DNA of 64,000 bases from Fluviicola sp. (lineage in GTDB: Bacteria; Bacteroidota; Bacteroidia; Flavobacteriales_D; Crocinitomicaceae). The notes beneath the pieces were generated by a model. It made no database searches. It worked only from the letters and a program-made list of their open reading frames with translations, and had not been told where the DNA came from. The stretch spans positions 62,001 to 126,000 of the forward strand of contig NVXU02000023.1 of the NCBI GenBank assembly GCA_002734065.2, read 5' to 3'. Both the position numbers and the translations under genes were made by a program. Positions 1 through 64,000 of this stretch are shown here, piece by piece (position 1 is the stretch's first letter; every line of letters begins with the position of its first letter).

Positions 1-185
1 AATTCGGGGGAGAAAAAAACAAGAAATTCAAGTCTGCTCAACTCAAAAAAGCTTTGCTTGAAATGAACACATTAAATTTTGAGCAACAAGGTGAGAAATT
101 GCATACTATTTTTAATAACTGGAAGGAAGGAACGGAACAAATCGACGATGTGTGCGTTATTGGATTTAGAATTGGAAAAAATTGA
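1..185 (+). CDS. SpoIIE/PP2C-type serine phosphatase, C-terminal fragment (5' end outside window)
   Basis: An open frame enters from the left edge (codons begin at position 3) and stops with TGA at 183-185. The roughly 60 residues start FGGEKNKKFK and end IDDVCVIGFRIGKN. This matches the end of the SpoIIE/RsbU-like phosphatase domain: a lysine-rich FGG segment, a helix with a W-K core, then a D-D-V-x-V-I-G strand that supplies metal-binding aspartates. In Bacteroidota such domains usually end large sensor proteins with TPR or 7TMR modules, but nothing upstream can be seen here. The stop is followed by an inverted repeat that may end transcription. Confidence 0.75.
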   Translation, partial: FGGEKNKKFKSAQLKKALLEMNTLNFEQQGEKLHTIFNNWKEGTEQIDDVCVIGFRIGKN

Positions 186-200
186 TTCTGGCTTAATATT

Positions 201-319
201 AAGTCCTCCCCCTAGCCCCCTCCAAAGGGGGAAGAAGCAGATAAGTGAAGTTGGCGTTATAATTTCGATCTTATTTTGAGAGTGGGTTTCCCCTTTGGAG
301 GGGGCTAGGGGGAGGACTT
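201..319. repeat. 30-bp perfect inverted repeat, C/G-rich REP-like element
   Basis: The arm at 201-230 (AAGTCCTCCCCCTAGCCCCC followed by TCCAAAGGGG) is the exact reverse complement of 290-319, with a 59-bp spacer. A diverged single arm occurs at 14203-14234. The G+C content is far above the surrounding DNA. It fits a REP-like dispersed palindrome, and it sits between the phosphatase gene and hutU, where it could also act as a terminator. Confidence 0.8.
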
Positions 320-422
320 GTGATTTGATCAAAAAAGAGAAATCAAATACATTTACTTTAAAAAACCATACCAATCGAGCCATTTTTTCTTTCTACCTTT
401 ACGCTCAAATTAATGTGTAATT

Positions 423-2426
423 ATGAGTTCGTTTAAAGAGCAAATCCTTGAAGGTGTCCCGGCATCAATTCCAGCACTTAAAAAGAAAGAAGAAGGTATC
501 AACCATGCCCCAATTCGCAAGCAAATTCTTTCCAAAGAAGAAAGAAAACTAGCCCTTAAAAATGCTTTGAGGTACTTTCCAAAAAGCCAGCATCAAGAAC
601 TAGCAAAGGAATTTTTGAATGAACTAGACACACTAGGACGTATTTATATGCATAGATATAGACCTGACTATCAAATGACTGCTAGACCCATCAGTGATTA
701 TCCCGGAAAGTGCGAACAAGCAAAGGCCATCATGTTGATGATTCAAAACAACTTGGATTATGCCGTAGCGCAGCATCCTCACGAACTGATCACCTACGGT
801 GGAAACGGTGCTGTTTTCCAGAATTGGATTCAATACCGATTGACGATGAAATACTTGGCTGAAATGTCAGACGAACAGACTTTAGTCATGTATTCTGGTC
901 ACCCAATGGGACTTTTTCCTTCTCACAAAGATGCACCGAGAGTTGTGGTTACCAATGGCATGATGATTCCGAATTATTCTCAACCCGATGATTGGGAGAA
1001 ATTCAACGCGTTGGGCGTTACGCAATACGGACAAATGACCGCCGGTTCTTACATGTACATCGGGCCGCAAGGAATTGTACACGGAACAACCATCACTGTT
1101 CTCAATGCAGGGAGAATGATTTCCAAAAATGGCGAAGGCTTGGAAGGTAAATTATTCTTAACCGCAGGACTTGGAGGCATGTCTGGCGCACAGCCAAAAG
1201 CAGCAAATATTGCAGGTTGCGTTTCTGTGACGGCAGAAGTCAATGCAAAAGCGGTGCGAACACGCCATTCGCAAGGTTGGGTAGATGAAGTGATTGACAA
1301 TGTGGAAGAATTATGCGTTCGTGTTCGTCGTGCGAAAGAAAACAAAGAAATTGTGTCCATTGCTTTTGAAGGAAACATCGTGGATGTCTGGGAAGCATTC
1401 GACAAGAACGATATTTACGTTGATTTAGGTTCTGACCAAACGTCTTTGCACAATCCTTGGGCGGGTGGTTATTATCCAGTCGATATGACTTTGGAAGCAT
1501 CTAACGACATGATGGCAAACAATCCTGAAGAATTCAAAAAGCGCGTGCAAGCCACCTTGGTTCGCCATGCAGATTCTGTCAATAAACACACGGCAAAAGG
1601 CACTTATTTCTTCGATTATGGCAACGCATTCTTACTGGAAGCATCACGTGCCGGAGCAGATATTATGGCAGAGAATGGCATTGATTTCAAATACCCATCT
1701 TATGTGCAAGACATCATGGGACCGATGTGTTTCGATTACGGTTTTGGACCATTTAGATGGGTTTGCGCCTCTGGAAAACCAGAAGATTTGCAAAAAACCG
1801 ACACCATTGCTTGTGCTGTTTTGGAGAAAATGAAAGAAACAAGTCCTGCTGAAATACAACAGCAAATGGCTGATAACATTCAGTGGATTAAAGGGGCACA
1901 AGAGAATAAATTAGTCGTTGGTTCGCAAGCAAGAATTCTCTATGCAGATGCAGAAGGGAGAATGAGAATTGCGCAAGCATTCAACGATGCCATTGCCAGT
2001 GGCGAAATTGGACCTGTTGTTTTAGGTCGTGACCACCACGATGTCTCTGGGACAGATTCGCCCTACAGAGAAACTTCCAATATTTATGACGGTTCTCGTT
2101 TTACGGCTGACATGGCGATTCAAAATGTCATCGGCGACAGTTTTCGAGGGGCAACTTGGGTTTCCATTCACAATGGTGGCGGCGTAGGTTGGGGAGAAGT
2201 CATTAATGGCGGTTTTGGAATGCTCCTCGACGGTTCTTCCGATGCAGAAAGAAGACTAAAATCAATGCTGCACTGGGACGTCAATAATGGAATTTCTCGC
2301 AGAAGCTGGGCCAGAAACGAAGGCGCCATGTACGCGATTAAAAGAGCCATGGAAATAGAACCAAATTTGAAAGTGACGGTGCCGGAAGTTGTGGAGGAAG
2401 ATGTGATTGAGGGGCTGTTTGGGTAG
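423..2426 (+). CDS. hutU: urocanate hydratase (urocanase)
   Basis: Second step of histidine degradation: converts urocanate to 4-imidazolone-5-propionate with tightly bound NAD+, in the cytosol. The 667-residue protein is the long form found in Bacteroidota and some other bacteria (Proteobacterial enzymes are about 555). Visible family features are YGGNGAVFQNW (about 125-135), the NAD-binding glycine segment TAGLGGMSGAQ (about 247-257) and the active-site region GFGPFRWVC (about 440-448). No other hut gene is in the window, so hutU is separated from hutH/hutI here. Its 3' tip is the sequence repeated downstream at 3655-3758 and 8216-8239. Confidence 0.97.
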   Translation: MSSFKEQILEGVPASIPALKKKEEGINHAPIRKQILSKEERKLALKNALRYFPKSQHQELAKEFLNELDTLGRIYMHRYRPDYQMTARPISDYPGKCEQAKAIMLMIQNNLDYAVAQHPHELITYGGNGAVFQNWIQYRLTMKYLAEMSDEQTLVMYSGHPMGLFPSHKDAPRVVVTNGMMIPNYSQPDDWEKFNALGVTQYGQMTAGSYMYIGPQGIVHGTTITVLNAGRMISKNGEGLEGKLFLTAGLGGMSGAQPKAANIAGCVSVTAEVNAKAVRTRHSQGWVDEVIDNVEELCVRVRRAKENKEIVSIAFEGNIVDVWEAFDKNDIYVDLGSDQTSLHNPWAGGYYPVDMTLEASNDMMANNPEEFKKRVQATLVRHADSVNKHTAKGTYFFDYGNAFLLEASRAGADIMAENGIDFKYPSYVQDIMGPMCFDYGFGPFRWVCASGKPEDLQKTDTIACAVLEKMKETSPAEIQQQMADNIQWIKGAQENKLVVGSQARILYADAEGRMRIAQAFNDAIASGEIGPVVLGRDHHDVSGTDSPYRETSNIYDGSRFTADMAIQNVIGDSFRGATWVSIHNGGGVGWGEVINGGFGMLLDGSSDAERRLKSMLHWDVNNGISRRSWARNEGAMYAIKRAMEIEPNLKVTVPEVVEEDVIEGLFG

Positions 2427-2478
2427 AATTTTGTATATTTAGGGTAGTTAACCGTTTAATGATGTTTGTTCGGTTATT
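2406..2478 (+). repeat. hutU-tip leader repeat, copy A (native hutU end)
   Basis: This copy covers the last hutU codons, the stop, and a leader containing TATATTTA (2434-2441), resembling a Bacteroidota -7 box, then the inverted repeat TAACCG/CGGTTA around a 14-nt loop. Related copies start near 3744, 7284 and 8216, each just ahead of an accessory gene block. Function as promoter plus 5' leader for the lipoprotein gene at 2518 is an inference. Confidence 0.8.
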
Positions 2479-2517
2479 GAGTGTAATAAAGAATTAGATA
2501 ATCCATCAATAAAGACA

Positions 2518-3609
2518 ATGGCACAACCTTTTTATATTCTTGTATTGATTTTAGGTATTTCAAGCTGTAGTAGCCCTGAGACTAATGAAAATTTAGATAC
2601 TAACCCTGATAATGAGCCTAATATTTCCGTTACAATACAAACCAATTTTTTGAAAAGTGGTGCTCATGATATAACCTATTTTTCATTCACAAAGAATGTA
2701 GAAGGCTCGTTCTCTTCCTTTATCTATTCGAGGGATTCTTCGCTTACTTCAGAATCTATTATGTGGAGAACCTCACTCAGTCCAAAATCTTTAGAGTATT
2801 ATCCTTTTACTTTGACCGCACAAATCAATAGCTCAAACGACACATTGTTTTTAAATGAAGCCGAGCAGAAAGAACACGGATTCATAGGTCAATACAAATA
2901 CATATTAAAAGATTCATTTGATCTTAAACTGGAAAACGACACATTCATAATATACAGCTACTCTAGGATTGACGAAAATATACGATGGGATGAAACCTTA
3001 TATTTTTCGAACGAGTATGGATTGCTTTTTACTCACTATAACTACTTTCAAAACAATAAAGAAACAATACAGCATGGCAATATTGAAGTAAATCAATTAA
3101 GGGAATTAATCTCTCAATTAAAAACTAACCATAAAAAAGGACTAGGAGCTGATGCTAATTACTCCGACTCAATTGTAGATAGTTTGATCTATGACTTTAA
3201 TAGCAATGGAATTCCAGACCAAATTACAATTTATGGAGATAACCATATTCCATTTGGTGAGGGACCGGAATCCGCTAGAACCATGGTTCTAGAAATAGAC
3301 GGAAAGCAATTATGGGAAAAGGATTCTATTGTATTGTGTACACAGTGTGGCGGTGCATATGGAGACCCTTTTGCTCAGATACTTTTCGAAAATGACACGC
3401 TTAAGATGTATCACTATGGTGGCAGTGGGTGGAGATGGGGATTCGATCAGTTTTTTATTTTTGAAAAAAACTTAGTCAAATTTAAACTTGTCCTCGAAAG
3501 GAAGTTTACTTTTCATTCTGGAGACCCCGAAGAGACTTATGAAGAAAGAATGACTTCAATCGATAAGCTTGAAGGTGTATATTTAAGTGAAATCAATAAT
3601 TATCATTGA
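2518..3609 (+). CDS. hypothetical lipoprotein
   Basis: 363 residues with a lipoprotein signal: a short hydrophobic stretch then ISSC, so Cys17 would be the lipidated residue. The mature protein starts with a low-complexity Asn/Asp/Glu segment typical of surface linkers. Near residue 226 a DFNSNGIPDQ stretch resembles the Ca-binding loops of VCBS/FG-GAP-type repeats, but there is one copy only. No family recognised. It is the only gene between leader copies A and B, so it looks like an independently acquired single-gene block. Confidence 0.7.
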   Translation: MAQPFYILVLILGISSCSSPETNENLDTNPDNEPNISVTIQTNFLKSGAHDITYFSFTKNVEGSFSSFIYSRDSSLTSESIMWRTSLSPKSLEYYPFTLTAQINSSNDTLFLNEAEQKEHGFIGQYKYILKDSFDLKLENDTFIIYSYSRIDENIRWDETLYFSNEYGLLFTHYNYFQNNKETIQHGNIEVNQLRELISQLKTNHKKGLGADANYSDSIVDSLIYDFNSNGIPDQITIYGDNHIPFGEGPESARTMVLEIDGKQLWEKDSIVLCTQCGGAYGDPFAQILFENDTLKMYHYGGSGWRWGFDQFFIFEKNLVKFKLVLERKFTFHSGDPEETYEERMTSIDKLEGVYLSEINNYH

Positions 3610-3654
3610 TACGTATATCTATATCCCTCCGCTGAACTGAATTTACAACCCCGC

Positions 3655-3758
3655 GCGCCATGTACGCAATTAAAAGAGCCATGGAAATAGAACCTAATTT
3701 GAAAGTGACGGTGCCAGAAGTTGTGGAGGAAGATGTGATTGAGGGATTGTTTGGGTAG
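3655..3758 (+). pseudogene. duplicated hutU 3' end (34 codons plus stop)
   Basis: Aligns without gaps to hutU 2323-2426 at a constant offset of 1332. There are only five differences in 104 bp, and all five are synonymous (GCG/GCA, CCA/CCT, CCG/CCA, GGG/GGA, CTG/TTG). It has no start and no upstream hutU, so it is not a gene. The lack of amino-acid changes means this fragment was evolving as part of a working urocanase until recently, for example as a donor allele or a displaced original 3' end. Confidence 0.92.
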
Positions 3759-3822
3759 AATTTTGTATATTTAGGGGACTAATCGTTTAATGGAATATAT
3801 TCGGTCGTTATATGCAAGCTGA
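3744..3822 (+). repeat. hutU-tip leader repeat, copy B
   Basis: Continues from the hutU fragment: TTTGGGTAG, then TATATTTA (3766-3773), AGGGGA, an AATCG/CGGTC imperfect hairpin around TTTAATGGAATATATT, and a terminal CGTTATATGCAAGC (3807-3820). The terminal motif recurs in a related form at the second array (28262-28275 on the opposite strand). Confidence 0.8.
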
Positions 3823-3893
3823 AAAAACATTGATGAATTATAACAAGTTGACCTTCAAAAAAGCTTTATGAGAAACATTATTTTATTGAACTA

Positions 3894-4394
3894 ATGGAGT
3901 CAAAATTCAAATATTTGGTTGTTACGGCATCAATAATATCCCTTGTTCTTTTGTCAATTATATATCTTGCATTTTCGATTGGATACATTTATTTCGAAGA
4001 TTTTGCACCCTTACCAATCACCGTCCTTATTGGTGTTGGTTTCCCATTAATATTCTTTTATCTTCTGAGAGAAATAAGAACTAAGATTTTTCGATTAACA
4101 ATTGAAAAAAACCAAATATGGATTAAACCAATCTTACATTTAAAAAAGAACTATTCAATAGAATTAAATGATAACATTCGTATTCATCAAACACACATAG
4201 ATGTCGAAGCATATCCATATGTCTGTTGTGTCCTCATAATTTATGATAATGATCAAATTGTATTGAGAATAAAGGAAGTTTATTATGAAAATTTTGAAGA
4301 AATAAAACAACGATTGATTCAAATTCAAGGAGAAATTGAATATCAAAAGACGAACTCTAACGAACGATTGAAGACCCCAACAAGCTCACAATAA
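3894..4394 (+). CDS. hypothetical membrane protein
   Basis: 166 residues. Two hydrophobic helices (about 8-30 and 38-60) are followed by a soluble, strand-rich domain with alternating charged and hydrophobic residues (LTIEKNQIWIKP..., IRIHQTHIDVEAYP). This two-helix plus C-terminal beta layout resembles small bacterial membrane proteins with a PH-like domain, but no diagnostic motif is visible. It lies directly after leader copy B and is strongly A+T-rich, like the other cargo genes. Confidence 0.65.
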   Translation: MESKFKYLVVTASIISLVLLSIIYLAFSIGYIYFEDFAPLPITVLIGVGFPLIFFYLLREIRTKIFRLTIEKNQIWIKPILHLKKNYSIELNDNIRIHQTHIDVEAYPYVCCVLIIYDNDQIVLRIKEVYYENFEEIKQRLIQIQGEIEYQKTNSNERLKTPTSSQ

Positions 4395-4421
4395 GAGCAC
4401 CTCATCAATACAGGCCTACAA

Positions 4422-4443
4422 GTGTAAACAAATCTGTTTACAC
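4422..4443. promoter_or_regulatory. palindromic operator-like site GTGTAAACA-N4-TGTTTACAC
   Basis: Perfect 9-bp inverted repeat (4422-4430 and 4435-4443) about 120 bp ahead of the gene at 4564. The flanking sequence aligns with the operator-like region before the HTH gene at 7891: both have TAAACAA, TCTGTTTA, then CAA and TTGTTTAT at the same spacing. Binding by the HTH protein at 7891 is an inference. Confidence 0.6.
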
Positions 4444-4563
4444 AAGGTTGTTTATTCTCTTTCGTAACACATTCACCATTTCACATTAAAATGTGATTTA
4501 TATCATGCTTAGACGTATAAAATTTATCCAACTTTGTCGTTTATATTCAAGAATTTGAAACTC

Positions 4564-6390
4564 ATGAAAAACGAACATTCATTCCACATACCAGTAATGG
4601 GAATAGGATTTACTGTTGACACAGCACTAAAAGTAGCTCACCTTGGCATCAACTCTGTGCTGTCACTTATCGGAGATAAACTGCATGAAAAATTACGAAA
4701 ATATTACTGCGAAAAATACGGACTCGCGTATGAAGAAATTACAGACAAAATAGACGACTACAAAGCAAAAAGGACAACGGCCTATTTGAATCTTTTGGAT
4801 GATTTAACGGCGAAAAAATTTGAGAGTTATAAAAATTCAACCGCAGAATACAAGACTGAAATTGAAGCATGCATTGATTTATTGCCAAATAGTGCACAAT
4901 TGAAAAAGGAATTCCGTCGGCTGATGGAAGATTCTTCTAGTAGTGACCAATGTAAAAAATGGGTAGAAGAAAATCTACAACTCGGTAGCATCGATGTGAA
5001 TATTATGACCAAGCTAGATAGAGAAAACTTTGTGAAAGGGGAGAAATTGCCTCCAGAACACAACGATGGGCATGTCGCAATGCGCGCCTATGCAAACAGC
5101 ACTCTCGATTCTTCGCTTGTGCTTTCAGCAGGGTTAAATCCTAGATTGTTTACCTATATGGAGCAGTTCGAGGACTTCTACCCGGATTCAAATGGGTACA
5201 TTAAAAAGAAAATCATTTTAAAAGTGAGTGACTATCGATCGGCGCTCGTGCAAGGAAAATTCTTAGCAAAAAAAGGATTGTGGATCTCTGAGTACAGAGT
5301 CGAATCAGGACTAAACTGCGGAGGACACGCATTCGCAACCGATGGTTTTTTAATGGGGCCAATTCTATCAGAATTTAAAAACAACAAAAAAGAGCTTTTT
5401 GATTCTGTTTTTGAGGTGTTGAAGACCGCTTTAGACGCTAAAAATAAGGCTGTATTCGAAGAGTTATTGCCCTTTAAATTTACTGCACAAGGAGGAGTTG
5501 GCACGTCAGAAGAACATCAATTTTTGCTCGATGAGTATCAATTAGACTCCGTTGGGTGGGGAAGCCCTTTTCTTTTAGTTCCCGAAGCAGTCAATGTAGA
5601 TGACGAAACGATAACTAGGTTGATTGAAGCGAAAGAAGAAGATTTCTATCTGAGTAGAATATCACCACTTGGTGTTCCGTTCAACAGCCTTAGAGATACT
5701 TCCAAAGAAAGAGAAAGGAAAGAAAAAATTGCCAAAGGAAAACCAGGGAGCCCTTGTATAGAGGGAAGCTTGGCTTTGTTTAACAAAGAATTTACAGACG
5801 ACCCTATTTGTACAGCTTCTCGTCAATATCAAAAGCTGAAAATTGAAGAACTGAAAAAAGATAACCTATCGGTTGAGGAATATCAAGAGAAATATGAGAA
5901 AATTGTCGAAAAAACATGTCTTTGCACGGGTCTCGTGAATCCAGTTTTAATTGTGAACGAGCTCAAAACACCTACTGGAAATGGAGGTGTGTCAATCTGT
6001 CCAGGTCCAAACATGTTTTATTTCAAAAAAGTAATGACGATGAGTGAAATTACCAGCCATATTTACGGCAAAAAAAGCATTCCTTTTTCAGTAGAACGTC
6101 CTCACATGTTTGTCAAAGAACTATATGCTTACATTAAATATTTAAAGGGTTCTATAGAAGATACCAGAAAATCAGTGAACAAGAAAGGAAAAAACCGTCT
6201 GCTTAAATTTTCTGAAAATCTATCGAGCGGAATCGAGTATTATCAGTCACTTTTTAATGCCAACTTGAAGACCTTTTATGATACAAAAGCTGTTATTTTA
6301 GCTGATTTACAAGCAAGCATTGAAAAGTTGAATACAATGCACCAAGAAATTGAGGCATTGTCCATAGAACTACCCATTCAAAAAATCTAA
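4564..6390 (+). CDS. conserved protein, probable TIM-barrel (FMN-type) domain with Cys-rich C-terminal half
   Basis: 608 residues from ATG 4564; an in-frame ATG 30 bp upstream is less likely because the conserved-looking part begins HIPVMGIGFTVDT. QGGVGTSEEH (about 309-318) and DSVGWGSPFLLVPEA (about 327-341) look like the phosphate-binding end of an FMN-dependent TIM barrel. Five cysteines follow in the second half (about 398, 416, 452, 454, 479), enough for a metal or Fe-S site. The tail is a long helical region. Exact function unknown. It is followed after 29 bp by a PlsC-type acyltransferase, so the two probably act together, possibly in lipid chemistry. Confidence 0.6.
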   Translation: MKNEHSFHIPVMGIGFTVDTALKVAHLGINSVLSLIGDKLHEKLRKYYCEKYGLAYEEITDKIDDYKAKRTTAYLNLLDDLTAKKFESYKNSTAEYKTEIEACIDLLPNSAQLKKEFRRLMEDSSSSDQCKKWVEENLQLGSIDVNIMTKLDRENFVKGEKLPPEHNDGHVAMRAYANSTLDSSLVLSAGLNPRLFTYMEQFEDFYPDSNGYIKKKIILKVSDYRSALVQGKFLAKKGLWISEYRVESGLNCGGHAFATDGFLMGPILSEFKNNKKELFDSVFEVLKTALDAKNKAVFEELLPFKFTAQGGVGTSEEHQFLLDEYQLDSVGWGSPFLLVPEAVNVDDETITRLIEAKEEDFYLSRISPLGVPFNSLRDTSKERERKEKIAKGKPGSPCIEGSLALFNKEFTDDPICTASRQYQKLKIEELKKDNLSVEEYQEKYEKIVEKTCLCTGLVNPVLIVNELKTPTGNGGVSICPGPNMFYFKKVMTMSEITSHIYGKKSIPFSVERPHMFVKELYAYIKYLKGSIEDTRKSVNKKGKNRLLKFSENLSSGIEYYQSLFNANLKTFYDTKAVILADLQASIEKLNTMHQEIEALSIELPIQKI

Positions 6391-6419
6391 TTCTACGCAC
6401 TAAAAAACGATTTGCCTTT

Positions 6420-7196
6420 ATGAAAGTTGTATTAAGTTTCTTCTCATTTGTTCTATCCAGGAGGTATAAAATAAAGGTAAAAGGGGAGCATCTTTTGCAT
6501 GAATCTGGGGCGAAATTACTTCTGCAGAATCATCAATCTCATATTGACCCACAATTGTTGGGCGTATTTGTTGCTCAACGAAGCGGCTTGGTTCCCGTTA
6601 TTTCGGAGAAATTTTTACGAATACCGGTCATCGGAGCTGTTTTGAGGTCACATAACGCCGTTTCGGTGAGTGATTTGAAGCATGGCAATCGGGATCCGAA
6701 TGTTCTCAAAAACATGATTTCAAAAATAATGGAGGCACTAGAAAAAGGAAAAAGTGTGCTCATTGCTCCTTCGGGGAATATCGCTCAAGGACCTGTTGAA
6801 CGAATTAAAAATAAGCAGAGTGCGCATGCATTGGTTTCCAACTTGCCAGATGGCGTTAAGGTCATTGGAGTAAGGGTGAATGGACTATGGGGAAGCATGT
6901 GGTCCGTTGCATGGATGGGTAAAAAGCCAGATTTTTTGAAGACCTTTCTCAAAGGTATTTTTTACATTCTCGCCAATTTGATCTTTTTCATGCCAAAGCG
7001 AGAGATTACTTTTGAGTTTGTAGATATTACGGAAGAAGCAAAATTACAGTCCAAGTCAGAACGGAAGGTTTTTAATCATTATTTGGAAGAATTTTACAAT
7101 ATTAATGGTCCAGAAGAGGTGACTTATCTCAAGCACTTCTTCTACGCACCAAAAATAAAAAGAACTTACCCCGCTAATTTAGTGAAGGACAAATAA
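6420..7196 (+). CDS. 1-acyl-glycerol-3-phosphate acyltransferase-like (PlsC family)
   Basis: 258 residues. The acyltransferase block I motif H-x4-D is NHQSHIDPQ (His38, Asp43). A later PSGNIAQGP (117-125) takes the place of the usual PEGT-type block III. A hydrophobic segment near 178-195 would anchor it in the inner membrane. The family transfers acyl groups from ACP or CoA to lysophospholipids or related acceptors. The unusual block III and the partner gene at 4564 suggest a specialised acceptor rather than routine phospholipid synthesis. Part of the block between leader copies B and C. Confidence 0.8.
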   Translation: MKVVLSFFSFVLSRRYKIKVKGEHLLHESGAKLLLQNHQSHIDPQLLGVFVAQRSGLVPVISEKFLRIPVIGAVLRSHNAVSVSDLKHGNRDPNVLKNMISKIMEALEKGKSVLIAPSGNIAQGPVERIKNKQSAHALVSNLPDGVKVIGVRVNGLWGSMWSVAWMGKKPDFLKTFLKGIFYILANLIFFMPKREITFEFVDITEEAKLQSKSERKVFNHYLEEFYNINGPEEVTYLKHFFYAPKIKRTYPANLVKDK

Positions 7197-7283
7197 CTGT
7201 TTGTTCAATTTAGAAATCATATTCTTCACTTCGTTTAATAGATTCAAACGTTTCTGTAGCTCATTGAAAAAGACCAAAGTAAT

Positions 7284-7350
7284 AGGTTGTTTGAGTAGAA
7301 TTTTATATTTTTAGGGGAATTTAGCCGTTTAGGGTTAAGTATTCGGTTGA
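7284..7350 (+). repeat. hutU-tip leader repeat, copy C (most diverged)
   Basis: Retains TTGTTTGAGTAG (hutU tip, now with a Gly-to-Glu codon change), an A/T-rich TATATTTTTAGGGGA, and the AGCCG/CGGTT hairpin around a 16-nt loop. It precedes the DUF2007-like gene at 7381 by 30 bp. It is less like A, B and D than they are like each other. Confidence 0.7.
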
Positions 7351-7380
7351 TATTCGTTAATACCAACTCAAACCCACTCA

Positions 7381-7806
7381 ATGGAATTAATAACACTTAA
7401 AGTATTTAACACAGCAATTGAAGCCTATATTCTAAAAAACAAACTAGAAGGTGAAGGAATTGTGTGTTATATTTTAGATGAAAACATAGTTACCCTTAAC
7501 CCATTACTGAATTTTGCTGTTGGTGGGGTTAGACTTCAGATAAACAAAGTAGATCTAGATAAAGCTAAAGACATCATAGCTGAAATAGACGATCAACCAT
7601 ACACGAATGATGAAGATGCTATTATTGAATGTCCAAAGTGTAGTTCACATAGCCTTTATTCAGATTTCAAATCAATAAAAGATCCGAAAGGTTTTTTAGC
7701 GATGGTACTTGCTTTCTTGACTACCACTTTTCCGATTTATTCAAAGTCTGTTTATAAATGTAAAGATTGCAATACTGAATTCTCCCTCGCTAAGCTGGAT
7801 TTGTAA
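7381..7806 (+). CDS. DUF2007 domain protein with C-terminal zinc ribbon
   Basis: 141 residues. The N-terminal half (LKVFNTAIEAYILKNKLEGEGI... GGVRLQINKVDLDKAKDII) matches the DUF2007 'putative signal transducing protein' fold, a ferredoxin-like domain common in Bacteroidota. The C-terminal part has CPKC (about 84-87) and CKDC (about 126-129) separated by a hydrophobic stretch, giving a zinc-ribbon-like pair. Role unknown; such proteins are thought to be small regulatory or binding modules. Its last codons form one copy of a 19-bp direct repeat found again at 8163-8181. Confidence 0.75.
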   Translation: MELITLKVFNTAIEAYILKNKLEGEGIVCYILDENIVTLNPLLNFAVGGVRLQINKVDLDKAKDIIAEIDDQPYTNDEDAIIECPKCSSHSLYSDFKSIKDPKGFLAMVLAFLTTTFPIYSKSVYKCKDCNTEFSLAKLDL

Positions 7807-7845
7807 TCCTGCTATTAGCACTGAAGATCATTTTATACAATTCAT

Positions 7846-7885
7846 AAATATAAACAATTCTGTTTAAACAAAATTGTTTATATTT
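7846..7885. promoter_or_regulatory. nested palindromic operator before the HTH gene
   Basis: AAATATAAACAATT (7846-7859) and AATTGTTTATATTT (7872-7885) form a perfect 14-bp inverted repeat. The spacer contains the self-complementary TGTTTAAACA (7861-7870). The site ends 5 bp before the start codon at 7891, a normal place for autoregulation by an antitoxin-type HTH protein. A shortened version is at 4422-4443. Confidence 0.7.
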
Positions 7886-7890
7886 ACATC

Positions 7891-8169
7891 ATGATGCAAT
7901 ATCTATCCATATTAAAGGGAATTCAACCCGGTAAAGTCGTTGAATATGAGCTTTCTAGAAGAAAACTCTCTAAAGGTAGATTTGCCATTTCGATTAACGA
8001 ATATCCCCAGACTTTAGGGGCCATTATTAACGGTCATCGTGGAATGAACACGAAATTGTCATTAAAAATTGAAAAAGAATTTGGATGGGGAGAAGGGTTT
8101 TTAATGACACTGAAGGTGTATTATGACATTCGAAAAGAAAAAGAGCAACAAGGCAAGCAACTTCGCTGA
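7891..8169 (+). CDS. HTH antitoxin-like protein (HigA/AbiEi-partner type), orphan
   Basis: 92 residues starting MMQYLSILKGIQPGKVVEYE. The pattern LKGIxPGxxxxxELxxRxLSKGxFAxSxxEYPQTLxxIxxGxRxMNTxLSLKIE is that of Bacteroidota HTH antitoxins usually encoded just before an AbiEii-like nucleotidyltransferase toxin. Here no toxin follows: the next 190 bp hold a direct repeat and leader copy D. It may be a solitary immunity or regulatory gene, or the remnant of a lost toxin-antitoxin pair. A large palindrome immediately upstream suggests autorepression. Confidence 0.75.
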   Translation: MMQYLSILKGIQPGKVVEYELSRRKLSKGRFAISINEYPQTLGAIINGHRGMNTKLSLKIEKEFGWGEGFLMTLKVYYDIRKEKEQQGKQLR

Positions 8170-8215
8170 GCTGGATTTGTACCACGGCAAAAACATCAAT
8201 TTTAGTTGCTCAATC

Positions 8216-8300
8216 GTTATTGAGGGCTTGTTTGGGTAGAATTTTGTATATTTAGGGGAGCTTAGCCGTTTAATGGAATATATTCGGTTGTTGGCGGGTG
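8216..8300 (+). repeat. hutU-tip leader repeat, copy D
   Basis: Begins with eight codons equal to the hutU end (VIEGLFG stop), with three differences from hutU, all synonymous. Then TATATTTA (8247-8254), AGGGGAG, an AGCCG/CGGTT hairpin around TTTAATGGAATATATT, and TTGTTGGCGG. Copies B and D are nearly identical from the stop codon to the hairpin loop. It precedes the small gene at 8365. Confidence 0.8.
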
Positions 8301-8364
8301 ATTAGGACAAAGGTAATTTATCGACAAGTTTTACGTTTAAATTAATAATACTTAACTTTGCAAT

Positions 8365-8574
8365 ATGGAAAATGACTCAAAAAATAAACAAGAAGTAGAA
8401 ATTAAAGATTTTACAACTGAATATAATGAAGTTATTAACTCTTCTGAACAATCTGTTGTAATCGAAACACAATGGACGAAAGATGGCGACTTTTTCCAAA
8501 AGCTTTCAATGTATGACAATTCCTATGTTCAAGTTGAAACTTTAGGAAGTACTACGTTGATAAAAGCTTTATAA
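8365..8574 (+). CDS. small hypothetical protein upstream of SDH protease
   Basis: 69 residues, acidic N-terminal part and short strands afterwards (SVVIETQWTKDGDFF, YVQVETLGSTTLIKAL). No family recognised. Its stop and the next start are separated by one base, so the two genes are translationally coupled and probably work as a pair, for example as substrate, adaptor or inhibitor of the protease. Confidence 0.65.
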   Translation: MENDSKNKQEVEIKDFTTEYNEVINSSEQSVVIETQWTKDGDFFQKLSMYDNSYVQVETLGSTTLIKAL

Positions 8575-8575
8575 T

Positions 8576-9487
8576 ATGCCAAATTGGAATGAAGTTATTC
8601 TTGAGATACAACAAGAACAAAACAATAACCCTAAATTAAATGCCCTTGACACAGTAAGAAGGAAATACCTAAAATTGGTTTCTGAAATTTCTGGGCGAAA
8701 CACCATAGCATATTACTCTGGTTGGCTTCAAAAGCCACAAGCCGCAGGAACAGCAGTTGGAGATAAAGACAAGTCAGGATTTATGTTAACAATTAATAAG
8801 TTAGACAGAAGTAAAGGGCTTGATTTAATACTACATACTCCAGGAGGTGATATTGCTGCAACAGAATCCCTAGTTGACTACCTTTATTCAATGTACGATA
8901 AAGATATTCGTGTTATTGTCCCTCAAATTTCAATGTCAGCAGGAACTATGATTGCTCTTTCCTCAAAAGAGATTGTAATGGGGAAACATTCTAATTTGGG
9001 CCCTATTGACCCGCAAATGGGCGGTTTAGCCTGCCAAGCCGTTCTAAATGAATTTGAACAAGCGAAAGAGGATATAAAACAAAACCCTCAATCAGCTGCA
9101 CTATGGCAAGTTATCATTAGCAAATATCACCCAACTTTTCTAGGTGCCTGTAAACAGGCTATTGAATGGTCTGAAAAAATGGTGTTTGAATGGCTTGAAA
9201 ACAATATGTGCGCAGGAGACACAGAAAAAGTAAAAAAAATAGTAGGTACATTCTCAAATCACACTGAACAAAAATCTCACGCAAGACATATTTCTAAAAA
9301 AGAATGTAAAACAATAGGTCTAAATATTACTGACTTGGAAGATAATCAAGATTTCCAAGATGCTGTATTAACTACTCATCATGCCTTTATGCACACTTTT
9401 TCAAATACACATTGTGTTAAAATTATTGAAAATCATGATGGAATCGCATATATAGAACAAGCGGTTCAACAATCATCAGTAAAATAA
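8576..9487 (+). CDS. SDH-family Clp-fold serine protease
   Basis: 303 residues of the SDH_protease (ClpP/SppA crotonase-like fold) family. Visible parts: HTPGGD (87-92) forming the oxyanion turn, MSAGTM with predicted nucleophile Ser121, and NLGPIDPQ (140-147), which carries the conserved Asp. No signal peptide, so it is cytosolic or attached through a partner. Members usually cleave membrane or small protein substrates. It is coupled to the small gene at 8365 and lies in the last block of the leader-tagged array. A defence role is possible but not shown. Confidence 0.85.
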   Translation: MPNWNEVILEIQQEQNNNPKLNALDTVRRKYLKLVSEISGRNTIAYYSGWLQKPQAAGTAVGDKDKSGFMLTINKLDRSKGLDLILHTPGGDIAATESLVDYLYSMYDKDIRVIVPQISMSAGTMIALSSKEIVMGKHSNLGPIDPQMGGLACQAVLNEFEQAKEDIKQNPQSAALWQVIISKYHPTFLGACKQAIEWSEKMVFEWLENNMCAGDTEKVKKIVGTFSNHTEQKSHARHISKKECKTIGLNITDLEDNQDFQDAVLTTHHAFMHTFSNTHCVKIIENHDGIAYIEQAVQQSSVK

Positions 9488-9516
9488 AAAAAGCCCTTTC
9501 CGAAGAAAAGGCTTTT
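9488..9516. terminator. bidirectional rho-independent terminator
   Basis: AAAAAAGCC, an 11- to 12-nt loop, then AAAGGCTTTT. A/T runs on both sides allow termination of the plus-strand protease gene and of the minus-strand gene ending at 9539. Confidence 0.75.
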
Positions 9517-9538
9517 AATCTAACTATTGGTAAAATTT

Positions 9539-9937
9539 CTACTTCTGCGTTGCAGCATATTTATCATACTGCTCTGTCGTTAAAATAGTAGAAAGAACAC
9601 GCATTCTGTCTTTCTGGTTACCTTCAATTTGCTGTTTCTTTTGCTTTTCAGTCATTGTGCTGTTGTTCACTACAGCTAATTTGTTCTGTACCTTCAAATT
9701 CAATTCACCAACTTTCGTTTTTTGTTCTGCCGATAACCCTAACAATTTCACCATTTTATTGGTTTGCTTTTTCGCTATTAACTCTGGAGAATTTACTTGC
9801 TTGCTATCTTTTGTAGATAACGATGATTGCGCCTTAAAATCTTCAGACACTCTCACTTTTGTGGCATCATTTTGAGCCATCAAGGCAGTTGAACTAATAA
9901 GTGCAACTCCTAAAATAATTGTTTTTAAATTTTTCAT
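9539..9937 (-). CDS. Spy/CpxP-like small periplasmic protein
   Basis: 132 residues with a cleavable signal peptide (MKNLKTIILGVALISSTALMAQ, cut after MAQ or at ALMA). The mature part is all-helical and charged, with LGLSAEQKTKV and STILTTEQYDKY, two LTxxQ-like motifs typical of Spy/CpxP-type chaperone or stress-sensing proteins and of the related Bacteroidota DUF4890 group. Expected in the periplasm. Divergent from the LRR lipoprotein gene at 10049. Confidence 0.65.
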   Translation of the reverse strand: MKNLKTIILGVALISSTALMAQNDATKVRVSEDFKAQSSLSTKDSKQVNSPELIAKKQTNKMVKLLGLSAEQKTKVGELNLKVQNKLAVVNNSTMTEKQKKQQIEGNQKDRMRVLSTILTTEQYDKYAATQK

Positions 9938-10048
9938 AATTCTTAATTTAATATCTAATATGCATCAATTGTGCCATGATTCATTAATAAGATGTAAAAA
10001 TACGAGAAAAGTTGCTCCATTTCATAAAAAAAGCAATATTTTAGAAGA

Positions 10049-10777
10049 ATGAAGAAGCTTTTAATCGTTTTACTTCCTACTATTCTCCTGCTAAGTTGTG
10101 TGAACATGCGCGATATAGAAAAAGAAGTTCTAGGAACAACGGTCAATCTTTCAAAAAAAGGTTTAACAGAAATCCCTCCTGAAGTTTTTGAGAATACGGA
10201 TATTCGTGTTCTTAAACTGTTTGGTAATAAAATTACAGAGATTCCTGAAGAAATTGGCAACTTAGTAAACCTCGAAAGGCTTTACCTTGGAAGAAACGAC
10301 ATCACTACTTTTCCTGAATCTATTGGCAAACTCAAAAAGTTAAAACGTTTATCTGCACAGTACAATCTTCTTGATTCTTTACCTGCCTCTATTGGTGATT
10401 TAGAGAGTTTAGAAGAATTAATACTGAATCAGAACCAGTTGGTTTATCTCCCAAAAACCATCGGAAATTTAAAGAATCTCGAGGTTCTAAAATTGACTTA
10501 CAACTCAATTAAACTAATTCCTGAAGAAATTGGCAACTGTGAAGAATTGCAGTTTATACACTTAACGAGAAACGATTTAAAAGAACTGCCCGCTTCTTTA
10601 ATCAAGCTCAGAAAGTTGCGAGAATTGTATGTTTCCAATGCTGGAGCAATGATTTATTTACCGGAAGAATTATGTACGTTGCGGTATTTGGAAATCCTCG
10701 AAATAGACCAAACTACAGTCATGCCCAATTGTCTGTATGTAAAACGAACCAACATCTTACAAATTATTGTCAAATAA
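10049..10777 (+). CDS. leucine-rich repeat lipoprotein
   Basis: 242 residues. A short signal ends in LLLSC, so Cys16 is the likely lipidated residue. About eight LRRs of 22-23 residues follow (LKLFGNKITEIPEEIGNL..., LYLGRNDITTFPESIGKL..., LILNQNQLVYLPKTIGNL...), the plant/Yersinia-like type with I/L-P motifs. Probably a surface or periplasmic protein-binding solenoid. The gene at 10781 starts 3 bp after its stop, so the two are co-transcribed. Confidence 0.85.
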   Translation: MKKLLIVLLPTILLLSCVNMRDIEKEVLGTTVNLSKKGLTEIPPEVFENTDIRVLKLFGNKITEIPEEIGNLVNLERLYLGRNDITTFPESIGKLKKLKRLSAQYNLLDSLPASIGDLESLEELILNQNQLVYLPKTIGNLKNLEVLKLTYNSIKLIPEEIGNCEELQFIHLTRNDLKELPASLIKLRKLRELYVSNAGAMIYLPEELCTLRYLEILEIDQTTVMPNCLYVKRTNILQIIVK

Positions 10778-10780
10778 CTT

Positions 10781-11218
10781 TTGGAAAAAATTTATCCTGA
10801 AATAGAAGCCCTCAATAAAATTTTCATCCAGCATTCTGTCGTGATTAAAAATTCGCAGGTTGACTTTCTAAACGATGACAGAAGTTATTCAAAAGTGGAA
10901 ATTACAGTCAGTGGAAAGGATTTTCAATTCTATGTGGAGGATGAATACGATGATTTTAGATACAACTATCCGCTCCTCAATTTGTGTGTTGTTTTGCGAG
11001 AGTTAGAGTACTATCAAGAGTCTGCGACTGATTACTCACTTTGGTGCAAAGAGCATGGTTTTGACTCGAAAAACAGTCAAATTTCACATCATTTCAAGGG
11101 TTTAGCCTCAATTTGCAAAGAAATGGGGAAGATTATCGGAAAAATTGACAGTAAAGTAAGCGATTGGGACTTCCAAATGAGTTCTGGCGCTGGAGGAGTG
11201 TTGAGAAAACTATCGTAA
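10781..11218 (+). CDS. hypothetical protein
   Basis: 145 residues reading from a TTG codon 3 bp after the LRR gene; no in-frame ATG occurs near the start, so TTG is the best choice. Acidic (VEDEYDDFRYNYP) with a helical C-terminal half. No signal peptide, membrane segment or known family. Lies between the LRR lipoprotein and a GT-C glycosyltransferase, all with tight spacing. Confidence 0.6.
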   Translation: MEKIYPEIEALNKIFIQHSVVIKNSQVDFLNDDRSYSKVEITVSGKDFQFYVEDEYDDFRYNYPLLNLCVVLRELEYYQESATDYSLWCKEHGFDSKNSQISHHFKGLASICKEMGKIIGKIDSKVSDWDFQMSSGAGGVLRKLS

Positions 11219-11234
11219 ATTCACATTTATTTTT

Positions 11235-12713
11235 TTGCAAGCAAAAATTAACATAGCGCCAAACAGCCAAAATCACTTATGGAAAACCATAGTCCTAAGC
11301 GCGGTGTACTTCGTTGTGTTCATACTTCTAGTTTACAAAGTATTCCATGTTCCGATGACTCATGATGAAGTTGCAACAATTCTGACAGCCAATGAAAAAA
11401 GTATTTGGCAAATCATCACTTACGAAAGTTCTTCTCCCAATAATCACATTCTAAACACCTTATTGACGAAGATGATGATAGCCATATCCAACCTCGATCC
11501 TTTATTTGTAAGGTTGCCCAATTTACTCGCCTTTATTCTCTATGCTTTTTCAAGTTTTCGTATCAGCAAAGAAATTGTGACTGAAAAATCGGCCTTTTTC
11601 ATTCCTTTCGCATTGATTTTCATTGCAAATCCCTATTTGCTCGACTTTTTTGGTCTCACAAGAGGTTACGGACTATCAATTGCATTGCTGACCTACTCTT
11701 TAAGTTGCATCATTCGTGGTTTCGGACAGAATAAACCAAAGGAAATTAGCAAAGCTGTTTTGTTTTCTGCCCTTGCAGCGTACGCCAATTTTACGGTCCT
11801 TGTTTATTTTGCCACTGTGATTGTTTTGGCATCCTTATTTTATCTTCTTCAGAAAAGTAAATCACGCGTTGAAATTAGAAATCAATTCTTAAAACTTGGG
11901 CTGTTTTGCATCGGCTTTTTTACCCTAATTATTCGCCCTATTCTTCAAATGCAGCAGAATAATGAATTTCAATTCTGGAAATCTGACGGTTTTATTGAAA
12001 ACACAATTCTGCCATTAACAAGGCATTACATGTATGATTCCAAAGTGCTCTTTTTTCAGGTGTTCAATTTTTTTCTGCTCTTAATTTTATTAGTTGCTGT
12101 GCTAAATAGTACAGTAATTCTTCGGCAACTACTGAAAGAAAAAAACAAATCAATGGTGCTCTCACAACCACTGTTTATTGCCAGTTTTGCACTTTTTTTT
12201 ACTGTTGTAATTAATATTTTGCAACACCTTATTCTAAAAACGCCTTATTTTGAAAATAGAACAGCATTGTTTTATCTACCCCTATTTACAACCGCTTTAA
12301 TTGCAATTTCAGCTTACTTTCTGAAGAATAAAAACACCATTCTTACTTATTCTATTGGTGCTCTTTTAAGTATTATTTTATTGTTGCACCTTTTCTTAAA
12401 CAGTAAGCTAAAAGAGGTCAGGGAATGGTCTTACGACAGAAATACAACTCAAGTAATTAGGTTTATAAGCGAAAACAACCCCAAATCAGTATTGGAAACC
12501 GATTGGATGTTCAATCCTTCATTTTACTATTACAAGTACACGCATAAAATCCCGTTCATAACTATTGGAGAATATACCAAAGAATTAAATACAGAAACGA
12601 AGGCTGATTTTTACTACATTTATAAAAAAGACTACCCGAAACTTGAGAAAAACTATACTCCTGTTGTGAAATTCGATAATGATTGTTGGTTATTGAAAAG
12701 AAATCAGAGGTAA
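11235..12713 (+). CDS. GT-C family glycosyltransferase (PMT/ArnT-like membrane protein)
   Basis: 492 residues with about 11-12 hydrophobic helices and a soluble C-terminal tail. After the first helix comes MTHDEVATIL (Asp44-Glu45), the acidic pair expected in the first external loop of GT-39/PMT-type enzymes, which use polyprenyl-phosphate sugars. The next loop has ESSSPNNHILNTLL. The start is TTG (11235): a downstream ATG would remove the first helix. It probably modifies a cell-envelope glycan or protein. Acceptor unknown. Confidence 0.7.
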   Translation: MQAKINIAPNSQNHLWKTIVLSAVYFVVFILLVYKVFHVPMTHDEVATILTANEKSIWQIITYESSSPNNHILNTLLTKMMIAISNLDPLFVRLPNLLAFILYAFSSFRISKEIVTEKSAFFIPFALIFIANPYLLDFFGLTRGYGLSIALLTYSLSCIIRGFGQNKPKEISKAVLFSALAAYANFTVLVYFATVIVLASLFYLLQKSKSRVEIRNQFLKLGLFCIGFFTLIIRPILQMQQNNEFQFWKSDGFIENTILPLTRHYMYDSKVLFFQVFNFFLLLILLVAVLNSTVILRQLLKEKNKSMVLSQPLFIASFALFFTVVINILQHLILKTPYFENRTALFYLPLFTTALIAISAYFLKNKNTILTYSIGALLSIILLLHLFLNSKLKEVREWSYDRNTTQVIRFISENNPKSVLETDWMFNPSFYYYKYTHKIPFITIGEYTKELNTETKADFYYIYKKDYPKLEKNYTPVVKFDNDCWLLKRNQR

Positions 12714-12751
12714 ATTCACAAAGGGTCAAATTCCTTGCGTTTATCTTCAAA

Positions 12752-13354
12752 TCATTCGTGTATCTCTTCAGAATTTATTGGTGTTTGATCAAATGCAGGT
12801 TTTTTCTTCCAGCTTTCAGAAATGATGATGAATAAGACTAAATCGTAAGAAAAGTGAGCCGAAACGGCAAACCACAAGCCCATTGTTTCAAATCCGTAAG
12901 AAATGAGAAGAATAAATGGGAGAACAATCAATCCATACAATGACATTCTCCAATTCCAAGGGTTGAGGTAACCGTGAATGGCGACAAAAATGACTGAAGT
13001 GAGAATAGGTCCAAGGTAAAATTGCATACCAGAACGAAAAAGCAATTCTTCTCCGACTCCTGCACATATTGATAGAAAAACACAATCGATTAAGGTCAGA
13101 TTCATGTCCTTTACAATTTGCTCTATGCGAGACGGTAATTTCTCAAAAACCTTTGCCTGCATGATGAAAAGAGCTAGAATGGCATAGACAACACCAAGCA
13201 ATAAACCAATGGCGATGCCTGAAAAATCAATACTATTCAATTGCAAAATTGTCTGAGGAAAAATATCCTCAAAAAAGTACAAAACCACAAATGCAGGAAT
13301 GGGAAAAACCACCAGTGTGATTAAACCCATTAAATAAATTGATCTTTTCTTCAA
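12752..13354 (-). CDS. CPBP-family intramembrane metalloprotease
   Basis: 200 residues, about six membrane helices. The three CPBP/Abi motifs are visible: GEELLFR (EExxxR, Glu102-Glu103 and Arg107), FVAIHGYLNP (FxxxH, His127) and AHFSYD (His167, third motif). Family members are Rce1-like CAAX-type proteases of the inner membrane, sometimes tied to bacteriocin immunity. Downstream of amn by 13 bp, so probably transcribed with it, though no functional link is obvious. Confidence 0.88.
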   Translation of the reverse strand: MKKRSIYLMGLITLVVFPIPAFVVLYFFEDIFPQTILQLNSIDFSGIAIGLLLGVVYAILALFIMQAKVFEKLPSRIEQIVKDMNLTLIDCVFLSICAGVGEELLFRSGMQFYLGPILTSVIFVAIHGYLNPWNWRMSLYGLIVLPFILLISYGFETMGLWFAVSAHFSYDLVLFIIISESWKKKPAFDQTPINSEEIHE

Positions 13355-13367
13355 CTTTTAACGATTT

Positions 13368-14141
13368 CTAACCGAAGCGAAGATGCTTGACGGTATTTCC
13401 TTTGTTTTTGAGTTGCTTCAACGATTTTATACCAATTCTGATGTGCGCATCAACGTATTGAGCAGTAACTGATGTGTCACTTGCGCTCGTTTTCACTCCT
13501 TCAGGAACCATTGGTTGGTCAGAAACTAAGAGCAATGCACCTGTTGGAATTTCATTGGCAAAACCAACTGTAAAAATTGTTGCAGTCTCCATATCAATCG
13601 CCATTGCTCTTACTTTTGTCAAGTATTCTTTGAATTCATCATCGTGTTCCCAAACTCTGCGGTTGGTGGTGTAGCAAGTTCCCGTCCAATAATCCATTTC
13701 AAAATCACGAATAGTGGTTGAAATTGCTTTTTGCAAGGCGAAAGAAGGCAGAGCAGGTACTTCCGGCGGAAAATAATCGTTACTTGTTCCTTCTCCACGA
13801 ATTGCAGCGATTGGCAGAATTAAATCTCCCACTTCGTTCTTCCGTTTCAATCCTCCACATTTCCCTAAGAATAAAACCGCCTTGGGATGTATCGCAGAAA
13901 GCAAATCCATGCAGGTTGCTGCAGATGCACTCCCCATTCCGAAATTGATTATTGTGATTCCCTCAGCCGTTGCACATTGCATGGGTTTATCTTTTCCGAT
14001 AACCTCCACCCCATGAAATTCTGCGAAAAAATTCACATAATTTTTAAAGTTGCAAAGAAGAATGTATTCTCCAAAATTTTCTAGTTTTTCTCCCGTGTAT
14101 CGAGGTAACCAGTTTTCTACTATATCTTTTTTTGATTTCAT
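13368..14141 (-). CDS. amn: AMP nucleosidase
   Basis: Hydrolyses AMP to adenine and ribose 5-phosphate, helping control adenylate pools. 257 residues: the short form lacking the N-terminal regulatory domain of the E. coli enzyme (about 480). Family features are INFGMGSASAATCMDLL, LGKCGGLK, the nucleoside-site strand MAIDMETATIF (about 186-196) and VSDQPM. It is the first gene of a two-gene minus-strand unit with the CPBP protease. Confidence 0.93.
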   Translation of the reverse strand: MKSKKDIVENWLPRYTGEKLENFGEYILLCNFKNYVNFFAEFHGVEVIGKDKPMQCATAEGITIINFGMGSASAATCMDLLSAIHPKAVLFLGKCGGLKRKNEVGDLILPIAAIRGEGTSNDYFPPEVPALPSFALQKAISTTIRDFEMDYWTGTCYTTNRRVWEHDDEFKEYLTKVRAMAIDMETATIFTVGFANEIPTGALLLVSDQPMVPEGVKTSASDTSVTAQYVDAHIRIGIKSLKQLKNKGNTVKHLRFG

Positions 14142-14202
14142 AATTTTTTATTTAGATTCGCTGCGCTTTTAGATTTCGCTTCGTGTTTTTTCTTATTTTA
14201 AA

Positions 14203-14318
14203 TCCTCCCCCTCTTGTCCCCTCCAAAGGGGGAAGCCATATTCACTTTTACTTTTCTATTCTCACCCATCACTTGTGCACTGAGGCACTCGAAGTGCTCC
14301 TCACTCATCACTCATCAC
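14203..14318. repeat. REP-like arm and CACTCATCACT low-complexity repeat
   Basis: 14203-14234 (TCCTCCCCCTCTTGTCCCCT then CCAAAGGGGGA) is a diverged copy of the arm at 201-230. It is followed by CACTCGAAGTG and CTCATCACTCATCACT units. The same low-complexity unit appears inside the TPR gene at 17731-17802. No gene in this 190-bp gap. Confidence 0.65.
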
Positions 14319-14331
14319 TGGTTGCCGAGCG

Positions 14332-16368
14332 TCAGTCGAGGTGCAATACCCCATACTCTTTCGCATAATACATCATTTGCTCTACAAACGTTTGCGTATT
14401 TTCTATTTTAATGTCTGTTATCTCTCCCTTGTCGTCCATTTTAGGAACAAAAACAGGATTCACAAAACCTCTGTAGGGTGCAATATCCAATGGTGCGACT
14501 CTTGCGAGAACTTCTTCGTGAATTGCTCTATCAACTTGCACGCCATAAGTTTCAACAAGCGCTTTCCCAGATTCGTAATCACCTTCCGATTTAATTCGTT
14601 GAATTTCTCTTAAAAGTTCTCCAAATAAGGTTCTCAATTTGTCATAATCATTGATGTTGTAGTATGTTTTACCATCACGGTTGATTTTCTCTACGACATT
14701 ATCCTCTGCTCCTTTTTCTATCACCCACGCAGCGACCAATTGTCGATTCTGCATGTGTTCTTCTTCTACATTCTTGCCCAAATCTAATCGTTGCAATTGC
14801 GTTAACATTCCATTTCTGATGTAGCCGTCGTATTCTGCTTTTCCAACCTCTAAGGATGGAATCAATCCTAAATCGACGAGTTTATTATCCATGATGTAAA
14901 ATAAACCCACCAAATCTGCTCTTGCTTCTTCTAATGTGCTCGAATAATTTTTTAGTGTCACTGCTGGTTGTCCAATACCATCATTGATTTGTCCAGATGC
15001 GTGTCCAACGACCTCGTGCAAAGCTGTGTGCAATTTTCCTGCAAGATTCGCATACTTTTCAGCTCTGTCAATTTCTTCTTGGTCATTGGCAAATTCTTGC
15101 AGCATTCCACTGCCAGAAGCATTGTTGTAAGCTGCAATGATATTCCCTAAACTCACAGATTTAGAACCAATCTCTTGGCGAATCCAGTTATTATTCGGTA
15201 AATTCACTCCTATAGGAGTTGAAGGAGAAGCATCACCGGATTCACTTGCCACCTGCACCACTTTGTAACTTACACCTTTCACATTTTTCTTTTTATGTTC
15301 TGGCATTAGTGGAGAATTGTCTTCAAACCATTGTGCACTTTCTGCAACGACTTTCATTTGCTCAGACGCTTCAAAATCTGTAATCTGAACGATGCTCTCG
15401 AAAGTTGCACGTTTGCCTATTGCATCTCCATAGACTTCAATAAATCCATTGATCCAATCGATGTCGCCACTGGTTGACTTTGCCCAAAGAACATTGTAGT
15501 CATCCCATGTTTGGAGGTCGCCAGTGTTGTAATATTCAATTAATTTCTCCAATGCTGCCTTTTGCTCATCATTCTCCGCAACATCTACTGCTTTTCCAAG
15601 CCAAAACGTAATTTTATCGATTGCTTTGCCATATTTACCTCCTGATTTCCAAACGTCCTCTATAAGAACGCCGTCTTTTAAAATCATGGTTGAATTCAGT
15701 CCGTATTCTATCGGTCGTTTATCATTTGGGTTGATTTTATCTTTGTAGAATTCGTCCACCATTGCCTGTGTAACTCCTTCTCCATAGAATCCATTTGCAG
15801 AAGATGCAATCATATCGACATCTGCATCCTTTACTTTGCGTTTCATTTGCAAATCTTCAGAAAAGATAACCTCTATTGTCTTTGGTTGAATGGCCGTTTT
15901 TGTTGCTTCTAGCAAACCAGAAAAATATTCTCTTTCAAATTGAGGCATTATTTTATCCATACCATAATGATGATGAATTCCATTTGCGAACCACATTTGC
16001 TTGGCATAAGTCATGAAATTCTTCCAATTTTCAGATTCTTTATCTCCCTCATAATTCTCAACGATATTTTCAATTGCGTTTCGAATCTCGAGGTTATATG
16101 GGTTGTTTTGGTCAAATATGATGTCTCTTCCTGCTAATCCCGCTTGTGACATATAATAAACCAACTTCTTTTGAGAAAGACTTAGTTTGTCAAAATCAAC
16201 GATGTCATATCGAAGGACTTGGATATCGGCAAAACGATCAACTGTAGATCCGACTTCTGTTGCTTGTTCAGTTATATTCTCAACTGTTCTATCTTTTTCA
16301 CCTGATTCGCAGGAGCTCCCAAAAATTGCTATTGCAAAAATTGCTATTTGTGTAATTCTATTTCTCAT
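14332..16368 (-). CDS. M49-family (dipeptidyl-peptidase III-like) zinc metallopeptidase, lipoprotein
   Basis: 678 residues. The N-terminus is a lipoprotein signal with FGSSC (Cys20). The zinc site is HEVVGH (451-456), the spaced HExxxH form specific to M49, with the second motif EEARAD (480-485). DPP III enzymes release dipeptides from the N-terminus of short peptides. Here the enzyme would be membrane-anchored in the periplasm or on the surface, fitting peptide uptake. The last codons overlap the edge of a repeat-rich gap. Confidence 0.9.
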   Translation of the reverse strand: MRNRITQIAIFAIAIFGSSCESGEKDRTVENITEQATEVGSTVDRFADIQVLRYDIVDFDKLSLSQKKLVYYMSQAGLAGRDIIFDQNNPYNLEIRNAIENIVENYEGDKESENWKNFMTYAKQMWFANGIHHHYGMDKIMPQFEREYFSGLLEATKTAIQPKTIEVIFSEDLQMKRKVKDADVDMIASSANGFYGEGVTQAMVDEFYKDKINPNDKRPIEYGLNSTMILKDGVLIEDVWKSGGKYGKAIDKITFWLGKAVDVAENDEQKAALEKLIEYYNTGDLQTWDDYNVLWAKSTSGDIDWINGFIEVYGDAIGKRATFESIVQITDFEASEQMKVVAESAQWFEDNSPLMPEHKKKNVKGVSYKVVQVASESGDASPSTPIGVNLPNNNWIRQEIGSKSVSLGNIIAAYNNASGSGMLQEFANDQEEIDRAEKYANLAGKLHTALHEVVGHASGQINDGIGQPAVTLKNYSSTLEEARADLVGLFYIMDNKLVDLGLIPSLEVGKAEYDGYIRNGMLTQLQRLDLGKNVEEEHMQNRQLVAAWVIEKGAEDNVVEKINRDGKTYYNINDYDKLRTLFGELLREIQRIKSEGDYESGKALVETYGVQVDRAIHEEVLARVAPLDIAPYRGFVNPVFVPKMDDKGEITDIKIENTQTFVEQMMYYAKEYGVLHLD

Positions 16369-16429
16369 TCTGGTTTTTTAAGAGTTTGAAGGTAGTAAAT
16401 CTTTCCTTAGAAAGAAAAGTTTAGACACA

Positions 16430-16453
16430 AAAAAAAGGACTCTCGTCCTTTTC
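16430..16453 (-). terminator. rho-independent terminator
   Basis: AAAAGGAC-TCTC-GTCCTTTT hairpin (stem 16433-16440/16445-16452). Read on the minus strand, it is followed by a run of eight to nine T, so it ends the transcript of the gene at 16474-16908. Confidence 0.8.
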
Positions 16454-16473
16454 TCTATTTTGTAAATGTGTTT

Positions 16474-16908
16474 TTATCTTCTACCTAAAACATGAACAAC
16501 AGCCTTGCTTCTTGCTAAGTTTTTGGTATCATAAAACATTGTGATGTGCTTAATTAATCGTTTTCCACCACGAATATCAATAACTCGAGAACCTGACGCT
16601 TTATTAAATCGATGTTTTAAAGCAATCGTTTCTTTGGTTCCATTCATATAAGTTACAACCATTTTGTGCATGTTAATCGCACCGCCTCTCACTTCAATTT
16701 TCAATTTAGTGAAGCTTCCTTCTTTCGCTCCGACGTGAATAACATCTCTGTCTAATTTATAATCGACAATTCTTGTTCCTAATTTTACCCAGACATGGCC
16801 AGCTTGACTTACGGCTTGAGCCTTATGGTTTTTCTTGTGTTGCGCCATAGATGTAAATCCGATTAACATAAAGGCAGATAATGCAATAGCAAATAGTGTT
16901 TTGTTCAT
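16474..16908 (-). CDS. secreted hypothetical protein
   Basis: 144 residues with a signal peptide (MNKTLFAIALSAFMLIGFTSMAQ). The mature part is basic and predicted mainly beta: VWVKLGTRIVDYKLDRDVIHV, FTKLKIEVRGGAINMHKMVV and IDIRGGKRLIKHITMFYD. Similar small secreted proteins are common in Flavobacteriales, but their function is not known to me. It has its own terminator at 16430-16453 and starts 20 bp after nth on the same strand, so it may also be read through from nth. Confidence 0.65.
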   Translation of the reverse strand: MNKTLFAIALSAFMLIGFTSMAQHKKNHKAQAVSQAGHVWVKLGTRIVDYKLDRDVIHVGAKEGSFTKLKIEVRGGAINMHKMVVTYMNGTKETIALKHRFNKASGSRVIDIRGGKRLIKHITMFYDTKNLARSKAVVHVLGRR

Positions 16909-16928
16909 GATTTTGTTTTTATTTAATA

Positions 16929-17573
16929 CTAATTTAGTTCTTTTTTTGCAATTACCGTTCCAATTTTTAAAGTTATGAAATCAACATTCATTTTTGGCGA
17001 GCGAGAAGGCGAATATTCTCTTCCGTAAAAAATAATTTGGAGATGTAATTTATTCCACAAGTTTTCTGGAAAGAGTTTTTTTGCATCTTTCTCCGTTTGT
17101 ACCACATTTTTACCGTTGGTTATTCCCCAACGCGTCAACAAACGATGAATATGCGTGTCAACGGGAAATGCAGGAACGCCAAATGCTTGTGCCATCACAA
17201 CGGATGCTGTTTTGTGACCAACTCCAGGCAATTCTTCCAATTGTTCAAAGGTCTGCGGAACTTCTCCTCCATATTTGTCAATCAGCATTTCAGAAAGTGT
17301 GAAAATGGCCTGAGATTTTCTGGGAGAAAGTCCACAAGGGCGAATAATTGCTCTTATTTCATCGACAGAAAGTTCAATCATGTCAAAAGGGTTATCCGCC
17401 AAATTGAAAAGCGTCGGCGTGATTAAATTAACCCGTTTATCTGTGCATTGCGCAGAAAGTAAGACCGAAATTAACAAGGTATAAGGATCTTTGTGGTCAA
17501 GTGGAATTGGAGTTGTTGGGTATAATTTCTCCAATTCGTTGATGATGTAGGATGCTTTTTCTTTTTTAGTCAT
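16929..17573 (-). CDS. nth: endonuclease III lacking Fe-S cluster cysteines
   Basis: DNA glycosylase/AP lyase for oxidised pyrimidines in base excision repair. 214 residues. HhH motif LPGVGHKTASVV with catalytic Lys121, and catalytic Asp139 in PVDTHIHR. The usual C-terminal 4Fe-4S loop (Cys-x6-Cys-x2-Cys-x5-Cys) is absent: where most relatives have HGREYCxAR and three more cysteines, this one reads YGREYSPSRSPKMNVDF. The rest of the fold looks intact, so it should be an active enzyme of the cluster-less type. Confidence 0.93.
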   Translation of the reverse strand: MTKKEKASYIINELEKLYPTTPIPLDHKDPYTLLISVLLSAQCTDKRVNLITPTLFNLADNPFDMIELSVDEIRAIIRPCGLSPRKSQAIFTLSEMLIDKYGGEVPQTFEQLEELPGVGHKTASVVMAQAFGVPAFPVDTHIHRLLTRWGITNGKNVVQTEKDAKKLFPENLWNKLHLQIIFYGREYSPSRSPKMNVDFITLKIGTVIAKKELN

Positions 17574-17578
17574 TTTTT

Positions 17579-17625
17579 TTAGAGTGTTGGAGTTTTAGAG
17601 TGTTGGAGTTTTAGAGCGTTGGAGC
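17579..17625. repeat. three tandem TTTTAGAGTGTTGGAG units
   Basis: A 16-bp unit (TTTTAGAGTGTTGGAG) occurs about three times between nth and the TPR gene, the third with a C for T change. Related words (GAGTTTTCGAGCATTGGAG) form the inverted repeat at 45683-45743. Confidence 0.6.
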
Positions 17626-17631
17626 ATTAGA

Positions 17632-18249
17632 TTATCTTATCTTGAATCCGTTTTTAATGAAACCTAGAAATTCTTTCAGTTGTTCTGTAGAAGTAAATAC
17701 TTTTTTGAATTCTTTCATTCTGTCTGAATACTCTTTCTCCTCACTCTCAACTCTTGCTCCATCCTCCGACTCATCACTCCGCACTCCACACTCCTCACTC
17801 CCTTCCAACTCATCCATCATCTCCAGCAATCCATCTTCCGCTTTTGATAATTTATCAGCCGTTTTGAATCGCTTTTCGGCTTCATCTTTATAGCCTTTTT
17901 GTTCTAAAAGAAGCCCCATATTGTTGTGTGCGATAGAATCACTGGGGTCTAGTTCTATTGCTTTTTCATAATCGAGAATTGCACCGTCCAAATTGCCGAA
18001 ATTTCTCTTTGCAAACGCACGACAAGCATACCTGTAGGCGTATTCGGGCTGTAGTGTGATTGCTAAATCAAGGTCAGAAAAGCATTCTTTTTCTTTGTTC
18101 AAATTCAAGTAAGCAACGCCACGGTCAGAGATAATATCGACATTGTTCGGACTCTTTTTCAAAGCTTTGGTGTACAGAGATATTGCTTTCTCAATATTTC
18201 CTTCTTTCAACGCTTTTTCTGCCTTCTTATGTATCTCGTTTGCAAACAT
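17632..18249 (-). CDS. TPR-repeat protein with repeat-derived insertion
   Basis: 205 residues. Four TPR units cover about 3-136 (AEKALKEGNIEKAISLYTKAL; YAYRYACRAFAKRNFGNLDG; IAHNNMGLLLEQKGYKDEAE). No signal peptide, so a cytosolic protein-protein adaptor is likely. Residues about 150-173 are a low-complexity Ser/Glu/Asp stretch encoded by CTCCTCACTC-type repeat DNA (17731-17802), in frame. The C-terminal helix resembles the tail of related proteins. A -7 box lies at 18273-18280. Confidence 0.8.
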   Translation of the reverse strand: MFANEIHKKAEKALKEGNIEKAISLYTKALKKSPNNVDIISDRGVAYLNLNKEKECFSDLDLAITLQPEYAYRYACRAFAKRNFGNLDGAILDYEKAIELDPSDSIAHNNMGLLLEQKGYKDEAEKRFKTADKLSKAEDGLLEMMDELEGSEECGVRSDESEDGARVESEEKEYSDRMKEFKKVFTSTEQLKEFLGFIKNGFKIR

Positions 18250-18272
18250 TCTTTACTTTTGATTATGCACAA

Positions 18273-18280
18273 CAAAGGTA
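18273..18280 (-). promoter_or_regulatory. -7 box TACCTTTG for the TPR gene
   Basis: TACCTTTG on the minus strand fits the Bacteroidota TAnnTTTG -7 element and lies 24 bp before the TPR start codon. No clear -33 TTTG was found. Confidence 0.4.
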
Positions 18281-18534
18281 TGGACTTTCCGCAATACAGA
18301 AAACTTTCTAACGAAAAGGTGTTCTATAAAATTTTGAACGATAGAGAATTTGAAGAAATTCAACTGATTGGGACGGTTGCGAAATTACATCACATTGTCG
18401 CAAAACAATATCCTGAAATGTTGAAAATTCAAGATTTATTGTCTTTAGAGAATGAAGCTTATCTTTTGTCCAGGGAAGAGGAGTTTGAGTTGCAGAAAAT
18501 AAAATGTAGTTTTTCAAATGACAAGCTCCTATAG
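18280..18534 (+). CDS. conserved hypothetical protein
   Basis: 84 residues from ATG 18280 (MDFPQYRKLSNEKVFYKI). Upstream in-frame ATGs would place coding sequence across the TPR promoter and are less likely. The pattern YRKLSNxKVFYKIxxxxEFEEIQLIG with a helical C-terminal half recurs in short Bacteroidota proteins of unknown role. Divergent from the TPR gene. Confidence 0.65.
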   Translation: MDFPQYRKLSNEKVFYKILNDREFEEIQLIGTVAKLHHIVAKQYPEMLKIQDLLSLENEAYLLSREEEFELQKIKCSFSNDKLL

Positions 18535-18644
18535 AAACTCTCTTACTTTTTTTTCCAAAGCAGAAAAAAAGTAAGCAAAAAACTGCTTTAGCGCCACACA
18601 AAAAACATCACCTTTCTAGGTTTCTTTTCTTGAATTAAAAGAAC

Positions 18645-18725
18645 TCGTCGTCCCTCCTCAAACAACTTTTAATTCTTAACGAAAATTCAACCTGAAAAGT
18701 GCCGCTATTTTTTGTTAATGCGCTT
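18645..18725. repeat. 81-bp dispersed repeat, copy 1
   Basis: TCGTCGTCCCTCCTCAAACA ... AACGAAAATTCAACCTGAAA ... TTGTTAATGCGCTT matches, at the same length, the reverse complement of 63920-64000. It lies in the noncoding gap before the esterase gene. No terminal inverted repeats or ORF were seen. Confidence 0.75.
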
Positions 18726-18762
18726 CGTAAATCACCTAGAACACATTTAAAACTACCGCTTT

Positions 18763-19860
18763 CTAATGCAAAAGCACTTTTCGAGAATAGTTTCCAATTC
18801 TCACGATATAAATTCCCGCTTCTAATTCTGACAAATCAATGGGTGTATTTCCAAGATTTAACACACCACTTTGCACTTTTTTGCCTGTCGCTGTATAGAT
18901 ATTGAAGTCACTTTTCTTTTCTGACTGAATAGTAAAATGACCGTTGGATGGGTTGGGAGAAATGACAAAGTCAACTCCCTTATTCTCTGCAAGACCAACA
19001 GTTCCTTTTGACCATTGTCTGAAGAACCTCCAAATTTCGATGGATTCTGTGATGTCATACGCGGGTTGGTATAAATAAACATGTCCTGCACCGTTAAATC
19101 GCCATAATTCTACCGAATTAAGAGGAGTACAGTTTTGATATACAAAGCGATCAACAGTAATTCCGTCTGCTGCCGTGTCAGGCAAGCGAGTAGAATCGGC
19201 AACCGACGAACAAGTATGCTCATTTCTCCAAAAATCAACCGTTGGTTGCACCAAACTGAGTCCTGTTACTGGTGTTCCGTCGTAGGGAACAGTTGCGTCG
19301 GCGGTTCCGTGCAAATGAATAACCGGCGTTTTGTAGGTTGGTACGCATGTCACCAAATCAGAATTTGTCATTGTTCCTGCCATACAACCAATCGCTGTAA
19401 TTCTGTCATTCATGTTGCACGCCATGTGATAACTCATGATACTTCCCATGGAAAAACCAGTGAAATATACTTTCGTTGCATCAATGTTATGGGTGCTGAT
19501 CATTTCATCAATCAAAGCATTAAAAAGACCTATATCATCTGCCAAAGATTCTGCTCCTGTCAATCCATTCTTCCAAGATGCCTGACTGAAACTATTCAAC
19601 AAGCCTTGTGGGTAAAGCGAAATAAACCGTGCCGTATCGCTAATTTGATTGAAGCCAGCAAGTGCCATTTGCGCGTTCGTTCCCCCTAAACCGTGCAAAA
19701 CAATAATCAATGGGAGAGATTCTGTAGCAGAATTAAAACCAGTCGGTAAATATTGAATGTAGTTCCGTGTTACGGCACCAACAAGAATTGTTTCGTTGGT
19801 TTGTTGAGCATTGGAATTAAGGGCAAAAAACAAAAATAAAAGTGTAGCAATCGATTTCAT
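18763..19860 (-). CDS. secreted PHB-depolymerase-like/feruloyl esterase with T9SS type A sorting domain
   Basis: 365 residues. Signal peptide ends at NSNAQ (about 19). The alpha/beta hydrolase domain has the oxyanion region LHGLGG (55-60), nucleophile elbow GFSMG (Ser137), HGTADATVPYD with catalytic Asp188, and GAGHVYL with His260. This fits the LpqC/PHB depolymerase group that includes feruloyl and acetyl-xylan esterases. Residues about 285-365 are a type IX secretion C-terminal domain (ISPNPSNGHF, IYTATGKKVQSG, LEAGIYIVRI). It is therefore exported to the surface or medium. Substrate uncertain. Confidence 0.88.
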   Translation of the reverse strand: MKSIATLLFLFFALNSNAQQTNETILVGAVTRNYIQYLPTGFNSATESLPLIIVLHGLGGTNAQMALAGFNQISDTARFISLYPQGLLNSFSQASWKNGLTGAESLADDIGLFNALIDEMISTHNIDATKVYFTGFSMGSIMSYHMACNMNDRITAIGCMAGTMTNSDLVTCVPTYKTPVIHLHGTADATVPYDGTPVTGLSLVQPTVDFWRNEHTCSSVADSTRLPDTAADGITVDRFVYQNCTPLNSVELWRFNGAGHVYLYQPAYDITESIEIWRFFRQWSKGTVGLAENKGVDFVISPNPSNGHFTIQSEKKSDFNIYTATGKKVQSGVLNLGNTPIDLSELEAGIYIVRIGNYSRKVLLH

Positions 19861-19989
19861 AGGTGTTAATTTTATTGCAAGGTACAGATTTTTTGGAAAC
19901 TGATATTGAAGTAAATCATTGCTAGGATTAGAAGATTTGAAAACAGGAAGATGGGACGCTGATTTACTAAAACTGAGTCGCTAATGTTG

Positions 19990-20335
19990 AGTATTAAAAA
20001 ATGTAAAACATCGAATAATCAACATTAAATGTAAAAGTGCAATGACGACTTTAATCTTTACTCATACTTCATCATTCCTCTGTTGGATGTTTAATGTTTA
20101 ATGTTAAAAAAATGTAAAATATCGAATAATCAATATTAAATGTAAAAGGGTGATGACGACTTTAATTTTTACTCATACTTCATCATTTATCTGTTTAATA
20201 TTAAAAAAATGTAAAACATCGAATAATCAACATTAAATGTAAAAGGGTGATGACGACTTTAATCTTTACTCATACTTCATCATTCCTCTGTTGGATGTTT
20301 AATATTTAATGTTCAAAAAATGTAAAAGTCAACAG
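19990..20335. repeat. minisatellite, three tandem ~100-110-bp units plus partial copy
   Basis: Units start near 19994, 20104, 20201 and (partial) 20312 with TTAAAAAAATGTAAAA. Each contains CGAATAATCAACATTAAATG, GATGACGACTTTAATC and TACTCATACTTCATCATT. The second unit lacks about 14 bp (CCTCTGTTGGATG...). The array fills most of the 590-bp gap between the esterase gene and the operon at 20451. The rest of that gap is A+T-rich with no gene seen. Confidence 0.9.
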
Positions 20336-20450
20336 CTATTTGTTTTAAAATTAAGAATCTAAATCTTTAAATTCACTCCTTAAAATTTAAACAATTGAGA
20401 AAAAAGTGAAAATTAACCCTTATTTTACATGAATTGACTATTTTCATAAA

Positions 20451-20906
20451 ATGAAAATGATTTACCTCGCAATTGGCGTCACGCTTCTTCTTTCTTCTTG
20501 TTCTTTAAGTTCAAGTCAAGAAGTTGCTCTAAACACAGCGAAAACCTCTTACATTAATTCAAAAAACAACGGAACAGTAATGTCTTACGTTGCTTTTACT
20601 TTACCCGAAGTTGTTGCTTTTTACAAGAATCAAAGCGACAGCATTTTTCAAGAGCGTTTTGATTTATCCAGCGATGAATACAGTGACTTTTTAACGAATG
20701 GAAACATTAGGGAAATTGTCAAAAACAGTCCTGAAATTCACGTGAAATACGAGTTTACGAACGTCAATGTAGAGGATGTTGCATCTTCTAAGGTCATTGT
20801 CTTCGCTCTTTCAAAAAACGATGGAATTACGTGGTTTTTTGCTGAAAAAAATGACTACTTCAACGATGAAATTCTTTCTCCCGAAAAACGACTGATAAAG
20901 GAATGA
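20451..20906 (+). CDS. hypothetical lipoprotein
   Basis: 151 residues with a lipoprotein signal ending LLLSSC (Cys17). The mature protein is small and mixed alpha/beta, with YFNDEILSPEKRLIKE at its end. No family recognised. Its stop overlaps the next start by 4 bp (ATGA), so it is the first gene of a three-gene envelope operon with two outer-membrane proteins. Confidence 0.75.
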   Translation: MKMIYLAIGVTLLLSSCSLSSSQEVALNTAKTSYINSKNNGTVMSYVAFTLPEVVAFYKNQSDSIFQERFDLSSDEYSDFLTNGNIREIVKNSPEIHVKYEFTNVNVEDVASSKVIVFALSKNDGITWFFAEKNDYFNDEILSPEKRLIKE

Positions 20907-21718
20907 AAAACGGACTTCTTCTCTTTCTGCTTTGTGTAATTCAAACCTTTGCAAACGCACAGGGGTGGGTTCCAGCAGGAGGTAGAGCGATGTCTATGGG
21001 AAATGCTTCGGCAACATTCAACGATGTTTGGGCCTACCACAACAACCCCGGAGCTTTGGGCGATATTGAACAGTTTTCCGTCGGAATTTCTTACGAAAAT
21101 CGCTTTCTACTCAAAGAATTTCAAAATCAAGGATTGGCCATTGCCATTCCACTAAAAGTGGGCGTTATTTCTATTGGTGGACACTTTTATGGCTATTCTC
21201 AATTTCGTTCTACAAAAGCAGGGTTGGGCTACAGCATGAAACTGTCAAAAAAACTCTTTGCAGGGGTGCAACTCAACTACCAAAACTTGCAGTTATCGCA
21301 AAATTATGGTTCCAGAAGCGCAATGACGGCAGAAGCGGGAATTTATGCGAAAATCACCCATAAATGGAAATTAGGTGTCAGCGTTTTCAACTTGGGAAGA
21401 GCAAAATTATCCGACTTTCAAGACGACCGTTTTTCGACCATTGTGCGATTGGGAAACTCCTATCAATTCTCAAAACGTTTGCTCCTTACTGGAGAATTTG
21501 AAAAGAACATGGACTACGACCTTCGCGTTAAAATTGGCGTAGAATATGAGGTGATTGACCACTTTTTTATCCGCGGAGGTTTCGCCAGCAACCCCACAGA
21601 CCTCACTTTTGGTTTTGGCTATCGTTTTCAACAAATTCACCTTGATTTAGGGAGCGCTTATGACAGAAATTTAGGTTGGTCTCCCCATTTTTCAATCGTT
21701 TTTGTCGGTAAAAAATAA
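20903..21718 (+). CDS. PorV/PorQ-like outer-membrane beta-barrel protein
   Basis: 271 residues. Signal peptide ends at ANAQ. The first mature segment WVPAGGRAMSMGNASATFNDVWAYHNNPGAL is the N-terminal signature of FadL-type barrels of the PorV/UPF0164 group (GARxxxMGxA...ndpaal). The remainder is amphipathic strands and ends with an aromatic residue region FSIVFVGKK. PorV and PorQ-like proteins serve as T9SS shuttle or assembly factors, but other members are unassigned. Adjacent to the HhH barrel gene with no gap. Confidence 0.7.
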   Translation: MKNGLLLFLLCVIQTFANAQGWVPAGGRAMSMGNASATFNDVWAYHNNPGALGDIEQFSVGISYENRFLLKEFQNQGLAIAIPLKVGVISIGGHFYGYSQFRSTKAGLGYSMKLSKKLFAGVQLNYQNLQLSQNYGSRSAMTAEAGIYAKITHKWKLGVSVFNLGRAKLSDFQDDRFSTIVRLGNSYQFSKRLLLTGEFEKNMDYDLRVKIGVEYEVIDHFFIRGGFASNPTDLTFGFGYRFQQIHLDLGSAYDRNLGWSPHFSIVFVGKK

Positions 21719-23800
21719 ATGAAGACATGGTGCAAAAATATCGTCCTCATTGCCTTTGCTTTTAGCAGTTTTTCTTCGTTTTCTCAAGAAAAAGATGACA
21801 TTGTGCAACAAAGAATTGAGTTTATTTCTGAACAACTCGAAGACGAGAACATTGACCTAATCATGCTTGTAGAACAATTGAATTATTTCTACGAAAACCC
21901 GATGAACCTCAATTCTGTCACCTCGGAAAACTTGCAAGAATTGGGACTTTTAACAGACATACAAATCAACGACTTGCTTTTGCACCGGAAATTATTTGGT
22001 AAATTTATTTCTATTTATGAGTTGCAAGGTTTGCCTTATTGGGATTTAGCAACGATAAGAATGATTCTCCCTTTCGTGAAAGTAGATGATAAATTAGACC
22101 AACTCCATGTCGGACTAAAAGAAGCCATCAAACAAGGAAAATTTGAGGTTTTTCTCCGTTTTCAGACCATTTTGGAAGAAAAAGCAGCCTATCAAGATGT
22201 TCCTGATTCTATTTTAGACAATAGTAACTCCTATTATCGTGGAGATGCCAACCGTTATTATACGCGCTTGCGTTTTAGTTATCGCACCAACTTGAGCGTT
22301 GGAATTACCGCAGAAAAAGACCCCGGGGAGGAATTTTTTAAAGGCAACCAGAAAAATGGCTTTGACTTTTATTCTGCCCACGCATTCTACAAAGGAGGCA
22401 AATATCTAAAAGCCATTGCTTTGGGCGATTACCAAGTTCAAATTGGGCAAGGATTGAATTTTTGGTCGGGTTATGCTTTTGGGAAGACCGCCGATGTAAC
22501 CAATGTGAAAAAATCCGCCAATTCTCTAAAACCTTATACTTCTGTTGATGAAACTCGTTTTTTAAGAGGTGCAGCGGTTGAGCTAGGCTATAAAAAATTC
22601 TCGCTGACCACTTTTACTTCTTATAAAGGCGTTGATGCATCGATTGTTCAAACAGATTCTTTGGATGAAGACCAGCAATTCGTTTCGAGCATTAACCTTA
22701 CAGGTTTGCACAGAACCAATTCTGAAGTTGCCAGAAAAAACCAATTGAACGAATTTGTGGTGGGTTCTAACCTCCGTTATCAGTTGAGAAATTTGCACGT
22801 CGGATTGGCAGCAGTGTATCTCACGTACGATAAAGATTACGTCAAAGATACCCTTCCCTACAACCGTTTTGATTTTCGCGGAAGAAATAATTTGAGCCTC
22901 AGTGCGGACTACAGTTGGGTGTTTCGCAACTTTAATTTCTTCGGTGAAATTTCTCGTTCTTCCTACTCTGGAGGATTTGCAAACCTCCACGGCGTACTGT
23001 TTTCAATGGACAGGAGAGTGTCTATGAGTTTGGTTTATCGCAATTACGCCCGAGATTACCAAACTTTTTACAACGCAGGTTTTGCAGAAAGTAGCCGAAC
23101 GCAGAATGAAAAAGGACTGTACGCCGGCATCAAAATCAACTGGTCAAGAGCGATTTCTACCAACGTTTATATCGATGCTTTTCAATCTCCGTGGTTGAGG
23201 TTTCAAGTAGATGGACCTTCTGTTGGTCACGAATACCTCATCCAACAAAGTTACAAGCCGAGTAGAAGTTTAGAGATTTACGTTCGGTTTAGAGAACAAG
23301 AAAAGCAACGAAATAGTCGCGTTTCGGATGGCACAATTACCGAATTAGAGAACGTTTTGCAAAGAAATTATCGTTTCAATTTGAGTTACAAAGTCTCCGA
23401 AAGCGTGAAGTTGAAAAGTCGTGTAGAATACGTCACCATTTCTCGCCCGAGCAGAGAAAAAGAAGACGGAATGATTATCACGCAAGATATTATTTACAAA
23501 CCAAAATCTTCTCCCATCAGTCTTTCATTGCGTTACGCTTTATTCGACACGGACAGCTATGATACGAGAATTTACACCTACGAAAACAATGCGTTGTATG
23601 TCTTTTCTGTTCCTTCTTATTATTACCGAGGAAGCAGGGCTTACGCAATGGTGCGCTATAAATTTTTGCGCAAGTTTGATTTATGGGTGAGGTATGGCGT
23701 GAGTATTTTTGCCAATAGAACGAGTGTTGGTTCGGGTGCTGAGGAGGTTTTTGGGAATACGAAAACGGATATTACGGTGCAGTTGAGGATGAAGTTGTAA
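21719..23800 (+). CDS. outer-membrane protein with N-terminal helix-hairpin-helix domain
   Basis: 693 residues. After a signal peptide (ends FSQ, about 23), residues about 55-130 form a ComEA-like HhH repeat region (MNLNSVTSENLQELGLLTDIQINDLL, LQGLPYWDLATIRMILPFV). The remaining 550 residues are alternating amphipathic strands ending in VQLRMKL, as for a large beta barrel. Bacteroidota have this architecture widely, but its role is unknown; the HhH domain implies ligand or DNA contact on the periplasmic side. Last gene of the operon; terminator-like hairpin at 23858-23926. Confidence 0.78.
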   Translation: MKTWCKNIVLIAFAFSSFSSFSQEKDDIVQQRIEFISEQLEDENIDLIMLVEQLNYFYENPMNLNSVTSENLQELGLLTDIQINDLLLHRKLFGKFISIYELQGLPYWDLATIRMILPFVKVDDKLDQLHVGLKEAIKQGKFEVFLRFQTILEEKAAYQDVPDSILDNSNSYYRGDANRYYTRLRFSYRTNLSVGITAEKDPGEEFFKGNQKNGFDFYSAHAFYKGGKYLKAIALGDYQVQIGQGLNFWSGYAFGKTADVTNVKKSANSLKPYTSVDETRFLRGAAVELGYKKFSLTTFTSYKGVDASIVQTDSLDEDQQFVSSINLTGLHRTNSEVARKNQLNEFVVGSNLRYQLRNLHVGLAAVYLTYDKDYVKDTLPYNRFDFRGRNNLSLSADYSWVFRNFNFFGEISRSSYSGGFANLHGVLFSMDRRVSMSLVYRNYARDYQTFYNAGFAESSRTQNEKGLYAGIKINWSRAISTNVYIDAFQSPWLRFQVDGPSVGHEYLIQQSYKPSRSLEIYVRFREQEKQRNSRVSDGTITELENVLQRNYRFNLSYKVSESVKLKSRVEYVTISRPSREKEDGMIITQDIIYKPKSSPISLSLRYALFDTDSYDTRIYTYENNALYVFSVPSYYYRGSRAYAMVRYKFLRKFDLWVRYGVSIFANRTSVGSGAEEVFGNTKTDITVQLRMKL

Positions 23801-23857
23801 CGGTTGGCTATGCGTAGTGCGGGATTTAAAAGCTCTGAACTTTCAAATTAGCACTTA

Positions 23858-23926
23858 GCTAAACCTTTGCGTTTTGTTTTTATCTTTTCATTTTTAAAAG
23901 CTAAATCAAAGGTTTAGCGGTTTTTA
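23858..23926 (+). terminator. long-loop terminator-like hairpin
   Basis: GCTAAACCTTTG (23858-23869) and CAAAGGTTTAGC (23907-23918) are perfect inverted repeats followed by GGTTTTTATT. The 37-nt loop is long for a terminator. The sequence CTTTCAAATTAGCAC before it recurs as CTTTCAATTTAGCAC after it. Confidence 0.5.
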
Positions 23927-24010
23927 TTAATTGCTCCAAACTTTCAATTTAGCACCAAAACCCGTATTACGTATAGGTTTTGTTGTGTTTTCGTTTTCTA
24001 TTTTCATTTG

Positions 24011-24598
24011 TCAAAATATGCTTATAGGTTCTCTTAGGCTAAAATAGAAAGTTTCATATAAGAGTTGCTTTATTTTCGGATAAGTTGATTTATACATAGT
24101 AGTCTTTGTTGGTGAAGATTTACAGACAATACCATAGTTTTCAGCAAGTTTAATTGCTCTTTTCATATGTAAAGGGTCTGAAACTATTAATGCACTTTTC
24201 ATTCCAAGAGAATCCATTATTTGCTTTGATTGTTCTAAGTTTTCTGTCGTATATTTCGATTTTTCTTCTATAATAATATTTTCTTCAGGAATACCCTTCT
24301 CTATAGCGTAATATTTAGCAGTTTGACTGTCCGATTGTTTTTGCCCTTTGCCAAATCCTCCGGTTAAAATGATTTTGTTAACAATTCCATTATTATATAG
24401 CAAAATACTGTGGTTTATTCTTTCTTTAAAAACAGGGGATAATTTTCCGTCATTCGTCCCTGCACCAAGAACTATTGCAACATCTGATTTGTTTTCAGAG
24501 TAGACAAATGAATAGTTATATATTCTGATTGAATTAAGTAAGAAATATCCTATAATTAGTCCAAATAGAATAATATATTTTTTCTTTTTCAATATCAT
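24011..24598 (-). CDS. DUF218 (YdcF/SanA/ElyC-like) membrane-anchored protein
   Basis: 195 residues. One N-terminal helix (about 8-24), then the DUF218 domain: VAIVLGAGTNDGKLSPVFKERI (split here by position 40-60) and ILTGGFG (77-83), followed by an EENIIIEEKSKYTTENL segment with the conserved S/T-T-xEN. Family members such as SanA and ElyC act at the inner membrane and affect envelope integrity. It has its own leader copy at 24631-24705, so it is counted as the last unit of the minus-strand array. Confidence 0.85.
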   Translation of the reverse strand: MILKKKKYIILFGLIIGYFLLNSIRIYNYSFVYSENKSDVAIVLGAGTNDGKLSPVFKERINHSILLYNNGIVNKIILTGGFGKGQKQSDSQTAKYYAIEKGIPEENIIIEEKSKYTTENLEQSKQIMDSLGMKSALIVSDPLHMKRAIKLAENYGIVCKSSPTKTTMYKSTYPKIKQLLYETFYFSLREPISIF

Positions 24599-24630
24599 TT
24601 CTCATTTTATGTAATGAAACACAACAGTCT

Positions 24631-24705
24631 AATAATCCCAATTGCGATTATCCGCCTAATATTTTCCTCCCAAATATAACAAAGAATCCCCAATCTCTAA
24701 ATCTT
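24631..24705 (-). repeat. array-2 leader, copy 1 (before DUF218 gene)
   Basis: 75 bp aligning without gaps to 28279-28353 with seven mismatches. Read on the minus strand it contains TATATTTG (24678-24671), a perfect TAnnTTTG -7 box, then GGGAGGAAAA, ATTAG and AATTGGGATTATT. It ends about 33 bp before the DUF218 start codon. Confidence 0.85.
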
Positions 24706-24730
24706 CAAATCTCTGAATCTCTTCTCTGAT

Positions 24731-24909
24731 TGTTTTTCGGAGGCAATGCTCAGGGTTGCTACTTTTTTAGAGTTTTAAAACTCTTATAATCTACTGATTA
24801 ACAGTGAGTTGAAGTTAGTTTTAAAAAATTCTATTTCCTCAACCTCCGAGGATGCGATTTTTTTTGGGATGCGGAAAGGGGTATTACGATGCCACTCTAC
24901 GGAGTGTTA
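24731..24909 (-). repeat. ~175-bp structured 3' element R1 (after RhuM gene)
   Basis: Lies between the RhuM stop codon (24912) and leader copy 1. Shares GGCAATG-TCAGGGTTGC and CAACCTCCGAGGATG (24840-24854) with R2 and R3. Read as RNA of the minus strand, TTTCC/GGAAA (24877-24873 and 24838-24834) pair around the conserved CATCCTCGGAGG. An AGAGTTTTAAAACTCT palindrome also occurs. The 313-bp gap contains no gene, only R1 and leader 1. Confidence 0.8.
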
Positions 24910-24911
24910 CC

Positions 24912-25967
24912 TTATTCTTTTTCCCCTTTTAATTTCTTTGTCAATTTACTTAAATCCTCTTCTAACTCTTTTAGACTATTCTCCTTTTCAATCTGTTTTT
25001 GGGCTTCTTTGTATTTTTCAAATTCTTCATTCGATTTTTCTAATGCCTTTTGATGACTTATTTTTCCTGCATGCGTCAGTAATTCCTTTCCATTTAGTTG
25101 CACAATAGTATCTAATCTCGAAATCCAATCTTTCATATACATTGGTGTCTTTTCGAGTGCCATTGTTTCGGCAAATGCGAGGTATTGTTCTACAATTAGT
25201 CCAAGTAGTTTTATTTCATCTTCATTCAAATAGTTTTTGGCAACACTTACTTCACTTTTCTTTATTTTGGTCGTATTGTTTTTGTCATATGATTGCATTC
25301 CGAGAAGTGGTAAATTGGCATCTGCTCTACGGTAAACCAATTCTGCTGCAGTTTGTTGACTAATTGCCCAAAGAAGTTTGTTTTGTACAATTTTAAAAAA
25401 GGTCAAGGTATTTTCGTCTTTTGGATCGTAATCAATACTTGTGGTGTAAATATCTTTGATTTTTTGATAGAAAAATCGCTCAGAGATTCGAATTTCACGA
25501 ATACGCGTTTGCAATTCGTTGAAGTAATTCATAGAATTACCTGTTTTGAATCTATCGTCATTTAAAGCAAAACCTTTTATGATGTAGTCCTTTAAACGCT
25601 GTGTCGCCCATATTCTAAACTGAGTTCCTTGCTTGGATTTTACACGATATCCTACTGATATGATTATGTCTAAATTGTAAAAATTTACTTCCCTTGACTG
25701 TGTTTTTCCAGCAATAGCACCATGTTTAGTGGTTGTCCGGTATTTCCGGACAACCACATTTTCTTGTAATTCTCCTTCTTTGAAAAGATTGCTAATATGT
25801 TCTGAAATAGTTTTTTTACTCTTTCCAAAAAGCTCTGCCATTTGCATTTGCGTCAACCAAACAGTCTCATCATTAAAGGTAACATCTAGCTTCGTTTCTC
25901 CGCTTTCAGTTTGGTAAATGATTACCTGTCCTTCTGTTAGGTGGGGCTGAGAATTGTTTTCTTGCAT
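24912..25967 (-). CDS. RhuM-family protein
   Basis: 351 residues matching the RhuM family (named from a Salmonella pathogenicity island gene). Clear signatures: VWLTQMQMAELFGKSKKTISEHISNL (an HTH-like N-terminus), FYNLDIIISVGYRVKSKQGTQFRIWATQRLKDY, and the C-terminal MYMKDWISRLDTIVQLN with a charged coiled-coil tail. RhuM genes are typical of genomic islands and defence regions. Molecular function unproven. Flanked by leader 2 upstream and structured element R1 downstream. Confidence 0.9.
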   Translation of the reverse strand: MQENNSQPHLTEGQVIIYQTESGETKLDVTFNDETVWLTQMQMAELFGKSKKTISEHISNLFKEGELQENVVVRKYRTTTKHGAIAGKTQSREVNFYNLDIIISVGYRVKSKQGTQFRIWATQRLKDYIIKGFALNDDRFKTGNSMNYFNELQTRIREIRISERFFYQKIKDIYTTSIDYDPKDENTLTFFKIVQNKLLWAISQQTAAELVYRRADANLPLLGMQSYDKNNTTKIKKSEVSVAKNYLNEDEIKLLGLIVEQYLAFAETMALEKTPMYMKDWISRLDTIVQLNGKELLTHAGKISHQKALEKSNEEFEKYKEAQKQIEKENSLKELEEDLSKLTKKLKGEKE

Positions 25968-26011
25968 GGGTTAATCTTTTTTGATGACAATGGCATATCC
26001 TTATATGTATT

Positions 26012-26048
26012 ACCTAATGTTTTTCTTTCAAATATAGTGAATCTTCCG
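26012..26048 (-). repeat. array-2 leader, copy 2 (before RhuM gene)
   Basis: Partial copy: minus-strand GATTCACTATATTTGAAAG with -7 box TATATTTG (26036-26029), then AAAACATTAGGTAAT. The hairpin part is not conserved. It lies 45-80 bp before the RhuM start. Confidence 0.65.
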
Positions 26049-26094
26049 GATTTATTTTGCCTGAAAAACACTTAATCAAATCCTTTTTTTTGGT

Positions 26095-26267
26095 TGTTTT
26101 CCAGAGGCAATGGTCAGGGTTGCCACTTTTTTAGAATTTTTAAACGCTTGTAATTTGTTGATTTACAGTAAATTGCTGTTGGTTTTAAAAAGCTATATTT
26201 TCGCAACCTCCGAGGATGTATTTTTTGGAGAACACGAAAAGGGATATTTCGTTTTAGGTGATATTAC
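26095..26267 (-). repeat. ~175-bp structured 3' element R2 (after zeta-like pseudogene)
   Basis: Close to R3 over its whole length (GAGGCAATGGTCAGGGTTGC; CAACCTCCGAGGATGTATTT). The stem flanking CATCCTCGGAGG is CGAAAA/TTTTCG (26235-26240 and 26198-26203), different bases but the same pairing as in R1 and R3. GGTTGC and GCAACC can pair across the middle. The 307-bp gap before RhuM otherwise holds leader 2. Confidence 0.8.
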
Positions 26268-26274
26268 CAAAAGA

Positions 26275-26447
26275 CTATTTAACTTTCTCTGCAATATTTG
26301 GAATCAATTTGTTCAAATACTCTGGAAATTCTTCAAGCACAATTAGATCATGTTGTTCGATAAATTCTTAGGAGATAAAGCCTTAGAGAATGAGGACTTA
26401 CCAGAACCGTTACAACCAGCAACAACCAGTAATGTGGGTTTAAGCAT
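26275..26447 (-). pseudogene. zeta-toxin-like P-loop kinase, internally deleted
   Basis: From ATG 26447 the frame reads MLKPTLLVVAGCNGSGKSSF, with a P-loop of the zeta-toxin/AAA type (GCNGSGKS), and ends after about 34 codons. A second frame then gives HDLIVLEEFPEYLNKLIPNI to a stop at 26275, resembling the C-terminal end of the same family. A kinase of about 190 residues has therefore lost its middle and its frame. Start overlaps the small ORF at 26440-26601 by 8 bp, as in toxin-antitoxin pairs. Confidence 0.75.
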
Positions 26448-26601
26448 TAAATTGAGGCCCAGGAACGGGTGTTTTAATTAATTGTCCATTGGTCCGCCTT
26501 TTCTCATATAGGCGAATTTCTTCACGCACTTTAGGCATCTCCTTCGCTAGTCGCTTTTTAAGCTCTGATAGATAGGTCCGTATGTCTTGTTTGGTGCCCA
26601 T
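26440..26601 (-). CDS. small protein upstream of zeta-like kinase (putative antitoxin)
   Basis: 53 residues (MGTKQDIRTYLSELKKRLAK ... PVPGPQFNA), basic and helical. Start supported by a perfect -7 box TACATTTG about 10 bp upstream on the minus strand. The stop overlaps the P-loop gene start, so the two form a unit in which the downstream member is now broken. An antitoxin role is inferred from layout only. Preceded by leader copy 3 and followed, after the pseudogene, by R2. Confidence 0.6.
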   Translation of the reverse strand: MGTKQDIRTYLSELKKRLAKEMPKVREEIRLYEKRRTNGQLIKTPVPGPQFNA

Positions 26602-26652
26602 ATTACAAATGTACGAAATTTTGGGTTTTTATTTGTAGATAACAGCATATTA

Positions 26653-26690
26653 ATCAAAACCGAGATTACTCGTCTTGTCTTTTTCTTTCA
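26653..26690 (-). repeat. array-2 leader, copy 3 (before small ORF/zeta pair)
   Basis: Minus strand: TATCTTTG (a TAnnTTTG box), AAAGAAAAAGACAAG, then the perfect hairpin CGAGTAATCTCG (26672-26661), identical to that in copy 4, and TTTTGATTA. It lies about 50-90 bp before the small ORF. Confidence 0.7.
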
Positions 26691-26768
26691 AAGATAATGA
26701 TAAGAAAATCCCTTTTTCTATACATAATCATGTGTGAATGATATGATTTTCACGTTTTCTTATCATTA

Positions 26769-26940
26769 CGTTTTCCAGAGGCAATGGTCAGGGTTGCTAC
26801 TTTTTTAGAATTTTTAAACACCTGTAATTTACTGATTTACTGTGAATTGAGGTTAATTTTAAAAAATTCTATTCTCACAACCTCCGAGGATGTATTTTTT
26901 GAGAATTCGAAAAGGGATATTACGTTTTAGGTGATATTAG
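26769..26940 (-). repeat. ~175-bp structured 3' element R3 (after TonB_C gene)
   Basis: Ends 2 bp from the TonB_C stop codon. ATTCTCA (26871-26877) pairs with TGAGAAT (26900-26906) around the conserved CCTCCGAGGATG, a third sequence for the same stem. The 3' part GCAACCCTGACCATTGCCTC is nearly identical to R2. The 341-bp gap to the small ORF contains R3 and leader 3 and no gene. Confidence 0.8.
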
Positions 26941-26942
26941 TG

Positions 26943-27668
26943 TCAATTCAAAGTAAAAGTAACTGGAATTGTGATAACACACCTAACAGTTTTACCATTA
27001 TCTATTGCTGGGTTCAACTTGGGCAGTTTTGCATTCCTAACAGCTCTTAGTGCTGCACGATCTAAAAAACGATCTATGCTTCTAATAAGGTGTACATTGG
27101 TAATTGTCCCATCTATTTCAACGACAGCGCCGATAAGGACTTTACCTTGTGAATTCTCTTCAATCGCCTGTTGTGGGTAACGTACTTCTTTGTTTAATAT
27201 GGTGAAGAATGCTAGGGTATCATTAGGGTACGGGACGTTTTCTGGATGTTTAATACAGTTGGTTGTATCTATTACACCATACGCAGCATCTTCCTCTCCC
27301 CAAATTTTTGACAGCATTTTTTCATTAGGTAGAAGTTGAATTACCATTGTGTCTTTATCATGCAGAACAAACATATTGTATAAATCACGCGCAATCTCGT
27401 ATTTCTTCTTTGGTCGGTAATAATGTTTAGATTCATAATTCTCAGCACTAAAAGTAATTTTTTGTTTGTTTTTTAAATTCAAAACTTTAAAGATCCCATC
27501 ACTCGTCTTTGAAATCGAACATTTTTTTGAATCACTTGTTGCTATGGCATTAAGTACAAGTTCACCATTATCTATGTTGACTATCTTAAAATAGTATAAT
27601 GACTGACTAAAACTATTTGAGCAGATAGTCAATAATACTATTATGAGTATATGTTGTGTGATTTTCAT
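26943..27668 (-). CDS. secreted protein with TonB C-terminal domain
   Basis: 241 residues. Signal peptide ends at NSFSQ (about 22); there is no transmembrane anchor. Residues about 160-241 form a TonB_C fold (YPQQAIEENSQGKVLIGAVV, IDGTITNVHLIRSIDRFLDR, ALRAVRNAKLPKLNPAIDNG). TonB_C domains normally reach from the inner membrane to outer-membrane receptors; without a membrane helix this one may be a free periplasmic form, a type common in Bacteroidota. Carries R3 at its 3' end; no copy of the common leader was found upstream. Confidence 0.8.
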   Translation of the reverse strand: MKITQHILIIVLLTICSNSFSQSLYYFKIVNIDNGELVLNAIATSDSKKCSISKTSDGIFKVLNLKNKQKITFSAENYESKHYYRPKKKYEIARDLYNMFVLHDKDTMVIQLLPNEKMLSKIWGEEDAAYGVIDTTNCIKHPENVPYPNDTLAFFTILNKEVRYPQQAIEENSQGKVLIGAVVEIDGTITNVHLIRSIDRFLDRAALRAVRNAKLPKLNPAIDNGKTVRCVITIPVTFTLN

Positions 27669-27738
27669 TGCTACTAACCGTTTGTGTAAGATTTCGTTGC
27701 GTGATTAAGCAACTAATTTAGTAAATAAAAACCAACTT

Positions 27739-27778
27739 GAAAATCCGATAGGATTTTCCTAAGTAAGTCAAAACTTAG
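27739..27778. terminator. paired hairpins after the gene at 27798
   Basis: GAAAATCC-GATA-GGATTTTC (27739-27758, perfect) and CTAAGT-N8-ACTTAG (27759-27778, perfect) are adjacent, 20 bp beyond the minus-strand stop at 27798. No T-run follows, so termination is only one possibility. Confidence 0.45.
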
Positions 27779-27797
27779 CAATGAATTTTTCACTTTG

Positions 27798-28250
27798 TTA
27801 TGTGCTGGCTTTTCTTTCCGTTGCAAAAAATCCGTTATCATTTATTTCGTCAAATAATTCAATTTCAAGTGCGTTATATTTTTCCGAAATTGAATGGATT
27901 AATTCCGCTTTAAATTCCGTTTCATTTATTTGCATTAATTCCATTCCGTCATAACTGACAAAAATCGGTTTGCTTTCTTTTTCGATTGAGAAATGAACCA
28001 AGTCGTAAATCAGTTTTTCTTTTTCCGACTCAATGATATTCAGCAATATATTTTTAAATTCAGATGTCAAAGGAATTATAAAAGTGGATATTTTGCTTTT
28101 ATTAGGAACTTGATTTTCAGAGAATAATTTTCGGAATGATTTTTCAGAGATATGTTCCGAGTAAAATCCGTTAATATTCATTTCCGTTTTATTCGGAGAA
28201 TTAATGATTAATTCCTTTAAAAATTCTATTTGTAATTCTTCTTCTGTCAT
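27798..28250 (-). CDS. hypothetical protein
   Basis: 150 residues from MTEEELQIEFLKELI. A longer frame reaches 28289, but those 13 codons are the leader sequence including CGTTATGTGCAAGC, so the internal ATG at 28250 is chosen. Acidic, no signal or membrane segment. The last codons and stop (GCC AGC ACA TAA) fall within a GTTATGTGCTGGC word similar to the leader motif. Family not recognised. First unit of array 2. Confidence 0.65.
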   Translation of the reverse strand: MTEEELQIEFLKELIINSPNKTEMNINGFYSEHISEKSFRKLFSENQVPNKSKISTFIIPLTSEFKNILLNIIESEKEKLIYDLVHFSIEKESKPIFVSYDGMELMQINETEFKAELIHSISEKYNALEIELFDEINDNGFFATERKAST

Positions 28251-28261
28251 TTTTTGTCCGC

Positions 28262-28353
28262 TTGCACATAACGATAAGAATAATCCCAATCGAGATTACT
28301 CGTCTAATGTTTTCCTCCCAAATATAACAAAGAATCCCCAATCTCTGAATCTT
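28262..28353 (-). repeat. array-2 leader, copy 4, with CGTTATGTGCAAGC motif
   Basis: 28279-28353 matches 24631-24705 (68 of 75 bp). Minus strand order: TATATTTG (28326-28319), GGGAGGAAAACATTAG, hairpin CGAGTAATCTCG (28302-28291), TTGGGATTATT, and CGTTATGTGCAAG (28274-28262), close to the end of leader B at 3807-3820 in the other array. Confidence 0.85.
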
Positions 28354-28403
28354 GGTCATTGAGCTTGCCGAAATGCCAAATCTTTATTATCTTTAATCTC
28401 AAT

Positions 28404-28796
28404 ATGTCAACACAAACTATATTAATTCTCGTTCTTATCGGAATTGTTGCTGGGATTCTCAGTGGATTCGTTGGTGTGGGTGGCGGCATTCTCATCGTGC
28501 CAGCGTTGGTGTGTTTTCTCGGAATGTCGCAACACGAAGCGCAGGGAACAAGCCTTTTTGTGCTGCTTTTGCCCGTCGGAATATTTGCTGTTATCAACTA
28601 CTCTAAAAGTGGTTACATGGACTGGAAATTTGGACTCATTATCGCGCTAACCTTCCTTGCTGGGGGTTATATCGGATCAAAATTAGCATTGAAAATTTCG
28701 CCTTCTGCGGTGAAATTAATCTTCGGAGCAATCATGGCAATTGTCTCCATCAAACTTATTCTTTCTGGATTTAATGGACTCTCAAATGAATCGTGA
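28404..28796 (+). CDS. TSUP/TauE-SafE family permease, half-size
   Basis: 130 residues from ATG 28404 (MSTQTILILVLIGIVAGIL); an upstream in-frame ATG lies in the leader edge and is rejected. Four hydrophobic helices with the TSUP signature GFVGVGGGILIVPAL (about 20-34). Full-length members have two such halves, so this one should act as a dimer. Family exports or imports sulfur-containing anions and other organic anions. Its 3' end overlaps the amidohydrolase start, so they are translated together. Confidence 0.85.
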   Translation: MSTQTILILVLIGIVAGILSGFVGVGGGILIVPALVCFLGMSQHEAQGTSLFVLLLPVGIFAVINYSKSGYMDWKFGLIIALTFLAGGYIGSKLALKISPSAVKLIFGAIMAIVSIKLILSGFNGLSNES

Positions 28797-29976
28797 AATA
28801 GAAAATATCATACGCCAAAAATCGGAAGAACTCTTTGCAAAAGTGAAGGGAATTAGAGAGCATATTCACGCCCATCCTGAGCTTTCTTACGAAGAATTTG
28901 AAACGATGAATTACGTTTCTCAACAACTCACTGCTATCGGTATTGAACACTCAACGCAAGTCGGGAAAACGGGTCTGGTAGCGACAATCCGAGGCGAGCA
29001 ACACTCTAAGCAAGACGAAGCAATCGCTTTACGAGCCGATTTAGATGCCCTTCCCATCCAAGAAGAAAATGAAGTTGCGTACAAGTCTGCCAAGGACGGA
29101 ATTATGCATGCTTGCGGTCATGATGTGCACACTTCTGTGCTGCTTGGTGCCGCAGAAATTCTCCACGAATTGAGAAACGAATTGCCTTGCCCTGTGAAAT
29201 TGGTTTTTCAACCGGGAGAAGAAAAAAACCCAGGCGGAGCAACCTACATGATAGCAGATGGCGTCTTGGAGAATCCGAAAGTAAAAAAAATGTTTGCCCT
29301 TCACGTTTTTCCAGACATGGAGGTTGGAAAAGTAGGTTTCAAAGAAGGAATTTACATGGCTTCTTGCGACGAAATTTACATCACAATCAATGGCAAAGGT
29401 GGACATGGAGCAACGCCTCATCAGTGTATTGACCCGATTGTAATTGGCGCCAATATAGTGACCACCATGCAACAAATTGTTACTCGAAAGTGTGATCCAA
29501 AAATTCCTTGCGTTCTTTCTTTTGGACACTTTGAAGCATTGGGAGCTACCAACGTTATTCCCTCAAAAGCGTATTTAAAAGGTACTTTTAGAACGATGAA
29601 TGAAGAATGGCGAGCGGAAGCCTTGCAACTCATTCAAAAAACAGGCGAGGACATTGCCAAAGCATCTGGAGGAACCGCCGATGTAACCATTAGCAAAGGT
29701 TATCCTTACTTGGAGAATGATGCCGAGACAACAAGAGGTATGCAAAAAATGGCTGTTGCTTTCTTGGGAGAAGAAAAGGTGGAAGATTTGCCCATTCGCT
29801 TAACGGCAGAAGATTTTTCTTACTATTCTCAACTGGTTCCCGTCTGTTTTTTCAGATTGGGCGTTAGAAACGAGAGCAAAGGAATAACTTATGGTGTGCA
29901 TCATCCAAAGTTCAACATCGACGACGATGCCTTAAAAATTGGCATGCAAATGATGTGTTTGGCTGCTTTTTCATAA
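28786..29976 (+). CDS. M20-family amidohydrolase (hippurate/IAA-amino acid hydrolase type)
   Basis: 396 residues from ATG 28786 (MNREIENIIRQKSEELFAKV); ATG 28774 is also possible. The M20D metal site is visible: MHACGHDVHTS (Cys110, His112), catalytic QPGEE (Glu145-146), and HHPKFNIDDDAL near the end. These enzymes remove N-acyl groups from amino acids. Overlaps the TSUP gene by 11 bp. The coupling with an anion permease suggests uptake or export of the substrate or product. Followed by three envelope genes with 12-bp or overlapping spacing. Confidence 0.92.
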   Translation: MNREIENIIRQKSEELFAKVKGIREHIHAHPELSYEEFETMNYVSQQLTAIGIEHSTQVGKTGLVATIRGEQHSKQDEAIALRADLDALPIQEENEVAYKSAKDGIMHACGHDVHTSVLLGAAEILHELRNELPCPVKLVFQPGEEKNPGGATYMIADGVLENPKVKKMFALHVFPDMEVGKVGFKEGIYMASCDEIYITINGKGGHGATPHQCIDPIVIGANIVTTMQQIVTRKCDPKIPCVLSFGHFEALGATNVIPSKAYLKGTFRTMNEEWRAEALQLIQKTGEDIAKASGGTADVTISKGYPYLENDAETTRGMQKMAVAFLGEEKVEDLPIRLTAEDFSYYSQLVPVCFFRLGVRNESKGITYGVHHPKFNIDDDALKIGMQMMCLAAFS

Positions 29977-29988
29977 TTTAGCACTGGC

Positions 29989-30573
29989 ATGAAGCAACTT
30001 TTTTTCTATATCGCTCTTACTTTTTTATTCTTCGCTTGTTCTGAAGAGGAGAAAATACCCTCTGCAAATGTTTATGAGATTAGAAATATTGGCGAATTGG
30101 CAACCACAGAATATACGGTCGGTAAAATTGTGAAATTAGACGATTCTGGAGAAAATTATGAATGGCTCTCAAAAGATTTTTATAAAATCGGCGACCGCAA
30201 AATTCTCATCAGCACCAAAGCAAAAATAAAAGCAGGAGTAGACTTAACGCAAATCAAAGACGGCGATATTGAAATCAGTGGAAACAAGATTGTGATTACC
30301 TTGCCTCCTGCAAAAATCATTTCTTTCTCTATGGATCCTGCACATATTCATACCGAAATGGAGGATGTGAGCGGTACTCGAGATGAATTTACCCAGCAAG
30401 AGAAAAATGAATTCTTAAAACAAGGCGAAAAAGCCATAAGAGAGGACCTCGCAGAAACGGGAATTCTCAAAGATGCCAACGACAATGCGGTTGCGTTTTT
30501 AGAAGACTTTTATGAGAATTTAGGCTTCGAAGAAGTGATTGTAAAACCAACTAAGGGAAGCAATGAAAAGTGA
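29989..30573 (+). CDS. DUF4230 lipoprotein
   Basis: 194 residues. Lipoprotein signal with LFFACSEE (Cys17). The core has IRNIGELATTEYTVGKIVKL, KAKIKAGVDLTQIKDGDIEI and KIVITLPPAKIISFSMDP, the DUF4230 pattern (a single domain with conserved E-L-x-T/S-x-E and G-hydrophobic-D-L). Function unknown. The next gene is a paralog that overlaps it by 11 bp. Confidence 0.85.
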   Translation: MKQLFFYIALTFLFFACSEEEKIPSANVYEIRNIGELATTEYTVGKIVKLDDSGENYEWLSKDFYKIGDRKILISTKAKIKAGVDLTQIKDGDIEISGNKIVITLPPAKIISFSMDPAHIHTEMEDVSGTRDEFTQQEKNEFLKQGEKAIREDLAETGILKDANDNAVAFLEDFYENLGFEEVIVKPTKGSNEK

Positions 30574-31186
30574 ATTATTTCGACTTGCTAAGAACTTGCT
30601 CGCCCTTGGAGTGATTGCTGCACTTGGTTTTGCAGGATACCAGTACTTCTTCAGTGAGAATGAGGAAGGTCAAAAAATTGACGACACTCCGATACACATT
30701 GAGTCGATAAAAACCATTGCAGAAATCAGCACTGTAAGTTATAAAGACGAGGTGGTGATGGATTCTACAGAATTTCACAAGCAAAGAAATAGCCTTTATG
30801 ATCCTCGCGAATGGATGCGGATGTACGATAGAAATATCAAGCGAAGATTGACATTAATTGTAAAAGGAGAAGTAAAATACGGCGTTGATTTGACCAATGG
30901 GAAATATTCAGTAGAATCTGACTCGAAAACGATTTGGTTACGCTTGCCAGAGCCTAAAATCATTGATGTTTTGGTCATGCCATCGAAAACAGAGGTCTTT
31001 ATTGAAAAAGGAACTTGGAGTGACCAAGCCCGAACATCGATGGAGATGCAAGCAAAATTAAAACTAAAAGAGAATGCAAAATTGCTCAAACTCGACGAAA
31101 AAGCACGAGAAAATGCTCAACGTTTGTTTGAAAAATTGATTATTTCTGATAAAAAAATCATCATTTCCTTCGATTATGAAAAGTAG
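30563..31186 (+). CDS. DUF4230 protein, membrane-anchored paralog
   Basis: 207 residues. N-terminal signal-anchor helix (about 7-27, LAKNLLALGVIAALGFAGYQ) and no lipobox, unlike the neighbour. DUF4230 pattern again: SIKTIAEISTVSYKDEVV, GEVKYGVDLTNGKY, TIWLRLPEPKIIDVLVMP. The two paralogs therefore sit on different anchors and may form a heteromer. Overlaps the following lipoprotein gene by 11 bp. Confidence 0.85.
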   Translation: MKSELFRLAKNLLALGVIAALGFAGYQYFFSENEEGQKIDDTPIHIESIKTIAEISTVSYKDEVVMDSTEFHKQRNSLYDPREWMRMYDRNIKRRLTLIVKGEVKYGVDLTNGKYSVESDSKTIWLRLPEPKIIDVLVMPSKTEVFIEKGTWSDQARTSMEMQAKLKLKENAKLLKLDEKARENAQRLFEKLIISDKKIIISFDYEK

Positions 31187-31601
31187 TTTCTTAGTTCTTC
31201 TGCTCATCGCTTTTTCATTCTCTGCTTGCAACAAGGCCAAGAGGATGGAGAAAAAAATGGTCGGAGAGTGGAAAATAATTTCTTACAAGTTCCAAAACTT
31301 AAACGGATTCTCTTATAAGTACCCAAGTTCTGGTACTTTCACTTTTGACCAATGCGGAGATGACTTTTGCAGTTATAATTTGGCACTAACCTACAACGTT
31401 GACGGAGCCGTTTATCAGAAAAATGATTCTGGTTTATACAATCTTTTAGACGATGCCGAGCATTATACATTAATGCGTGATAATCCTGACGGTAGTGTAA
31501 GCACATTTTTAGACAATAGAATTTTGCTGATAAATAAAGACCAACTGAAAACCTTGTTCCAAGACGAAATTGGGATTCATCATTTAGTTTTAGAGAAGTG
31601 A
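31176..31601 (+). CDS. lipocalin-like lipoprotein
   Basis: 141 residues. Signal ends in FSFSAC (Cys18). MVGEWKIISYKFQNLNG near the start and alternating strands afterwards fit the lipocalin-like fold of many Bacteroidota lipoproteins (VGxWxxxx), though with low certainty. Last gene of the five-gene operon. It ends 3 bp from the convergent T9SS protein gene with no room for a separate terminator. Confidence 0.65.
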   Translation: MKSSFLVLLLIAFSFSACNKAKRMEKKMVGEWKIISYKFQNLNGFSYKYPSSGTFTFDQCGDDFCSYNLALTYNVDGAVYQKNDSGLYNLLDDAEHYTLMRDNPDGSVSTFLDNRILLINKDQLKTLFQDEIGIHHLVLEK

Positions 31602-31604
31602 AGT

Positions 31605-34600
31605 TTAATCTCTCACCAATGTCACTGGTCCGTGTTTCTCAACTAACTCATCATTGAACATTGTACCAACAAACTTGTAAAAATACACTCCTTCTGTACA
31701 TTCGTTTCCTGAGAGGTTACGACCATCCCACAAGAAGGTTCCTGTGGCACTTTTTAAATCTTGCACCACTTGCCCCCATCGATTAATGATAACAAGGTCA
31801 AATTCTGAAAAAATATCATACGGCAAGACAAAGAAATCATTCGTTCCATCATTATTTGCTGTTAAGACATTGGGCATTTCAATATCAACTGTTATCGGAA
31901 AAGTCAAAGTGTAGCTGTCTGCACATCCGTTAGAATCAAGAACTGTTAAAGTGACTGTCTGATTTCCTGGAATCAACCAAGTATAGTCCTCGTCAAAGGG
32001 ATTTGCATTGATAATGATGCCGTTATTCGTTGAAATATCCCAATTCCATTGAATAATTGGACTTAAAACACTTGTAGAGGCATCAGAGAATGTGAATAGA
32101 TCTCCTACATTTCCTTCTAACATCGAAGAAGTAAAGAAAGCATCTAGCAAGTTTGAATTAATAGAGATGTTTCCTAAATCGAAAGGAATGGCACATCCTG
32201 AAATATCCGAAACAATTGCGGTAGGGTTATAATTCCCATTCGAACTGTATTCATAGGTGAAAGTATTGGTGTCATTGATGATAGTTCCATCACCTAAATC
32301 CCACGCAATATTGCTAACGCTGATTAGATTAGTAGAACTAAATTCATACAAAGGATTACAGAAATCACCGACATTTGTAGCCAATAAGTCTCCTTGAGGT
32401 CCAAAAATAGTCAAGTAATCGACAAACGCGGTATCAGAAGTACATCCATATTCATCGGTAATCATTAATGTTGCCGTATAAGTACCTGCAAAAACATAGG
32501 TATTGTCAGGGTTCTGATCAATAGAAGAATTTCCGTTGCCAAAAGTCCAATCCCAGTTTGTTATCGTTCCATAAGAACTTGAAGTATCTGTTAAACTGGC
32601 AAACACCGGAGGACAAACATATTGTCCGGCTCCATTTATACTTGCACTACTGAAAGAGTAATTGGCATTTGCATAAGGCATAGAAACATGAATGACCTCG
32701 CTGATAGTGTCTAAACAACCGTTCACATCAGTCACTACTAATTGAATTAAATGATCAACAACATTACTCGTTGGACTTGGTGTTTCATCAAATTGTCCAG
32801 AATAATTAGAGGTCGTGCTTGTACTATTACCGTCGATGAACCATTCTGCCCCCAATGGTAATAGACCAGAGGATGTATTGGTAATCAAGAAACTTTCTAA
32901 ATCACAAACAATGGTATCTATTATAAAGTCAGCAACTGGTTTGGTCAAGGTGATGCCCACCGAAGCCGTTGGGGAAACACACCCAAAATCATCCGTTACG
33001 ACCAAGGTTGTTGTAAAGAAACCTTCAGTGGTATGCACATAGTTGACATCTGTTGTCACACTGTTTGTTGTTTGCGTAGAACCATCAGGGAAAGTCCATA
33101 AAAAAGAGGATAAACCGACACCGTTTCCTTGTGCGATAGAATTATTACTAAAAGTGGTGTTAAAAGGGGCGCAACCGGTTAAAGCAGAAGGAGAAATCAC
33201 GGCAGAAGGTAATTCAAGAACATCCATCCCAAAAAGTGTGTCGTTATCTGCGCAACCGACAGCATTGGTAGCGGTTAAAATGATATCATAAGAACCTGCG
33301 GTGTTATATGTGTAAGAAATGACACTTCCACTTTGACTATTTCCATCACCCATGTCATAGGAATAAGTTCCAAAAGGGTGAGAAGAAGTCGAGGCGTCCA
33401 CCAATAAAATAGGAGAGTTTTTACACACAGAATCGTTGGACGGAGTAAATGCTGCATCCGTGAAAGTGACGCTAATGGTTACTGTTGTACTGTCTGAGCA
33501 TCCTGTTGTGTAGTTGTAAATTGCTTGTTGCACATTGTAAGTCCCGTAAGCATTGTAAAAATGCACTGTAGAACCTAAATCTGCATCATCAAAGTCAGGG
33601 TCATCGAAGAAAGTAAAGGTTCCATCTCCCCAAGTCCATGTCATTGCTGCATCATCAGGAATTGCTCCAATGATAGAATTATCCGTAAAATCCACCTGTA
33701 AAGGCAAGGAAGAAGGGTTGCAAAATAAGGTTTGAGATGCTGTGAAAAGTGATATTGGTGCTTTAATAAAGACCAAGTCAGTTTTTGTAATTGAGTCCCT
33801 GCAACCTCTAAAATCAACAATTAATTGAACATCAAAAAAGCCAGTGTCCTGCGGGTAGTTATACTGTGGATTTTGCACTGTTGACGTTCCACCGTCTCCA
33901 AAATCCCATTCATAAGTAACTTCTCCAGGAGCAAAAGGCGCGGTAATCACTGTTAAATCTGTAAAATCAAAAGGAGATTTTGCGCAGTCATCAATTGGTG
34001 TAACAGAAAAATCAACAGAGATAATTTCTCCAACCTCAATGTAAGAGGTGTAAGTAGTATCTGCCGTGCAGCCATTTGAAGTTGTAATTGACAAATTAAC
34101 ATCATATGTCCCTAAATTATAGGTCTGAACAGGTGGATTCTGCCCTGAAAAGGTGTTACCATTCCCAAAAGTCCAATTCCAAGTCACAATAGGATCACCT
34201 GTCGGGTCGGGAACGATAGAACTATCGGAAAATTGTACATTAATAGGTGCGCAACCACCCGTTATATCAGAACCAAAGATGACTTGCAATGCTTGCACAT
34301 CCACAATGTTCGTCTGAGTTACAGAATTTGAGCAACCATTTGCGTCCGTCATTGTTAAAGTGACATCGTAACTTCCGTTAGAAGAATACTGTTGCACTGG
34401 AGGATTTTGACCCGTAAAAGTGTTTCCATTTCCAAAATCCCAATCAAAATTCCCTGCTCCAGAAGTGTTTGTAAATGTAACGTCAAGAGGTGCACAACCA
34501 ATTATTGGCGCTACGGTAAAACTAGGAGAAGGAAGAGCTAATATATCAATGTCTTGGGTAATAATTTCCGAACATCCTGTCACCGCATCAGTTGCTGTTA

Positions 34601-35345
34601 AGGTGATTGTATAAGTTCCGGGAGTAGTATAAACATGGGCGTTGTTCTCGAAAGAAGAAGTGAAACCGTCTCCAAAGTTCCAAAACCAAGATGTACTGGT
34701 AGGAGTGGTTGCATTATCTATTTGTACAGATGCATCTTGACAAGCTTGTAAAGGAGCTGAGATAACTGCTGTAAAATCATTAATATCGATAGAAATTGTG
34801 TTTGAGTCAGCGCAACCTGTTACAATATCAGTAACAACGAGACTAACTGTATAGTTACCCGCTGCATTATAAGTAATTCCACTGGGGTTAAAACTTGTAG
34901 AAGTTTGTCCGTTACCAAAGTCCCAAGCGTAGGCAATGTTCCCACCTGTAGAAGATGAATTTGAGAATGTTGCATTAAAAGGCAGATCACAAGCACTTCC
35001 TACTAGTCCAAAACCAACTACGGGTAGCGGAAAAACAGTAATATAGGATGTTTTAACCTCGAAATCCGAACTTCCATCTTGCGCCTGAACAGTCAAAGTT
35101 ACATTGTAAGTCCCAGCAGAAACATAAGTATGTGTTGCATTTTGAATTATGGATGAATTCCCATCTCCAAAATCCCAATTCCAATCTGTAATAGGAGAAC
35201 CTCCAGCAATAGATAAGTCTGTAAATTGAATTTGATCTCCCAAGCAAAATGAAGTTTGTCCCGCTGAAAAATCTGCCGTCAGTTGCGAAAAAGACATGGA
35301 AAAAATAAATAATGTACTGAAAATCAATGCAATTAATTTCATCAT
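31605..35345 (-). CDS. giant PKD-repeat protein with T9SS type B (gliding-type) C-terminal domain
   Basis: 1246 residues. Signal peptide to SFSQ (about 20). Roughly 12-13 PKD or PKD-like units of 80-95 residues follow, most with the WxWDFGDG core (WNWDFGDGNSS, YAWDFGNGQTS, WFWNFGDGFTS, YEWDFGDGGTS, WDWTFGNGNSS). Residues about 1160-1246 are a gliding motility-associated CTD: MPNVLTANNDGTNDFF, INRWGQVV, WDGRNLSGNECTEGVYFYKF. Expected to be exported by T9SS and attached to the cell surface as an adhesin or large scaffold. Convergent with the operon at 28404-31601. Confidence 0.93.
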   Translation of the reverse strand: MMKLIALIFSTLFIFSMSFSQLTADFSAGQTSFCLGDQIQFTDLSIAGGSPITDWNWDFGDGNSSIIQNATHTYVSAGTYNVTLTVQAQDGSSDFEVKTSYITVFPLPVVGFGLVGSACDLPFNATFSNSSSTGGNIAYAWDFGNGQTSTSFNPSGITYNAAGNYTVSLVVTDIVTGCADSNTISIDINDFTAVISAPLQACQDASVQIDNATTPTSTSWFWNFGDGFTSSFENNAHVYTTPGTYTITLTATDAVTGCSEIITQDIDILALPSPSFTVAPIIGCAPLDVTFTNTSGAGNFDWDFGNGNTFTGQNPPVQQYSSNGSYDVTLTMTDANGCSNSVTQTNIVDVQALQVIFGSDITGGCAPINVQFSDSSIVPDPTGDPIVTWNWTFGNGNTFSGQNPPVQTYNLGTYDVNLSITTSNGCTADTTYTSYIEVGEIISVDFSVTPIDDCAKSPFDFTDLTVITAPFAPGEVTYEWDFGDGGTSTVQNPQYNYPQDTGFFDVQLIVDFRGCRDSITKTDLVFIKAPISLFTASQTLFCNPSSLPLQVDFTDNSIIGAIPDDAAMTWTWGDGTFTFFDDPDFDDADLGSTVHFYNAYGTYNVQQAIYNYTTGCSDSTTVTISVTFTDAAFTPSNDSVCKNSPILLVDASTSSHPFGTYSYDMGDGNSQSGSVISYTYNTAGSYDIILTATNAVGCADNDTLFGMDVLELPSAVISPSALTGCAPFNTTFSNNSIAQGNGVGLSSFLWTFPDGSTQTTNSVTTDVNYVHTTEGFFTTTLVVTDDFGCVSPTASVGITLTKPVADFIIDTIVCDLESFLITNTSSGLLPLGAEWFIDGNSTSTTSNYSGQFDETPSPTSNVVDHLIQLVVTDVNGCLDTISEVIHVSMPYANANYSFSSASINGAGQYVCPPVFASLTDTSSSYGTITNWDWTFGNGNSSIDQNPDNTYVFAGTYTATLMITDEYGCTSDTAFVDYLTIFGPQGDLLATNVGDFCNPLYEFSSTNLISVSNIAWDLGDGTIINDTNTFTYEYSSNGNYNPTAIVSDISGCAIPFDLGNISINSNLLDAFFTSSMLEGNVGDLFTFSDASTSVLSPIIQWNWDISTNNGIIINANPFDEDYTWLIPGNQTVTLTVLDSNGCADSYTLTFPITVDIEMPNVLTANNDGTNDFFVLPYDIFSEFDLVIINRWGQVVQDLKSATGTFLWDGRNLSGNECTEGVYFYKFVGTMFNDELVEKHGPVTLVRD

Positions 35346-35411
35346 TGTAGTTGTATTTAATTAAAATTGAAGAGTGTCTTAAATAGACGAGTATTCTAAC
35401 TAAACAGTTGC

Positions 35412-37589
35412 TTAGTTAGCCATTTCGCTCATGAATTTGATCCACATTAAACGCAGTTCTTCTTCTGAAAACTCTCCATCAAATTCTTCATGCGCAGCAT
35501 TTAAATCGTCGGTTTCTGCTTCTGAAAAATACTCAAAAATCTCTTCTTGAGAATCCGTATCAAGAATATCATCGATGTAATAGTTAATATTCACTCGTGT
35601 ACCTGATGTCACGATTTGTTCAATTTCTTCAATTACCTCATCAATATTTTTGCCTTGTGCTTTTCCAATGTCTTCAAGAGATAATTTTCTATCAATGTTC
35701 TGAATTAACTGAACCTTTAGCCCAGATTTACGAACAATTGATTTTACAACCATATCTTGAGGTCGTTCGATGTCATTTTGCTCGACATAATTGTTGATTA
35801 ACGAAACAAATGGAGCGCCATATCGTGTTGCTTTTCCATGACCAACCCCTTGAACGTTCGTTAGTTCTTCTAAAGTAATTGGATACTGAAAACACATGTC
35901 TTTCAATGACGGTTCTTGAAATATGACAAATGGTGGAATATTTTTTTGCTTTGAAAGACTTTTTCTTAAATCAACCAGCTGATCATACAAAACTTGGTCA
36001 AAAACACCCCCTCCAGTAGTCGTAATAACAGTGTCGTCATCAGAAACGAGGTAATCATGTTCTTTAATGAGCATAAATGAAGTTGGTTTCTCCAAGAATT
36101 TCTTCCCTGCTTCGGTGAGTTTTAATACGCCATAAGATTCAATGTCTTTTAGAATTAAACCTGCAACAACAACTTGTCGAATCACCGCATTCCAATAATT
36201 CAGGTCCTTGTCTTTCCCTACTCCAAAGTTGGGTAATTTATCATGTTTATATGCTTGAATATCGGAAGTGTTTGCTCCTGATAAAAACAAGCAATAGTGC
36301 TTCGCTCTTTGAGTCTCCTTAAGGGTTTCAATGGCTTGCAACAAATTAAGTACACGGTCTTTGCCTTCTTGTTTCTCTTTTGGATGTCTACAATTATCGC
36401 ACAAATCATTGCAGTTTTTCGCGTCAAATTCTTCTCCGAAATAATGCAGAATCATCTTTCTACGACAAACTGAAGTTTCAGCATAAGACGACATTTCATT
36501 CAGCAATTGTCTGCCAATTTCTTGTTCTGCAACAGGTTTTCCTTGTAAGAATTTTTCTAATTTCTCAATGTCTTTATAAGCGTAGAATGAAATACATTCT
36601 CCTTCTCCTCCATCTCTACCAGCACGACCTGTTTCTTGATAATAACTTTCAATCGATTTTGGAATATCGTGATGAATTACAAAACGCACATCTGGTTTGT
36701 CGATTCCCATACCAAAAGCAATGGTTGCGACAATAACGTTTGTGTCTTCCATTAAAAACATGTCTTGATGCCTCGCTCTAGTTCCGGCATCTAATCCTGC
36801 ATGGTAAGGCAATGCACTAACACCATTCACTTGAAGCAATTCGGCAAGTTCTTCCACTTTTTTACGACTCAGACAATATATAATACCGCTTTTGCCTTGC
36901 ATAGTCCTTATATACTTAATGATTTGTTTCTCCACATCTTTTTTCGGGAAAATCTGATAGTACAAATTATCTCGATTAAAAGAGGACTTATAAACCTTTG
37001 CATCTAGCATATTTAGGTTCTTCTGAATATCATTCTGAACTTTCGGTGTAGCGGTAGCAGTTAGTGCAATGATAGGCACATTTGTAATTTCTTCAAAAAT
37101 CTCTCGTAATCTTCGGTATTCTGGTCTGAAATCGTGTCCCCATTCTGAAATACAATGCGCCTCATCAATGGCGAAGAAAGAAATCTTAATCCCTTTGAAA
37201 AATTCTACATTCTCATCTTTTGTGAGAGACTCAGGCGCTACGTAGAGTAATTTCGTTTTGCCTTCAACGATATCCTCTTTCACTTTTGCGGCTTCTGTTT
37301 TATTCAATGAAGAATTTAGGAAACTAGCAATAGATTCATCGTCACTAATACTTCGGATGGCATCTACTTGATTTTTCATCAAGGCAATTAAAGGTGAAAC
37401 AATAATTGCTGTTCCTTCGGACAAAAGAGCAGGCAATTGATAACACATTGATTTACCTCCACCGGTTGGCATAATAACAAAGGTATTATTGCCGTCTAAG
37501 ACATTGTGAATAATATCTTCTTGATCTCCTTTAAAGCTATCAAATCCGAAAAACTTTTTTAGGGCACTCTTTAAGTCCAATTTTACCAT
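35412..37589 (-). CDS. recQ: ATP-dependent DNA helicase RecQ
   Basis: 725 residues, the long Bacteroidota form. Walker A PTGGGKS (41-47) and DEAH box in IDEAHCISEWGHDFRP (142-145). Then helicase C-terminal GRAGRDGGEG, the zinc-binding CRRKMILHYFGEE...CNDLCDNC, the RQC winged helix, and an HRDC-like tail (PPFVIFQEPSLKDM) plus an acidic extension (AETDDLNAAHEEFDGEFSEEE). Unwinds DNA in recombinational repair and replication restart. Divergent from tatC over 158 bp. Confidence 0.97.
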   Translation of the reverse strand: MVKLDLKSALKKFFGFDSFKGDQEDIIHNVLDGNNTFVIMPTGGGKSMCYQLPALLSEGTAIIVSPLIALMKNQVDAIRSISDDESIASFLNSSLNKTEAAKVKEDIVEGKTKLLYVAPESLTKDENVEFFKGIKISFFAIDEAHCISEWGHDFRPEYRRLREIFEEITNVPIIALTATATPKVQNDIQKNLNMLDAKVYKSSFNRDNLYYQIFPKKDVEKQIIKYIRTMQGKSGIIYCLSRKKVEELAELLQVNGVSALPYHAGLDAGTRARHQDMFLMEDTNVIVATIAFGMGIDKPDVRFVIHHDIPKSIESYYQETGRAGRDGGEGECISFYAYKDIEKLEKFLQGKPVAEQEIGRQLLNEMSSYAETSVCRRKMILHYFGEEFDAKNCNDLCDNCRHPKEKQEGKDRVLNLLQAIETLKETQRAKHYCLFLSGANTSDIQAYKHDKLPNFGVGKDKDLNYWNAVIRQVVVAGLILKDIESYGVLKLTEAGKKFLEKPTSFMLIKEHDYLVSDDDTVITTTGGGVFDQVLYDQLVDLRKSLSKQKNIPPFVIFQEPSLKDMCFQYPITLEELTNVQGVGHGKATRYGAPFVSLINNYVEQNDIERPQDMVVKSIVRKSGLKVQLIQNIDRKLSLEDIGKAQGKNIDEVIEEIEQIVTSGTRVNINYYIDDILDTDSQEEIFEYFSEAETDDLNAAHEEFDGEFSEEELRLMWIKFMSEMAN

Positions 37590-37730
37590 AGTTTGAATTC
37601 TGTATCTTGAAATTCCTATCTAAAATACTACAAAATCTTAATTCAACTGCACTTTTTTAAATCAAATTCAATTATTATTTAATTTTTCATCATAATTAGG
37701 ACATTATCCAACCAATTCTATGAGAATAAC

Positions 37731-37738
37731 TACTTTTG
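37731..37738 (+). promoter_or_regulatory. -7 box TACTTTTG for tatC
   Basis: TACTTTTG (TAnnTTTG) ends 9 bp before the tatC start. No convincing -33 TTTG lies 19-21 bp upstream, so the call rests on the -7 element and position alone. Confidence 0.4.
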
Positions 37739-37747
37739 TTCTGATTT

Positions 37748-38542
37748 ATGGAAGAAGATAAAAACATGTCCTTTTTAGGTCATCTTGAAGAATTGAGGTG
37801 GAGACTTGTTAGAATTGCCATCGCTGTTCTTGTTTTAGGAATAGTTTTGTGGTTTTTCCAAACATGGATAATGGACAACCTTTTTCTCTCCATGAAGAAT
37901 CCAGATTTTATCACTTTTCAATTAATGTGCAAGTATTTTGGGATTTGCGTACATGAAATTCCTGTAAAAATGCAAAGTATGACCATGACGGGTCAGTTTT
38001 CGTACGCCTTAATGATGAGCGCTTTGGGAGGGGTTGTTCTCGCATTTCCGTTTATTTTTTACCAAATTTGGTCTTTTGTAAAGCCTGGTTTAAAGAAAAA
38101 AGAAAAAACAATTTCCAAAGGCATTGTTTTTTACGTAAGCATCCTGTTTTTTATTGGAATAAGCTTCGGATATTTTGTGGTTGCCCCGCTTTGTGTTCAG
38201 TTTTTCGGGTCGTATCAGATTACCAAAGAGCTAAAAAACATATTCACCATTAGTTCATACATGAGCATGATCCTGTCCACCATCTTTTATTCAGGACTGC
38301 TGTTTCTTTTGCCTGTAATCAGTTATTTATTCACAAAACTAGGAGTTCTATCATCAGCTTTTCTTCGGAAATATCGTAAACATTCTATTATTGGGATTCT
38401 AATTTTGTCTGCATTGATAACTCCCCCAGACCTTATTAGTCAAGTAATTGTTGGGATTCCTATTCTCATTCTATACGAAACAGGTATCTTCGTTTCTGCT
38501 CGCGTTGAAAAAAAGTTGAAAATTCAGCAACAATCAAGCTAA
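37748..38542 (+). CDS. tatC: twin-arginine translocase subunit TatC
   Basis: 264 residues, six membrane helices. Signatures: N-terminal MSFLGHLEELRWRL, FPFIFYQIWSFVKPGL and the end SALITPPDLISQ. The core receptor of the Tat pathway that exports folded proteins. TatA/B genes are not nearby. A longer loop between helices 1 and 2 (FITFQLMCKYFGICVHEIPV) is usual in Bacteroidota. Confidence 0.97.
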   Translation: MEEDKNMSFLGHLEELRWRLVRIAIAVLVLGIVLWFFQTWIMDNLFLSMKNPDFITFQLMCKYFGICVHEIPVKMQSMTMTGQFSYALMMSALGGVVLAFPFIFYQIWSFVKPGLKKKEKTISKGIVFYVSILFFIGISFGYFVVAPLCVQFFGSYQITKELKNIFTISSYMSMILSTIFYSGLLFLLPVISYLFTKLGVLSSAFLRKYRKHSIIGILILSALITPPDLISQVIVGIPILILYETGIFVSARVEKKLKIQQQSS

Positions 38543-38586
38543 AAGTTCCGTTATAGTTCCTTACTTTTAGGTTTGCTAAAACAAAT

Positions 38587-41061
38587 ATGAAGACGAACAT
38601 TCTCCTTCTTTTTCTTTTATTTTCTTTGTCAACTTTCGCCCAAAAAACGATTGTTGATGGCGTTGTTACGGATCAGCTAACTGGAGAACCAATGCCTTTC
38701 GTTACTGTTCGTTTTCAAAATTCCAAAATTGGTGCATTTACAGATACATTAGGTCACTATTCTTTTGATACATACTATGCTACAGATTCATTAGAATTTT
38801 CGTTTTCGGGTTATTTAAGAGTGAGGAAGTTTGTCGAGTTAGATAAATCCCAGACAATTAATGTCGTTTTACCCATCCTTTCTACCGACTACCAAGAAGT
38901 CACTGTGAAAGCGCCTGATGAATTTCCATCAACAGTTCTTCACAAAAAAGTCATTGCCAATAAAAAAATTAACAACAAAGAAAAATTAGATTCATACGAA
39001 TACGAGGTATATAATAAGGTCCAATTGGATTTGAACAATATTGGTGAGAAATTCCAAGAGCGAGAGGTCGTAAAACGCTTGGACTTAATCATGGATTACC
39101 TCGACGAAGAAGAAAACGGCACAAGTTACCTTCCTGTCATTCTTAGTGAATCCGTTTCAAATTACTACTATAAAAAAACGCCTCGAAAGAAAAAAGAGTT
39201 TGTAAAAGCATCCAGAATTAGCGGAATTGAGAACCTTGAGTTGAATCAATTCTTGGGAGATATGTACCTTAATGTCAATATTTACGACAACAACCTAATA
39301 CTCTTCAATAAGTCCTTCATAAGCCCTGTTTCTAATTTTGCTCGTAATTTTTACCGGTTTTACTTAGAAGATTCCATGTTTATTGATAATTATTGGTGTT
39401 ACCAATTAAAGTTTACCCCAAAAAGGACGGGCGACATGACTTTTGAAGGTGAAATGTGGATTCACGATACCACTTATGCCGTGAAACAGTTTACGATGAA
39501 CATTTCCCCTTGGACCAACATCAACTATGTGCAGGGGCTTTACATCGAACATAAATTTGAGCAGGTAGAAGATGAAGTCTGGATGTTGACCAGTGAGAAA
39601 ATGATTGCCGACTTGAAAATCACAAAAAAGACGAAGGCTTATGGCCTTTATGGAAGACGTAGTTCCAGCAGAACCAACTACAAGATCAATCATGAGCGAC
39701 CACTCAGTTTTTACAGTTCAAAAAGCACCGTAGAAATTTCTGACAGCGCCAACCTCCGTTCAGATGAATACTGGGCAGCTATACGACATGAACCTCTAAG
39801 TAAGCAAGAAGCTGGTATCAACGGCATGGTTGACTCTCTAAATAACCTACGCTTCTTTAAAGTCTTAAAAAACACTTTGTACTTGGCAACTACTGGTTAT
39901 TACCCCTTAGGAAAGATAGAGTTAGGAAGTGCTTTTTCATTGGTCAGTTTTAACCAAGTAGAAAACCTCAGGCTCGGTTTGGCACTACGTACTTCAAATA
40001 AATTTAGTAAGCGGATCGAACTTGGAGGTAGGGTAGCTTATGGCTTTGGTGATGAACAATTTAAATATGGTGCATCCATGCGCTTTAACATTACACCTAA
40101 AAAAAGGGGAATGCTAATAGCATACTACAACTACGATTTAGAGCAAATTGGTCAAGCGCAAAGTGCCGCTGCAGTGAGCTCTACATTTGGTGCTATTCTA
40201 AGGACAGGCCCGCTTGATAAATTAACTTTCGTTCAAAAAGCAGGAGTGAATTTAGAAAAAGATATCCGAAAAGACATCATTCTTTTCGGTGGTTTTGAGT
40301 GGAAAGAATATACTGCCGTTGGACTTGCAAATTACTTACGTCCTAATCCTAACACACTGATTGACGATACGATAACCACACTTCAAACAACGGAGCTTAC
40401 GGCACGATTCAGATGGGCAAAGGACGAAGAGTTCATTTCGGGTAGTTTTGATAGAACGTCTATTCGATCGAAATACCCAATTTTTGCCATTCAGGGTATT
40501 TTTGGGGTAAAAGATCTCTTTGGAGCTGATTACAATTATCAAAAAATAGATGTTTTTATCGAACACCAAGTGAATATCGGAATTCTTGGCAGAATTAAAT
40601 ACGGAATAAATGCTGGGAAAATATTTGGGAATGCTGCTTATCCTTTTTTAAAGGTTCATGAAGGAAATCAATCTTTCTGGCTTTCGAACAATGCTTTTAA
40701 CAAAATGGATTTTTTCGAGTTTGTTTCAGACCAATATATCTCTGGAATCGTTGAAAATCATTGGGATGGGCTGTTTTTTGACAGGATTCCATTGATAAAA
40801 AAAGCCAAACTTCGATTAGTCACAACAGCTAAGTTTGTTTATGGTCAACGATCAGCTAGACATTCTGAATTGATGAGAATACCTAACTTTACCAAAGACT
40901 TTGGGAACACACCTTATGTTGAGGTCGCAGCAGGCATTGAAAACATCTTTAAATTAGGAAGAGTTGATGTCTTCTGGAGGTTAACCCATTTAGATCCTGG
41001 TGTTAGAGTAACCGACTTAGCAGCATTTGGGGTGCGAGCAAAATATTACATCAATTTCTAA
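38587..41061 (+). CDS. DUF5686 outer-membrane protein with carboxypeptidase-like regulatory domain
   Basis: 824 residues. Signal peptide to STFAQ. Residues 20-95 are a CarboxypepD_reg-like domain (TIVDGVVTDQLTGEPMPF, ALR-type TDTLGHYSF). The DUF5686 region follows (FPSTVLHKKVIANKKINNKE, YYYKKTPRKKKEFVKASRIS, SFISPVSNFARNFYRFYLED), then a long beta-strand part ending AKYYINF, as for a barrel. Located between tatC and lptB; start of lptB is 11 bp downstream. Function unknown, envelope. Confidence 0.85.
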   Translation: MKTNILLLFLLFSLSTFAQKTIVDGVVTDQLTGEPMPFVTVRFQNSKIGAFTDTLGHYSFDTYYATDSLEFSFSGYLRVRKFVELDKSQTINVVLPILSTDYQEVTVKAPDEFPSTVLHKKVIANKKINNKEKLDSYEYEVYNKVQLDLNNIGEKFQEREVVKRLDLIMDYLDEEENGTSYLPVILSESVSNYYYKKTPRKKKEFVKASRISGIENLELNQFLGDMYLNVNIYDNNLILFNKSFISPVSNFARNFYRFYLEDSMFIDNYWCYQLKFTPKRTGDMTFEGEMWIHDTTYAVKQFTMNISPWTNINYVQGLYIEHKFEQVEDEVWMLTSEKMIADLKITKKTKAYGLYGRRSSSRTNYKINHERPLSFYSSKSTVEISDSANLRSDEYWAAIRHEPLSKQEAGINGMVDSLNNLRFFKVLKNTLYLATTGYYPLGKIELGSAFSLVSFNQVENLRLGLALRTSNKFSKRIELGGRVAYGFGDEQFKYGASMRFNITPKKRGMLIAYYNYDLEQIGQAQSAAAVSSTFGAILRTGPLDKLTFVQKAGVNLEKDIRKDIILFGGFEWKEYTAVGLANYLRPNPNTLIDDTITTLQTTELTARFRWAKDEEFISGSFDRTSIRSKYPIFAIQGIFGVKDLFGADYNYQKIDVFIEHQVNIGILGRIKYGINAGKIFGNAAYPFLKVHEGNQSFWLSNNAFNKMDFFEFVSDQYISGIVENHWDGLFFDRIPLIKKAKLRLVTTAKFVYGQRSARHSELMRIPNFTKDFGNTPYVEVAAGIENIFKLGRVDVFWRLTHLDPGVRVTDLAAFGVRAKYYINF

Positions 41062-41072
41062 GTTAGAGTATT

Positions 41073-41801
41073 ATGAAATTATACACGCAAGGAATAAAGA
41101 AGTCATACAAAGGACGAGAAGTTGTAAAAGGAGTAACCATCGAGGTCAACCAAGGCGAAATTGTGGGTCTTCTAGGTCCTAATGGCGCTGGAAAAACAAC
41201 CTCTTTTTACATGATTGTAGGTTTAGTGAAACCCGAAGAGGGGAAAGTGTTTTTAGATGAAACCGAAATCACAACTTTACCAATGTATAAGCGTTCTCAA
41301 ATGGGAATCGGTTACTTGCCACAAGAAGTCAGTGTTTTTAGAAAATTGAGCGTCGAAGACAACATTATGGCTATTCTTGAAATGACTGACCTCAATAAAG
41401 CAGAAAGAAATGTAAGGTTGGAACAATTAATTAGTGAATTTAGCCTAGGTCATGTCAGAAAAAACCTTGGAAATAGACTCTCTGGTGGAGAGAAAAGAAG
41501 AACTGAAATCGCGCGAGCGTTGGCAACAAATCCTAAGTTCGTTTTACTTGACGAACCTTTCGCTGGTGTTGACCCAATTGCTGTAGAAGATATCCAAAGT
41601 ATTATTTCAGAATTAAAAAGTAGAAACATCGGCATCCTCATAACTGACCATAATGTGCAAGAGACGCTTTCCATAACTGATAGAGCGTATTTACTCTTTG
41701 AAGGAGCTATTCTTAAGTCAGGAACAGCTGAAGAATTAGCTGCTGATGAGACAGTTAGAAAGGTATATCTCGGTAAGAATTTTGAATTAAGAAAGAAATA
41801 A
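41073..41801 (+). CDS. lptB: LPS export ABC transporter ATP-binding protein
   Basis: 242 residues. Walker A GPNGAGKT (35-42), Q-loop [10 protein letters not shown], signature LSGGE (136-140), Walker B LLDEP (158-162) and H-loop TDHNV. The LptB-type features are FxxLTVEDN-like [11 protein letters not shown] and [16 protein letters not shown]. Powers LptFG to move lipopolysaccharide from the inner membrane. lptFG are not adjacent, as is common in this phylum. Confidence 0.95.
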
Positions 41802-41851
41802 TTTTTTTAAACCACTTTATTTCGATATTTTTACTGCCTATAACTACAATT

Positions 41852-42337
41852 ATGAAAAGTTTATCATTCAAAAGACCAATAATACTAAGTGTTTTGGCAA
41901 TCTCGATGCTTTTAGTGTCTAACTCTTGTAAAAAATGTACCGTCTCGGATTCTAACGAAGAAACGGGTGTTATTGTAAAAGGTGTAATTATTTACCCTAA
42001 ATCTGGCTATATGACAGCGGACGCAGGTGTTACACACTTCACAGGTGCGGGGCAATATGCAAATGCATTTGAAATAAGTTTTGATGGAGGGCAGACAAGA
42101 GTCCCTATGGACTGGGGTGCTTACGACATCCTTGCAAATCCTATGACGATTAAATGCAAAGCATCAGTGTTAAAGGATGTAAAGTACGATGCGGGAAACG
42201 CAATATTAAGATACAAAGCAACGGCAACAACATGTAAGTCTTGCGAACAAGACAGATACATTGAGAATTATGTTTTAATTCCGACAGTTGCCGCAGGCGT
42301 AACGGTTTGGTTTGAACCAATTATTAAAGAGAATTAA
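41852..42337 (+). CDS. hypothetical lipoprotein
   Basis: 161 residues with a lipoprotein signal ending LLVSNSC (Cys26). Mature part has a Cys pair at the start (CKKC) and another near the end (CKSC, about 129-132), plausible disulfides in the periplasm or on the surface. Strand-rich. Not recognised. Followed by a good terminator at 42357-42392. Confidence 0.65.
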   Translation: MKSLSFKRPIILSVLAISMLLVSNSCKKCTVSDSNEETGVIVKGVIIYPKSGYMTADAGVTHFTGAGQYANAFEISFDGGQTRVPMDWGAYDILANPMTIKCKASVLKDVKYDAGNAILRYKATATTCKSCEQDRYIENYVLIPTVAAGVTVWFEPIIKEN

Positions 42338-42356
42338 ATTAAAAAAGACTTCATTG

Positions 42357-42392
42357 AGAAAAAGCTATCGAAATTCGGTGGCTTTTTTTATG
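42357..42392 (+). terminator. rho-independent terminator
   Basis: AAAAAGC, inner CGAA/TTCG pairing, then GGCTTTTTTTATG: a stem-loop followed by seven T, downstream of the lipoprotein gene ending at 42337. Confidence 0.85.
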
Positions 42393-42423
42393 CAGAGAAT
42401 TCTCCTAGAAATTACAGCACAAA

Positions 42424-42447
42424 AAAAGGTCATCGTAAGATGACCTT
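42424..42447 (-). terminator. rho-independent terminator
   Basis: AAGGTCATC-GTAA-GATGACCTT perfect 9-bp stem (42426-42434/42439-42447). On the minus strand it is followed by seven T, so it ends the small lipoprotein transcript of 42468-42608. Confidence 0.85.
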
Positions 42448-42467
42448 GCATTACATTTTAATTAATG

Positions 42468-42608
42468 TTATAATGCTGCTAAATCAGTGCTTTCCACTTG
42501 ATCAACACTTCCGTATGCGTCGCAGTGACCTCCTTTAGAAGATCCACATGAAGCTAATACTACTGATAACATCAATCCCATTAATGTCAAGGCCAAAAAT
42601 TTCTTCAT
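42468..42608 (-). CDS. 46-residue lipoprotein with GSSKGGHCDAYG motif
   Basis: Reads MKKFLALTLMGLMLSVVLAS then CGSSKGGHCDAYGSVDQV to a stop at 42468. The lipobox VLASC puts lipidated Cys at 21, leaving a 26-residue mature peptide with one more Cys. Very short lipoproteins with SSKxxHCDAYG and a VE-x-SDLA tail recur in Bacteroidota. A -7 box TAGATTTG lies 46 bp upstream and a terminator directly downstream, so it is a single-gene unit. Function unknown. Confidence 0.85.
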   Translation of the reverse strand: MKKFLALTLMGLMLSVVLASCGSSKGGHCDAYGSVDQVESTDLAAL

Positions 42609-42653
42609 ACCAAATAAATTTAAAAGTTCTAGTTTGTTGTACTATTATAACGA

Positions 42654-42661
42654 CAAATCTA
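42654..42661 (-). promoter_or_regulatory. -7 box TAGATTTG for the 46-residue lipoprotein
   Basis: TAGATTTG on the minus strand fits TAnnTTTG; 46 bp from the start codon. No clear -33. Confidence 0.4.
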
Positions 42662-42743
42662 CAATAAATTACATACTTATAGAAAATTATTTATTAACAA
42701 TTAATCAGTAACCCGTTGAAATAAACTAAATTGGGCATCGTTA

Positions 42744-44447
42744 ATGATAGTTATTACTAGGATACTCGCCATATTGACAATGTTAATTGCCCTACCAGTT
42801 TTTGGGCAAAAAAAATATGATTTAGATTATAAAAATGATCTTATTCACACATTTATCAAACATCCTAAGGCAAATTTCAAAGACAGCATCTCTGCTTTTC
42901 GTTATTTAACAGAGCTCCAAAACACAGCAATCTCAAAAGGTTATCTTCTGGCATCTATTGATTCTATGGTGCATAAGAAGAGTAAAACTGACATTTATTT
43001 CTTCTTAGGAGAAAAATTAGAGAGCATCCGATTAAGTACATCCAAAGAGAACCTTCGATTTCTCCGTAAAAACTCTAAAATATCAGAGAAATTGATTGCA
43101 AATATTGCCTTTTCTCCAAAAGAATTGGCCAATATGCTTACCCGAATTCGAGATGCCTACTTAAACAATGGCCATCCCTTTGTGTCTGTTACCATTGAGG
43201 ATCATGTGTTTGCAAATAATTCTCTCTCGGCTGATTTGACTATTATTAAAGGTCCTTTTTTAACATGGTCCAAGATAAACATCAAAGGAGATTCAAGCGT
43301 GGCGGTAAAATACATTTCTAACCTTCTCAATATCCGAAAAGGAGATAAATACGTGGAGTCAGAAACACAAAAAATCACCAATCGCATCCAACAAGTACCT
43401 TTTTTGAAAGAAATAAAGCCTGCAGAATTACTATTCACAAAGAAGGGAGTTGAATTATTCGTTTACCTAGAAGCCATCCCTATTAGTGCTATAAATGGTG
43501 TCATTGGTTTTCAACCAGACCCGGTAAGTGGGAGGTTGAGTGTTACGGGAGAATTGAATCTCAAACTTCTAAACACTTTAAAGCGCGGAGAACTATTGGA
43601 CATTAAATGGCAATCCATTCGAGACCAGACGCAATCCCTAGATGCTCGACTAAATTATCCCTTCTTATTCAACACCTCATTTGGTATCGATGGAACCTTC
43701 AACCTCTACAAACGAGACACTTCGTTTTTGGAGTTAAATTCTTCCATTGGGGTAGAATATTATCTCAACACTGGGAGTAAATTAAAAGTTTTTTACCAAA
43801 GTATCTCTTCCAATGTTCTATCAGGAGGAGCAAACAATCCTTCCTTTTCGACACTTGGAAGCACAAAATCTAACAATTACGGATTGTCATTCACAACTCG
43901 GCAAATAGATTACATCCCTAACCCTTCACGCGGTTACAACCTCTCTTTTCAAGGTTCTGTGGGAACAAGGAATTCACAAATTAATGACACTAGTGTAATT
44001 GTTAAATCGTTGACATACCGGGGAGAATCTAAAATAGAATTTTTCATTCCAATCACTCGACGGCATGTTATTCGCTTGGCAAACCTCACAGAATTCTATT
44101 CTGCCCCAACCATTTTTCAGAATGAACTCTATCGCTTTGGAGGTTTAACAAATCAGCGAGGTTTCAATGAAGATGAGTTACTTTCGACAACAAAAAACAC
44201 CTCTATTATAGAATATCGCTTCCTTTTGGATAAAAATTCTCACGTTTTTGCCTTTTTTGACCAAAGTTGGTACGAAAACAATGCTGCTAATTACTACAAC
44301 GATAGTCCTTTTGGTTTTGGTGTAGGATTCTCCTTCAGCACCAATTTTGGCGTGTTTTCTATTTCTTATGCACTCGGAAAACAACTGTCCAATCAGATTC
44401 TTTTTAGCAATAGCAAAGTCCATTTCGGATATATTGTCTATTTTTAA
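42744..44447 (+). CDS. Omp85/BamA-TamA-like outer-membrane protein
   Basis: 567 residues. Signal peptide to PVFGQ (about 22). POTRA-like units include residues about 110-165 (KELANMLTRIRDAYLNNGHP) and 165-240. The C-terminal 330 residues are a beta barrel with the L6 motif QRGFNEDE (Arg472-Gly-Phe), diagnostic of Omp85 proteins, and a final aromatic strand VHFGYIVYF. Smaller than BamA (about 850), so it is a TamA-like or accessory member. rmuC starts 3 bp later. Confidence 0.85.
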   Translation: MIVITRILAILTMLIALPVFGQKKYDLDYKNDLIHTFIKHPKANFKDSISAFRYLTELQNTAISKGYLLASIDSMVHKKSKTDIYFFLGEKLESIRLSTSKENLRFLRKNSKISEKLIANIAFSPKELANMLTRIRDAYLNNGHPFVSVTIEDHVFANNSLSADLTIIKGPFLTWSKINIKGDSSVAVKYISNLLNIRKGDKYVESETQKITNRIQQVPFLKEIKPAELLFTKKGVELFVYLEAIPISAINGVIGFQPDPVSGRLSVTGELNLKLLNTLKRGELLDIKWQSIRDQTQSLDARLNYPFLFNTSFGIDGTFNLYKRDTSFLELNSSIGVEYYLNTGSKLKVFYQSISSNVLSGGANNPSFSTLGSTKSNNYGLSFTTRQIDYIPNPSRGYNLSFQGSVGTRNSQINDTSVIVKSLTYRGESKIEFFIPITRRHVIRLANLTEFYSAPTIFQNELYRFGGLTNQRGFNEDELLSTTKNTSIIEYRFLLDKNSHVFAFFDQSWYENNAANYYNDSPFGFGVGFSFSTNFGVFSISYALGKQLSNQILFSNSKVHFGYIVYF

Positions 44448-44450
44448 GTT

Positions 44451-45686
44451 ATGTTAGAGACAATTCTCATTATTCTTATCGTTATAGCAGTTGCGTCGGC
44501 TGTTTTATTCTTTGTTCAGCACAAGAATGAGATAGAAAAAAACACATCCTTATCCAGTAATCTTGAGTCCTTAGAGAGTGAAGTTGATGAGTTTAAAACG
44601 CAAAGCATTCAATTAGCAGCAGAAAATAAAGGTTTGGAGCAATCGATTCAGCGAGAGCGAGAAACGGCAGACAAAAAACAGAAAGAATTACGAGAGCAGT
44701 TAGAATTGATTGGTAAAGATATTGTTGCACAAGGTTCCAAAGCTTTAAAATCGGAGAATGAACAACGTTTGTCAGAAATTCTTAACCCCCTCAAAGAGAA
44801 GTTGGAAAAGTTCGAGAAAAAGATTTCGGAGAATAATGCACAGGACATCAAACAATTTGCCAATATGGAGACTTTGATAAAAACATTGTCGGAGCAACAT
44901 TCTAAAGTGCAAGATACGGCGCAAAATTTAGTCAACGCATTGCGTGGAGAACAAAAAACACAAGGCGACTGGGGAGAATTGGCTTTGGAACGCATTTTAG
45001 AGTTCTCTGGCTTGGAAAAAGGGCGAGAATATACAACGCAAGCATCTTTTCGCAATGATGACGGAGAGTTACTGCGACCTGATGTTGTGATTCAATTACC
45101 CGACAATAAACACATTATCATTGATTCTAAAGTCTCGTTAAAAGCATTCGAACAGTATATTAATGAAGAAGATGCTGACAAAAAAGCGATTGCACTTAGC
45201 AACCACATTGTTTCGGTAAAGGCACACATCAAAGGTTTGGGAGACAAGGATTATTCGCACATCCCTGACCTTACCTCACCGGATTTTGTCTTGCTTTTTA
45301 TGCCCATTGAATCCTCTTTTGCTTTGGCGGTCAAAGAAGAACCTAATTTATATGCCGAAGCTTGGAAACGAAAAATTGTGATTGTCACACCTTCTACCCT
45401 ATTGGCAACCTTAAAAACCGTAGAAGGATTGTGGAAGCAAGAAAGACAAAATAAAAATGCTTTTGAGATTGCAGAACAAGCAGGACGATTGTATGATAAA
45501 TTTGTTGGTTTTGTTACTGATCTAGAAAAAATAGGAGCAAAACAAGCCGATGCAACAAAAGCTTACGACGATGCCATGTCAAAACTAAAAGACGGCAAAG
45601 GAAACTTGGCCCGTTCTGCTGAAAAATTAAAAGAATTGGGAGTAAAGTCTAAGAAGAAATTAGATCAGAAGTTTTTGGAAGATTAG
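44451..45686 (+). CDS. rmuC: DNA recombination protein RmuC homolog
   Basis: 411 residues. N-terminal helix (about 2-20), coiled coil to about 150, then the RmuC nuclease-like domain: GDWGELALERILEFSGLEKG, LRPDVVIQLPDNKHIIIDSK and SPDFVLLFMPIESSFALAV, with VTPSTLLATLKTVEGLWKQE. The acidic/Lys triad D-x-K (IIIDSKVSL) fits the PD-(D/E)XK class. Limits genome rearrangement at inverted repeats. The stop lies inside the 23-bp inverted repeat. Confidence 0.95.
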   Translation: MLETILIILIVIAVASAVLFFVQHKNEIEKNTSLSSNLESLESEVDEFKTQSIQLAAENKGLEQSIQRERETADKKQKELREQLELIGKDIVAQGSKALKSENEQRLSEILNPLKEKLEKFEKKISENNAQDIKQFANMETLIKTLSEQHSKVQDTAQNLVNALRGEQKTQGDWGELALERILEFSGLEKGREYTTQASFRNDDGELLRPDVVIQLPDNKHIIIDSKVSLKAFEQYINEEDADKKAIALSNHIVSVKAHIKGLGDKDYSHIPDLTSPDFVLLFMPIESSFALAVKEEPNLYAEAWKRKIVIVTPSTLLATLKTVEGLWKQERQNKNAFEIAEQAGRLYDKFVGFVTDLEKIGAKQADATKAYDDAMSKLKDGKGNLARSAEKLKELGVKSKKKLDQKFLED

Positions 45687-45743
45687 AGTTTTCGAGCATT
45701 GGAGCAATGTTATATCTAAAGCTCCAATGCTCGAAAACTCTAA
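45683..45743. repeat. 23-bp perfect inverted repeat between rmuC and mlaF
   Basis: The 23-bp arm at 45683-45705 (key words TTAGAGTTTTCGAGCATTGG and GGAGC) pairs exactly with 45721-45743 around a 15-nt loop. It includes the rmuC stop codon and separates convergent genes. A terminator role is possible, though no long T-run follows. The arm resembles the tandem unit at 17579-17625. Confidence 0.85.
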
Positions 45744-45776
45744 CGCTCCAAAGGGAGGCACGACCGTTTCTAAAAA

Positions 45777-46544
45777 CTACTTCCTCTTTTCTTGCATCGA
45801 CGCTCTAATTTCTTTCATAAAATCAGATGCATAAACAAATTCCGAAATTTCTTTGTTATCAGTAGTGATGATCTCTTTTCTGTCGCCCGTCCACCAATTG
45901 CGACCGTTGTGAATGAATAGAATCGTGTCTCCAATTTCGATTACAGAATTCATATCATGCGTAATCACAACCGTTGTTATATCGTATTCATAAGTAATCT
46001 CACGAATTAAATTATCAATAACTATCGCCGTTTTTGGATCTAACCCCGAATTGGGTTCATCACAAAACAAATACTTTGGGTTCATAGATATTGCTCTTGC
46101 AATTGCAATTCTTTTTTGCATTCCTCCAGAACATTCTGCAGGAAGAAGCTTGTTTGTGTCCGTTAAATTTACCCTTTCTAAGCAAAAATTTACTCGTTTG
46201 AGCTTCTCCTTTTTCGTCATCTTCGTAAACATCGTCAACGGAAACATGATGTTCTCTTCAACAGTCATAGAATCAAACAAAGCTGAAGCTTGAAAAAGCA
46301 TTCCTATTTCTTTGCGAATTTCTTTTTTATCTTTTCTGTCAAGACTAGTAAAATCAGTGCCATCATATAAAATCGTTCCGGTTTCTGGTTGATGAAGACC
46401 TACAATGCACTTCGTGAGCACGGACTTTCCTTGTCCTGACTGACCAATAATCAAATTGACTTTACCTTTCTCAAAAGAAGCATTGATATCATGCAAAACA
46501 TGATTCTCCCCAAAAGATTTATTGATATTCTTAACTTCAATCAT
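45777..46544 (-). CDS. mlaF: MlaF-like ABC transporter ATP-binding protein
   Basis: 255 residues. Walker A GQSGQGKS (34-41), signature ECSGGMQKR, Walker B LFCDEPNSGLDP and TVVITHDMNS. The CSGGMQKR and EPNSGLDP forms are those of the Mla (phospholipid/asymmetry) group. Overlaps the MlaE gene end by 4 bp. Powers lipid transport between membranes. Orthology to mlaF is by family and gene order only; MlaD is not in the window. Confidence 0.88.
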   Translation of the reverse strand: MIEVKNINKSFGENHVLHDINASFEKGKVNLIIGQSGQGKSVLTKCIVGLHQPETGTILYDGTDFTSLDRKDKKEIRKEIGMLFQASALFDSMTVEENIMFPLTMFTKMTKKEKLKRVNFCLERVNLTDTNKLLPAECSGGMQKRIAIARAISMNPKYLFCDEPNSGLDPKTAIVIDNLIREITYEYDITTVVITHDMNSVIEIGDTILFIHNGRNWWTGDRKEIITTDNKEISEFVYASDFMKEIRASMQEKRK

Positions 46545-47275
46545 AGCAGTATCATTTGCGTTAAGAAGAAGTTGGCAATCAGAATAGCAACACTGGCACT
46601 AACAACTGCTCTTGTGGCAGATTTTCCAACATCTAAAGCTCCACCTTTCGTATAATATCCATAAAAAGAGGCAATGGAGACAATTAAAAAAGCAAAAACA
46701 ACTGTTTTCGTTAATGCATACACGATATTTGAAAACTCGAAGAAAGAACGAAGACCAATCACATACGTTTCTGTAGAAGACAACCCTGATAAGACTAAAG
46801 ACAACCAGCCACCAATAAGACTTAGACCCATTGAGAAAGTTATCAGAACAGGGAAGAACAAGATGGCTCCTAATATTTTTGGTAAAATTAAATGCGATAA
46901 ACTGTTGACGCCCATAATTTCAAGCGCATCTATTTGCTCAGTTGTTTTCATGGTGCCTATTTCTGAAGCAACATTTGACCCCACTTTTCCTGCTAATATT
47001 AAACAAATAATTGTTGGTGAGAATTCTAAAATCGTACTCGATCGTGTAATATATCCGATGGTATATTCTGGCAAAAGAGGAGAATCCATGTTGGAAGCAG
47101 TCTGCAAAGCAATAACTCCCCCCATAAATATTGACATCAGCGCAACAATTGGAATAGAATTTATACCAATCAACTGAATCTCATCGAACAGTCGTTTTCT
47201 GAATACACCCCATTTCTCTGGCTTAGAAAAAACCACCCAGATCATCTGAACAAACTTACCGATATTTGAAATCAT
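46541..47275 (-). CDS. mlaE: MlaE-family ABC permease
   Basis: 244 residues from ATG 47275 (MISNIGKFVQMIWVVF); a longer reading from TTG 47320 adds only a polar stretch and is not preferred. Family signatures: VALMSIFMGGVIALQTA, LEFSPTIICLILAGKVGSNVA and EIGTMKTTEQIDALEIMGV. Five to six helices. Forms a transporter with the ATPase at 45777. Confidence 0.92.
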   Translation of the reverse strand: MISNIGKFVQMIWVVFSKPEKWGVFRKRLFDEIQLIGINSIPIVALMSIFMGGVIALQTASNMDSPLLPEYTIGYITRSSTILEFSPTIICLILAGKVGSNVASEIGTMKTTEQIDALEIMGVNSLSHLILPKILGAILFFPVLITFSMGLSLIGGWLSLVLSGLSSTETYVIGLRSFFEFSNIVYALTKTVVFAFLIVSIASFYGYYTKGGALDVGKSATRAVVSASVAILIANFFLTQMILL

Positions 47276-47375
47276 CTTTTTCAACAGTTGTAAAGTTAAT
47301 TGTATTTTTATTGCTTGCAATTTATTCGGTAAAAATTAGACCTACTGTCAATCATATTCGATAATTTTAGGCAAA

Positions 47376-47999
47376 ATGCAAGAACGAACAAAATATCACG
47401 CTTTTTTTGAGAAATTTATCTCAAATGACTTTTTAGAGTATGTCGTTTCAGTGATTCTTGAAAATTCTGTTCGTTTTAAAATTGTTAAACCAAGAAAAAC
47501 AAAATTAGGCGACTTTAGAGCAGGGAGAAAGGGAGAAATGCACATCATTACAATTAATAATAACTTAAACCCGTATTCATTTCTCATTACCACACTGCAT
47601 GAATTTGCTCATTTAATAGCACACAATAAATTTGGACGCAGAATTCAGCCTCATGGAAAAGAATGGCAATCAACTTATACCGATTTAATCCATCCACTCA
47701 TTGAGAGCAAGAAATTACCTGAAGATATTGAGAATGCATTGCTTAATTCTTTGGTGAAAGTAAAAGCATCCTCCTGTTCTGATGTAGAATTGCAAAGAGC
47801 TTTAATGAAATACGACCTTCGTTCTGAAGAAATAACAACACTTGAACAATTGGATAAAAACAGTATTTTTGCACTCAACAATAAGACATTCCAAAAAGGA
47901 AATTTGAGAAGAACTCGATTTCTCTGCAAAGAAACGAACACAAAAAGAGATTATTTAATTCATGCACTTGCAAAAGTGGAAGAAATAAAACGAAAATAG
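47376..47999 (+). CDS. SprT-like zinc protease-family protein
   Basis: 207 residues. Zinc site HEFAH (75-79) in LHEFAHLIAHNKFG, with PHGKEW following (His93 as third ligand), as in the SprT/Spartan family. The C-terminal zinc ribbon of Spartan is not complete: one Cys (FLCKETN) is present. Eukaryotic relatives cleave DNA-protein crosslinks; bacterial roles are unclear. Divergent from mlaE. Confidence 0.85.
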   Translation: MQERTKYHAFFEKFISNDFLEYVVSVILENSVRFKIVKPRKTKLGDFRAGRKGEMHIITINNNLNPYSFLITTLHEFAHLIAHNKFGRRIQPHGKEWQSTYTDLIHPLIESKKLPEDIENALLNSLVKVKASSCSDVELQRALMKYDLRSEEITTLEQLDKNSIFALNNKTFQKGNLRRTRFLCKETNTKRDYLIHALAKVEEIKRK

Positions 48000-48033
48000 A
48001 TACCTGATAGTCTTTCTCTCTTAAAATCATGAA

Positions 48034-49089
48034 ATGAAAAACAATTACAGCATTATTATGGCAGGTGGAATTGGAAGCCGATTTTGGCCTCTTTCTACAC
48101 CCGAAAACCCGAAACAATTTTTGGACGTTTTAGGAATTGGAAAATCATTGATTCAGATGACCTACGAGCGTTTGTTGCATGTTTCTCCGAACGAAAACAT
48201 CTACGTAATGACCAATGCCAATTACAAGGAAATGGTTTTGGAGCAGTTGCCCAACCTCTCTCCAGAGCAAGTTCTGACAGAACCAGAAAGAAAAAACACA
48301 GCTCCTTGTATTGCTTATGCAGCAGGTAAAATTTATGGGTTAAACCCCGATGCCAACCTCATTATTTCTCCTGCCGATCATTTGATTATTCAGACGGAGA
48401 ATTTTGCAGGTTCAATCAACACGGCAATCGCTTCTGCGCAGCAAGGAAGAATTGCAACCATAGGCATTGCACCCACCCGACCTGACACAGGTTATGGTTA
48501 CATCGAGGTTGATGCATCTTCTGAAAGTGCTCCGAATGCTACATTTCCGGTGCAACAATTTAGAGAAAAACCAGATTTAACAACAGCAGAAGAATTTGTT
48601 GCTTCAGGCAACTTCTTCTGGAATTCTGGCATTTTTATTTGGAAAGCAAGCACCGTCATTGATGCTTTGAGAGAGTTTCAGCCAGGTCTGCATACGCTAT
48701 TCACGAATGATTTATCCTCGTACAATACAAACAATGAACAAAATTTTGTCAATCATGCATTTGCAACTTGCGAAGACATTTCCATTGACTTTGCCATCAT
48801 GGAGCATGCTAGAAACATAGATGTTGTTGTTGCTAATTTTGATTGGTCAGACCTTGGAACTTGGGGCAGTTTAGATGGGCATCTTCAAAAAGACAATGCA
48901 AATAATGCCTTGGTTGGAGATAAAATATCCGTTTTTAACACATCAAATTGCATTGTGAATATTCCCAATGGAAAAACAGCACTGATTGATGGTTTGGACG
49001 GCTATATTGTCATCCAATCAGATGATAAATTGATGATTTTAAAGAAGGAGAACGAGCAGAGGTTGAAGGAATTTTTGAAGGAGATGTAA
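48034..49089 (+). CDS. manC: mannose-1-phosphate guanylyltransferase
   Basis: 351 residues. Nucleotidyltransferase signature MAGGIGSRFWPLS (9-21) with PKQFL (26-30), PADH (113-116) and FREKPD. Makes GDP-mannose from GTP and mannose 1-phosphate for glycans and LPS. The C-terminal isomerase domain of bifunctional forms is absent, so it is the monofunctional type. Confidence 0.95.
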   Translation: MKNNYSIIMAGGIGSRFWPLSTPENPKQFLDVLGIGKSLIQMTYERLLHVSPNENIYVMTNANYKEMVLEQLPNLSPEQVLTEPERKNTAPCIAYAAGKIYGLNPDANLIISPADHLIIQTENFAGSINTAIASAQQGRIATIGIAPTRPDTGYGYIEVDASSESAPNATFPVQQFREKPDLTTAEEFVASGNFFWNSGIFIWKASTVIDALREFQPGLHTLFTNDLSSYNTNNEQNFVNHAFATCEDISIDFAIMEHARNIDVVVANFDWSDLGTWGSLDGHLQKDNANNALVGDKISVFNTSNCIVNIPNGKTALIDGLDGYIVIQSDDKLMILKKENEQRLKEFLKEM

Positions 49090-49100
49090 AACATATAACT

Positions 49101-49631
49101 ATGAGAAAAAAAATATTAAAAATGAGCACGGAGGAATTAATCTCTTTTTCCGAAAATTTTGCAAACCTCGACCCAACCATTCGTATAGATATTCTAAGCG
49201 AGCTAACTAACAGGGGCGAAGATGATGTTGTTGAAAAGTTAAACTCAGCTGTCTTTGAAGACAAATTAGAAGATTTTAACCCCGACTCAACCGATCACTT
49301 AAGGCTTGAAAGTAAAATAATTGCTCTTTACAGAAAGTTTGAGGACGACAAAGATTCAAAAGATCAAATTTACTCGCTCATTCAAGGGAAGTTAAATGTA
49401 AAGACGTATCAAATAGACAATGCGATAAAAACAGAGAATAGCTATGGTCGCAAAAGCATTTGGAGAGGTGCTATCGTATTGGCTCTTGGTTTTTTTAGGT
49501 TTATTGCCGCAATTACATCTACAAAATCAAGCAGTAACTTTGATCTATTTTTCCTTTTAAGCCTTGGAGCAATTATCTTAGGAGTTGTGTTAATTATTCA
49601 CGGTCTCCCTAAATCTAGGCTAGGCAAATAA
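49101..49631 (+). CDS. hypothetical membrane protein
   Basis: 176 residues. Soluble acidic helical N-terminal part (STEELISFSENFANLDPTIR; LSELTNRGEDD) and two C-terminal membrane helices (about 118-135 and 150-170). Start at 49101 or an in-frame ATG 21 bp later. It begins 11 bp after manC, so it may be co-transcribed. No family recognised. Confidence 0.65.
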   Translation: MRKKILKMSTEELISFSENFANLDPTIRIDILSELTNRGEDDVVEKLNSAVFEDKLEDFNPDSTDHLRLESKIIALYRKFEDDKDSKDQIYSLIQGKLNVKTYQIDNAIKTENSYGRKSIWRGAIVLALGFFRFIAAITSTKSSSNFDLFFLLSLGAIILGVVLIIHGLPKSRLGK

Positions 49632-49670
49632 TAATTACCTATTTTCAAAAGGAGAAAGGAAAAGATTTGG

Positions 49671-49724
49671 GAAATAAAAATAAGTACGGGCAGGTCACGA
49701 CCTGCCCGTACTTATTTTTATTTC
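49671..49724. terminator. 26-bp perfect palindrome (bidirectional terminator or REP)
   Basis: The arm at 49671-49696 (includes AAGTACGGGCAGGTC) is the exact reverse complement of 49699-49724, with AC at the centre, giving GGTCACGACC. The A/T tails would provide T-runs on both strands between convergent genes. GGTCACGACC also occurs at 56911-56920 inside a coding sequence, so it may be a REP core instead. A 9-bp inverted repeat (49736-49744/49773-49781) follows. Confidence 0.85.
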
Positions 49725-49775
49725 GCTCAAAGCGAATGTAGGCTGAGAACATTGAGGCTCTCGAAATGTCGAAGC

Positions 49776-50513
49776 CTACATCTTCCCTTCTCTAATTTGT
49801 GTAGCCTCCCATCTTCTGTACAAATCAAAGTAACTTTTTGTTTCCATGATCACAACTCCTCCAAGCGTATCTCCATATTTAGCTGGAAGTCCACCCGTAT
49901 AAATCATCATTCTACCAATAGAAGAACTTGGGACATTGCCAATAGTTGCTGTTTTTACACCGTCCATTAAGTAGAGCATGTCGCCTTTTCTTGCTCCTCT
50001 AAAAACCAATTCACCATCGTTGGTCATTCTAACATCAGAAGACATCGAGTTAATCAATGCTTTGATGTCTGTCTTCACTGGAGAACGTTCAATTTCTTCC
50101 GCAGTTAAGGTTGTAACTGGCAAGTTTCCGCTGATCAATTTTAATTCATTGGGGTCATAATGAACTGTCATCACAGGCATATCAAGGATGTCTGAGTAAA
50201 AATTAATCGTATCAGTATTAAAGAAACCATCCATTGGTACTTCGGCAATTATTCTTTTCTCCAAAGTATCTCCCTTATACTTTACATTTACAATGTACGT
50301 TCCTGCAGGAATTCCACTAATTCTGAAGCGACCATCAACATCAGCTGTTGCATTATACTTTCTTCCATTATCATTGATAAAAATGTGCGCTCCATAAGCT
50401 GCTACTGTTGTGTTTTTTTCAACAACCGTTCCCTTAACCTCTCCAAGGTTATCTTGTCCAAAAGTTGTTGCTGACATTAAAACAACTGCCAGTACTGTCA
50501 TAAAATTTTTCAT
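49776..50513 (-). CDS. TonB plug-only protein with carboxypeptidase-like domain
   Basis: 245 residues from ATG 50513 (MKNFMTVLAVVLMSATTFGQ, a signal peptide); a longer in-frame reading covers a terminator and is rejected. Residues about 25-90 are a CarboxypepD_reg-like domain (VEKNTTVAAYGAHIFINDNG, GIPAGTYIVNVKYKG), and 125-235 are a receptor plug domain (IKALINSMSSDVRM, RKGDMLYLMDG, IYTGGLPAKYGDTLGGVVIM). The barrel that should follow is missing: the frame ends cleanly. Its stop lies inside an inverted repeat. Confidence 0.8.
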   Translation of the reverse strand: MKNFMTVLAVVLMSATTFGQDNLGEVKGTVVEKNTTVAAYGAHIFINDNGRKYNATADVDGRFRISGIPAGTYIVNVKYKGDTLEKRIIAEVPMDGFFNTDTINFYSDILDMPVMTVHYDPNELKLISGNLPVTTLTAEEIERSPVKTDIKALINSMSSDVRMTNDGELVFRGARKGDMLYLMDGVKTATIGNVPSSSIGRMMIYTGGLPAKYGDTLGGVVIMETKSYFDLYRRWEATQIREGKM

Positions 50514-50566
50514 AATTATTATTTTTTGTGTTCCCTTAATGGATGCACACAAAAATGAATTTCCAT

Positions 50567-50605
50567 AAAAAAACACGAGAAATCTTAAAATCACTCGTGT
50601 TTTTT
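50567..50605 (-). terminator. rho-independent terminator of fabD
   Basis: AAAAACACGAG ... CTCGTGTTTTTT, a stem with T-runs on both sides. Reading on the minus strand it comes 21 bp after the fabD stop codon. Confidence 0.8.
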
Positions 50606-50625
50606 ATACCAATTCTGCCTTTTTA

Positions 50626-51507
50626 CTATACTTCAGCGCTAGATGTCTGAAATTTTCTATCTACTTTCTTAAACAAGCCTTGCAACACTTTCCCAGGTCC
50701 AACTTCAATAACTTCTGATGCACCATCTGCAATCATTGCGTGCATAGTTTGCGTCCATCTAACGGGCGAAGTTAGTTGGGTAACTAAATTCTTTTTAATT
50801 TCTGCAGGGTCTGAAACGGCACTTGCTGTCACATTTTGATAAACAGGACAGATTGGTGTTTTAAATTCTGTTGCATCAATGACTGCGGATAACTCTTCTC
50901 TTGCGGACTCCATTAAGGGAGAATGAAAAGCACCACCAACTGGCAATAATAGCGCTCTACGCGCACCTGCTTCAGTGAGTAATTCACACGCTTTCTCTAC
51001 CGCAGGAACGGCTCCTGAAATAACCAATTGCCCTGGACAGTTATAATTTGCCGCAACTACGATTCCATCTACTTCATTGCAAATATTCTCCACAACCTCA
51101 TCCTCCAAGCCAATAATTGCTGCCATTGTTGAAGGTTCTTTCTCACAGGCTACTTGCATCGCCAATGCTCTTTTAGAAACAATGCGCAAGCCATCCTCGA
51201 AACTTAAGGCCTTATTTGCAACCAATGCTGATAATTCGCCTAAAGAATGCCCGGCAACCATATCAGGTTGGAAATCTCCCCCTAAACAAGCTGCCAAAAT
51301 CGTAGAATGTAGAAAAATAGCAGGTTGCGTTACTTTTGTTTGTTTCAGTTCTTCATCAGAACCAGAGAACATAATTTTAGTAATGTCGAAACCAAGAATC
51401 TCATTCGCTTTATTGAATAATTCTTTGGCAATATCATTGTTATCATAAAGGTCTTTACCCATTCCTGAAAATTGAGCTCCTTGACCAGGAAATACATACG
51501 CTTTCAT
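50626..51507 (-). CDS. fabD: ACP S-malonyltransferase
   Basis: 293 residues. Transfers malonate from malonyl-CoA to ACP for fatty acid synthesis. FPGQGAQFSGMG at the N-terminus, catalytic Ser88 in AGHSLGE, active-site His195 in GGAFHSPLM, and Gln in the GQG loop. No other fab gene is adjacent. A -7-like TAATTTTG lies 17 bp before the start codon. Confidence 0.96.
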   Translation of the reverse strand: MKAYVFPGQGAQFSGMGKDLYDNNDIAKELFNKANEILGFDITKIMFSGSDEELKQTKVTQPAIFLHSTILAACLGGDFQPDMVAGHSLGELSALVANKALSFEDGLRIVSKRALAMQVACEKEPSTMAAIIGLEDEVVENICNEVDGIVVAANYNCPGQLVISGAVPAVEKACELLTEAGARRALLLPVGGAFHSPLMESAREELSAVIDATEFKTPICPVYQNVTASAVSDPAEIKKNLVTQLTSPVRWTQTMHAMIADGASEVIEVGPGKVLQGLFKKVDRKFQTSSAEV

Positions 51508-51562
51508 ACTCTTTGTTTTTCTGCAAAATTAATGAAAGATGTGAATTGGCATTCTTCTGTAA

Positions 51563-51592
51563 CAAAAAAGGCCGACTTTCGCCGACCTTTCT
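51563..51592 (-). terminator. rho-independent terminator of the patatin gene
   Basis: AAAGGCCGAC-TTTC-GCCGACCTTT hairpin, followed on the minus strand by six T. Stands between the patatin gene (stop 51655) and fabD. Confidence 0.8.
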
Positions 51593-51654
51593 TAACTCTT
51601 AGACTGATAATTTAGACGAACTTTTTTACTAAATGGTTGGATTCTTAACAAAGA

Positions 51655-52497
51655 TTATGCATTATCTTGATGTAAAAAGTCCAATCCACGTTGCATTCCG
51701 TGCCTGTAATCTTTTGTGATGACTGAGATAGAATTAGAATAAGTTCCAGTCAATAAAGGAATTTCTGGAGCAATTTGACGAATAGTAACTCCTTTTGGCT
51801 TTGTATTAATAAAATCAATGGCATCGTTGTATTTTCTGTGGTTATTCTCAAAACAGGCTTTCAATTTTGAATTAGATCGAAAAGCAAAAGTTCCAATATA
51901 ATCCGACCAAGATTGAGAAACTTTTAAATCCTTGGGACTTGTTCTGATAATCGTGATTTCAGATGCTCCATCTTCAACTGCGCGAATTACAGGCAATGGA
52001 TCGCTCCAACCTCCGTCCATGTATTCATTCTCATTGATAATATGCTTCCCTTTGGTGACGAATGGTAATGTGCAAGAAGCAATGACCGCATCCATCCATG
52101 TTTTTTTTGTAGGATGAAAATATTCTGCTTGGCCAGTTATTTTATTCGTCATTACAATAGCCAAGTCCTTTTCTTTAATGTTGTTGAGCGCTGTATCAAC
52201 GTCAAAAGGTACTTTTTCATCAGCAACTTTGTAAAAATAATCAACATCCATGAGCATGTTTTGTCGAATGAGCTTGTTGTAACTCATGAAATTCTTATCT
52301 GTCGCTAACAAGCACATAGATTCGAAACATTTTTTGTATTGATTACCCAAAAAGTATGAAACTGCAATGGCACCTCCTGAAACAGCATAATAAGCGTCAT
52401 AAGGGTTATGTTTCATCGCAAGAAATGCGTCCAAAACTCCAGCGCTAAATCCAGTTCTGAATCCTCCTCCTTGAATAATTAATACTTTTTTTGACAT
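51655..52497 (-). CDS. patatin-like phospholipase (YjjU-type)
   Basis: 280 residues. Oxyanion motif QGGGFRTG (9-16), nucleophile Ser40 in YAVSGGAIA and catalytic Asp161 in YMDGGWSDP. The nucleophile elbow is A-x-S-x-G rather than the usual G-x-S-x-G. The family hydrolyses acyl lipids. No signal peptide, so cytosolic or inner-membrane associated. Promoter elements at 52527-52557 and its own terminator suggest a single-gene unit. Confidence 0.88.
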   Translation of the reverse strand: MSKKVLIIQGGGFRTGFSAGVLDAFLAMKHNPYDAYYAVSGGAIAVSYFLGNQYKKCFESMCLLATDKNFMSYNKLIRQNMLMDVDYFYKVADEKVPFDVDTALNNIKEKDLAIVMTNKITGQAEYFHPTKKTWMDAVIASCTLPFVTKGKHIINENEYMDGGWSDPLPVIRAVEDGASEITIIRTSPKDLKVSQSWSDYIGTFAFRSNSKLKACFENNHRKYNDAIDFINTKPKGVTIRQIAPEIPLLTGTYSNSISVITKDYRHGMQRGLDFLHQDNA

Positions 52498-52526
52498 TTT
52501 AGCCTGCGATTAAATTGGAATCGCAA

Positions 52527-52557
52527 CAAAAGTAAAATAATTATGCGTGCATTGCAA
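52527..52557 (-). promoter_or_regulatory. Bacteroidota promoter: -33 TTG, 20 bp, -7 TACTTTTG
   Basis: On the minus strand, TTG (52557-52555) and TACTTTTG (52534-52527) are 20 bp apart, the expected spacing for TTTG/TAnnTTTG promoters. The -7 box ends 29 bp before the patatin start codon. Confidence 0.55.
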
Positions 52558-52660
52558 TTGCCGCTCCGTTTTATTCTCCTTTTTATTTTTCTCTACGGAG
52601 ATTCTTCCTAATAAGAATAAAAAAGATAACTTTACTTGACTAATTATTAAAATAAAAAAA

Positions 52661-53185
52661 ATGCTTCTTCCTTTCAACCTTCAAAAATGGATAGATGACA
52701 ATAGAGATTTGTTGAAACCACCTGTTAGCAATAAAAACTTGTATATCGAAGCTGGCGATTTTATCGTGATGATAGTCGGCGGCCCGAATGCCCGTAAAGA
52801 TTATCATTTTAACGAAAGCGAAGAATTATTCTACCAATTAGAAGGAGATGTCTTGGTAAAAGTACAATTAGAAGGAAAAGTTGTGGAAGTACCTATAAAA
52901 GAAGGAGATATTTTCTTGTTACCACCAAATATTCCTCATTCTCCGATAAGAGGCGCGAATACCGTCGGTTTGGTGATTGAGCGCGTAAGAAAAGGCACGG
53001 ACTTGACCGATGGGTTGTTGTGGTTTTGCGATGAATGCAACCACAAACTGCACGAATATCGTTTTCCTTTAGAGGATATTGAACATGATTTTTTATCGCG
53101 ATTTAGATCTTTTTATGCTTCTGAAGAATTAAGAACCTGTACTAATTGTGGGCACATAATGGAAACAGATCCACGTTTTATTTAA
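52661..53185 (+). CDS. nbaC: 3-hydroxyanthranilate 3,4-dioxygenase
   Basis: 174 residues. Opens the ring of 3-hydroxyanthranilate in the kynurenine route to quinolinate/NAD or in 2-nitrobenzoate-type degradation. Cupin Fe(II) ligands His49, Glu55 and His93 (DYHFNESEELFYQLEGD and IPHSPIRG). A rubredoxin-like second metal site is formed by Cys123/Cys126 (CDEC) and Cys160/Cys163 (CTNCGH). No other kynurenine gene is in the window. Convergent with the giant gene at 53205. Confidence 0.96.
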   Translation: MLLPFNLQKWIDDNRDLLKPPVSNKNLYIEAGDFIVMIVGGPNARKDYHFNESEELFYQLEGDVLVKVQLEGKVVEVPIKEGDIFLLPPNIPHSPIRGANTVGLVIERVRKGTDLTDGLLWFCDECNHKLHEYRFPLEDIEHDFLSRFRSFYASEELRTCTNCGHIMETDPRFI

Positions 53186-53204
53186 GTGACATCCCTTTAC
53201 AATC

Positions 53205-56200
53205 CTATCGAATCAAGTTGATGTGTCCTACATATTCTTCCAACTCATTAGAAAAACTGACCACTTTCACCTTCCAAACGTAAGTGCCATCTTGGCATTT
53301 CTTCCCCTTATATGTACCGTCCCAACCAATATCAATATCTTCACTTACGAAAATCAATTCTCCCCAACGGTTATAAATTTCCATTAAAAACTGACCGATA
53401 TTGCCTCCTTCTGCCTTGAAAAGGCCATTAAATTGATCTCCGTTTGGGGTGAATGTATTCGGAACATAAATTATAGGGTCGTAAATAATTCTTACTGTGT
53501 CAGAATCAGAGCATCCATTTCCGTCGGTATAACTCACGGTATAGTAATAATTCTGATCTGGGTTGGCAACGGGGTTGTTGCAAACAACACAGGTCAAAAA
53601 CTCGGAAGGACTCCAAACATAAGGCCCATTTGTTGTGCTTGTTGCTGAAAGTTGGACTTGATCTCCTAAAAATGCATAGACGTTTGGGTTTGTTTGAATA
53701 AACGCTAGAGGAAATAAATCGACAAATACAGAATCAATGTCTGTGCATCCATATTGGTCGGTGCCAATAACGTAATACATCGTTGGAGTAGTTGGTGTTG
53801 CATATACCATTGAGGCTACATTGTTATTCAACGTGCCACTTGGCGACCAACTATAAGCCACGCCACCTGTCCCCGTTAATGGAACCGTTTCTCCCGGACA
53901 GACAATAGTGTCAGTGAATGCTCCAATATCCGCTAAAACTACCGTTATGTAAACACTATCCGGAACCGTAGCACATATATTTGTGAAGTCGGCATAATAA
54001 TACATGCTTTGCAAAGGGCTGACTGTAACCACAGGGGCTGTCAATGAAGAAATGTTGTTATTTGGTGACCATAAATAGGTGTCCCCTCCTGAAACTGTGA
54101 TTGTTATTTGTTCTCCCGCACACATAAACAAAGAATCTGGCATTACTGGAACTGGTGGCAAGAAAAATACTTCAACAGTAACAGAGTCTTGCAATGAACA
54201 ACCTTCTGGAGTAATAATATCAACCGTGTAAGTTGTAGTTTGCAAAGGAGTGGCAATGGGATTGGCTATAGTTGTATCGCTTAAAGTGGATGAAGGTGAC
54301 CACGCATAACTTCCCCCACCAAACGCACCTATTGGAACACTGTTTCCGATGCAAATTGACGTGTCTCCTGTTACAGAAGAAGGCGGATTCACAACAACCA
54401 ATGTTATTTGCAAGGTATCTGCACCGCAGGTATCAGAAATAATCACTGTGAAATCCGTCGTTTGAGAAACGGTCGCAAAAGGCGTGGCACTGGTAGAATC
54501 ATCCAAAAACTGACCCGGTGACCAATTGTATGTTACTCCACCTGAAGACGTTAATTGATAAGGGGTGTTGGGGCAAATAGGTGCTGGAGGTTGCGTAACA
54601 AAACCTGTAAAATCGCCAATAATGACCAAAAATTCTACCGTATCTGAAGTATAGCAACCGTTGGTGTCAGAGACAACCAATGTTACATCATAGTTTCCTG
54701 GTCCTGGATAAAGATGGGTTGGATTAACTGCTGTAGAATTAGTGCCATCACCAAAATCCCAGTAAAAATCATTGCCATTCGCACTGTTATTTCCAAAAAT
54801 AACAGGGTCTGGCAGGCAAACCACAGGATTTGGGTCAGAAACGATGGCTTCAATGGTGTTCAATTCAAACTTAAACACCGCCATGTTACAGTTATTGCTA
54901 TTGTTAGTCGTTGACCAAACTCCTGGTGTTGTGGTGAATCCATTGCTTTGACCTCCACAAGCTGCGCAAACTGCGTGGTATATATTTCCATTTTTATCAA
55001 AACGGCTGGTTCCTCCATCTACATGATCTGGGCTAGTTGTGTTTCCTCCCACAAAAGTTCCGTATTTCAGAAAGCCTGCATCTTGACTCAATACACCAAT
55101 ATAGAAATTACTACCTGCTGAGGTCAGTTGGTATGCATCTGGCGTTACCGGAAATCCCGTTGTGGTAGAAAACAACGCTTGACTTACTTGCGCATTCTGG
55201 TTCAAGTCTCCGCCCCAACCCGAAAGATAAATATCATGACAGTCTGAAATTAAGAACGCCGTCGGAGAAATTTCTACATTGCCCGTGCTCGCTCCCAGCA
55301 TCGTTTTCCACAATTGAGTGCTCAGGTTGTTTGAGTATTTTTGAATGAATTGACCAGAATTGGCATTTCCGTATAGACCTGGTGTAATGCCCAAATCACT
55401 TTGCGTTTGACCTAAAACATAGACGTTGTCGTCGATATCTAACTGTACAAAATAGGCTTGGTCATATTCATTGGACCCAATATACGTCCCTGCAATAAAG
55501 CCACCATTCGCAGAATTAAATTTTGCCAAATAACCGTCGCCAATTCCACCTGAGAAAGTACTTGATGCCCCAGTGTTAAAAGGCAAACCTGATGAAACTG
55601 TTCCTCCAGCGACAAAAACATCTCCATTTGAGTCCAATTGGATTGAATTCCCTGTTTCTACCCCTCCAGCACCAAAAAATCGGGACCATGTAAGAGCATT
55701 CAAGGCAATTGGCATTTTAAACAACACGGCATCTTGAATTCCTGATAGAGAAGGGCTGGTTACGGTCACTGGAAAATCAGAAGACTTAGAGTTTGAGGTT
55801 ACATAGACAGAACCTGCATTATCAACTATTATTTCACCTCGAAACTGGTCGCCATAATTGTATTTTAGCCCAGAAGTATTGAGTCCATCATTATTAGCCC
55901 CGCCCACATAAGTTGCTGCTATTAGGGTACTTCCGTCTGCGCTTAAACGGGCAACGAACAAATCTGACCCTGTATTAAAACCTAATCCATTGGCAAAGGC
56001 TGATAAATTAGGTCCTCCGTTGTAACTGTTGTCAAATGCCGCTCCGGGAATGGGAAAATCGTTCGATGAAGTTAGTCCAAAAATGAAAAGTTCTCCGGTG
56101 GCTGAACAAATAGTACTGTTGGGTGTTTCAGAACCATTGCCGCCGAGGTAGGTTGAATAAATTAAAGCAGTGCCATCTCCAGTAAACTTTGTGATACCAA

Positions 56201-57161
56201 TATCAATTGACCCTCCACTAAATGACGGATTAAAAACCCCTGTCGTAACTGGATATTGTCCTGTAGAAAAAACCACTCCACCACCAAAAACATTCCCCGC
56301 AGGGTCAGGTGTTGCAGACATTCCCCAGTTGTCAGCAGTTGAACCCGTGAACGAAGAAAACGTAATGCTTGGATCGATGATTAATTTCTTGCTCGTATCA
56401 TAACCTCCTGAAAACACAAATGTAATCTCCTCATTATCAGCTGAATAAGCTATATCAACTTTTTCTTTGCCTCTCTCCGTTACTACCCAAGCAACGGGAG
56501 TTCCTTCAATTATTTCACCAAATCTTGTCTCGATAATCAACTGTCCTTTTTCGTCTATTGATAGATTGTTCTGACCAGAATACTTGATTTTTATTACTTC
56601 AGCATCGACTCCAGGTTGTACTTCTAAAGAATATTTAAGCCCTTGATTTCCATCCATTCTCAAGTCAATTCCTGGGTAGAAATCTTTCATCAGAACGGAA
56701 GAATAACTATACACTTTCCCTTTCCATTTACTTTTATCATTGCCGAGAATGTAGTTGTTGTAGAATGGTGATTGTTCTGATTCTTCCACTTCTCCCTTCC
56801 AAGAAGAACCGATAAATTTAGACCGAATGACATGCGCCTGGTAATTCTCCGCTTGTTCTTGCTTGGTTGCCGAAGTTAATCGAGGTACAGAACTCTCGCT
56901 CATTTCGGGAAGGTCACGACCGTTCCCCTTCATTCGCTTCGACTCTCCTTCGCTATGAGAATGCCTCAATGTTTGCTTCGCATCGTTCAGAAAATAAGTA
57001 AAACCATCTTTCTCGATGTACATTTCTCCCAATTGCAAATCAACCTTGTATTCTATTCTTTCATCCCACTGTCCCTGGTTCGGATTCATCCATACCTTTT
57101 GCGATTGAGCGGAAAACCCGAGCAACACAGGTATCGATATGATCAAAAACAACGACTTCAT
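53205..57161 (-). CDS. giant surface protein with SBBP-like propeller, PKD/Ig-like repeats and T9SS type B domain
   Basis: 1318 residues. Signal peptide to SAQSQ (about 21). The N-terminal 270 residues (VWMNPNQGQWDERIEYKV... LIIDPSITFSS) resemble the DUF7948/SBBP N-domain. A beta-propeller-like region with Gly-rich loops (YSTYLGGNGSETPNST, AATYVGGANNDG, GTYIGSNEYD) reaches about 760. One PKD unit (YWDFGDGTNS) and five about 85-residue Ig-like units with YxWSP cores follow. C-terminus is gliding-type (VPNTFTPNGDQFNGLF, IYNRWGELIF, WDGTYKGKKCQDGTYVWKV). Residues about 64-98 are a repeat-derived insertion (56868-56972). Confidence 0.93.
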   Translation of the reverse strand: MKSLFLIISIPVLLGFSAQSQKVWMNPNQGQWDERIEYKVDLQLGEMYIEKDGFTYFLNDAKQTLRHSHSEGESKRMKGNGRDLPEMSESSVPRLTSATKQEQAENYQAHVIRSKFIGSSWKGEVEESEQSPFYNNYILGNDKSKWKGKVYSYSSVLMKDFYPGIDLRMDGNQGLKYSLEVQPGVDAEVIKIKYSGQNNLSIDEKGQLIIETRFGEIIEGTPVAWVVTERGKEKVDIAYSADNEEITFVFSGGYDTSKKLIIDPSITFSSFTGSTADNWGMSATPDPAGNVFGGGVVFSTGQYPVTTGVFNPSFSGGSIDIGITKFTGDGTALIYSTYLGGNGSETPNSTICSATGELFIFGLTSSNDFPIPGAAFDNSYNGGPNLSAFANGLGFNTGSDLFVARLSADGSTLIAATYVGGANNDGLNTSGLKYNYGDQFRGEIIVDNAGSVYVTSNSKSSDFPVTVTSPSLSGIQDAVLFKMPIALNALTWSRFFGAGGVETGNSIQLDSNGDVFVAGGTVSSGLPFNTGASSTFSGGIGDGYLAKFNSANGGFIAGTYIGSNEYDQAYFVQLDIDDNVYVLGQTQSDLGITPGLYGNANSGQFIQKYSNNLSTQLWKTMLGASTGNVEISPTAFLISDCHDIYLSGWGGDLNQNAQVSQALFSTTTGFPVTPDAYQLTSAGSNFYIGVLSQDAGFLKYGTFVGGNTTSPDHVDGGTSRFDKNGNIYHAVCAACGGQSNGFTTTPGVWSTTNNSNNCNMAVFKFELNTIEAIVSDPNPVVCLPDPVIFGNNSANGNDFYWDFGDGTNSTAVNPTHLYPGPGNYDVTLVVSDTNGCYTSDTVEFLVIIGDFTGFVTQPPAPICPNTPYQLTSSGGVTYNWSPGQFLDDSTSATPFATVSQTTDFTVIISDTCGADTLQITLVVVNPPSSVTGDTSICIGNSVPIGAFGGGSYAWSPSSTLSDTTIANPIATPLQTTTYTVDIITPEGCSLQDSVTVEVFFLPPVPVMPDSLFMCAGEQITITVSGGDTYLWSPNNNISSLTAPVVTVSPLQSMYYYADFTNICATVPDSVYITVVLADIGAFTDTIVCPGETVPLTGTGGVAYSWSPSGTLNNNVASMVYATPTTPTMYYVIGTDQYGCTDIDSVFVDLFPLAFIQTNPNVYAFLGDQVQLSATSTTNGPYVWSPSEFLTCVVCNNPVANPDQNYYYTVSYTDGNGCSDSDTVRIIYDPIIYVPNTFTPNGDQFNGLFKAEGGNIGQFLMEIYNRWGELIFVSEDIDIGWDGTYKGKKCQDGTYVWKVKVVSFSNELEEYVGHINLIR

Positions 57162-57315
57162 TAACGGTTAAAATTACAATAAATAAAATTAGCTTATCGC
57201 ACTTCTTTTTTAGATTATCATGAAAATAGACAGGTCTAAGTAGTATATAGTCGTATTTTATGGGAAATAGTTGCTTGGGAGGGTGTTAAAGTACAATGAA
57301 ACTCCGGAACCACTT

Positions 57316-57491
57316 CTACACTTCCACGAGTTCAGCGCAACGCAGACTCAACACGGGAAAATTGGTAATGTCTATTGATTTATTCAATTCTCTTAAATCA
57401 ATCATTCTCACTGTTTTACCTCTTGCATCAACCAGTTGAAATTTGGTAATGCCTGGGTCGGAGCATGTAATTTGTATGCTATTCTGCGCTA
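57316..57491 (-). pseudogene. remnant of a T9SS type A sorting domain
   Basis: Frame without start reading QNSIQITCSDPGITKFQLVD then ARGKTVRMIDLRELNKSIDI and TNFPVLSLR to a stop. The order of strands matches a type IX CTD (FxLxDxxGKxV...), but the final GIYxxRI strand is missing and no parent protein is upstream. A 46-bp part (57347-57392) recurs at 58725-58770 in the same orientation. The 330-bp gap 57162-57491 otherwise holds only A+T-rich sequence before the giant gene. Confidence 0.65.
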
Positions 57492-57977
57492 CTACTCTCG
57501 AACGAAGTAATTCAAATTCGATTTTAACTGATTCTCCTCATCATAAAAATCAAATGGGTAAGCAAATAAATAGACGGTGTCAGAAGAAAAGTTTGTAACA
57601 TTTAACAAAAGCTCTAACTGATTAGACGTACAATCTACATTGAGGCGCATTCCATCCCCCCCCCCTATAAAAGACTCATAATCAACATTGTTAAAAGTCA
57701 AGTCGTGAACCAATACATTGTTTTTATATCCTTTGTATAAGCCATCTTGGCTCATCGTGAAAAAGTATTCAAAGCCCTGATTTTGTGGCGTATAGGTGTA
57801 AACTATGTCTGGGCCAACATCAAACCATTCTGTAACTCGTGTTTTGTACCATCTCCATCTGCCTACAAAAACAGAGCGATCTCCTGACATAGAGACACCC
57901 TCGCACAAAAAAACTTTGTCTTTCTTACAAGAAAAAAGAATTGTTATACAAAATAGAAGACCTATAACTTTACCCAT
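57492..57977 (-). CDS. hypothetical lipoprotein, paralog 1, with G10 tract
   Basis: 161 residues. Lipobox ILFSC (Cys17). About 60% like the next gene (58094-58582): both have CKKDKVF, EGxSMSGDRSVFVG, YKTRVxxWFDVGP and YTPQNQGFEYFFT. The coding strand contains ten consecutive G (57656-57665) giving IGGGDG; the paralog has a shorter tract and one more residue. A one-base slip would disrupt the C-terminal 50 residues, a plausible phase-variable switch. Function unknown. Confidence 0.8.
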   Translation of the reverse strand: MGKVIGLLFCITILFSCKKDKVFLCEGVSMSGDRSVFVGRWRWYKTRVTEWFDVGPDIVYTYTPQNQGFEYFFTMSQDGLYKGYKNNVLVHDLTFNNVDYESFIGGGDGMRLNVDCTSNQLELLLNVTNFSSDTVYLFAYPFDFYDEENQLKSNLNYFVRE

Positions 57978-57979
57978 CT

Positions 57980-58680
57980 TTTTTGATATTTAATAACACT
58001 TGAATTATCTACACCTAATATAACAAGAAAAAGTGGAACTTTTGAAAAAGCGAAGTGTTAACGCAGCTTCTAATTCCGGATTCAAGGTAGTTTTTATTCT
58101 CTAACAAAGTAATTATATTTTGATCTTAACTGATTATCTTGGTCTTCAAAATTTAAAGGGTATATATTTTGGTCTATTGAATCAGTTATTGAGCTTGGAG
58201 TGTCCCTTAGCAGTTCTATTTGTTCTGAAGTGCAATTAATATTGACTCTCATACCATCTACCCCCCCTCCCGTGAAAGTTTCATAATCTACGTTATTTAA
58301 TACAACATTGTGTATCAAGGTGTTATTTTTGTACCCTTTATACAAACCATCTTCTGAAATAGTAAAAAAATACTCAAAACCTTGATTTTGTGGTGTGTAA
58401 TCAGAATAAATTGATGGCCCAACATCAAACCACTGCTCAACTCGTGTTTTGTACCATCGCCACTTGCCCACAAAAACTGAACGGTCTCCTGACATAGAAA
58501 TGCCTTCGCACGAAAAAACTTTGTCTTTTTTGCAGGAGAAAAGAAAGCCGATACAGAATACTATTGCTACAACTTTACCCATCTTTTTTGATATTTAATT
58601 GTGTTTGAGTTATCAAGCCCTAATATAACAAGAAAAAGTGGAACTTTTGAAAAAGCGAAGTGTTAACGCAGCTTCTAATT
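57980..58680. repeat. direct repeat upstream of both paralogs
   Basis: 57980-58075 and 58585-58680 share TAATATAACAAGAAAAAGTG, GAACTTTTGAAAAAGCGAAG and TGTTAACGCAGCTTCTAATT. With the paralogous lipoprotein genes this shows a tandem duplication of about 605 bp. The second copy continues into the CTD-like remnant at 58725-58770. Confidence 0.85.
58094..58582 (-). CDS. hypothetical lipoprotein, paralog 2
   Basis: 162 residues, lipobox FLFSC (Cys17). Same architecture as the gene at 57492 and in tandem with it. C-rich tract on the plus strand is 7 bp, interrupted. Most differences between the two are in the C-terminal third (SSITDSIDQNIYPLNFEDQD versus NFSSDTVYLFAYPFDFYDEE). Both end NYFVRE. Confidence 0.8.
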   Translation of the reverse strand: MGKVVAIVFCIGFLFSCKKDKVFSCEGISMSGDRSVFVGKWRWYKTRVEQWFDVGPSIYSDYTPQNQGFEYFFTISEDGLYKGYKNNTLIHNVVLNNVDYETFTGGGVDGMRVNINCTSEQIELLRDTPSSITDSIDQNIYPLNFEDQDNQLRSKYNYFVRE

Positions 58681-58842
58681 CCTGACAGACTTCGACTGCA
58701 TCTCGACTACCGCTCGATGGGCGGCTCAACACGGGAAAATTGGCAATGTCTATTGATTTGTTTAATTCTCACCTCTATTTCGCAATAAATGACTGTTCAA
58801 AACTAACCCGATTTAATTGACTATTAGCAGAAATATAAATTG

Positions 58843-58850
58843 TAAATTTG
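58843..58850 (+). promoter_or_regulatory. -7 box TAAATTTG before the amidophosphoribosyltransferase gene
   Basis: TAAATTTG (TAnnTTTG) lies 25 bp before the start codon; an ATTG 23 bp upstream could be a weak -33. The 292-bp gap 58583-58874 otherwise holds duplicated repeat sequence. Confidence 0.5.
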
Positions 58851-58874
58851 CACTGAATTTTATCTGTTTCTAGA

Positions 58875-60776
58875 ATGAGTGATGCTATCAAACACGAATG
58901 CGGAATTGCACTATTGCGCTTAAAACAACCTCTACAGTACTACTACGACAAATATGGGACGGCTTTTTACGCCTTAAATAAGTTGCATCTTCTCATGGAG
59001 AAACAACACAATCGTGGTCAAGATGGAGCTGGAGTTGCGAACATCAAGTTTGACATGACTCCCGGAGAAAGATACATCTCTCGATTTAGATCGGTTAGTG
59101 ACAAACCTATTCAAGAGATTTTTGACCATATAAACGGTCGATTTCATGATATTCAAGAAGAAAATCCTGAATTATTGAATGATGTTGACTATCTAAAAAA
59201 GAATGCTGGTTTTACAGGAGAACTTTTTCTAGGACATCTTCGTTACGGTACTTTTGGTAAAAATGCCATCGAAAATTGTCATCCATTCTTAAGACAGAAT
59301 AACTGGATTACTAGAAATTTAGTCGTTGCGGGTAATTTCAACCTCACCAATGTGGATGAATTATTCGACGTTCTTTTGCACGTTGGACAGCATCCAAAAG
59401 AAATGTCTGACACCGTTACGGTCTTGGAGAAAGTCGGACATTATTTAGACATGGAGAATGATGAATTGTACAATTCTCTCAAACCACAAGGTTATTCAAA
59501 TGCGGAAGTTTATCAGAAAATTGCACAGAATTTAGACATCGAAAAGATATTAAAACAAGCTTCAGAAGATTGGGACGGAGGTTATGCCATGGCTGGCCTT
59601 TTTGGTCACGGGGATGCCTTTGTTTTGAGAGATCCTGCTGGAATTAGACCTGCATTCTTCTACGAAGATGATGAAATAGTTGTCGTTGCATCTGAGCGAC
59701 CTGTGATTCAAACAGCGTTTAATTTAAAGACTGACCAAATTCAAGAATTGCAACCTGGACATGCTTTGATTATCAAAAAAGATGGTCACGTGACGGAGAC
59801 CCTAATTAATCAACCTTCCGTCATCGCGAAATGCTCTTTTGAGCGCATTTATTTCTCCCGAGGGAGTGATATTGACATTTACAATGAGCGAAAACAGCTC
59901 GGTAAGAACATCGTTCCTCAGATTTTAGAAACGATAGATCACGACCTTAAAAATTCTGTTTTCTCTTTCATTCCGAACACTGCAGAGGTTTCTTACTTCG
60001 GAATGATTAAAGGATTGGAAGATTATCTCAACGAAGAGAAAATTAAGCAAATTATTGCACTTGGAGCCAATCCAAAGCGAGAGGATATAAGCACTATTAT
60101 TTTGCAGCGCGCTCGTGTGGAAAAAATTGCCGTGAAAGACGCGAAATTGAGAACCTTCATAACGCAAGATGATTCTCGAGATGATTTAGTGGCGCATATT
60201 TACGACATCACTTATGGAAGTGTCGTTCCACACACTGATAATTTGGTGATTATTGATGACAGTATCGTTCGTGGAACCACCTTGAAGCAATCTATTTTGA
60301 GAATTCTCGATCGTTTAGAGCCAAAGAAAATTGTGGTTGTTTCTTCTGCTCCGCAAATAAGATACCCTGATTGCTACGGAATTGATATGGCAAAATTGGG
60401 CGATTTTATAGCATTCTCCGCAACCATTGCTTTGCTGAAGGACAGAGGAATGGAGCAAGTAATTGAGGATGTTTATTTGAAGTGCAAAGCACAAGAAAAC
60501 TTACCGAAAGAACAGATTAAGAACTACGTGCAAGAGATTTATGCACCTTTCTCTGACGATGAAGTTTCTGTGAAAATCAGTGAGTTGCTAACCCCTTCAA
60601 CCATCAATACTCCGGTAGAAATTATTTACCAAACAGTAGAAAATTTACACAAAGCTTGCCCAAATAACACGGGAGATTGGTATTTTACAGGAAATTATCC
60701 AACACCCGGTGGAAATAAGGTCGTGAATAAGGCATTTATCAACTGGAAAGAAGGAAGTAATAAACGAGCTTACTAA
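58875..60776 (+). CDS. purF: amidophosphoribosyltransferase (glutamine PRPP amidotransferase), long form
   Basis: 633 residues. Class II glutamine amidotransferase: an eight-residue propeptide (MSDAIKHE) precedes the likely N-terminal nucleophile Cys9 (CGIALL), then RGQDGAG and GHLRYGTFG. C-terminal PRTase with PRPP loop VIIDDSIVRGTT (about 458-469). First step of purine synthesis. Bacteroidota often carry this 630-residue form next to a shorter canonical PurF, so which copy does the main job cannot be told here. The end (about 550-633) is an extra segment. Confidence 0.88.
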   Translation: MSDAIKHECGIALLRLKQPLQYYYDKYGTAFYALNKLHLLMEKQHNRGQDGAGVANIKFDMTPGERYISRFRSVSDKPIQEIFDHINGRFHDIQEENPELLNDVDYLKKNAGFTGELFLGHLRYGTFGKNAIENCHPFLRQNNWITRNLVVAGNFNLTNVDELFDVLLHVGQHPKEMSDTVTVLEKVGHYLDMENDELYNSLKPQGYSNAEVYQKIAQNLDIEKILKQASEDWDGGYAMAGLFGHGDAFVLRDPAGIRPAFFYEDDEIVVVASERPVIQTAFNLKTDQIQELQPGHALIIKKDGHVTETLINQPSVIAKCSFERIYFSRGSDIDIYNERKQLGKNIVPQILETIDHDLKNSVFSFIPNTAEVSYFGMIKGLEDYLNEEKIKQIIALGANPKREDISTIILQRARVEKIAVKDAKLRTFITQDDSRDDLVAHIYDITYGSVVPHTDNLVIIDDSIVRGTTLKQSILRILDRLEPKKIVVVSSAPQIRYPDCYGIDMAKLGDFIAFSATIALLKDRGMEQVIEDVYLKCKAQENLPKEQIKNYVQEIYAPFSDDEVSVKISELLTPSTINTPVEIIYQTVENLHKACPNNTGDWYFTGNYPTPGGNKVVNKAFINWKEGSNKRAY

Positions 60777-60782
60777 TTAAAA

Positions 60783-61682
60783 ATGAACAAACGGACTGCA
60801 CTTATATTTTATGTCATCAGTGCATACATCGTGCTCCAATTTGCTTGGTGGGGTTATCATTTGATTGAATTAACACAAGAGGTTTCTGCAGAATCTGAAC
60901 AGGTTGCCAAACGTGTGCGAATGATTATTGGAGAAGGTTCCGTTTTTCTCTTGCTAATTCTCATCGGCATCTGGCAAATAAAACGTTCTATCAAAAAAGA
61001 TTTAAAATTATCGGAGAATCAAAACAATTTCTTGCTTTCTGTTACGCATGAGTTGAAAACACCGCTCGCATCGAATAAATTATACATTCAAACGATACAG
61101 AAAAGAGAATTGAGCAAGGAGCAACAGAATGAATTGTTATCCAAAGCCGTTGAAGAAAACACACGTTTGGAATACATGATTGACAACATTCTGAACGCAT
61201 CGAGAATTGAGAACAATGCGCTGGTTTTGGAGAAAGAAAAATTCGACTTAAATGTACTCATTGAGAATGTTGCGAAGCGTTTTGAAATCTTTGCTCATTC
61301 AAAAAAGATAAACCAACTAGTTGACAGTCAGTTACTTATCGTTGCTGATAAATTCTCCATTGAGACTATTTTAAACAATCTTTTGGAGAATGCGATTAAA
61401 TATTCTCCCGAAAACACGACCATAACCATCTACGCAAAAAAAGAAAATAACACCATCGTTTTTGGCGTAAAAGACGAAGGAATTGGAATTTCAAAAGAAG
61501 ATAAAAACGCTATCTTTACTAAATTCTACCGTGTCGGAAATGAAGAAGTGAGAACGCAAAAAGGAACGGGACTGGGGTTGTTTATTGTTGCCCAATTAGT
61601 CAGAATGCACAACGCAAAAATCGCTTGTTTGGACAATCAACCCAAGGGAACCAACTTTCAAATTACATTAAAAAATGACTAA
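60783..61682 (+). CDS. two-component sensor histidine kinase
   Basis: 299 residues. Two membrane helices (about 7-26 and 50-68) with a very short periplasmic loop of about 25 residues. HisKA box SVTHELKTPLAS with phosphorylated His89, N box NNLLENAIKYS, G1 DEGIGIS, F box FTKFYRV and G2 GTGLGL. Lies 6 bp after the PRPP amidotransferase gene and overlaps gpmI by 8 bp. No response regulator is adjacent. Confidence 0.93.
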   Translation: MNKRTALIFYVISAYIVLQFAWWGYHLIELTQEVSAESEQVAKRVRMIIGEGSVFLLLILIGIWQIKRSIKKDLKLSENQNNFLLSVTHELKTPLASNKLYIQTIQKRELSKEQQNELLSKAVEENTRLEYMIDNILNASRIENNALVLEKEKFDLNVLIENVAKRFEIFAHSKKINQLVDSQLLIVADKFSIETILNNLLENAIKYSPENTTITIYAKKENNTIVFGVKDEGIGISKEDKNAIFTKFYRVGNEEVRTQKGTGLGLFIVAQLVRMHNAKIACLDNQPKGTNFQITLKND

Positions 61683-63174
61683 AAATATAGGATTAATCAT
61701 ACTCGACGGATGGGGAATTGGCGACAAATCGAAATCGGATGCTATTTACAATTCCAACACGCCATTTATGGATTCTTTGTTGGAGAATTACCCCAACGCA
61801 ACCTTGGGAACGAGTGGAGAAAACGTTGGTTTACCAGAAGGACAAATGGGAAATTCTGAAGTCGGTCATTTAAACATCGGCGCAGGAAGAATTGTCTATC
61901 AAGAATTGACAAGAATCAATAAATCCATTCGAGAAGGCGATTTTTTTGAGAATAAAGTCTTAAAAAGTGCCTTTGAGAAAGCGCAGAATGACGGCGTTGA
62001 TTTGCATTTATTCGGATTGGTTTCCAAAGGCGGGGTGCACAGTTCTCAAGAACATTTGTACGCATTGTGCGAAATGGCAGGTCGTTACGACATTAAAAAT
62101 GTATTGATTCACGCCTTTACCGACGGTCGTGATTGCGATCCAAAAAGTGGATTGGGATTCATCAAAGAATTGGAAGAAAAAATCGCTGGAAGCAATGTGA
62201 AAATCGCAACAGTTACGGGTCGCTACTTCGCAATGGACAGAGATAATCGTTGGGAGCGCATCAAAAAAGCCTATGACGTGATGGTGAATGGAGAGGGTGA
62301 AAATTTCAGTTCTGCGTCCAAAGCAATCGAAGCGTCTTATGAGAATAACACTACGGATGAATTCATAGAACCTGCCAAAATTGGCGACACCAACAACTTG
62401 AAAGACGGCGATGTTGCTATCTGTTTTAACTTCAGAACAGACCGACCAAGAGAAATTTCAATTGCATTAACGCAGAAAGATTTGCACGAGTTCAATATGC
62501 ACAAATTGAACCTTGCGTACTACACCATGACCAGTTACGACAGCACTTTCGAGAACATCAGTGTGATTTTCAAAAAAGACAACCTCGTAAAAACCTTGGG
62601 AGAAGTTCTGGCAGACAATGGTAAAACGCAAGTGAGAATTGCCGAGACAGAAAAATATCCGCACGTAACGTTTTTCTTCAGCGGCGGTCGTGAAAAAGAG
62701 TTTAAAAACGAAAGAAGATTACTCGTTAATTCTCCAAAAGTAGCCACCTATGATTTGCAACCTGAGATGAGCGCTCCAGAAGTTCGTGATAGAATTGTGG
62801 AAGACATCCGCACCAACCAACCAAATTTTATTTGCCTCAATTTCGCCAATCCAGACATGGTTGGACATACGGGCATTTATTCTGCGATACAAAAAGCAGT
62901 GGAAACCGTTGATGGATGCCTAAAAGATGTCGTTACGGCAGGTTTGGAGAATGGATATGAGTTCATTGTCATTGCCGATCACGGAAATGCAGACTTTGCG
63001 ATAAATCCAGACGGAAGTCCAAATACAGCACATTCACTCAATCCAGTTCCGGTTGTTTTGGTAACGAATGATAAAGATGCAAAAATCAAGGATGGGATTT
63101 TGGCGGATATCGCTCCGACTATTTTGGGAAGGTTGGGAGTTGAGGTTCCGGAGGAGATGAGTGGGGGGATTTAA
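61675..63174 (+). CDS. gpmI: 2,3-bisphosphoglycerate-independent phosphoglycerate mutase
   Basis: 499 residues. Alkaline-phosphatase superfamily enzyme of glycolysis needing Mn2+. LIILDGWGIG (metal Asp11), nucleophile Ser61 in MGNSEVGHLNIGAG, TDGRDCDP, and IADHGNAD near the C-terminus. Start ATG 61675 overlaps the kinase by 8 bp, so the kinase and mutase are co-translated. Confidence 0.97.
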   Translation: MTKNIGLIILDGWGIGDKSKSDAIYNSNTPFMDSLLENYPNATLGTSGENVGLPEGQMGNSEVGHLNIGAGRIVYQELTRINKSIREGDFFENKVLKSAFEKAQNDGVDLHLFGLVSKGGVHSSQEHLYALCEMAGRYDIKNVLIHAFTDGRDCDPKSGLGFIKELEEKIAGSNVKIATVTGRYFAMDRDNRWERIKKAYDVMVNGEGENFSSASKAIEASYENNTTDEFIEPAKIGDTNNLKDGDVAICFNFRTDRPREISIALTQKDLHEFNMHKLNLAYYTMTSYDSTFENISVIFKKDNLVKTLGEVLADNGKTQVRIAETEKYPHVTFFFSGGREKEFKNERRLLVNSPKVATYDLQPEMSAPEVRDRIVEDIRTNQPNFICLNFANPDMVGHTGIYSAIQKAVETVDGCLKDVVTAGLENGYEFIVIADHGNADFAINPDGSPNTAHSLNPVPVVLVTNDKDAKIKDGILADIAPTILGRLGVEVPEEMSGGI

Positions 63175-63308
63175 TTAAGAATTGAAAATTAAGAATTAAG
63201 AATTTGGGGATTTGGGATTTTGCTTCGAGATTTTTATGTCTTTCTTGTTTAATATTTGTCATTTAATAGAAGTCTGTAACTAAGCACAAAAGTTACGTTA
63301 AATATACC

Positions 63309-63821
63309 ATGAAATATTCAATTCTTATTTTATTGTTTTACAGCAATGTAAATTTTTCAGTAGCTCAAACAAAGAATGACAGTCTTAGTAAGTTAAGCTC
63401 GGAATTAGACTCTATAGTAACACAACTTATTAATGATGCTATAAAAAATAAAGAGAACGTCCTTATAGCAAGACTAAAAACATCGATTAAATATCCCCCG
63501 AAACTAACCGTAATGCATCAAGTCGATTCTTGTAGCTATTTATATCGAATTGAAATAACTGAAACACTTACCTTGGGATACATTTATATTCAAGATAGAG
63601 CAACAATAAAATTCGGATGCTCTAACAAGTTTTTAGAACTTGAGAAGTATATAAATGATTTTGTTCAGGAATCAAAAGACTATCAATATAAAGATATTGG
63701 GTACACTATTATTGGTTATGTAAATCAAAAATTTGTTTACGCAACAGGACCAAATAATTACACTAATCAGTGGAAATCTGACAAGCTCTATCATCTAATG
63801 AAAGATTTTCTAGCATTGTAG
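63309..63821 (+). CDS. secreted hypothetical protein
   Basis: 170 residues. Signal peptide to FSVAQ (about 20). Mature part A+T-rich and of mixed charge, with YLYRIEITETLTLGYIYIQD and TNQWKSDKLYHLMKDFLAL. Not recognised; resembles the small accessory genes of the two arrays in composition. It stands alone after gpmI. Confidence 0.6.
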   Translation: MKYSILILLFYSNVNFSVAQTKNDSLSKLSSELDSIVTQLINDAIKNKENVLIARLKTSIKYPPKLTVMHQVDSCSYLYRIEITETLTLGYIYIQDRATIKFGCSNKFLELEKYINDFVQESKDYQYKDIGYTIIGYVNQKFVYATGPNNYTNQWKSDKLYHLMKDFLAL

Positions 63822-63919
63822 ATACTGCTTGGGGAAGGTCACTTTACTTTAATACCCGTTTATCGACAGTCAGGTTGAAAATTTCTTGTTTATATAGTCC
63901 AAGATTAATCGTGCTCTAA

Positions 63920-64000
63920 AAGCGCATTAACAAATTAATCGAACACCTTTCAAGTTGAATTTTCGATAAGAATTAAAAGCTGCTTGAGAAGGAACGACGA
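63920..64000. repeat. 81-bp dispersed repeat, copy 2 (inverted relative to copy 1)
   Basis: Reverse complement reads TCGTCGTTCCTTCTCAAGCA ... ATCGAAAATTCAACTTGAAA ... TTGTTAATGCGCTT, matching 18645-18725 over the same 81 bp. It continues to the window edge, so the copy may be longer. 63822-63919 shows nothing else recognisable. Confidence 0.75.

What the first reader, a model, noticed from the sequence alone, without database searches (positions are those of the whole stretch)
2406..8300. Leader-tagged accessory array built on the hutU 3' end
Four copies of one sequence (hutU tip, stop codon, TATATTTA-type box, hairpin around TTTAATG-A-ATATATT) lie at 2406, 3744, 7284 and 8216, each just before one to three unrelated small genes, all on the plus strand. 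This is a cassette-like layout: promoter plus leader, then cargo, repeated, at the end of a core metabolic gene. No integrase is in the window. It could be a new kind of integration hotspot or homologous-exchange array.
Basis: partly seen in the sequence, partly recalled or inferred. Interest (0 to 1): 0.88.

Follow-up and report, generated by a model that had tools for sequence, protein, structure and literature searches.

The report
Dispersed integron-like gene-capture platforms
The repeated leaders after hutU look like promoter-equipped docking sites of a gene-collecting system that behaves like an integron, but whose recombinase lacks the helix thought to be essential and whose docking sites are scattered over the chromosome.

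Summary
The four leaders are real (2415-2477, 3655-3809, 7287-7349, 8228-8290). Each has a TAnnTTTA box and, 39-43 nt on, a GTT where cargo begins. A homologous leader follows an FKBP gene in this genome; one copy precedes a cassette identical, for 103 of 103 available nt from GTT, to the one beside a tyrosine-recombinase gene on contig C44. Relatives of that recombinase occur across Flavobacteriales. After most of their stop codons lies a palindrome ending in GTT (attI-like), then cassettes whose ends form attC-like hairpins; all 41 folded were more stable on the bottom strand. The recombinase is about 43 residues shorter than VchIntIA where I place the integron-specific I2 helix. Attachment sites also lie far from the integrase: 15 of 16 platforms tested here, and three in a one-contig relative. 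I read the hutU array as a tandem, partly degraded set of such platforms, extended with hutU tails from another strain. Against this: hutU cargo has no recognisable attC, and leaders 1 and 3 match poorly. The system fails two integron tests (I2, GTTRRRY), so it is integron-like, not filed as an integron. No activity has been shown.

The parts
423..2426 (+). hutU (urocanase), host gene whose 3' end precedes leader 1
   Evidence: Pfam Urocanase N, Rossmann and C-terminal domains
2434..2475 (+). Leader 1: TATATTTA box (2434-2441) to GTT (2473-2475); right half-site degenerate
   Evidence: PWM rank 39 of 127,966 positions
2518..3609 (+). Cargo 1: 363-aa protein, lipoprotein-like signal by eye, no Pfam or PADLOC hit
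3655..3758 (+). Copied hutU 3' tail with stop codon; five changes beyond the junction base, all synonymous
3766..3809 (+). Leader 2: TATATTTA box (3766-3773), attI-like half-site GAATATATTCGGTC, GTT at 3807, then cassette-type start GTTATATGCAAGC
   Evidence: PWM rank 4; best hit of the attI model in the 64-kb window, 20.5 bits, E 0.067
3894..7196 (+). Cargo 2: 166-aa protein (3894-4394), 608-aa unknown (4564-6390), acyltransferase (6420-7196)
7287..7348 (+). Leader 3: short hutU tip, TATTTTTA box (7306-7313), degenerate half-site, GTT at 7346
   Evidence: PWM rank 472
7381..8169 (+). Cargo 3: DUF2007/zinc-ribbon protein (7381-7806), 92-aa unknown protein (7891-8169)
8220..8292 (+). Leader 4: hutU tip, TATATTTA box (8247-8254), half-site GAATATATTCGGTT, GTT at 8290, cassette-type start GTTGGCGGGTGATT
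   Evidence: PWM rank 2 of 127,966 positions
8365..9487 (+). Cargo 4: 69-aa protein (8365-8574) and ClpP-like SDH-type protease (8576-9487)
28272..28326 (-). Second platform in the window: TATATTTG box (28319-28326), leader, GTT at 28272 (cassette start GTTATGTGCAAGC); its half-site is weak (PWM rank 318)
27798..28250 (-). Cargo gene of the second platform (first ATG at 28250; listed from a TTG at 28289)
27676..27799 (-). attC of that cassette, R'' GCCAGCACATAAC (2 mismatches); next cassette-type start GTTAGTAGCAATG at 27678
   Evidence: attC model 94.4 bits, E 5e-19; R''

Best explanation
The leaders are landing platforms (a promoter, Pc, plus an attI-like recombination site) of an integron-like cassette system of Flavobacteriales and relatives. 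A tyrosine recombinase encoded elsewhere (contig C44) inserts circular gene cassettes at the G/TT end of such a site, recombining the cassette's attC as a folded bottom strand; the platform's promoter then expresses the cassette. Platforms are not confined to the integrase: they are dispersed and served in trans. At hutU the platform was multiplied in tandem: platform, cargo and a piece of hutU tail from another strain's hutU platform were joined behind the resident one, and the cargo has since lost its attC ends. Shown from sequence: leader family, box spacing, one cassette behind two different sites with the switch at GTT, integrase-attI linkage, attC pairing and strand asymmetry, dispersed sites, a recombinase about 43 residues short where IntI has its specific insert. 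Inferred: that this recombinase acts on these sites, that folding is used, that the boxes are promoters (the Bacteroidota TAnnTTTG consensus is recalled), and how the hutU tandem arose.
For: (1) The FKBP leader (78% identical to leader 4) in C14 and the attI beside the recombinase gene in C44 are followed by the same cassette, 103 of 103 nt identical from GTT, while the 60 nt before it match at 20. (2) A half-site PWM trained on 23 other sites ranks leader 4 second and leader 2 fourth of 127,966 window positions; the FKBP half-sites score above every window position. (3) 16 of 16 own-genome platforms tested, the C44 site included, have TAnnTTT(A/G) upstream, the nearest 39-92 nt before GTT; over 36 orphan platforms of several genomes 21 same-strand vs 6 opposite-strand, shuffled mean 6.6, maximum 15 of 500 shuffles. 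(4) attI palindrome covaries: 53 double-changed cells vs 18.5 shuffled, 0/500 (the 23 sites were picked by eye). (5) attC: covariation 42 vs 10, 0/500; bottom strand more stable in 41/41 vs 98/205 control windows; mismatch at R' position 11 in 41/41. (6) An attC model built from named public genomes hits 7 of the 10 own platform loci given, E 3e-23 to 0.011. (7) Tandem platforms with duplicated upstream flank recur at G040:C148 (BLAST) and G292 (by eye). (8) No IntI above the curated cut-off in the own genome or in 8 genomes behind named loci (a ninth was not held).
Against: The hutU cargo shows no attC: no matching R'' at 1 mismatch or fewer within 7 kb of the four GTTs, and no attC-model hit between 2.4 and 9.5 kb. 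Leaders 1 and 3 score poorly (ranks 39 and 472), and so does the window's second platform although it has a clear attC (rank 318). The attI covariance model gives only E 0.067 for leader 2. The leaders' palindrome is imperfect and unlike that of the C44 site. G014's hutU cargo starts like a cassette but has neither leader nor R''. FKBP copies and C44 end at contig breaks, so their linkage is inferred. The attI model missed G292's own attI, so counts are uneven. By TM-score the recombinase model is nearer IntI4 (0.67) than XerA (0.56), although XerA has the better E-value. No recombination or promoter activity has been measured.
Confidence: 0.64

Rival explanations
1. Homology-driven accumulation: the leader is an expression platform at hutU, but tandem units were added by transformation with other strains' hutU loci (one homologous end, one illegitimate end), without integrase action at the leader.
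For: Variable hutU-tail lengths (122 nt, about 22, about 14); all five changes beyond the junction base in the long tail are synonymous; no attC in the array; a tandem platform elsewhere also carries a duplicated flank, 237 alignment columns at 83% including the site in G040:C148.
Against: Cargo after leaders 2 and 4 begins at GTT with cassette-type starts; the homologous FKBP leader takes cassettes with matching R''.
Confidence: 0.23
2. The leader is a generic promoter or 5' leader repeat with no role in gene gain.
For: It contains a plausible promoter box; leaders 1 and 3 score poorly as attI.
Against: Only 7 places in the genome match it at E <= 0.01, three of them at FKBP contig ends; half-site ranks of leaders 2 and 4; cargo switches exactly at GTT between contexts.
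Confidence: 0.07
3. A conventional genomic island: a phage-type integrase uses the hutU 3' end as attB and the repeats are attL/attR copies of tandem islands.
For: 3'-end duplication of the target gene is typical of such islands (recalled); the duplicated hutU tail is in frame with its stop codon.
Against: No integrase family hit among the array's proteins; the repeats include a downstream box and half-site shared with unrelated loci; tail length differs per copy.
Confidence: 0.05

Closest known systems
Integrons (sedentary chromosomal)
   Same: Integrase gene with adjacent attI, GTT/AAC crossover triplets, cassettes with variable complementary R''/R' ends and covarying L''/L' arms with an unpaired spacer, bottom-strand-biased folding
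   Different: Integrase lacks about 43 residues where IntI has its specific insert; attI is a near-perfect palindrome directly 3' of the integrase gene, which points towards the array; R' is not GTTRRRY; many attI-like platforms with their own promoter box lie far from the integrase
attI-type and deltaattI-type gene cassettes of class 1/2 integrons (PMC12901181, passages read)
   Same: attI-ORF-attI architecture, with an attI-like site in place of attC after the gene, as between the hutU leaders
   Different: hutU units carry a promoter box and a host-gene tail before the site; chromosomal, Bacteroidota; activity unknown
attG sites (insertion of integron cassettes into genomes outside integrons; seen only as mentioned in PMC12901181)
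   Same: Cassette insertion at chromosomal sites away from the integrase
   Different: Here many sites share box, palindrome and half-site with the integrase's own attI, so they look like copies rather than chance targets
CALIN (attC clusters without integrase; definition seen in PMC9024848 passages)
   Same: Cassettes without an adjacent integrase
   Different: Each platform has its own attI-like site and promoter box; the hutU array has no recognisable attC

Membership tests
Integron (system as a whole) | Integrase with the IntI-specific additional domain / I2 helix | tested here: not met
   Against VchIntIA (2a3v) the family profile aligns up to chain residue 179 and again from 241, with only 18 residues between; that I2 lies in this stretch is recalled. 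TIGR02249 187.7 bits, cut-off 265. No helix at residues 285-300 of the AlphaFold model
Integron (system as a whole) | attI beside the integrase gene | tested here: met
   Palindrome plus GTT directly after the stop codon, by eye, in 11 of 14 genus integrases read and 18 of 20 public loci (L118-L136, L146; three imperfect); a GTT cassette-type start 33-54 nt after the stop in 8 of 8 class genomes read
Integron (system as a whole) | attC: structure-conserved folded site with AAC/GTT crossover | tested here: met
Integron (system as a whole) | Bottom-strand preference of attC | tested here: met
   Folding energy only: 41 of 41 vs 98 of 205 control windows
Integron (system as a whole) | R' consensus GTTRRRY | tested here: not met
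   Position 5 is T in 18, G in 13, C in 10 of 41
Integron (system as a whole) | Pc promoter drives cassettes | tested here: inconclusive
   Box enrichment only
Integron (system as a whole) | Integrase recombines attI x attC | not testable with these tools
   Needs an assay
attI-like platform (hutU leaders) | attI right half-site before GTT | tested here: inconclusive
   Met by leaders 2 and 4 (ranks 4 and 2), not by 1 and 3 (ranks 39 and 472)
attI-like platform (hutU leaders) | Inverted palindrome as in integrase-adjacent attI | tested here: inconclusive
   Leader 2 E 0.067, leader 4 E 5.5, leaders 1 and 3 no hit up to E 10
CALIN (hutU array) | At least two attC sites | tested here: not met
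   No attC found at 2.4-9.5 kb
attG insertion | attG target sequence features | not tested
   Defining paper not read

The most novel reading that the evidence does not exclude
Flavobacteriales and relatives carry a second, I2-independent kind of integron: an Xer/XerA-like recombinase captures cassettes through folded bottom-strand attC sites, solving the strand-choice problem without the I2 helix, and uses a distributed set of promoter-attI platforms, which multiply in tandem, instead of one array.
Probability: 0.6. Interest if true: 0.93.

Novelty: new variant of a known kind. Interest (0 to 1): 0.85.

Why it matters
The I2 helix is described as necessary for cassette capture, found in no other protein, and the innovation that allowed recombination of folded single strands (PMC7790495; abstract, introduction and one discussion section read). 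A family of recombinases without it, linked to attI-like and attC-like sites with clear bottom-strand signatures, makes that idea directly testable. Dispersed promoter-attI platforms would mean that one integrase can load genes at many chromosomal positions. IntegronFinder 2 says its earlier survey had only In0 elements in Bacteroidetes and now names one complete integron there (Salinibacter ruber M1) (passage), so a sizeable cassette pool in this phylum may be going uncounted.

Tried and rejected
Tried and rejected or left open. (1) A plain IntI search with TIGR02249 rings in 14 of 14 control genomes, so only matches over the cut-off were taken as IntI; there were none. (2) Blind pairing of GTT and AAC 11-mers at 2 mismatches gave counts in the range of shuffled sequence for most loci shown, so I used chained cassettes with regular attC length, covariation and strand bias instead. 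(3) R'/R'' complementarity (6.8 of 8 within a cassette vs 2.5 between) is partly built in, because R'' was chosen by match. (4) Two weak cassettes (score >=3) were dropped from 49; 41 of the remaining 47 had a next start and were folded. (5) The attI model found nothing in the one-contig genome G292, not even its own attI. A 17-nt pattern with up to 3 mismatches found 10 places there, but its backward control found 17, so only the four places with 0-1 mismatch were used, read in context. (6) Of 57 attI-model rows in the genus, my stricter palindrome-plus-GTT pattern accepted 10 of 10 loci before a script error and 14 of 26. (7) Distant homologues G195 and G173 show no such site, and my regex found no integrase in G105. 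(8) A PWM top hit at 47844(-) has no cassette-type start I could see: taken as chance. (9) Defence annotation of the cargo: one marginal hit. (10) In one search minus-strand loci were folded on the wrong strand; only its window rows are used.
Full report
What is there. The region 2.4-9.5 kb holds hutU (423-2426) and, on the same strand, four leader copies with cargo. Copy 2 includes a 122-nt repeat of the hutU end (96%); copies 3 and 4 have only about 14 and 22 nt of it (by eye). In the whole genome the leader finds these four and then a second family at three contig ends, C59, C50 and C14. These share a 129-nt repeat (C59 and C14 identical for 129 nt; it also ends C50) behind a gene with FKBP_C and FKBP_N domains. 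It contains a 78% identical leader and has two different continuations, so that platform too exists in at least two copies.

How the cassette reading arose. After the FKBP leader, C14 continues GTTACCCAACATTC...; exactly the same sequence, from GTT on, follows a perfect palindrome lying directly 3' of a tyrosine-recombinase gene on C44. It is identical for all 103 nt available, while the 60 nt before GTT match at 20. So one cassette start occurs behind two different sites, with the switch at GTT. The C59 cassette starts GTTGTAACCA and ends TGGTTACAAC, and the C14 array has further cassettes of this form.

The recombinase and its site. The C44 protein (381 aa) has Phage_integrase and SAM-like domains. 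Its best NCBIfam model is NF040815, 'site-specific tyrosine recombinase/integron integrase' (224.6 bits, cut-off 220); it scores 187.7 against TIGR02249 (cut-off 265). Against VchIntIA the family profile leaves chain residues 180-240 (61) opposite only 18 residues, so about 43 are missing; that this stretch contains I2 is my recollection. An AlphaFold model (pLDDT 83.6, pTM 0.54) shows no helix at 285-300. Foldseek ranks XerA first by E-value and IntI4 sixth, but IntI4 has the higher TM-score (0.67 vs 0.56). Near full-length homologues at >=55% identity occur in 14 of 34 genus genomes. I read 14 of those 15 genes: 11 have a palindrome ending in a GTT cassette-type start directly after the stop codon (by eye; G043, G024 and G007 unclear). 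The same holds by eye for 18 of 20 public loci, L118-L136 and L146, including Arenibacter, Winogradskyella, Aquimarina, Seonamhaeicola and Aequorivita: L121, L123 and L131 are imperfect, L126 is cut off and L133 lacks it. Loci below about 45% identity mostly lack it. In 247 class genomes, 47 have a homologue at E <= 1e-90 and 11, ours included, at E <= 1e-150; of the 10 others 8 were read: all have a GTT cassette-type start and 7 a chained first cassette. The 23 sites aligned covary strongly, but were picked by eye.

The attC sites. Eighteen public loci were chained; 14 gave cassettes, 49 in all, 47 kept. Gaps between R'' and the next GTT fall into three classes: 54-55 (4), 115-122 (27) and 174-193 nt (10). 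In 25 of the 27 middle-class sites the L''/L' arms covary (42 double-changed cells vs 10 shuffled, 0/500; structure derived from the same alignment). Of 41 sites folded, the bottom strand is more stable in 41, against 98 of 205 random windows. R' positions 1-9 show no mismatch to R'' in 41 sites, and position 11 is mismatched in all 41: A.C on top in 34, that is T.G on the bottom strand. These are conserved family features, not 41 independent events. They match what is described for integron attC: no conserved sequence except AAC, a conserved palindrome, bottom-strand bias (PMC4792948, passages).

Dispersed platforms. The attI model gives 57 rows in 14 of 34 genus genomes at E <= 0.1; four are the same palindrome read on the other strand, leaving 53 places, 8 of them beside the recombinase gene. 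Some were not confirmed by my stricter pattern (see Tried and rejected). In the own genome I tested 16 platforms: C44, C39, C53, C56, C47, C31, C49, C10, C21, C40, C59, C14 and hutU 1-4; all have a TAnnTTTR box upstream. C39 is identical to C44 for 35 nt upstream of the palindrome, which includes the recombinase gene's last codons, much as the hutU copies carry hutU's. In a one-contig 4.1-Mb relative genome (G292), sites with 0-1 mismatch lie at 0.66, 3.71 and 3.72 Mb, the recombinase at 1.44 Mb; two of the three extra sites have a matching R''. Tandem platforms with a duplicated upstream flank recur in G040:C148 (237 columns, 83%) and, by eye, in G292. An attC model from public genomes hits 7 of the 10 own platform loci given (C39 twice; none at C47, C31, C53) and a second platform inside the window at 27676-27799(-), 94.4 bits. 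That platform has the box and the cassette start but a weak half-site (rank 318).

The hutU array in this light. Leaders 2 and 4 rank fourth and second in the window by a half-site matrix trained without them, 1 and 3 rank 39 and 472. The covariance model gives leader 2 E 0.067, the best in the window, and leader 4 E 5.5. Leader 2's cargo starts GTTATATGCAAGC, leader 4's GTTGGCGGGTGATT, as cassettes do. But no attC was found after any of them. The long hutU tail differs from hutU at five sites beyond the junction base, all silent, which fits a tail taken from another strain's working gene better than decay in place, though five sites are few. In G014, the nearest relative available (86% DNA identity in hutU), hutU is followed by another gene with start GTTGTCCACAATT, no leader and no R''. 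I therefore call the array a tandem, partly degraded platform whose extension may have been homology-driven.

Independent hint. The sequence CGAGTAGACGG, which I recognise as a group II intron 3' end in antisense, interrupts the attC at the same point in C14, C40 and a Gillisia contig; Rfam finds a group II D1-D4 domain about 300 nt from the C40 one. That such introns target attC is recalled.

Known or not. Ten searches of the open-access library listed no paper whose title or abstract start describes cassette systems with I2-less integrases or dispersed attI in Bacteroidota; most subscription papers are absent, so this is weak. Passages read: integrons are listed for Bacteroidota (PMC8618304; PMC9668308; PMC2426708, which selected genes by the IntI domain or patch). 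[quoted passage not shown] PMC8352920 names no Bacteroidota attC model. Two defining integron features are not met, so I file this as integron-like, not as an integron.

Noticed in passing
window 26943-28326 (-): A second platform in the window with a cassette and a strong attC, then a second cassette-type start (GTTAGTAGCAATG) before a 241-aa gene; no clear R'' for the second.
   Followed up: yes
L058 (C14), L056 9710-9780 (C40), L121 (Gillisia MAG): attC sites interrupted at the same point by what looks like a group II intron 3' end in antisense; in C40 none of the six ORFs of 120 aa or more listed nearby looks like an intron RT by eye (not scanned).
   Followed up: partly
window 7762-7805 and 8138-8181: A second 3'-end duplication (GCT(A/G)AGCTGGATTTGTA) brackets the 92-aa ORF in cargo 3, like a small nested insertion.
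   Followed up: no
window 7845-7886 and 4421-4456: A 42-bp near-perfect palindrome of TAAATATAAACAA type before the 92-aa ORF, and a similar AAACAAATCTGTTT hairpin before the 608-aa gene.
   Followed up: no
window 203-320: Inverted pair of CCCCCTAGCCCCCTCCAAAGGGGG-type repeats upstream of hutU.
   Followed up: no
genus genomes, contigs carrying the recombinase gene: In 12 of the 14 genus loci read, the contig ends within about 70-1300 bases after the recombinase gene, as expected if these sites or cassettes are repeated in the genome.
   Followed up: partly
L056 7711-9707 (C40): C40 platform cargo: a 313-aa and a 350-aa protein of unknown function, no PADLOC hit.
   Followed up: partly

Follow-up and report, generated by a model that had tools for sequence, protein, structure and literature searches.

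Orphan antitoxins are common and have been viewed as debris, as regulators or as anti-addiction genes (PMC7354431), and surveys that count many of them cannot separate the debris from the regulators. In Pseudomonas aeruginosa, the antitoxin HigA represses mvfR, and its binding to the amrZ and exsA promoters has been reported (PMC8230891, PMC11826091). The AbiE type IV systems, e.g. AbiEi/AbiEii of Streptococcus agalactiae and Rv2827c of Mycobacterium tuberculosis, have in common with the relatives of the gene described here a toxin of family PF08843 and a two-domain antitoxin. HigA-like/DUF6922 antitoxins linked to AbiEii toxins are found in Bacteroidota, for example on the Microscilla plasmid pSD15 (WP_010925665 with WP_169605351), and a full-text literature search found no paper that names DUF6922.

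Here, we describe an orphan antitoxin gene within a 64-kb stretch of a Fluviicola genome (the whole stretch analysed is referred to as the window), together with a palindromic double operator that precedes both this gene and an unrelated operon. The encoded protein is 30-56% identical to the Bacteroidota AbiEii-linked antitoxins in the helix-turn-helix (HTH) part and shares with them the operator in front of the gene and, for about half of them, the position of the -7 box, but it differs from them by the absence of a C-terminal domain and of AbiEii, and by the extra operator before another operon. P. aeruginosa HigA is similar in its fold and in being a small DNA-binding antitoxin with an additional site outside its own module, whereas its toxin is present and its promoter effect was shown by experiment, the case in the window being known from sequence. 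AbiE promoters carry several inverted repeats, as is the case here (PMC7319586), yet AbiEi is a winged helix-turn-helix protein with 23-bp repeats, as opposed to the HigA fold and 16-bp palindromes of the present locus. The locus is a clean further example of antitoxins at unrelated promoters rather than a new kind of system. Because its operator is well defined from relatives and the double site is found at only one extra genomic place, the question of debris or regulator narrows down to a single protein and a single additional promoter.

A truncated antitoxin without a toxin

Profile searches, comparison with relatives and a structural model identify the 92-aa product of the HTH gene (7891-8169, + strand) as an orphan HigA-like DNA-binding domain, specifically the N-terminal half of an antitoxin of the AbiEii-linked type, which supports and refines its assignment as an orphan antitoxin in an earlier note on this DNA. 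The protein has the sequence and fold of a HigA-type helix-turn-helix protein: TIGR02607 matched with E=1.3e-7, although the 31.3 bits are below the curated cut-off of 47.7, a profile matched HigA structures at 1.8e-11, and the high-confidence AlphaFold2 model (pLDDT 91.2) had HigA structures as best Foldseek matches. A structure of P. aeruginosa HigA with a pa2440 promoter is available in the PDB (7csw). For comparison, 23 homologous loci were gathered across the family, the order and public genomes, and one more was taken from the Microscilla plasmid. The HTH residues are conserved in the 92-aa protein; those relatives that were read completely have about 130-176 aa and a C-terminal domain, which was DUF6922 (PF21956) in all three checked (L016, L019, L025), whereas the window protein ends in the linker, before DUF6922. 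An AbiEii nucleotidyltransferase toxin is encoded downstream in most relatives, and those without a listed toxin represent a contig end, a miss by the simple motif scan or possibly a true absence.

As the earlier note had stated, only the second of the two operator sites is followed by an HTH gene and a toxin is seen at neither. The neighbours of the HTH gene encode a DUF2007 protein on one side and a 69-aa protein followed by an SDH-type peptidase on the other, and include no HigB-type RNase toxin. Antitoxin and toxin profiles detected no HTH, DUF6922 or toxin remnant, including AbiEii, in any frame of 3301-9600 apart from the known gene. Elsewhere in the genome there is no full-length relative of the antitoxin, and a HigA relative on contig C54 proved to be a different gene (32% identical). 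A role of the orphan in neutralising a toxin encoded elsewhere was rejected, as the sole AbiEii match of the genome, on contig C6, already has its own, different kind of partner, and as the C-terminal domain that neutralisation is expected to require is missing from the orphan.

A 19-bp repeat points to the origin of the truncation. The DUF2007 gene in front of the HTH gene has the first copy (TCGCTRAGCTGGATTTGTA, 7787-7805, + strand) as its 3' end, while the second (8163-8181, + strand), which marks the junction, contains the codon at which the HTH gene stops; these are the only two copies with fewer than three mismatches in the genome. Since the stop codon lies in copy 2 and copy 1 is the DUF2007 3' end, the antitoxin was probably truncated by a rearrangement at this repeat, in which the junction at 8163-8181 likely took away its C-terminal domain.

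The operator of the antitoxin family and its two occurrences in the window

The earlier note had pointed out a common spacing of TAAACAA, TCTGTTTA and TTGTTTAT before the HTH gene and before the gene at 4564. This holds: an ungapped alignment of 4418-4455 with 7844-7881 gives 31/38 identities, with unrelated flanking DNA on either side. The palindrome that it had placed at 4422-4443 is indeed present, but is just the first of two overlapping palindromes, the full site being 4425-4454. Both sites, to which no strand is assigned, share a tandem structure of two overlapping TAAACA-N4-TGTTTA palindromes with starts 14 bp apart, recovered by pattern and matrix searches alike. Site 1 (4425-4454) consists of 4425-4440 (TAAACAAATCTGTTTA) and 4439-4454 (TACACAAGGTTGTTTA), and site 2 (7851-7880), at a distance of 3426 bp, of 7851-7866 (TAAACAATTCTGTTTA) and 7865-7880 (TAAACAAAATTGTTTA); among the four palindromes only 4439-4454 deviates from the consensus, by one mismatch.

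Inspection of the relatives revealed that TAAACA-N4-TGTTTA with at most two mismatches occurs within 120 bp upstream of all 23 (16 exact), compared with 0.69 expected in shuffles; the further relative on the Microscilla plasmid has TAAACAATATTGTTTA. For an additional palindrome the preferred position is 14 bp upstream, as is clear in four relatives (L018, L019, L067 and L069). We consider TAAACA-N4-TGTTTA, in some cases in tandem at 14 bp, a comparatively supported operator for the DUF6922/AbiEii antitoxins of Bacteroidota. The upstream operators of the 23 relatives, with the window sites excluded, were made into a matrix that independently recovered the same operator at both places, as the earlier note had held: the top four scores in the 64-kb window were 24.2 (4425-4440), 21.3 (7865-7880), 17.4 (7851-7866) and 10.8 (4439-4454), with the fifth-best at 5.9. 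Since the matrix derived from relatives ranks it at the top, site 1 is an intact operator of the antitoxin family and not a chance palindrome.

Whole-genome pattern searches (3.49 Mb, 62 contigs, estimated 99.98% complete), which complement the matrix run on the 64-kb window, located TAAACAANTCTGTTTANACAANNTTGTTTA with up to three mismatches at sites 1 and 2 only. For a looser double-palindrome pattern, about 2e-5 exact matches are expected per genome, and across 240 family genomes (this one and 239 others) the exact double palindrome was restricted to the same two sites. The genome contains eight single palindromes with one mismatch or none, against about four expected by chance, and four of the eight lie within sites 1 and 2. 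On the basis of these counts and expectations both sites are real and specific, and the outcome that the earlier note had named as speaking against its proposal, a site widespread in the genome, is ruled out by the searches for double and single palindromes. Doublets with two mismatches in three other family genomes were attributed to chance, reversed-pattern controls giving about as many. The pattern was absent from the viral contigs searched, and the site from the plasmids searched.

The differences between the two sites are unevenly distributed, affecting 1/26 core positions and 6/12 other positions (p=0.002, from a test on two sequences with seven differences). The lower change in the core fits constraint on both sites, although a recent deletion scar could give the same picture. 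At the same place in the first palindrome both sites carry an unusual C and read TCTG, as opposed to TTTG in most relatives.

In Flavobacterium, the -7 box of sigma-A has been mapped as TAnnTTTG (PMC9723704). In the HTH gene this box (TATATTTA, 7879-7886, + strand) starts with the last TA of the operator, an arrangement shared, with at most one mismatch to TAnnTTTG, by about half of the genes, that of the window included, while in another group the box lies 18 bp downstream. The inverted-repeat operator therefore overlaps the gene's own promoter and, because site 2 overlaps the -7 box, the HTH protein would be expected to repress itself.

The operon downstream of site 1

The first gene behind site 1 (4564-6390, + strand) encodes a 608-aa FMN-barrel enzyme that, by predicted structure, resembles PfaD, FabK and nitronate monooxygenase. 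The product has no Pfam match; its AlphaFold2 model (pLDDT 80.8) had PfaD, the enoyl reductase DfnA and FabK as best Foldseek matches, all with low overall TM-scores, so that the assignment concerns the FMN-barrel fold and not the function. It is followed by a gene for a 258-aa PlsC-type acyltransferase (6420-7196, + strand; PF01553, E=1.9e-12). Homologues of the 4564 gene were found in 18 other family genomes, in addition to a second copy on contig C5; one homologue (L052) also has a possible acyltransferase gene directly behind it.

None of the 18 homologues with readable upstream DNA carries the operator, which rules it out as an old trait of the gene family. A CRP/FNR-like site is, by comparison, common: exact TGATNNNNATCA occurs upstream of 10/19 family members (window included; 0.135 expected), and with at most one mismatch upstream of 15/19 (3.4 expected), with a TAnnTTTG-like box following at a constant distance in several members. 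The window copy of this site is TGATTTATATCA (4494-4505, + strand). The putative -7 box of the 4564 promoter, CAACTTTG (4529-4536, + strand), is the best match to the Bacteroidota box TAnnTTTG in 4380-4570 and, set at -12 to -5 as in Flavobacterium (PMC9723704), would place the start near 4541. Relative to this presumed start, the CRP/FNR-like site is centred at -41.5 and site 1 at about -101.5. A centre at -41.5 is where CRP/FNR proteins act as class II activators. Since the homologues lack the operator and most of them have the CRP/FNR-like site, the double operator appears to be a later addition, about 100 bp ahead of a promoter that is older. In its own right, this family of 600-aa FMN-barrel proteins in Bacteroidota (L036-L053), for which there is no Pfam model, can be described as having a conserved CRP/FNR-like site at the class II position.

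Control in trans or remnant of a lost module

We favour a reading in which the orphan represses itself, binds at the 4564/6420 operon as well and modulates this operon in trans, to which we assign a probability of roughly 0.55. The HTH gene would be the remnant of a two-gene module consisting of a HigA-like HTH + DUF6922 antitoxin and an AbiEii toxin, in which a rearrangement at the 19-bp repeat would have severed the antitoxin in the linker past its DNA-binding domain, the toxin being lost. The remaining 92-residue protein is expected to dimerise still and to occupy its own double operator, and self-repression at the near-leaderless HTH promoter would act through site 2. The protein very likely also binds site 1, about 100 bp upstream of the presumed 4564/6420 start, and could have become a regulator of the operon, site 1 having presumably joined a promoter whose older control is the CRP/FNR-like site at -41.5. 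Occupancy of site 1 could lower or otherwise modulate CRP/FNR-dependent transcription of 4564/6420.

Several points count against such control. Simple repressors do not usually bind as far upstream as a centre at about -101.5, beyond the CRP/FNR-like site; as 0/18 homologues carry the operator, comparative support for its link to the 4564 gene does not extend beyond this genome; and autoregulation of S. agalactiae AbiE needed the full-length antitoxin (PMC7319586), the DNA-binding domain of that antitoxin being of another type than the window HTH.

The earlier note had left the choice between control in trans and a scar of a lost second module, and the data support it in part, with control in trans somewhat favoured by the consensus-grade site, the 14-bp register, the spared core and the lack of a remnant beside it. 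The main rival, which we consider less likely, is that site 1 is such a scar, left by a recent deletion that ended just past the operator and took a second antitoxin and its toxin, in which case the surviving HTH protein may bind site 1 without consequence. In agreement with a deletion end, the likeness to site 2 stops at 4455, directly past the operator, and where about half of the relatives have a -7 box after their operator, site 1 has a degenerate one (TATTCTCT). The conserved part of the 4564 promoter does not include the operator, and the upstream flanks are unrelated, as for two independent modules. However, the profile searches of 3301-9600 found no trace of such a module, site 1 shows no decay in its first palindrome, which outscores both palindromes of the HTH gene's own operator in the matrix, and the unusual C is shared by the two sites.

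That the HTH protein bridges the two tandem operators into a repression loop is very improbable. Such a loop is formed by lambda CI, which bridges OL and OR, and two pairs of dimer sites 3.4 kb apart resemble the paired operators required for looping, but the HTH protein is devoid of any C-terminal domain able to form higher oligomers. It is hardly credible, finally, that 4422-4443 is a mere terminator of the upstream gene (3894-4394) with a coincidental operator match: a scan flags it 28 bp past the stop codon (nine pairs, of which three are G-C, and a weak T tail) and its RNA fold is somewhat better than that of shuffled sequences (z -2.1), but the stem is A+T rich, the tail is poor, and the 4439-4454 palindrome, the 14-bp register, the 38-bp similarity and the matrix rank would be left unexplained. 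The palindrome may have a double role as terminator and operator.

Returning to control in trans, we propose tentatively, at slightly less than even odds, that a type IV-like antitoxin has been cut to a bare DNA-binding domain and now serves as a dedicated local regulator through the second consensus double operator. If true, this would be an antitoxin caught turning into an ordinary transcription factor, for an operon of an FMN enzyme and an acyltransferase.

Repeats around the locus

The 19-bp repeats flank the operator and the HTH gene as a 376-bp unit, again at a gene 3' end. The 3' end of hutU (urocanase) and/or the 45 bp beyond it is present in four copies (2323-2477, 3655-3809, 7276-7349 and 8216-8290), the first two of which share 122 bp at 96%, and these copies divide small downstream gene groups like an inserted cassette array. 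A relative (G137) with 86% DNA identity in the 3' part of hutU has no such array. Weaker hutU-associated copies (78%) lie at or near the ends of contigs C59, C50 and C14 (L010 72-130, L011 1-58 and L012 1501-1558), which suggests a repeat family that breaks assembly. Before hutU, at 201-319, a 33-bp inverted repeat is found that is 97% complementary and rich in CCCCCT, with arms 53 bp apart.
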